From the NCBI GenBank assembly GCA_026417275.1, contig JAOADO010000043.1:1-10834 (forward strand): a DNA stretch of 10,834 nucleotides. Direction: 5' to 3'. The notes under the pieces are model-generated. The model was not told the origin of the DNA, did not search any database, and worked only from the letters and a program-made list of their open reading frames with translations. This document shows positions 1-10,834 of the stretch, in pieces. The position numbers were made by a program, and so were the translations under genes. This DNA comes from Verrucomicrobiia bacterium. GTDB lineage: Bacteria; Verrucomicrobiota; Verrucomicrobiae; Limisphaerales; JAKPVM01. The first letter of the stretch is position 1, and each line of letters begins with the position of its first letter.

Positions 1-1
1 C

Positions 2-799
2 TACCACTCCGTGTTCAAGGGGCGCGGTATAGATTTCGACGAAGTTCGTCCCTATGTTGCAGGAGACGATGTGCGAAGAATTGATTGGAACGTTACGGCG
101 CGAACTGGTATTCCGCACATAAAAAAATATGTCGAAGAACGGGAAATGACCGTGATTTTTCTTGTGGACGCAAGCGCTTCTGGAGACATTGGTTCGCTCT
201 ACTGGAGCAAACGCGAGATTGCCGCAGAACTCGCCGCCATACTCGGTTTCAGCGCAATTGCGAACAATGACAGAGTCGGTTTGTTATTATTTACCGACGG
301 AATCGAACGATATATTCCGCCAGCAAAAGGCAGAGTCCATGTTCTGGGCATTATCAGCGTTATATTAACCCATATATGTAAAAGCAGACGCACAAACATT
401 TCAAGGGCTCTTATGAGTCTGAATCACGCACTCTCAAGACGCGCGGTTATTTTTATATTATCCGATTTTCTGGACTCAGATTATGAACGGGCTTTGAAAG
501 TTGTCGCACGAAAACACGATGTAGTTGCTGTGCCTATTATTGACCCGATTGAGTTAAAAATACCTTCGCTTGGATGGCTGAGTTTTGAAGATGCAGAAAC
601 CGGCGAAGTCATAGAAATTAACACCAGAGATTCCCGAGCACAGAAATTATTCGATATGGCAGCAAACTCGAGAATTCAACAATTTCGCGATATTTTCAAA
701 AAAAGTGGCGTTGATTCAATCGAAGTCCGCGTTGACCAGCCATACATTAACTCATTGAACAAGTTTTTTGAGACACGATATCATAGATTAAACCCTTAA
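2..799 (+). CDS. DUF58 family protein (N-terminus outside window)
   Basis: The reading frame is open from the left edge, so the gene starts upstream. A GTG at 11 is only an internal valine. Numbered from the first full codon (Tyr at base 2), residues 6-31 hold the hallmark DUF58 block: GRGIDFDEVR, then GDD and RIDWN. A VWA-like core follows at about residue 51, with the metal-site motif DASAS (D56, S58, S60). Family knowledge: DUF58 proteins are encoded next to MoxR AAA+ ATPases and VWA proteins in Bat/aerotolerance-type operons and are thought to be cytoplasmic partners of them. No membrane helix is seen in the visible part. Full-length family members have roughly 290-310 residues, so perhaps 30-40 residues are missing. 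The next gene starts 14 nt after the stop, which supports one operon. The molecular function is not established. Confidence 0.93.
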   Translation, partial: YHSVFKGRGIDFDEVRPYVAGDDVRRIDWNVTARTGIPHIKKYVEEREMTVIFLVDASASGDIGSLYWSKREIAAELAAILGFSAIANNDRVGLLLFTDGIERYIPPAKGRVHVLGIISVILTHICKSRRTNISRALMSLNHALSRRAVIFILSDFLDSDYERALKVVARKHDVVAVPIIDPIELKIPSLGWLSFEDAETGEVIEINTRDSRAQKLFDMAANSRIQQFRDIFKKSGVDSIEVRVDQPYINSLNKFFETRYHRLNP

Positions 800-813
800 A
801 CTGTATGGAATAA

Positions 814-1422
814 ATGAATGGTAATTATACAGACATAATTGATGATCTTGGCTTTTTGAGCAAACCAAGACCATTATTGTGGCTGAGTGCGGCAATTCTT
901 ATTCTTTTAATTATTTACCTGGTTTACAAACTGCGTAAAAGACACAGGAAAACTTCTTCTTTAGATAAATCGCAAAAGTCTGCTCAAGAAGAAGCGTATG
1001 TAGACGCTCTTGCCGAACTTGAAAAATTGCGTTCAAGAATGTCACGAGAAAATTCGCGCGTCTACGCAATTGAGGCTTCAGCGATTGTCAGAAAATACAT
1101 AGAACAACGGTTTATGATTTGTGCGCCAATGCGTTCAACGGAAGAGTTTTTTATCGAAGCACAGAAAAGCGATAAACTGGATGAATCCGATAGAAAAGTT
1201 TTGAATGAATTTCTTTCCGCCTGCGACTTTTTAAAATTCGCAAAAGCATGGGCAGAGATGGATGAACTGGGGAAAATTCACAGCCTTGCCGTAGAATTTG
1301 TCAAAAAGACGCATAACCATACCCCGCAACAGGCAAACACAGAAAATCCGACTGAAAATGTTAAAACAAATCAAGTCAAACCAGTTGCTTCAATCAACAC
1401 AGCAAAAAGTGCATCAACATGA
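814..1422 (+). CDS. One-helix membrane protein with DUF4381/BatD-tail-like domain
   Basis: This is a 202-residue protein. Residues 20-39 form one hydrophobic helix (LLWLSAAILILLIIYLVYKL) followed by a basic stretch (RKRHRK), so the C-terminal part should be cytoplasmic. Residues 62-166 form a helical domain with IEASAIVRKYIEQRF, a TEEF motif and CDFLKFAKA, a pattern I associate with DUF4381 proteins and the C-terminal tail of BatD. The last 35 residues are Asn/Thr/Lys-rich and probably disordered. The gene sits between the DUF58 gene and the first VWA gene, where such proteins are common in Bat-type clusters, and its stop overlaps the next start as ATGA. A GGAA only 5 nt before the ATG is a poor ribosome site. 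It may do part of the job of BatD, whose large periplasmic region is not encoded here. The domain assignment is from memory of motifs, not from a search. Confidence 0.8.
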   Translation: MNGNYTDIIDDLGFLSKPRPLLWLSAAILILLIIYLVYKLRKRHRKTSSLDKSQKSAQEEAYVDALAELEKLRSRMSRENSRVYAIEASAIVRKYIEQRFMICAPMRSTEEFFIEAQKSDKLDESDRKVLNEFLSACDFLKFAKAWAEMDELGKIHSLAVEFVKKTHNHTPQQANTENPTENVKTNQVKPVASINTAKSAST

Positions 1423-2390
1423 ACGAGTTCTTAGTGCAAATTAAAACTTTCAGGTTTGAGTGCTGGTATTTGCTGGGACTGTTGGTTTTATTACCGTTGT
1501 GGGCATACCTGAAAGGTAAGTTTGGCAGGGCGCCTGCGATTCAATTTTCCTCTTCTGAACTTATAAAGCCTTCCGGGAAAAATCCGAAAACAACGGCTGG
1601 CAAAATTTTGTTCTACATTCGATTAATCTCCCTTGGTTTATTAATCTTAGCCATAGCAAAACCACAGGTAGAGAAAGGACTTTCCGATTACGAGGCAAAA
1701 GGCATAAACATAATGCTCGCTCTTGATTTCTCTGGAACAATGAAAAAACGTGACTTTATGATGGGAAACAAGCGAGTGACGCGGGCGGAGGCGTTAATTG
1801 AAGTAATAAGCGAATTTATGCGTGCTCGGGAAAACGATAAAATCGGCATTGTTCGCTACGACGCAGACGCATATCTTGTAAGCCCGCTGACCCTTGACCA
1901 CGATTGGTTAATTCAAAGACTACGAACAGAAAAGAATGGGCGTGGAACAGCCCCCGGCTCTGCGATGTTAATCGCCGCAGAACACCTTATTCCCGCAACC
2001 AATCAAACAAAAGTTATAATCATTGTTACAGATGCCGAGCAAGTTAACAATGGTCCATCGCCAGAAGAAGTCGCCCGCGCAATTGCTCCGATTGGAATTC
2101 GAGTCCACGTAATTCAGGTTGTTGATTTCAAAGATATGGCTTCGCTTGACCTTTCCTGGAATGAAATGGCTCAGGTTCCAAAACTTACAGGCGGGCAATT
2201 CTTCCAGGTCGCGGATTTTCAGGGATTGCGCAATGTTTATCATCAAATTGACCTGCTCGAAAAAGCCACTTTCACCGAAGGCAAACAACGGTCATATAAA
2301 GAACTTATGGGCTGGTTTGCATTTCCAGGATTGTTTTTCTTAATTATTGAAATTTTGCTCGCGCAAACGGTTTTAAGACGGTTGCCATGA
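1419..2390 (+). CDS. batA: VWA-domain membrane protein, BatA-like
   Basis: This 323-residue protein has the BatA layout. Two N-terminal helices lie at about 17-31 and 62-80, the second ending in the typical AIAKPQ. A VWA domain spans about 95-280, and a C-terminal helix lies at 298-319. The metal-ion-dependent adhesion site reads DFSGT (D103, S105, T107), with T177 in GTAPG and D205 in VTDAEQ. The usual third Ser is Thr, and TDG is TDA. Family knowledge: BatA and BatB are inner-membrane VWA proteins linked to stress or aerotolerance in Bacteroides and Leptospira-type operons, with no enzymatic reaction assigned. Translation is probably coupled: its ATG overlaps the preceding stop and its own stop overlaps the next start, both as ATGA. 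The symbol follows operon position and architecture. The two VWA paralogues could be named in either order. Confidence 0.88.
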   Translation: MNEFLVQIKTFRFECWYLLGLLVLLPLWAYLKGKFGRAPAIQFSSSELIKPSGKNPKTTAGKILFYIRLISLGLLILAIAKPQVEKGLSDYEAKGINIMLALDFSGTMKKRDFMMGNKRVTRAEALIEVISEFMRARENDKIGIVRYDADAYLVSPLTLDHDWLIQRLRTEKNGRGTAPGSAMLIAAEHLIPATNQTKVIIIVTDAEQVNNGPSPEEVARAIAPIGIRVHVIQVVDFKDMASLDLSWNEMAQVPKLTGGQFFQVADFQGLRNVYHQIDLLEKATFTEGKQRSYKELMGWFAFPGLFFLIIEILLAQTVLRRLP

Positions 2391-3454
2391 AATTTTATAA
2401 TTCATACATTTTACTGCTTGCGCCTATATTGATTATAGGAATGGCGCTCCTCTATTATTTTGCGAACAAAACCCGCAATAAACTCCTCACCCAGATTGTC
2501 TCACCAAGACTTATCAATAACCTTTTAAACTCGGTTAACTACAGAACAAGAAAATTAAAAATCCTTCTTATGTCGACGGGTTTAATTTTTCTTGTTATTG
2601 CGCTGGCACGTCCACTTGGCAACGAAAAGGAGGTTTTAATAGAAAAACCGGGCATTGACGCGATAATAGCACTTGACCTTTCAAAATCAATGGAGGCAGA
2701 AGACGCCGTGATTGAAAGAGGAATAATCACAAACCGACTGAGCGCCGCAAAATATGCCATCAAACGGATTTTGCAGACGCCATCCAATCATAGATATGGA
2801 CTTGTTGCTTTTTCCGGCGAATCTTTCATGATAGCGCCAGTAACGCTTGACCATGGTTCAATAATCCGTTCCGCAGAAGCCCTAAAAACATCTTCAATCT
2901 CTAAGCCGGGGACAGACATTGCCGCGGCAATTAAAAAGGCATCTGAAGTTTTTGACCCAAAGAAAAAATCCGCAAAGGCGATAGTTTTAATTACAGACGG
3001 AGAACAACTTCAAGGCGACGCTGTGATTGCCGCGCGCGAGGCTGCGGGCGTAAACAATATAAAAATCTTTACCGTTGGGGTTGGTACCACTGTTGGTTCA
3101 AAAATACCAGAACGTTCAAAAGGACGTTTCCAGTATGCAAAAAATGAACTTGGAACAGAAATTGTTTCAAAATTAAATGAAAATGTGATGAAACAAATCG
3201 CCTCGGCTGGCGGTGGATATTACATGCGGCTCGGCAATGAAGGTGAAGGGTTATTAGATATAGTCGAACGTGGTTTCAAAACAATTCCGGCGGATATTCA
3301 GACAAGAAAATCAAAAGACAGGATTGAATTATTTCAGATTCCGCTTATGATAGCCCTGTGTATTTTCCTTATTGAACCATTGATAAATGAACGAAACAAA
3401 CAAACCACCCACAACGCGGAGCGCAAGAATGCTCAGAATATTAATACTCATTAA
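2387..3454 (+). CDS. batB: VWA-domain membrane protein, BatB-like
   Basis: This 355-residue paralogue of the preceding gene has helices at about 6-25, 58-76 (ending ALARP) and 313-333, with a VWA domain at about 90-300. The metal site is canonical: DLSKS (D97, S99, S101), T176 in PGTD, and D204 in ITDGEQ. This makes it the more standard of the two VWA proteins here. The C-terminus after the last helix is a hydrophilic tail of about 20 residues. It lies in the same DNA as the start region of the TPR gene, so the tail may exist partly because of that overlap. The start overlaps the previous stop as ATGA. Family knowledge places such proteins in the inner membrane with the VWA domain probably periplasmic, acting with BatA and a TPR partner. 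The exact role is unknown. Confidence 0.88.
   Translation: MKFYNSYILLLAPILIIGMALLYYFANKTRNKLLTQIVSPRLINNLLNSVNYRTRKLKILLMSTGLIFLVIALARPLGNEKEVLIEKPGIDAIIALDLSKSMEAEDAVIERGIITNRLSAAKYAIKRILQTPSNHRYGLVAFSGESFMIAPVTLDHGSIIRSAEALKTSSISKPGTDIAAAIKKASEVFDPKKKSAKAIVLITDGEQLQGDAVIAAREAAGVNNIKIFTVGVGTTVGSKIPERSKGRFQYAKNELGTEIVSKLNENVMKQIASAGGGYYMRLGNEGEGLLDIVERGFKTIPADIQTRKSKDRIELFQIPLMIALCIFLIEPLINERNKQTTHNAERKNAQNINTH
3418..3421 (+). promoter_or_regulatory. Shine-Dalgarno that decides the TPR gene start
   Basis: A GGAG lies 7 nt before the ATG at 3429, a standard spacing. The in-frame ATG at 3387 has no such site. Starting at 3429 also puts a clean hydrophobic signal sequence at the very N-terminus. 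It is one of only two clear ribosome sites in the window, the other being the Rieske gene's. Confidence 0.6.
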
Positions 3455-5003
3455 CATCATTTTATTCTCCTGTTACGGTCTCGTGGCACAAACATTGAAT
3501 GACGCGCGCAGGATGATGGATGAAAACCGTCCGCAGGATGCGGCTAAACTTCTGCGCGAACTGGTCAAAAACAATCCCGCAGACCCATGGTTGCTGTACA
3601 ACCTTGGCGTGGCGGAATACGGTTCAAAAAATTACGAGGAGGCAGACCGAATCTGGGAAGAACTCGCCGCTTCAACACTACCCAAAAAACTTCAGACACG
3701 CGTCTGGACGCAAATCGGCAATGTTTCGTTCCGAAAAGGAGAACCGCTTGAAAACTCCGCGCCGGAACAGGCTCTGCCGCATTACGAACAAAGCCGCGAG
3801 GCTTATAAAATTGCCCTTGCTCCAAATCCAAACGACAAACTTGCGCAATATAACCTGAAAGTAGTCGAACAAAGGCTTGCAAAAATCCATGCAACTCTTG
3901 CAAAAAAATTACTTCAACAAACAAAAAACACGTCTCTTAAAGAAACAATAGAAAAAACCGAAGCCGCTCTCGACCACCAGCGAACAGCGGTAAATCTTGT
4001 CCCGGAAAATAAAGAATACGCAAACGATGTTAAACAAACTGAAAATAACCTTTCAAACCTTCTCACAAAACGGGCTGAACAAGCCGAACAAAGAGCGGAT
4101 AACGCGGTAAAAAATCCGAATTCTCCCAGATGGGAACGCGAACAAGCCATTAAAAACCTTGAAAATGCCCTCACGGATTTTCGCGAAGCCGCAAATTTAA
4201 ACAAGGAAAACCAACAGGCAAAAACAGGCGAAGAACGAGTTCTTGAAAAATTATCCAATCTTTTAACAAAAAACGCCAACGAACTTAAGAAGGAAGCAGA
4301 CCGTGAAGCCTCATGGAATCCTGATGAAGCAATTTCCAAATACGAAAACGCAATCGACAACTATGACCAGGCACTTCAATTGAACCAGAATAATCAAACA
4401 GCTCAGACGGGACGTGAAGAAACCAGAGAAGCGCTCGAAAAACTGCTCATGAAACAGGGCGATAAACTCGCTCAAGAAGGAAGAAACAAGAAGGAAAATA
4501 ATCCTGCCGAAGCCGCTGAAAAAATGATGCAGGCGTTGAACAATTATGAACACGCGATAGAAGTGAACCCATCTAATACTGAAGCGCCACCTAAAATTGA
4601 AGCAATCGAAAAAGAACTACCCCCTCTCTTAATTGCCCTTGGCAAACGCGAGCAACAACGCGCCGCTCAGGAAGAACAAAAAACACCGGAAAAAGCCGTG
4701 GCTCACCTGGAAAAAGCCGCCACAAGTTTCGACCTTGCCCAACAGATCGAACAGAATAATCACGAAGCAGAACAACTGGCAGAACAAACAAGAAAAGACC
4801 TCTTGAGATTGCGCGAAAAACTTGCTCAGATGGCTCAACAGAAAAACCAGCAACAGCAAAAAAACAATCAATACACGCATGACTTCCAGACCATGCTCGG
4901 CTGGGTAAAAAACGACGATAAACAACGCGAATACGAAGAATCTCGCCGTAGTCCCACTACAAAATACACCCCGCAAAATGATAAAATTTATAAAAACTGG
5001 TAA
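3429..5003 (+). CDS. batC: Exported TPR-repeat protein, BatC-like
   Basis: With the start at 3429 this is 524 residues; an in-frame ATG at 3387 would add 14. Residues 1-21 form a signal-like segment with hydrophobic core ILILINIILF. It may be cleaved after LVA-20, or be a lipoprotein signal around LFSC-15, although Phe at -2 is not ideal. A canonical TPR follows at about 47-80 (NPADPWLLYNLG to EEADRIWEELA), with a second at about 95-140. From residue 182 the protein is an array of TPR-like units starting at 182, 250, 311, 372 and 433, that is 68 and then three times exactly 61 residues. The last 60 residues are Gln-rich, then a tail ending in Trp. The start overlaps the BatB gene by 26 nt. 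Family knowledge: BatC-type TPR proteins work beside the VWA proteins, probably as periplasmic scaffolds. The binding partner is unknown. Confidence 0.85.
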   Translation: MLRILILINIILFSCYGLVAQTLNDARRMMDENRPQDAAKLLRELVKNNPADPWLLYNLGVAEYGSKNYEEADRIWEELAASTLPKKLQTRVWTQIGNVSFRKGEPLENSAPEQALPHYEQSREAYKIALAPNPNDKLAQYNLKVVEQRLAKIHATLAKKLLQQTKNTSLKETIEKTEAALDHQRTAVNLVPENKEYANDVKQTENNLSNLLTKRAEQAEQRADNAVKNPNSPRWEREQAIKNLENALTDFREAANLNKENQQAKTGEERVLEKLSNLLTKNANELKKEADREASWNPDEAISKYENAIDNYDQALQLNQNNQTAQTGREETREALEKLLMKQGDKLAQEGRNKKENNPAEAAEKMMQALNNYEHAIEVNPSNTEAPPKIEAIEKELPPLLIALGKREQQRAAQEEQKTPEKAVAHLEKAATSFDLAQQIEQNNHEAEQLAEQTRKDLLRLREKLAQMAQQKNQQQQKNNQYTHDFQTMLGWVKNDDKQREYEESRRSPTTKYTPQNDKIYKNW

Positions 5004-5131
5004 TTGAAACAAACATCTTCAAACCGTCCTTTCACATAAAGTCTTTACAGTATTTGCACAAGAATCCATTACGGAAAGTTTCGTTAAGGTCTCAAAGACA
5101 CAGATTTATGAGCAGACGCACACCAATTTAA
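5004..5131. other. Gap after the Bat cluster, no gene seen
   Basis: No plausible coding frame is present. I see no GC-rich hairpin followed by a T run, so there is no recognisable intrinsic terminator for the Bat operon. A small GTCT/AGAC stem near 5090 is too short to count. This is where a batD gene might have been expected, and it is not there. Confidence 0.5.
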
Positions 5132-5153
5132 ATTTCTCAAAAATTTGAGAAAT
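5132..5153. promoter_or_regulatory. Perfect dyad, probable operator over the -35 box
   Basis: The arms ATTTCTCAAA and TTTGAGAAAT are exact reverse complements separated by two A. The right arm contains the TTGAGA hexamer used here as the -35 box, so a dimeric protein bound to the dyad would cover RNA polymerase contacts. No T run follows, which argues against an intrinsic terminator. The identity of the regulator cannot be read from the sequence. Confidence 0.55.
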
Positions 5154-5174
5154 ATTTTAAAAATGTGCTATAAT
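5145..5174 (+). promoter_or_regulatory. Sigma70-type promoter of the respiratory operon
   Basis: The -35 is TTGAGA (5145-5150), an 18-nt spacer follows, and the -10 is a perfect TATAAT (5169-5174). It is preceded by TGC, giving an extended -10. Transcription should begin near 5181, about 165 nt upstream of the first CydA-like gene. This is the best promoter match I found in the window, and it faces the four-gene respiratory operon. Confidence 0.7.
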
Positions 5175-5180
5175 TAAAAA

Positions 5181-5347
5181 ATTTTGGTTGTCGTTTTTTT
5201 GACGACGAAAAAAAATCGCGGCTGTAATTTAGAGCCGTCTGTGACAGATACAGAATCATTTGTCGTATAGATGGAAGGAAGCAGTTGCGATTTTATTTTG
5301 ACGCATAGTTTAAAATATATGCATATAGTTATACATAACAGCACACT
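5181..5347 (+). other. Structured 5' leader of the respiratory operon
   Basis: The predicted leader contains a stem of seven pairs with one G-U (5188-5194 with 5202-5208, 7-nt loop). Its loop T run could instead pair with the A run at 5208-5215, giving two exclusive folds. A second stem pairs CGGCT (5219-5223) with AGCCG (5233-5237). A short dyad TCTGT-G-ACAGA lies at 5238-5248. It matches no riboswitch class that I know. The length and alternative pairing hint at regulation in the leader, but these may be chance structures in AT-rich DNA. Confidence 0.35.
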
Positions 5348-5351
5348 ATGA
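5271..5351 (+). CDS. Possible 26-codon leader ORF overlapping the next start
   Basis: An ATG at 5271 opens 26 codons (MEGSSCDFILTHSLKYMHIV to 20 residues, then six more). They end in a TGA that overlaps the ATG at 5348 as ATGA, the same arrangement used twice in the Bat genes upstream. The downstream gene has no Shine-Dalgarno sequence, so coupled re-initiation would explain how it is translated. Against this, the leader ORF also lacks a ribosome site and the peptide resembles nothing I know. Confidence 0.22.
   Translation: MEGSSCDFILTHSLKYMHIVIHNSTL
5316..5339. repeat. Two abutting palindromes before the start codon
   Basis: TATATGCATATA (5316-5327) is a perfect 12-base palindrome. It is followed directly by GTTAT-AC-ATAAC (5328-5339), ending 8 nt before the ATG at 5348. 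They lie where the ribosome site should be. They could be protein-binding sites or small RNA hairpins affecting initiation, but AT-rich palindromes of this size also arise by chance. Confidence 0.4.
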
Positions 5352-6454
5352 ATGCGTTTCCAGCAGTTGACCCAATACCATTGCCAGCGCCAGTAGAACT
5401 CTTTAAAATATTGCACAACGTTACTCTTGCCCTTCACTTTATCGCTGTCCAGATGGTTATCGGCGGACTCTTAATTTCGATTGTCATTGGTTTTCTTGCA
5501 CGTAATTCAAATGGCGATCGCACGCTTCAAAGGAAATCCGTAGCCGAAGCGCTCGCGACACGGTTGCCAGTGGCGATGACATATCTCATCAATTTCGGCG
5601 TTCCTCCACTTTTGTTTCTTCAGGTTCTTTATGGAAGACAATTTTACACAAGCAGTGTGTTGATTGGCATGTTCTGGATTGCTGTCATCTTTTTACTCAT
5701 GGGCGCATACTTTCACTTATACCGATACGCGGGAGACTTTGAGATTAAGAAAATATCGTGGTGGAAAGCGCTTGTTGCGTTTGTTCTTATAATTGCAATC
5801 GCGAAGATTTACTCGACTGTAATGACCTTGATGTTGCGTCCCGAGGTGTGGCAAAAGATGTATGCAACATCGACTGCTGGAGTAAAACTTCCACCACACG
5901 ATCCAACACTTCTGCCGCGCTGGTTGTTTATGATTACTGGCGGGCTTGTAGCTGGCGGACTCTGGATGATATGGCTCACAGGTTCAAAGAATGTTGAAGA
6001 AGCGGCGAAACCTTACTTTTCATCTCTTGGCGGAAAGGTTGCCGCTGTCGGTGTCATTTTGCATGTTCTGACGGGTATTTTGGCAATTAAAGCACAACCG
6101 CCAGCAGTTTACGCTTCTTTAAATTCAAACGCGTTGTTCAAAGCAGCTGGCTTTATCTGGGGAGCGGCGATGCTCGGCATCCTTGTTTTCAGCATCTGGC
6201 GAGGTGCTGGCGGAAAGCCGTCTCGTTTCATTGGACTTATTCTGATATTCGTAGGAACACTTGGCGCTGTTGTTTGCCGCGATGGCATTCGCGACATTAC
6301 GCTGGTCCAAAAAGGATTCAACGTAATGGAAAGAACAATTTACACAAACTGGTATGTCGTAGGAATTTTCTTAATCACATTTGTTGTGGGGTTAGTGGCT
6401 GTGGGGTGGTTAATCTCAGTAATGATGAGGGCAAAACAAATTAGCCAAAAATGA
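5348..6454 (+). CDS. CydA-like (cytochrome bd-type) membrane subunit
   Basis: This 368-residue protein has about nine membrane helices (roughly 25-50, 72-95, 102-126, 138-163, 188-212, 229-247, 265-285, 291-309 and 334-359), the number found in CydA. By-eye comparison with E. coli CydA and with the paralogue at 8188 places H30 (LHFIAVQMVIGG) on CydA His19, and R315-D316 on the segment holding haem ligand Glu445. M195 falls where haem b558 ligand His186 should be. The N-terminus also has H23. The quinol-binding Q loop and the GRQPW signature are absent, so it is probably not a quinol oxidase. It leads the operon with Rieske, cytochrome b and CydA-like/cytochrome c genes and is probably a haem-bearing or structural subunit of their complex. 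The start is fixed by a stop codon three codons upstream; no Shine-Dalgarno is visible. Confidence 0.72.
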   Translation: MNAFPAVDPIPLPAPVELFKILHNVTLALHFIAVQMVIGGLLISIVIGFLARNSNGDRTLQRKSVAEALATRLPVAMTYLINFGVPPLLFLQVLYGRQFYTSSVLIGMFWIAVIFLLMGAYFHLYRYAGDFEIKKISWWKALVAFVLIIAIAKIYSTVMTLMLRPEVWQKMYATSTAGVKLPPHDPTLLPRWLFMITGGLVAGGLWMIWLTGSKNVEEAAKPYFSSLGGKVAAVGVILHVLTGILAIKAQPPAVYASLNSNALFKAAGFIWGAAMLGILVFSIWRGAGGKPSRFIGLILIFVGTLGAVVCRDGIRDITLVQKGFNVMERTIYTNWYVVGIFLITFVVGLVAVGWLISVMMRAKQISQK

Positions 6455-6485
6455 GTTTTGTAAAAAGTCAACCACTGAACCTTAC

Positions 6486-6490
6486 AGGAG
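6486..6490 (+). promoter_or_regulatory. Shine-Dalgarno of the Rieske gene
   Basis: An AGGAG lies 10 nt before the ATG at 6501. It is the strongest ribosome site in the window, in an operon whose other starts have none that I can see. Confidence 0.6.
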
Positions 6491-6500
6491 AATTCAAAAC

Positions 6501-6995
6501 ATGGCGAACGAGACAAAAATAGATAAACTCGACACAGTTCAGGTTGCAAATCAAGAGGCTCTTCCAAGACGCGCCTTTGGGAAAATCGCCCTTGGCGCGG
6601 CTGGATTGTGTTATCTGGCAATGCTCGGTTATCCGCTTTATAGATATTTATCCAGCCCTGTCGAAAAAGCCAAAAAAGAGGCGGCGGTTAAAGAGATTTT
6701 ATTAAAGGACGCCCATAAATTGCCCGCTGGCAGTGGCATGGTTTTCAAATTTGGTTCAAGACCTGCCTGGTTAATTCATCACGCAGATGGCACATGGACA
6801 GCGCTGGACGCTGTGTGCACACACCTTGGTTGCACTGTTAAATACGAGGCAGAAAACAAGCGGATTTTCTGCGAATGTCACGGCGGTGTTTACGATCCGA
6901 TCACGGGTAAGAATATTGCTGGTCCACCACCCAAACCATTGCGTCAATACACGATTAAAGTAACCGAAGAGGGCGTTGTCGTATCACGAGCGTAA
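6501..6995 (+). CDS. Rieske [2Fe-2S] protein of a cytochrome b complex
   Basis: This 164-residue protein has a Tat-type anchor: R23-R24 in LPRRAFGKIALGAAG, then a hydrophobic helix at about 27-49 that is probably retained as the membrane anchor. The soluble domain carries both cluster boxes. Box 1 is CTHLGC (ligands C106, H108) and box 2 is CECHGG (ligands C124, H127), with C111 and C126 placed for the usual disulfide. The Pro loop GPPPKPL (141-147) is present. Box 2 has Gly where high-potential Rieske proteins have Ser (CPCHGS). Y131 sits where the conserved cluster-tuning Tyr is found. Loss of the Ser contact is known to lower the potential, which suits a menaquinol substrate. In function it takes one electron from quinol at the cytochrome b outer site and passes it to the complex's c haem, here most likely that of the 8188 gene product. 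The length is normal for a compact bacterial Rieske protein. Confidence 0.95.
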   Translation: MANETKIDKLDTVQVANQEALPRRAFGKIALGAAGLCYLAMLGYPLYRYLSSPVEKAKKEAAVKEILLKDAHKLPAGSGMVFKFGSRPAWLIHHADGTWTALDAVCTHLGCTVKYEAENKRIFCECHGGVYDPITGKNIAGPPPKPLRQYTIKVTEEGVVVSRA

Positions 6996-7023
6996 AGATT
7001 TAAACCAACAAGATTTTCATACA

Positions 7024-8172
7024 ATGAAAGCCGCAGTAAAACAGATATATAACTGGCTGGATGAACGAGTTGGATTAAACGAACTTGTCGAATTTGCAAA
7101 AAAGAAAACTGTTCCCGAACACAAACACACCTTCTGGTATTACTGGGGCGGGATTTCTCTTTTGTTTTTCATAATACAGGCATTTACCGGCGCGCTCTTG
7201 CTGATTTATTATCGTCCCGGACCGGAGGCGTATGAATCCGTCCGCCAGATTACTTATGAGATTCAATTTGGATGGCTTATTCGCTCCATTCACTCATGGG
7301 CGGCAAACCTGATGATTCTTGCGGTGTTCATCCACATGCTTTCTGTGTACTTCATGAAGGCTTATCGCAAACCGCGCGAACTTGGCTGGTTAAGCGGAAT
7401 TGCCCTCTTGATGCTTGCAATGTTTTTTGGCTTCAGCGGATACCTTTTGCCAATGGATGAACTCGCCTATTTTGCCACAAAAGTGGGACTCGAAGTACCA
7501 GCCGCTCCAACTGATGCTCTTGGAGGAATACTGGCAAATATGCTCGGCGCTGTTGGGATTAAAGCGGATTGGTTAAGAACGATTGGCACTGAATTATCCT
7601 CGCTTATCCGCGGCGGCGTTGAGGTCAATGAATACACAGTGCAACGGTTTTTTGCCCTTCATGTTGTACTTTTGCCGGCAATTTTTCTCGGCGTTTTAGG
7701 ATTTCACCTCTGGCTTGTGCAAAAACACGGAAACGCAATTCCGCCATCTGAAGAAGCCAAGCCGCTATCTGAAAGGAAATCTGTGCCGTTTTTCCCGAAT
7801 TTTTTTATGCGTGACCTTGCAATGTGGCTTGTTGCGTTGAACGTTCTTATTCTGCTTGCCGCAATGTTTCCGTGGGAACTTGGACAGCCAGCGGACCCGC
7901 TGAAACCCGCACCCGCAGGTATCCATCCCGAGTGGTATTTCATGAGTTCATTCCAGGTACTTAAGGCGCTCGGCTCATGGTTCCCTGGCATCACAGGCGA
8001 AATACTTGGCATGGTGATATTTACAGCAGGTCTGATTTTGTGGGTTTTGATTCCGTTCTACGATAACACGAATCAAAGCGGCAAGCGGGCGCGACGCGCC
8101 ACATGGTTTGGGCTATTCACGCTCGCTGTTTTGGTAATAACAACAATCTGGGGTTATCTGGCTTTAAAATAA
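7024..8172 (+). CDS. Cytochrome b, b6 plus subunit IV in one chain
   Basis: Starting at the ATG at 7024 it has 382 residues; an in-frame TTG at 6976 would overlap the Rieske gene and add 16 non-conserved residues. The b6-like half has helices at about 41-63, 92-112, 124-144 and 211-232. Its haem ligand pairs are H90/H104 and H213/H228, and the 14 and 15 spacing matches b6 rather than bc1. The subunit IV-like half has three helices (about 265-282, 327-345, 361-381) and the quinol-site motif PEWY (302-305). The segment between helices 3 and 4 is about 22 residues longer than in plant b6. The position of the b6 haem c_i cysteine is Y40, so that extra haem is probably absent. The protein oxidises menaquinol at the outer face and returns one electron across the membrane. 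The gene lies 28 nt after the Rieske gene and 15 nt before the next. Confidence 0.95.
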   Translation: MKAAVKQIYNWLDERVGLNELVEFAKKKTVPEHKHTFWYYWGGISLLFFIIQAFTGALLLIYYRPGPEAYESVRQITYEIQFGWLIRSIHSWAANLMILAVFIHMLSVYFMKAYRKPRELGWLSGIALLMLAMFFGFSGYLLPMDELAYFATKVGLEVPAAPTDALGGILANMLGAVGIKADWLRTIGTELSSLIRGGVEVNEYTVQRFFALHVVLLPAIFLGVLGFHLWLVQKHGNAIPPSEEAKPLSERKSVPFFPNFFMRDLAMWLVALNVLILLAAMFPWELGQPADPLKPAPAGIHPEWYFMSSFQVLKALGSWFPGITGEILGMVIFTAGLILWVLIPFYDNTNQSGKRARRATWFGLFTLAVLVITTIWGYLALK

Positions 8173-8187
8173 CAGTATTTTAATATT

Positions 8188-9585
8188 ATGAACTATCCGG
8201 TCTGGGAAGTACCACATATTGGAAGTGGTTGGGTAATCGGGATCATCGCCATATTTCACGTGATGATTTCCCACTTTGCCGTTGGCGGAGGCTTTTATCT
8301 GCCGCTTGCCGAACGAAAAGCGCTGATTGAAGGCAGACGCGATTGGCTGGAAATGTTAAAGCGCCACGCAAAATTTTTCCTTGTTCTGACAGGCGTTTTT
8401 GGAGCAGTATCCGGCGTTGGCATCTGGTTCGCCATCGGACTTGCCCATCCCGAAGCCACAAGTGCGCTCATTCATAACTTCGTATTTGCGTGGGCAACAG
8501 AGTGGGTATTCTTCCTTGTCGAACTTTCGACAATCGCTGTTTACTACTATTCATGGAATCGAATCTCCGATGAACTGCATTTAAAGGTCGGCTGGCTCTA
8601 TGCAGTAGCATCTATTATGACCCTTTTCATCATTAACGGCATTCTCACGTTCATGTTGACTCCTGGACAGGCATGGCTTTCTGTGGCAGGCAGCGGAACT
8701 GAACCGAGCAAGTTCTTTCCCGCGTTTTTCAATCCCACATTTTGGCCAAGCCTGTTTTTAAGAACTGCTGTTTGTGCGGCGCTCGCTGGTGTCTGGGCGC
8801 TTGTCACAGCAAGCCGTCTACCAATGGCAGACGCCAAACAACAAGCGTTGAGAGCCGAAGTTATCCGCTACAGTTCAAAATGGGTCTTTACTGCATTCGT
8901 TGCAATTCCATTCTTTTTCCTCTGGTATCTGTATCAAGTTCCTGAATCGCATCGGATTCTCCTCACGCTTGGCGCTTCATCTATTGGACAGGGCATGTTC
9001 ACTCAGCTCACGCGGACAGTTGTAATACTTGTGGCAAGTTCAGTGTTAATCGCCGGCGTGGTGTATTTTCTGGCATACAGGTCAGCAGAAAGTTTTAAAT
9101 TCTCGAGCGCCGTGGTTATCGTTATACTTGCCCTGTTTGCAACTGCATCCGGCGAATACGCACGCGAAATGCTCCGCAAACCGTATGTGATTTCCGGCTA
9201 CATGTATTCAAACGGGGTTCGCGTCAGTAAAGTGAAATACCTTAATTCATCTGGATATCTGAACTCATCAAAATGGTTTGTCGGCGCGGATATTAACTCT
9301 GTGATTGCAAAAGGTAAGACAATGTATCTTGGACAATGTGCTTCGTGTCACACCACAGACGGCTATCGCTCTCTTAAACGACTCCTTGCTGGAAGAGACG
9401 AACAGGGGATTATGAACATCCTCAAAGTCCTTCACGAAAATAAAGACGACTCGCCATATAAAGCCTACATGCCACCGCTCACGGGAAAAGATGATGAAAT
9501 AAAAGCACTCTCATCTTACCTTTTTACACTCGTTCAAAAACAAGAACCTTCGACCAATGTAATCAAGACAGCAGTCAATAAGTAA
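8188..9585 (+). CDS. CydA-like membrane protein fused to cytochrome c domain
   Basis: This 465-residue protein has two parts. Residues 1-335 are CydA-like, with about eight or nine helices. H24 in FHVMISHFAVGGG aligns with CydA His19, E112 in WVFFLVELS with Glu107, and E327 in REMLRKPY with Glu445 of the GRQPW region. VPESH (E253) resembles the GDESG motif, but no Q loop follows. R192 occupies the place of haem b558 ligand His186. Residues 365-455 form a soluble monohaem cytochrome c domain with CASCH (C384, C387, H388) and a probable axial Met, M428 in YMPPL. This domain should face the periplasm. With no c1 or f gene in the operon, its haem is the natural acceptor for the Rieske protein. 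Related bd-like proteins with c haems are known in Nitrospira and some deltaproteobacteria, from memory. There is no Shine-Dalgarno; the gene starts 15 nt after the cytochrome b stop. Confidence 0.85.
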   Translation: MNYPVWEVPHIGSGWVIGIIAIFHVMISHFAVGGGFYLPLAERKALIEGRRDWLEMLKRHAKFFLVLTGVFGAVSGVGIWFAIGLAHPEATSALIHNFVFAWATEWVFFLVELSTIAVYYYSWNRISDELHLKVGWLYAVASIMTLFIINGILTFMLTPGQAWLSVAGSGTEPSKFFPAFFNPTFWPSLFLRTAVCAALAGVWALVTASRLPMADAKQQALRAEVIRYSSKWVFTAFVAIPFFFLWYLYQVPESHRILLTLGASSIGQGMFTQLTRTVVILVASSVLIAGVVYFLAYRSAESFKFSSAVVIVILALFATASGEYAREMLRKPYVISGYMYSNGVRVSKVKYLNSSGYLNSSKWFVGADINSVIAKGKTMYLGQCASCHTTDGYRSLKRLLAGRDEQGIMNILKVLHENKDDSPYKAYMPPLTGKDDEIKALSSYLFTLVQKQEPSTNVIKTAVNK

Positions 9586-9774
9586 AACCGCGAAATTCCA
9601 AAATCTATATCATTAATTTTTAAAATATCGCATATATTTTTGCTTCAAGTTCGTTTTATATAAACAAAGAATTTAGCTTGTTTTTAAAATCAATCTATCT
9701 AATTTATTCAAAATCAATTATCTCCAATGATTTTTTAATTGTCTTTTTCTAAAATTCTCATTAATCTTCTGCCA
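9586..9774. other. AT-rich gap between respiratory and CRISPR blocks
   Basis: I see no gene in this very AT-rich stretch. A weak stem AAAATCA (9710-9716) with TGATTTT (9728-9734), ending in further T, is a poor candidate terminator. An imperfect direct repeat, AAAATCAATCTATCT (9686-9700) and AAAATCAATTATCTC (9710-9724), has a 24-nt offset. A TATATAAA box (9657-9664) has no well-spaced -35 partner. The Cas10 promoter probably lies in or just after this region, but I cannot place it. No CRISPR repeat is present. Confidence 0.45.
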
Positions 9775-9894
9775 ATGACACCATTTAAAGAACAAGGAAG
9801 TGCTGACGGTCTTGTGACGTCTTTTCCAGTTCAAAAAAGATTAAAGGGGTTATTTTATCCTTCAGAGAATTTTAAAAATGAATCACAACAATAA
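9775..9894 (+). CDS. Candidate small ORF upstream of Cas10
   Basis: A 39-codon frame begins MTPFKEQGSADGLVTSF and ends in TAA at 9892-9894. It overlaps the Cas10 ATG at 9878 by 17 nt and stops one base before the alternative Cas10 ATG at 9896, which would suit coupled translation. The frame is open from 9739. Base composition rises from very AT-rich to gene-like about where the ORF begins, and the sequence has an ordinary mix of residues. I do not recognise the product. There is no Shine-Dalgarno, so it may be a remnant of a longer gene, a leader peptide, or chance. Confidence 0.28.
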   Translation: MTPFKEQGSADGLVTSFPVQKRLKGLFYPSENFKNESQQ

Positions 9895-10834
9895 TATGAC
9901 AACTAATGTAGAATTCTGGAAACAGAAATTAGCCGCGTTTTTGCATGACCCACCCAGTAAATGTCTGGATTTATCGTCTCATGGAAAAAGAGCAGAACAG
10001 GCATACAGACAGGCTGGATTAATTGATGAAGAGGTGGGAAAATATCTAAAAGATGCTGATCATATATCTGCAGCGGCTGACAGGATACCGTTCCCGTCGC
10101 CATCAGGTAGCGGCATGCGTTGTGCATTCGACGGGGTGAAAAATTGCTTCATTCACCCATTAGGAAATAAACAGGGTGAAAAATTGACTTTTAAATTTCA
10201 CAAAGAATTTCCTTCCGCTGAACTTGCAATCGAAGGTGAAAATTCGGTTCAACCATGTTTAGAACAAAAAAGTTTGAACGAATTAAAGGACGAAGACGAA
10301 CGATGGAGAGCCAGGTTTTTTGCACACTGGCGTCTGTGGAGAAAACACGCCATTGGACATGATTACAGATTAGGATTTTTGCCCGCTGATACTCGAATAC
10401 CAGACCATTCCATCTGGCTTCATATGCAAATAGCATCGGCGGTGGCTGGATGTATTGAAAATGAAAAAATTGATATTGCTTTCCTGAAATTCCAGATTGG
10501 TCCAGTTCAAGAATTCATAGCCGCGGCAAGAAGCATAAGAGATTTGTGGAGCGGCAGTTATTTATTATCATGGCTGATGGCAAGCGGTCTAAAGGCGTTA
10601 ACCGAAGAAGTCGGACCGGATTCTGTTATTTATCCAAGTCTATATGGCCAACCGATATTTGATCTGCACTGGAGAGATGATTTATGGAACAAGGTTAAAA
10701 TTGGCAGTGAAACTGTCTGGTCCTCATTCAAATATAAAGAGGCAGAGATTCTCACTCCAAACCTTCCTAACGTATTTCTTGCGATAGTTCCTCAAAAAAG
10801 GTCCAGTGAACTGGCGAAAAAGGTTGAATCAAGG
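9878..10834 (+). CDS. cmr2: Cas10/Cmr2, type III-B CRISPR (C-terminus outside window)
   Basis: The frame is open to the right edge, giving 319 residues of a protein that usually has 600-1000. The N-terminus has the Cmr2 signature FWKQKLAAFLHDPPSK (13-28), with the HD pair H23-D24. Next come DADHISAAADRIPFP (59-73) and, at 202-231, the block FLKFQIGPVQEFI, AARS, DLWSGSYLLS that starts the first palm (cyclase-like) domain. YPSLYGQP (252-259) follows. Family knowledge: Cas10 is the large subunit of the Cmr complex. On target RNA binding its palm domains make cyclic oligoadenylates and its HD site can cut DNA; the catalytic GGDD motif would lie beyond the window. An ATG at 9896 is an alternative start. 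Neither has a strong ribosome site, only AGAG about 11 nt before 9878. Arginine is coded by AGA/AGG in 12 of 16 cases, unlike the respiratory genes. The remaining cmr genes should follow downstream. Confidence 0.93.
   Translation, partial: MNHNNNMTTNVEFWKQKLAAFLHDPPSKCLDLSSHGKRAEQAYRQAGLIDEEVGKYLKDADHISAAADRIPFPSPSGSGMRCAFDGVKNCFIHPLGNKQGEKLTFKFHKEFPSAELAIEGENSVQPCLEQKSLNELKDEDERWRARFFAHWRLWRKHAIGHDYRLGFLPADTRIPDHSIWLHMQIASAVAGCIENEKIDIAFLKFQIGPVQEFIAAARSIRDLWSGSYLLSWLMASGLKALTEEVGPDSVIYPSLYGQPIFDLHWRDDLWNKVKIGSETVWSSFKYKEAEILTPNLPNVFLAIVPQKRSSELAKKVESR

What the first reader, a model, noticed from the sequence alone, without database searches (positions are those of the whole stretch)
5348..9585. 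Rieske/cytochrome b complex bracketed by two CydA-like subunits, one carrying the c haem
The operon has a full quinol-oxidising core (Rieske plus b6/IV-type cytochrome b) but no cytochrome c1 or f. The only c haem (CASCH at residues 384-388 of the last protein) is fused to a cytochrome bd-like membrane domain, and a second bd-like protein opens the operon. The inference is that bd-type scaffolds were recruited into a bc-type complex as electron-exit modules. I recall bd-like proteins with c haems in Nitrospira and some deltaproteobacteria, so parts may be known, but this four-gene arrangement looks under-described.
Basis: partly seen in the sequence, partly recalled or inferred. Interest (0 to 1): 0.8.

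Follow-up and report, generated by a model that had tools for sequence, protein, structure and literature searches.

The report
Rieske/cytochrome b joined to bd-type oxidase
Four adjacent bacterial genes appear to encode one respiratory complex in which a quinol-oxidising Rieske/cytochrome b unit hands electrons to a haem-c-bearing relative of cytochrome bd oxidase; two of its parts even occur fused as one protein in some bacteria, so it may be an unstudied way of joining two respiratory enzymes.

Summary
Window 5348-9585 encodes a CydA paralogue (A1), a Rieske protein, b6/IV-type cytochrome b, and a CydA fused to a c-haem domain (A2c). The order A1-Rieske-cytb-A2c holds in 18 of 18 loci with enough flank (Verrucomicrobiota, Lentisphaerota, Armatimonadota). 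No cytochrome c1/f gene lies beside it. A1's CydA kinship, invisible to Pfam, rests on profile comparison and fold.

The interpretation needs changing. A2c is not just a scaffold: residues matching CydA's high-spin dihaem ligands are kept in 48/48 and 86/86 sequences (one gap), while the haem b558 ligand position is an invariant Arg. A1+A2c also occurs widely as a two-gene unit. I read it as a cytochrome-c-type bd oxygen reductase that captured a Rieske/cytb pair: quinol -> Rieske -> haem c -> dihaem -> O2.

Further support: recurrent A1::Rieske fusion proteins, one of them in a bin without detectable cytb; and heme-copper oxidase genes in these bins mostly lying near an ACIII-type gene of their own. 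Published Nitrospira and Manganitrophus clusters already pair complex III or ACIII with bd-like proteins, so this is a new variant of a known kind. Complex formation and O2 reduction are inferred.

The parts
5348..6454 (+). A1: CydA paralogue (CydA'-like), 9 predicted TM helices; keeps a TM1 His (H30) but not the two TM3 glutamates (by eye)
6501..6995 (+). Rieske [2Fe-2S] protein with RR motif and one N-terminal TM helix
   Evidence: PF00355 6e-13; C106, H108, C111, C124, C126, H127 invariant in 13/13
6816..6881 (+). Rieske cluster-binding motifs CTHLGC...CECH
6976..8172 (+). Cytochrome b (b6 plus subunit IV in one chain); TTG start at 6976 or ATG at 7024
   Evidence: PF00033/PF13631/PF00032; four haem histidines and PEWY invariant in 13/13, 14 residues between the second His pair as in b6 (recalled)
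7927..7938 (+). PEWY quinol-oxidation (Qo) motif of cytochrome b
8188..9585 (+). A2c: CydA-type subunit with 8 TM helices and C-terminal class I cytochrome c domain
9283..9543 (+). c-haem domain of A2c, predicted periplasmic (CASCH at 9337-9351, axial Met428)

Best explanation
The operon encodes one membrane complex, a quinol:O2 oxidoreductase made by joining a Rieske/cytochrome b unit to a cytochrome-c-type bd oxygen reductase. Cytochrome b oxidises quinol at Qo and recycles one electron through its two b haems. The other electron goes to the Rieske cluster, then to the c haem on A2c, which replaces cytochrome c1/f, then to the high-spin dihaem site in the membrane part of the same A2c chain, where O2 is reduced. 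A1 is the non-catalytic CydA-type partner of A2c (the place of CydB or CydA' in known bd enzymes) and the docking subunit for the Rieske protein. Shown here: gene order, ligand conservation, folds of A1 and A2c, one clade for the four-gene arrangement, similar trees of the four genes, recurrence of an A1::Rieske fusion. Inferred: that the four proteins form one complex (about 0.8), that the Rieske head reduces the c haem directly (about 0.75), that the dihaem reduces O2 with these electrons (about 0.6).
For: Order A1-Rieske-cytb-A2c in 18 of 18 loci with flank. Rieske-cytb directly 5' of A2c in 44 of 45 loci with A2c identity of 51% or more, the exception being a contig end; 8 of the 44 are seed bins seen again. 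Four-gene rows form one clade in the A2c tree (12 rows, 100/99) and the A1 tree (13 rows, 100/100); the single-gene trees of 12 members share 6 to 8 of 9 splits. Positions matching CydA's dihaem ligands (H24, E105, E112, E327, R330, by alignment to 5doq) are kept in 48/48 and 86/86 rows (one gap at H24), while the b558 His position is Arg in all. A1 lies beside A2c in 59 of 67 loci without the four-gene cluster. A1::Rieske fusion in G291 followed by A2c and six fused protein clusters; A1's predicted cytoplasmic C-terminus suits a Rieske N-terminus. A PF00115 gene lies within 6 kb of a NrfD (ACIII-type) gene in 10 of 13 HCO-bearing bins checked, so the HCO seems to have another donor; in two of the ten (G012, G386) that PF00115 hit is weak. 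Three Lentisphaerota bins with the cluster show no PF00115 hit.
Against: No biochemistry, and no multimer model, so no Rieske-to-haem-c distance. Eleven of the 12 seed bins have another O2-reductase candidate: a PF00115 oxidase in 8 (weak in G012), a full-length canonical CydA in 8, the three Lentisphaerota bins among them. In 8 of 12 the cluster holds the only cytochrome b found, so it could be the general complex III feeding cytochrome c. In G205 a five-haem ORF follows the four-gene operon directly and NrfD and PF00115 genes lie a few kb further on the same strand, which may mean electron exchange with that oxidase. In G291, with the fusion, no cytochrome b is detected, so the model's quinol entry does not apply there. 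Relatives of 35-43% identity occur in Desulfovibrio and Geobacter, recalled as anaerobes. Absences rest on bins of unknown completeness.
Confidence: 0.55

Rival explanations
1. Exit module only: the complex is a quinol:cytochrome c reductase. The c haem of A2c replaces c1/f and passes electrons to a soluble cytochrome c and on to a heme-copper oxidase; the CydA-type membrane parts are inherited structure.
For: It holds the only cytochrome b found in 8 of 12 bins, 8 of 12 have a PF00115 oxidase, and in G205 NrfD and PF00115 genes lie just downstream.
Against: Dihaem ligand positions are invariant, not expected of a relict scaffold. PF00115 genes mostly lie near a NrfD gene (10 of 13 bins). Three Lentisphaerota bins and G004 show no HCO oxidase; G004's PF00115 hit is a qNOR. 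A1+A2c occurs without Rieske/b beside it.
Confidence: 0.25
2. The dihaem of A2c reduces something other than O2 for respiration (NO, peroxide, or O2 for detoxification), with the Rieske/b unit supplying quinol electrons.
For: Stand-alone A1+A2c pairs occur in Desulfovibrio, Geobacter and relatives (recalled as anaerobes), in many with two to eight CXXCH motifs. G004 also holds a qNOR.
Against: Same ligand positions as canonical bd oxygen reductases; 8 of 12 seed bins also have a PF00115 oxidase, i.e. are likely aerobes. No direct test.
Confidence: 0.12
3. Four co-transcribed but separate enzymes: a Rieske/cytb complex and an independent bd-type oxidase that merely share an operon.
For: A1+A2c is a two-gene unit by itself elsewhere.
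Against: Rieske-cytb sits between A1 and A2c in all 18 loci with flank, no c1/f gene is nearby, trees largely agree, and A1::Rieske fusions exist.
Confidence: 0.08

Closest known systems
Cytochrome bd superfamily, OR-C/OR-N families of Murali, Gennis and Hemp 2021 (CydAA'-type bd-like oxygen reductases)
   Same: Two CydA-type paralogues and, for OR-N, cytochrome c instead of quinol as the likely donor (PMC10839748 passages); quinol-binding residues lacking in a bd-like protein of Nitrospina (PMC3578206 passages).
   Different: Here a Rieske/cytb pair sits between the two CydA genes and A2c carries its own c haem. The 2021 paper is not held, so the sub-family, and any description of this operon there, could not be checked.
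Nitrospira moscoviensis CIII_1 with bd-like_1 and bd-like_2 (PMC6606698 passages)
   Same: Rieske and cytochrome b genes in one region with two bd-like proteins; the authors suggest a III-IV supercomplex.
   Different: Larger region with several cytochrome c genes; no interleaved four-gene order or fusion in the passages read. Sequence kinship with A1/A2c was not tested.
Nitrospirales ACIII followed by OR-N5 CydAA' (PMC12342949 passages) and Manganitrophus TO_3/TO_4 (PMC9040806 passages)
   Same: A quinol-oxidising complex III-type unit encoded with a bd-like protein.
   Different: In Nitrospirales the unit is ACIII, not Rieske/cytb; [quoted passage not shown]
Cytochrome b6f / Rieske-cytochrome b complexes
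   Same: Rieske ligands, four b-haem histidines, PEWY, 14-residue His spacing.
   Different: No cytochrome f or c1 beside it; b6 and subunit IV in one chain.
Canonical cytochrome bd (CydAB)
   Same: CydA fold and dihaem ligand positions.
   Different: Arg at the b558 His position, Q-loop region not matched, c haem added, CydA-type partner in place of CydB.

Membership tests
Cytochrome bd superfamily (CydA) | CydA fold | tested here: met
Cytochrome bd superfamily (CydA) | High-spin dihaem ligand residues (TM1 His, two TM3 Glu, Glu and Arg at GRQPW) | tested here: met
   A2c H24/E105/E112/E327/R330 aligned to 5doq, kept in 48/48 and 86/86 rows, one gap. That these are the haem ligands is recalled. 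A1 keeps only the His and the Arg.
Quinol-oxidising bd (qOR family) | Haem b558 His ligand | tested here: not met
   Position is Arg in 48/48 and 86/86
OR-C / OR-N families of the bd superfamily | Placement in the 2021 phylogeny | not testable with these tools
   Paper and reference sequences not held
Rieske/cytochrome b (bc) complexes | Rieske [2Fe-2S] ligands | tested here: met
   13/13
Rieske/cytochrome b (bc) complexes | Cytochrome b with four haem His and PEWY | tested here: met
   13/13
Cytochrome b6f / bc1 | Cytochrome f or c1 encoded with Rieske/b | tested here: not met
   A2c is the only CXXCH ORF in the window and in 10 of 12 loci; L009 has one further antisense ORF, L013 is cut before the motif. 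A c1/f gene elsewhere in the bins was not searched for.
Cytochrome b6f | Covalent haem ci (Cys35 of b6) | tested here: inconclusive
   No Cys seen at that place in 13 rows, judged by eye against a recalled b6 sequence
One physical complex of the four proteins | Co-purification or structure | not testable with these tools
   Only indirect: order, trees, fusion

The most novel reading that the evidence does not exclude
A self-contained bc-bd respiratory machine: Q-cycle quinol oxidation wired through one shared c haem into a bd-type O2-reducing site, with no soluble carrier and no heme-copper enzyme. In the lineage with the fused CydA'-Rieske protein the cytochrome b has been dropped, so the Rieske protein has become a permanent subunit of a bd oxidase and takes electrons in some way other than from cytochrome b, possibly straight from quinol.
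Probability: 0.2. Interest if true: 0.85.

Novelty: new variant of a known kind. Interest (0 to 1): 0.6.

Why it matters
Known complex III-oxidase supercomplexes, as I recall them, join bc1 (or ACIII) to heme-copper oxidases through a cytochrome c. A bd-type version would raise the proton yield of bd respiration by a Q cycle while keeping the presumably high O2 affinity of bd enzymes, and would be a natural example of c1/f being replaced by a haem domain on the oxidase itself.

Tried and rejected
Own genome: none held, so the window's organism could only be judged from relatives (nearest: Verrucomicrobiota bin of L001/L013 = G012, 74 and 88% over parts of A2c).

Rejected: that A1 is unrelated to CydA. 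Against this stand the missing sequence hits. CydA and CydB share a fold: Foldseek gave CydA chains the best E-values for A1 (2.8e-5 down) but a CydB chain (9r2g_D) the highest TM-score (0.66/0.72), so A1 may stand in CydB's place; its sequence kinship is with A2c. Rejected: that G004's COX1 hit is an oxidase (it is a qNOR).

Led nowhere or weak: NCBIfam gave no match up to 1e-5 for the L091 protein. Paper searches and one by genus name surfaced no description of this operon or fusion in what I saw (listings, and passages of the papers cited). Murali 2021 and most subscription papers are not held, so absence from print is not claimed. PMC8951039 had none of the residue names searched for; PMC7618691 gave only a reference-list match; PMC11707229 and PMC5492636 gave no passage on such an operon. 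The VIA-align lists were not used to exclude any family.

Caveats on my counts: one search's 48 rows include L058, a stand-alone pair with Rieske/cytb on the other strand; its 86 'other' rows include the fusion locus, the two Rieske-cytb-A2c-A1 loci, one partial four-gene A2c (L001) and some genes fetched twice. TM boundaries were set by hand. ACIII identity was not tested gene by gene: NrfD is a broad family, and only the L089 (G001) neighbourhood was looked at with family models; the NrfD protein of G012 scored as DsrP-like there. P0178 looks like a fusion (498 aa) but has a frameshift-like stretch; it is not counted and was left as it is. G012 has A2c in two pieces on two contigs; they were not joined.

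Full report
WHAT IS THERE. The window has four same-strand ORFs, 5348-9585: A1, Rieske, cytochrome b and A2c, tightly spaced, about 340 bases after the preceding TPR gene (end 5003) and about 290 bases before a CRISPR Cmr2 gene (9878 onward). Upstream lie VWA/BatA-like genes. Pfam names Rieske, cytochrome b/b6 with its C-terminal part, and for A2c the N-terminal half of CydA plus a cytochrome c domain. A1 is unnamed in Pfam and NCBIfam and has no PDB relative by sequence, alone or as a family profile.

LIGANDS. The alignment of the A2c family profile with Geobacillus CydA (5doq) matches H24 to the TM1 His, E105 and E112 to the two TM3 Glu, and E327/R330/P332 to Glu, Arg and Pro around GRQPW. 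In one search these are kept in all 48 rows of one group and all 86 of the other, except one gap at H24. The position of the b558 His is Arg in all 134. CXXCH is kept in all, and Met428 in all but one gap. A1 keeps H30 (18/18; 74 of 75, one gap) and R315 (18/18; 75/75), and lacks the TM3 glutamates by eye. That these residues are haem ligands in canonical enzymes is recalled. Reading: A2c can carry the high-spin pair, cannot carry b558 in the known way, and has a c haem as a likely electron entry.

TOPOLOGY. With TM segments set by hand on the predicted helices, A2c has 8 TM helices, with 14 K/R in the four loops called inside and 2 in the four loops before TM8 called outside, which puts the c-haem domain outside. 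A1 has 9, with 13 inside and 7 outside, which puts its C-terminus inside.

CYTOCHROME b AND RIESKE. In 13 rows the four haem His, PEWY and the 14-residue spacing are invariant, as are the six Rieske Cys/His. Nothing marks this pair as degenerate.

NEIGHBOURHOODS. The genome scan with A2c kept the best 80 of 362 confirmed relatives. In 12 (L002-L013) the order is A1-Rieske-cytb-A2c; L001 is a contig end of the same bin as L013. In the other 67, A1 lies beside A2c in 59, and Rieske or cytb hits occur in only three (L016, L058, L080), distant or on the other strand. A2c versions in the 80 loci carry one to eight CXXCH, apart from the cut L013. Searching bins with A2c at E up to 1e-60: 4 of 194 (phylum sample of G004), 19 of 286 (class of G012) and 47 of 291 (phylum of G001, Armatimonadota). 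Searches returned 54 loci. Of these 45 have A2c identity of 51% or more; 44 show Rieske-cytb directly 5' (8 of them seed bins again) and one (L099) is a contig end; A1 is beyond the short flank in these. The other nine are six stand-alone pairs, two Rieske-cytb-A2c-A1 (L111, L112) and one A1-Rieske-A2c (L108). With longer flanks, six of six chosen four-gene loci show A1 first (total 18 of 18); of nine chosen lower-identity Armatimonadota loci, eight are stand-alone pairs and one is a contig end. G205, G210, G215 and G230 hold both a four-gene-type A2c and a separate stand-alone pair.

EVOLUTION. Four-gene rows form one clade in both A2c and A1 trees; the root is arbitrary. In a wider A2c tree the fusion row joins them (100/100), while the two Rieske-cytb-A2c-A1 loci fall elsewhere among stand-alone pairs, one of them on a long branch. 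So Rieske/cytb genes may have come beside this bd-type pair more than once. Single-gene trees of 12 members share 6-8 of 9 splits in each pairing, with weak support at some forks.

THE FUSION. L149 (bin G291) has one 569-aa frame holding A1, a linker, a TM helix and a Rieske domain with its motif, followed by A2c with all ligand positions kept. Protein search: among the 120 listed of 799 hits, six clusters (P0122-P0127) cover 98-100% of the fusion and hold a Rieske domain; one is 99% identical, five are 41-56%. P0178 is doubtful. The bin shows no cytochrome b, PF00115, CydB or NrfD, while the control genomes of these searches ring in 4 to 10 of 14. Its completeness is unknown, so these absences are weak. 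The fusion argues that Rieske and A1 are partners; the missing cytochrome b is unexplained.

WHO ELSE CAN TAKE THE ELECTRONS. In the 12 seed bins: PF00115 in 9, one of them a qNOR (G004) and one weak (G012, E 4.5e-16; ccoN-like below cut-off); canonical CydA full length in 8; CydB over cut-off in 7; the cluster's cytochrome b the only one in 8; NrfD in 8. So 11 of 12 have some other O2-reductase candidate; only G004 has none. In seven further bins PF00115 in 5, CydB over cut-off in 1 (which also included G004) and NrfD in 6. Of the 13 bins with a PF00115 oxidase candidate, NrfD lies within 6 kb of PF00115 in 10 (G002, G003, G006, G007, G010, G012, G205, G386, G524, G542; in G012 and G386 at a weak PF00115 hit). 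G001 has NrfD and an ActB-like gene on another contig. G005's second cytochrome b lies about 4 kb from its COX1. G231 has a second cytochrome b on its COX1 contig. In G205, however, a five-haem ORF follows the four-gene operon directly and the NrfD and PF00115 genes lie a few kb further on, which cuts the other way.

MECHANISM. Best supported: quinol -> Qo of cytochrome b -> Rieske -> c haem of A2c -> dihaem of A2c -> O2, with A1 as partner and Rieske dock. The first steps follow from Rieske/b biochemistry; the last two are inferred from ligand positions. The main rival is a plain quinol:cytochrome c reductase with relict CydA folds.

KNOWN KIN. Papers seen as passages: PMC6606698 (Nitrospira CIII_1 with two bd-like proteins, proposed III-IV supercomplex), PMC12342949 (ACIII directly followed by OR-N5 CydAA'), PMC9040806 (TO_3/TO_4 with complex III or ACIII-like parts), PMC10839748 (OR-N enzymes likely use cytochrome c), PMC3578206 (bd-like oxidase lacking quinol residues), PMC13189123 (qOR/OR-C/OR-N classes). 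So complex III-type units beside bd-like proteins are known in gene clusters; the interleaved four-gene form with the c haem on CydA, its spread and the A1::Rieske fusion were not met in these passages.

HOST FOR TESTS. L148 lies on a 4,726,914-base contig, the same length as the longest contig of protein P0120, named Fontisphaera persica by its source, so this species probably carries the operon; the match by length is indirect.

Noticed in passing
L149:3126-4832 (-), P0122-P0127: CydA'-Rieske fusion proteins (554-569 aa); in G291 no cytochrome b is found in the bin.
   Followed up: partly
L015, L023, L026, L041 and others (A2c relatives of about 845-896 aa): In Desulfobacterota and Bacteroidales A2c is extended by a C-terminal part with up to seven further CXXCH motifs; Geobacter/Desulfuromonas-type versions carry one to three extra motifs.
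   Followed up: no
L150:888-6974 and L151:1920-6094: A second arrangement, Rieske-cytb-A2c-A1; in L150 ORFs with nine and four CXXCH lie upstream.
   Followed up: partly
L091:3241-5517: Quinol-type nitric oxide reductase (PDB 3ayf E 5e-167) in bin G004, which has the four-gene cluster and no other oxidase found.
   Followed up: yes
L085, L086, L087: A different cytochrome b neighbourhood with 6- or 8-haem cytochromes in the same bins as the four-gene cluster.
   Followed up: no
window 9878-10834: Start of a type III-B CRISPR Cas10/Cmr2 gene directly downstream of the operon.
   Followed up: no
window 814-5003: BatA-like VWA and TPR genes upstream.
   Followed up: no
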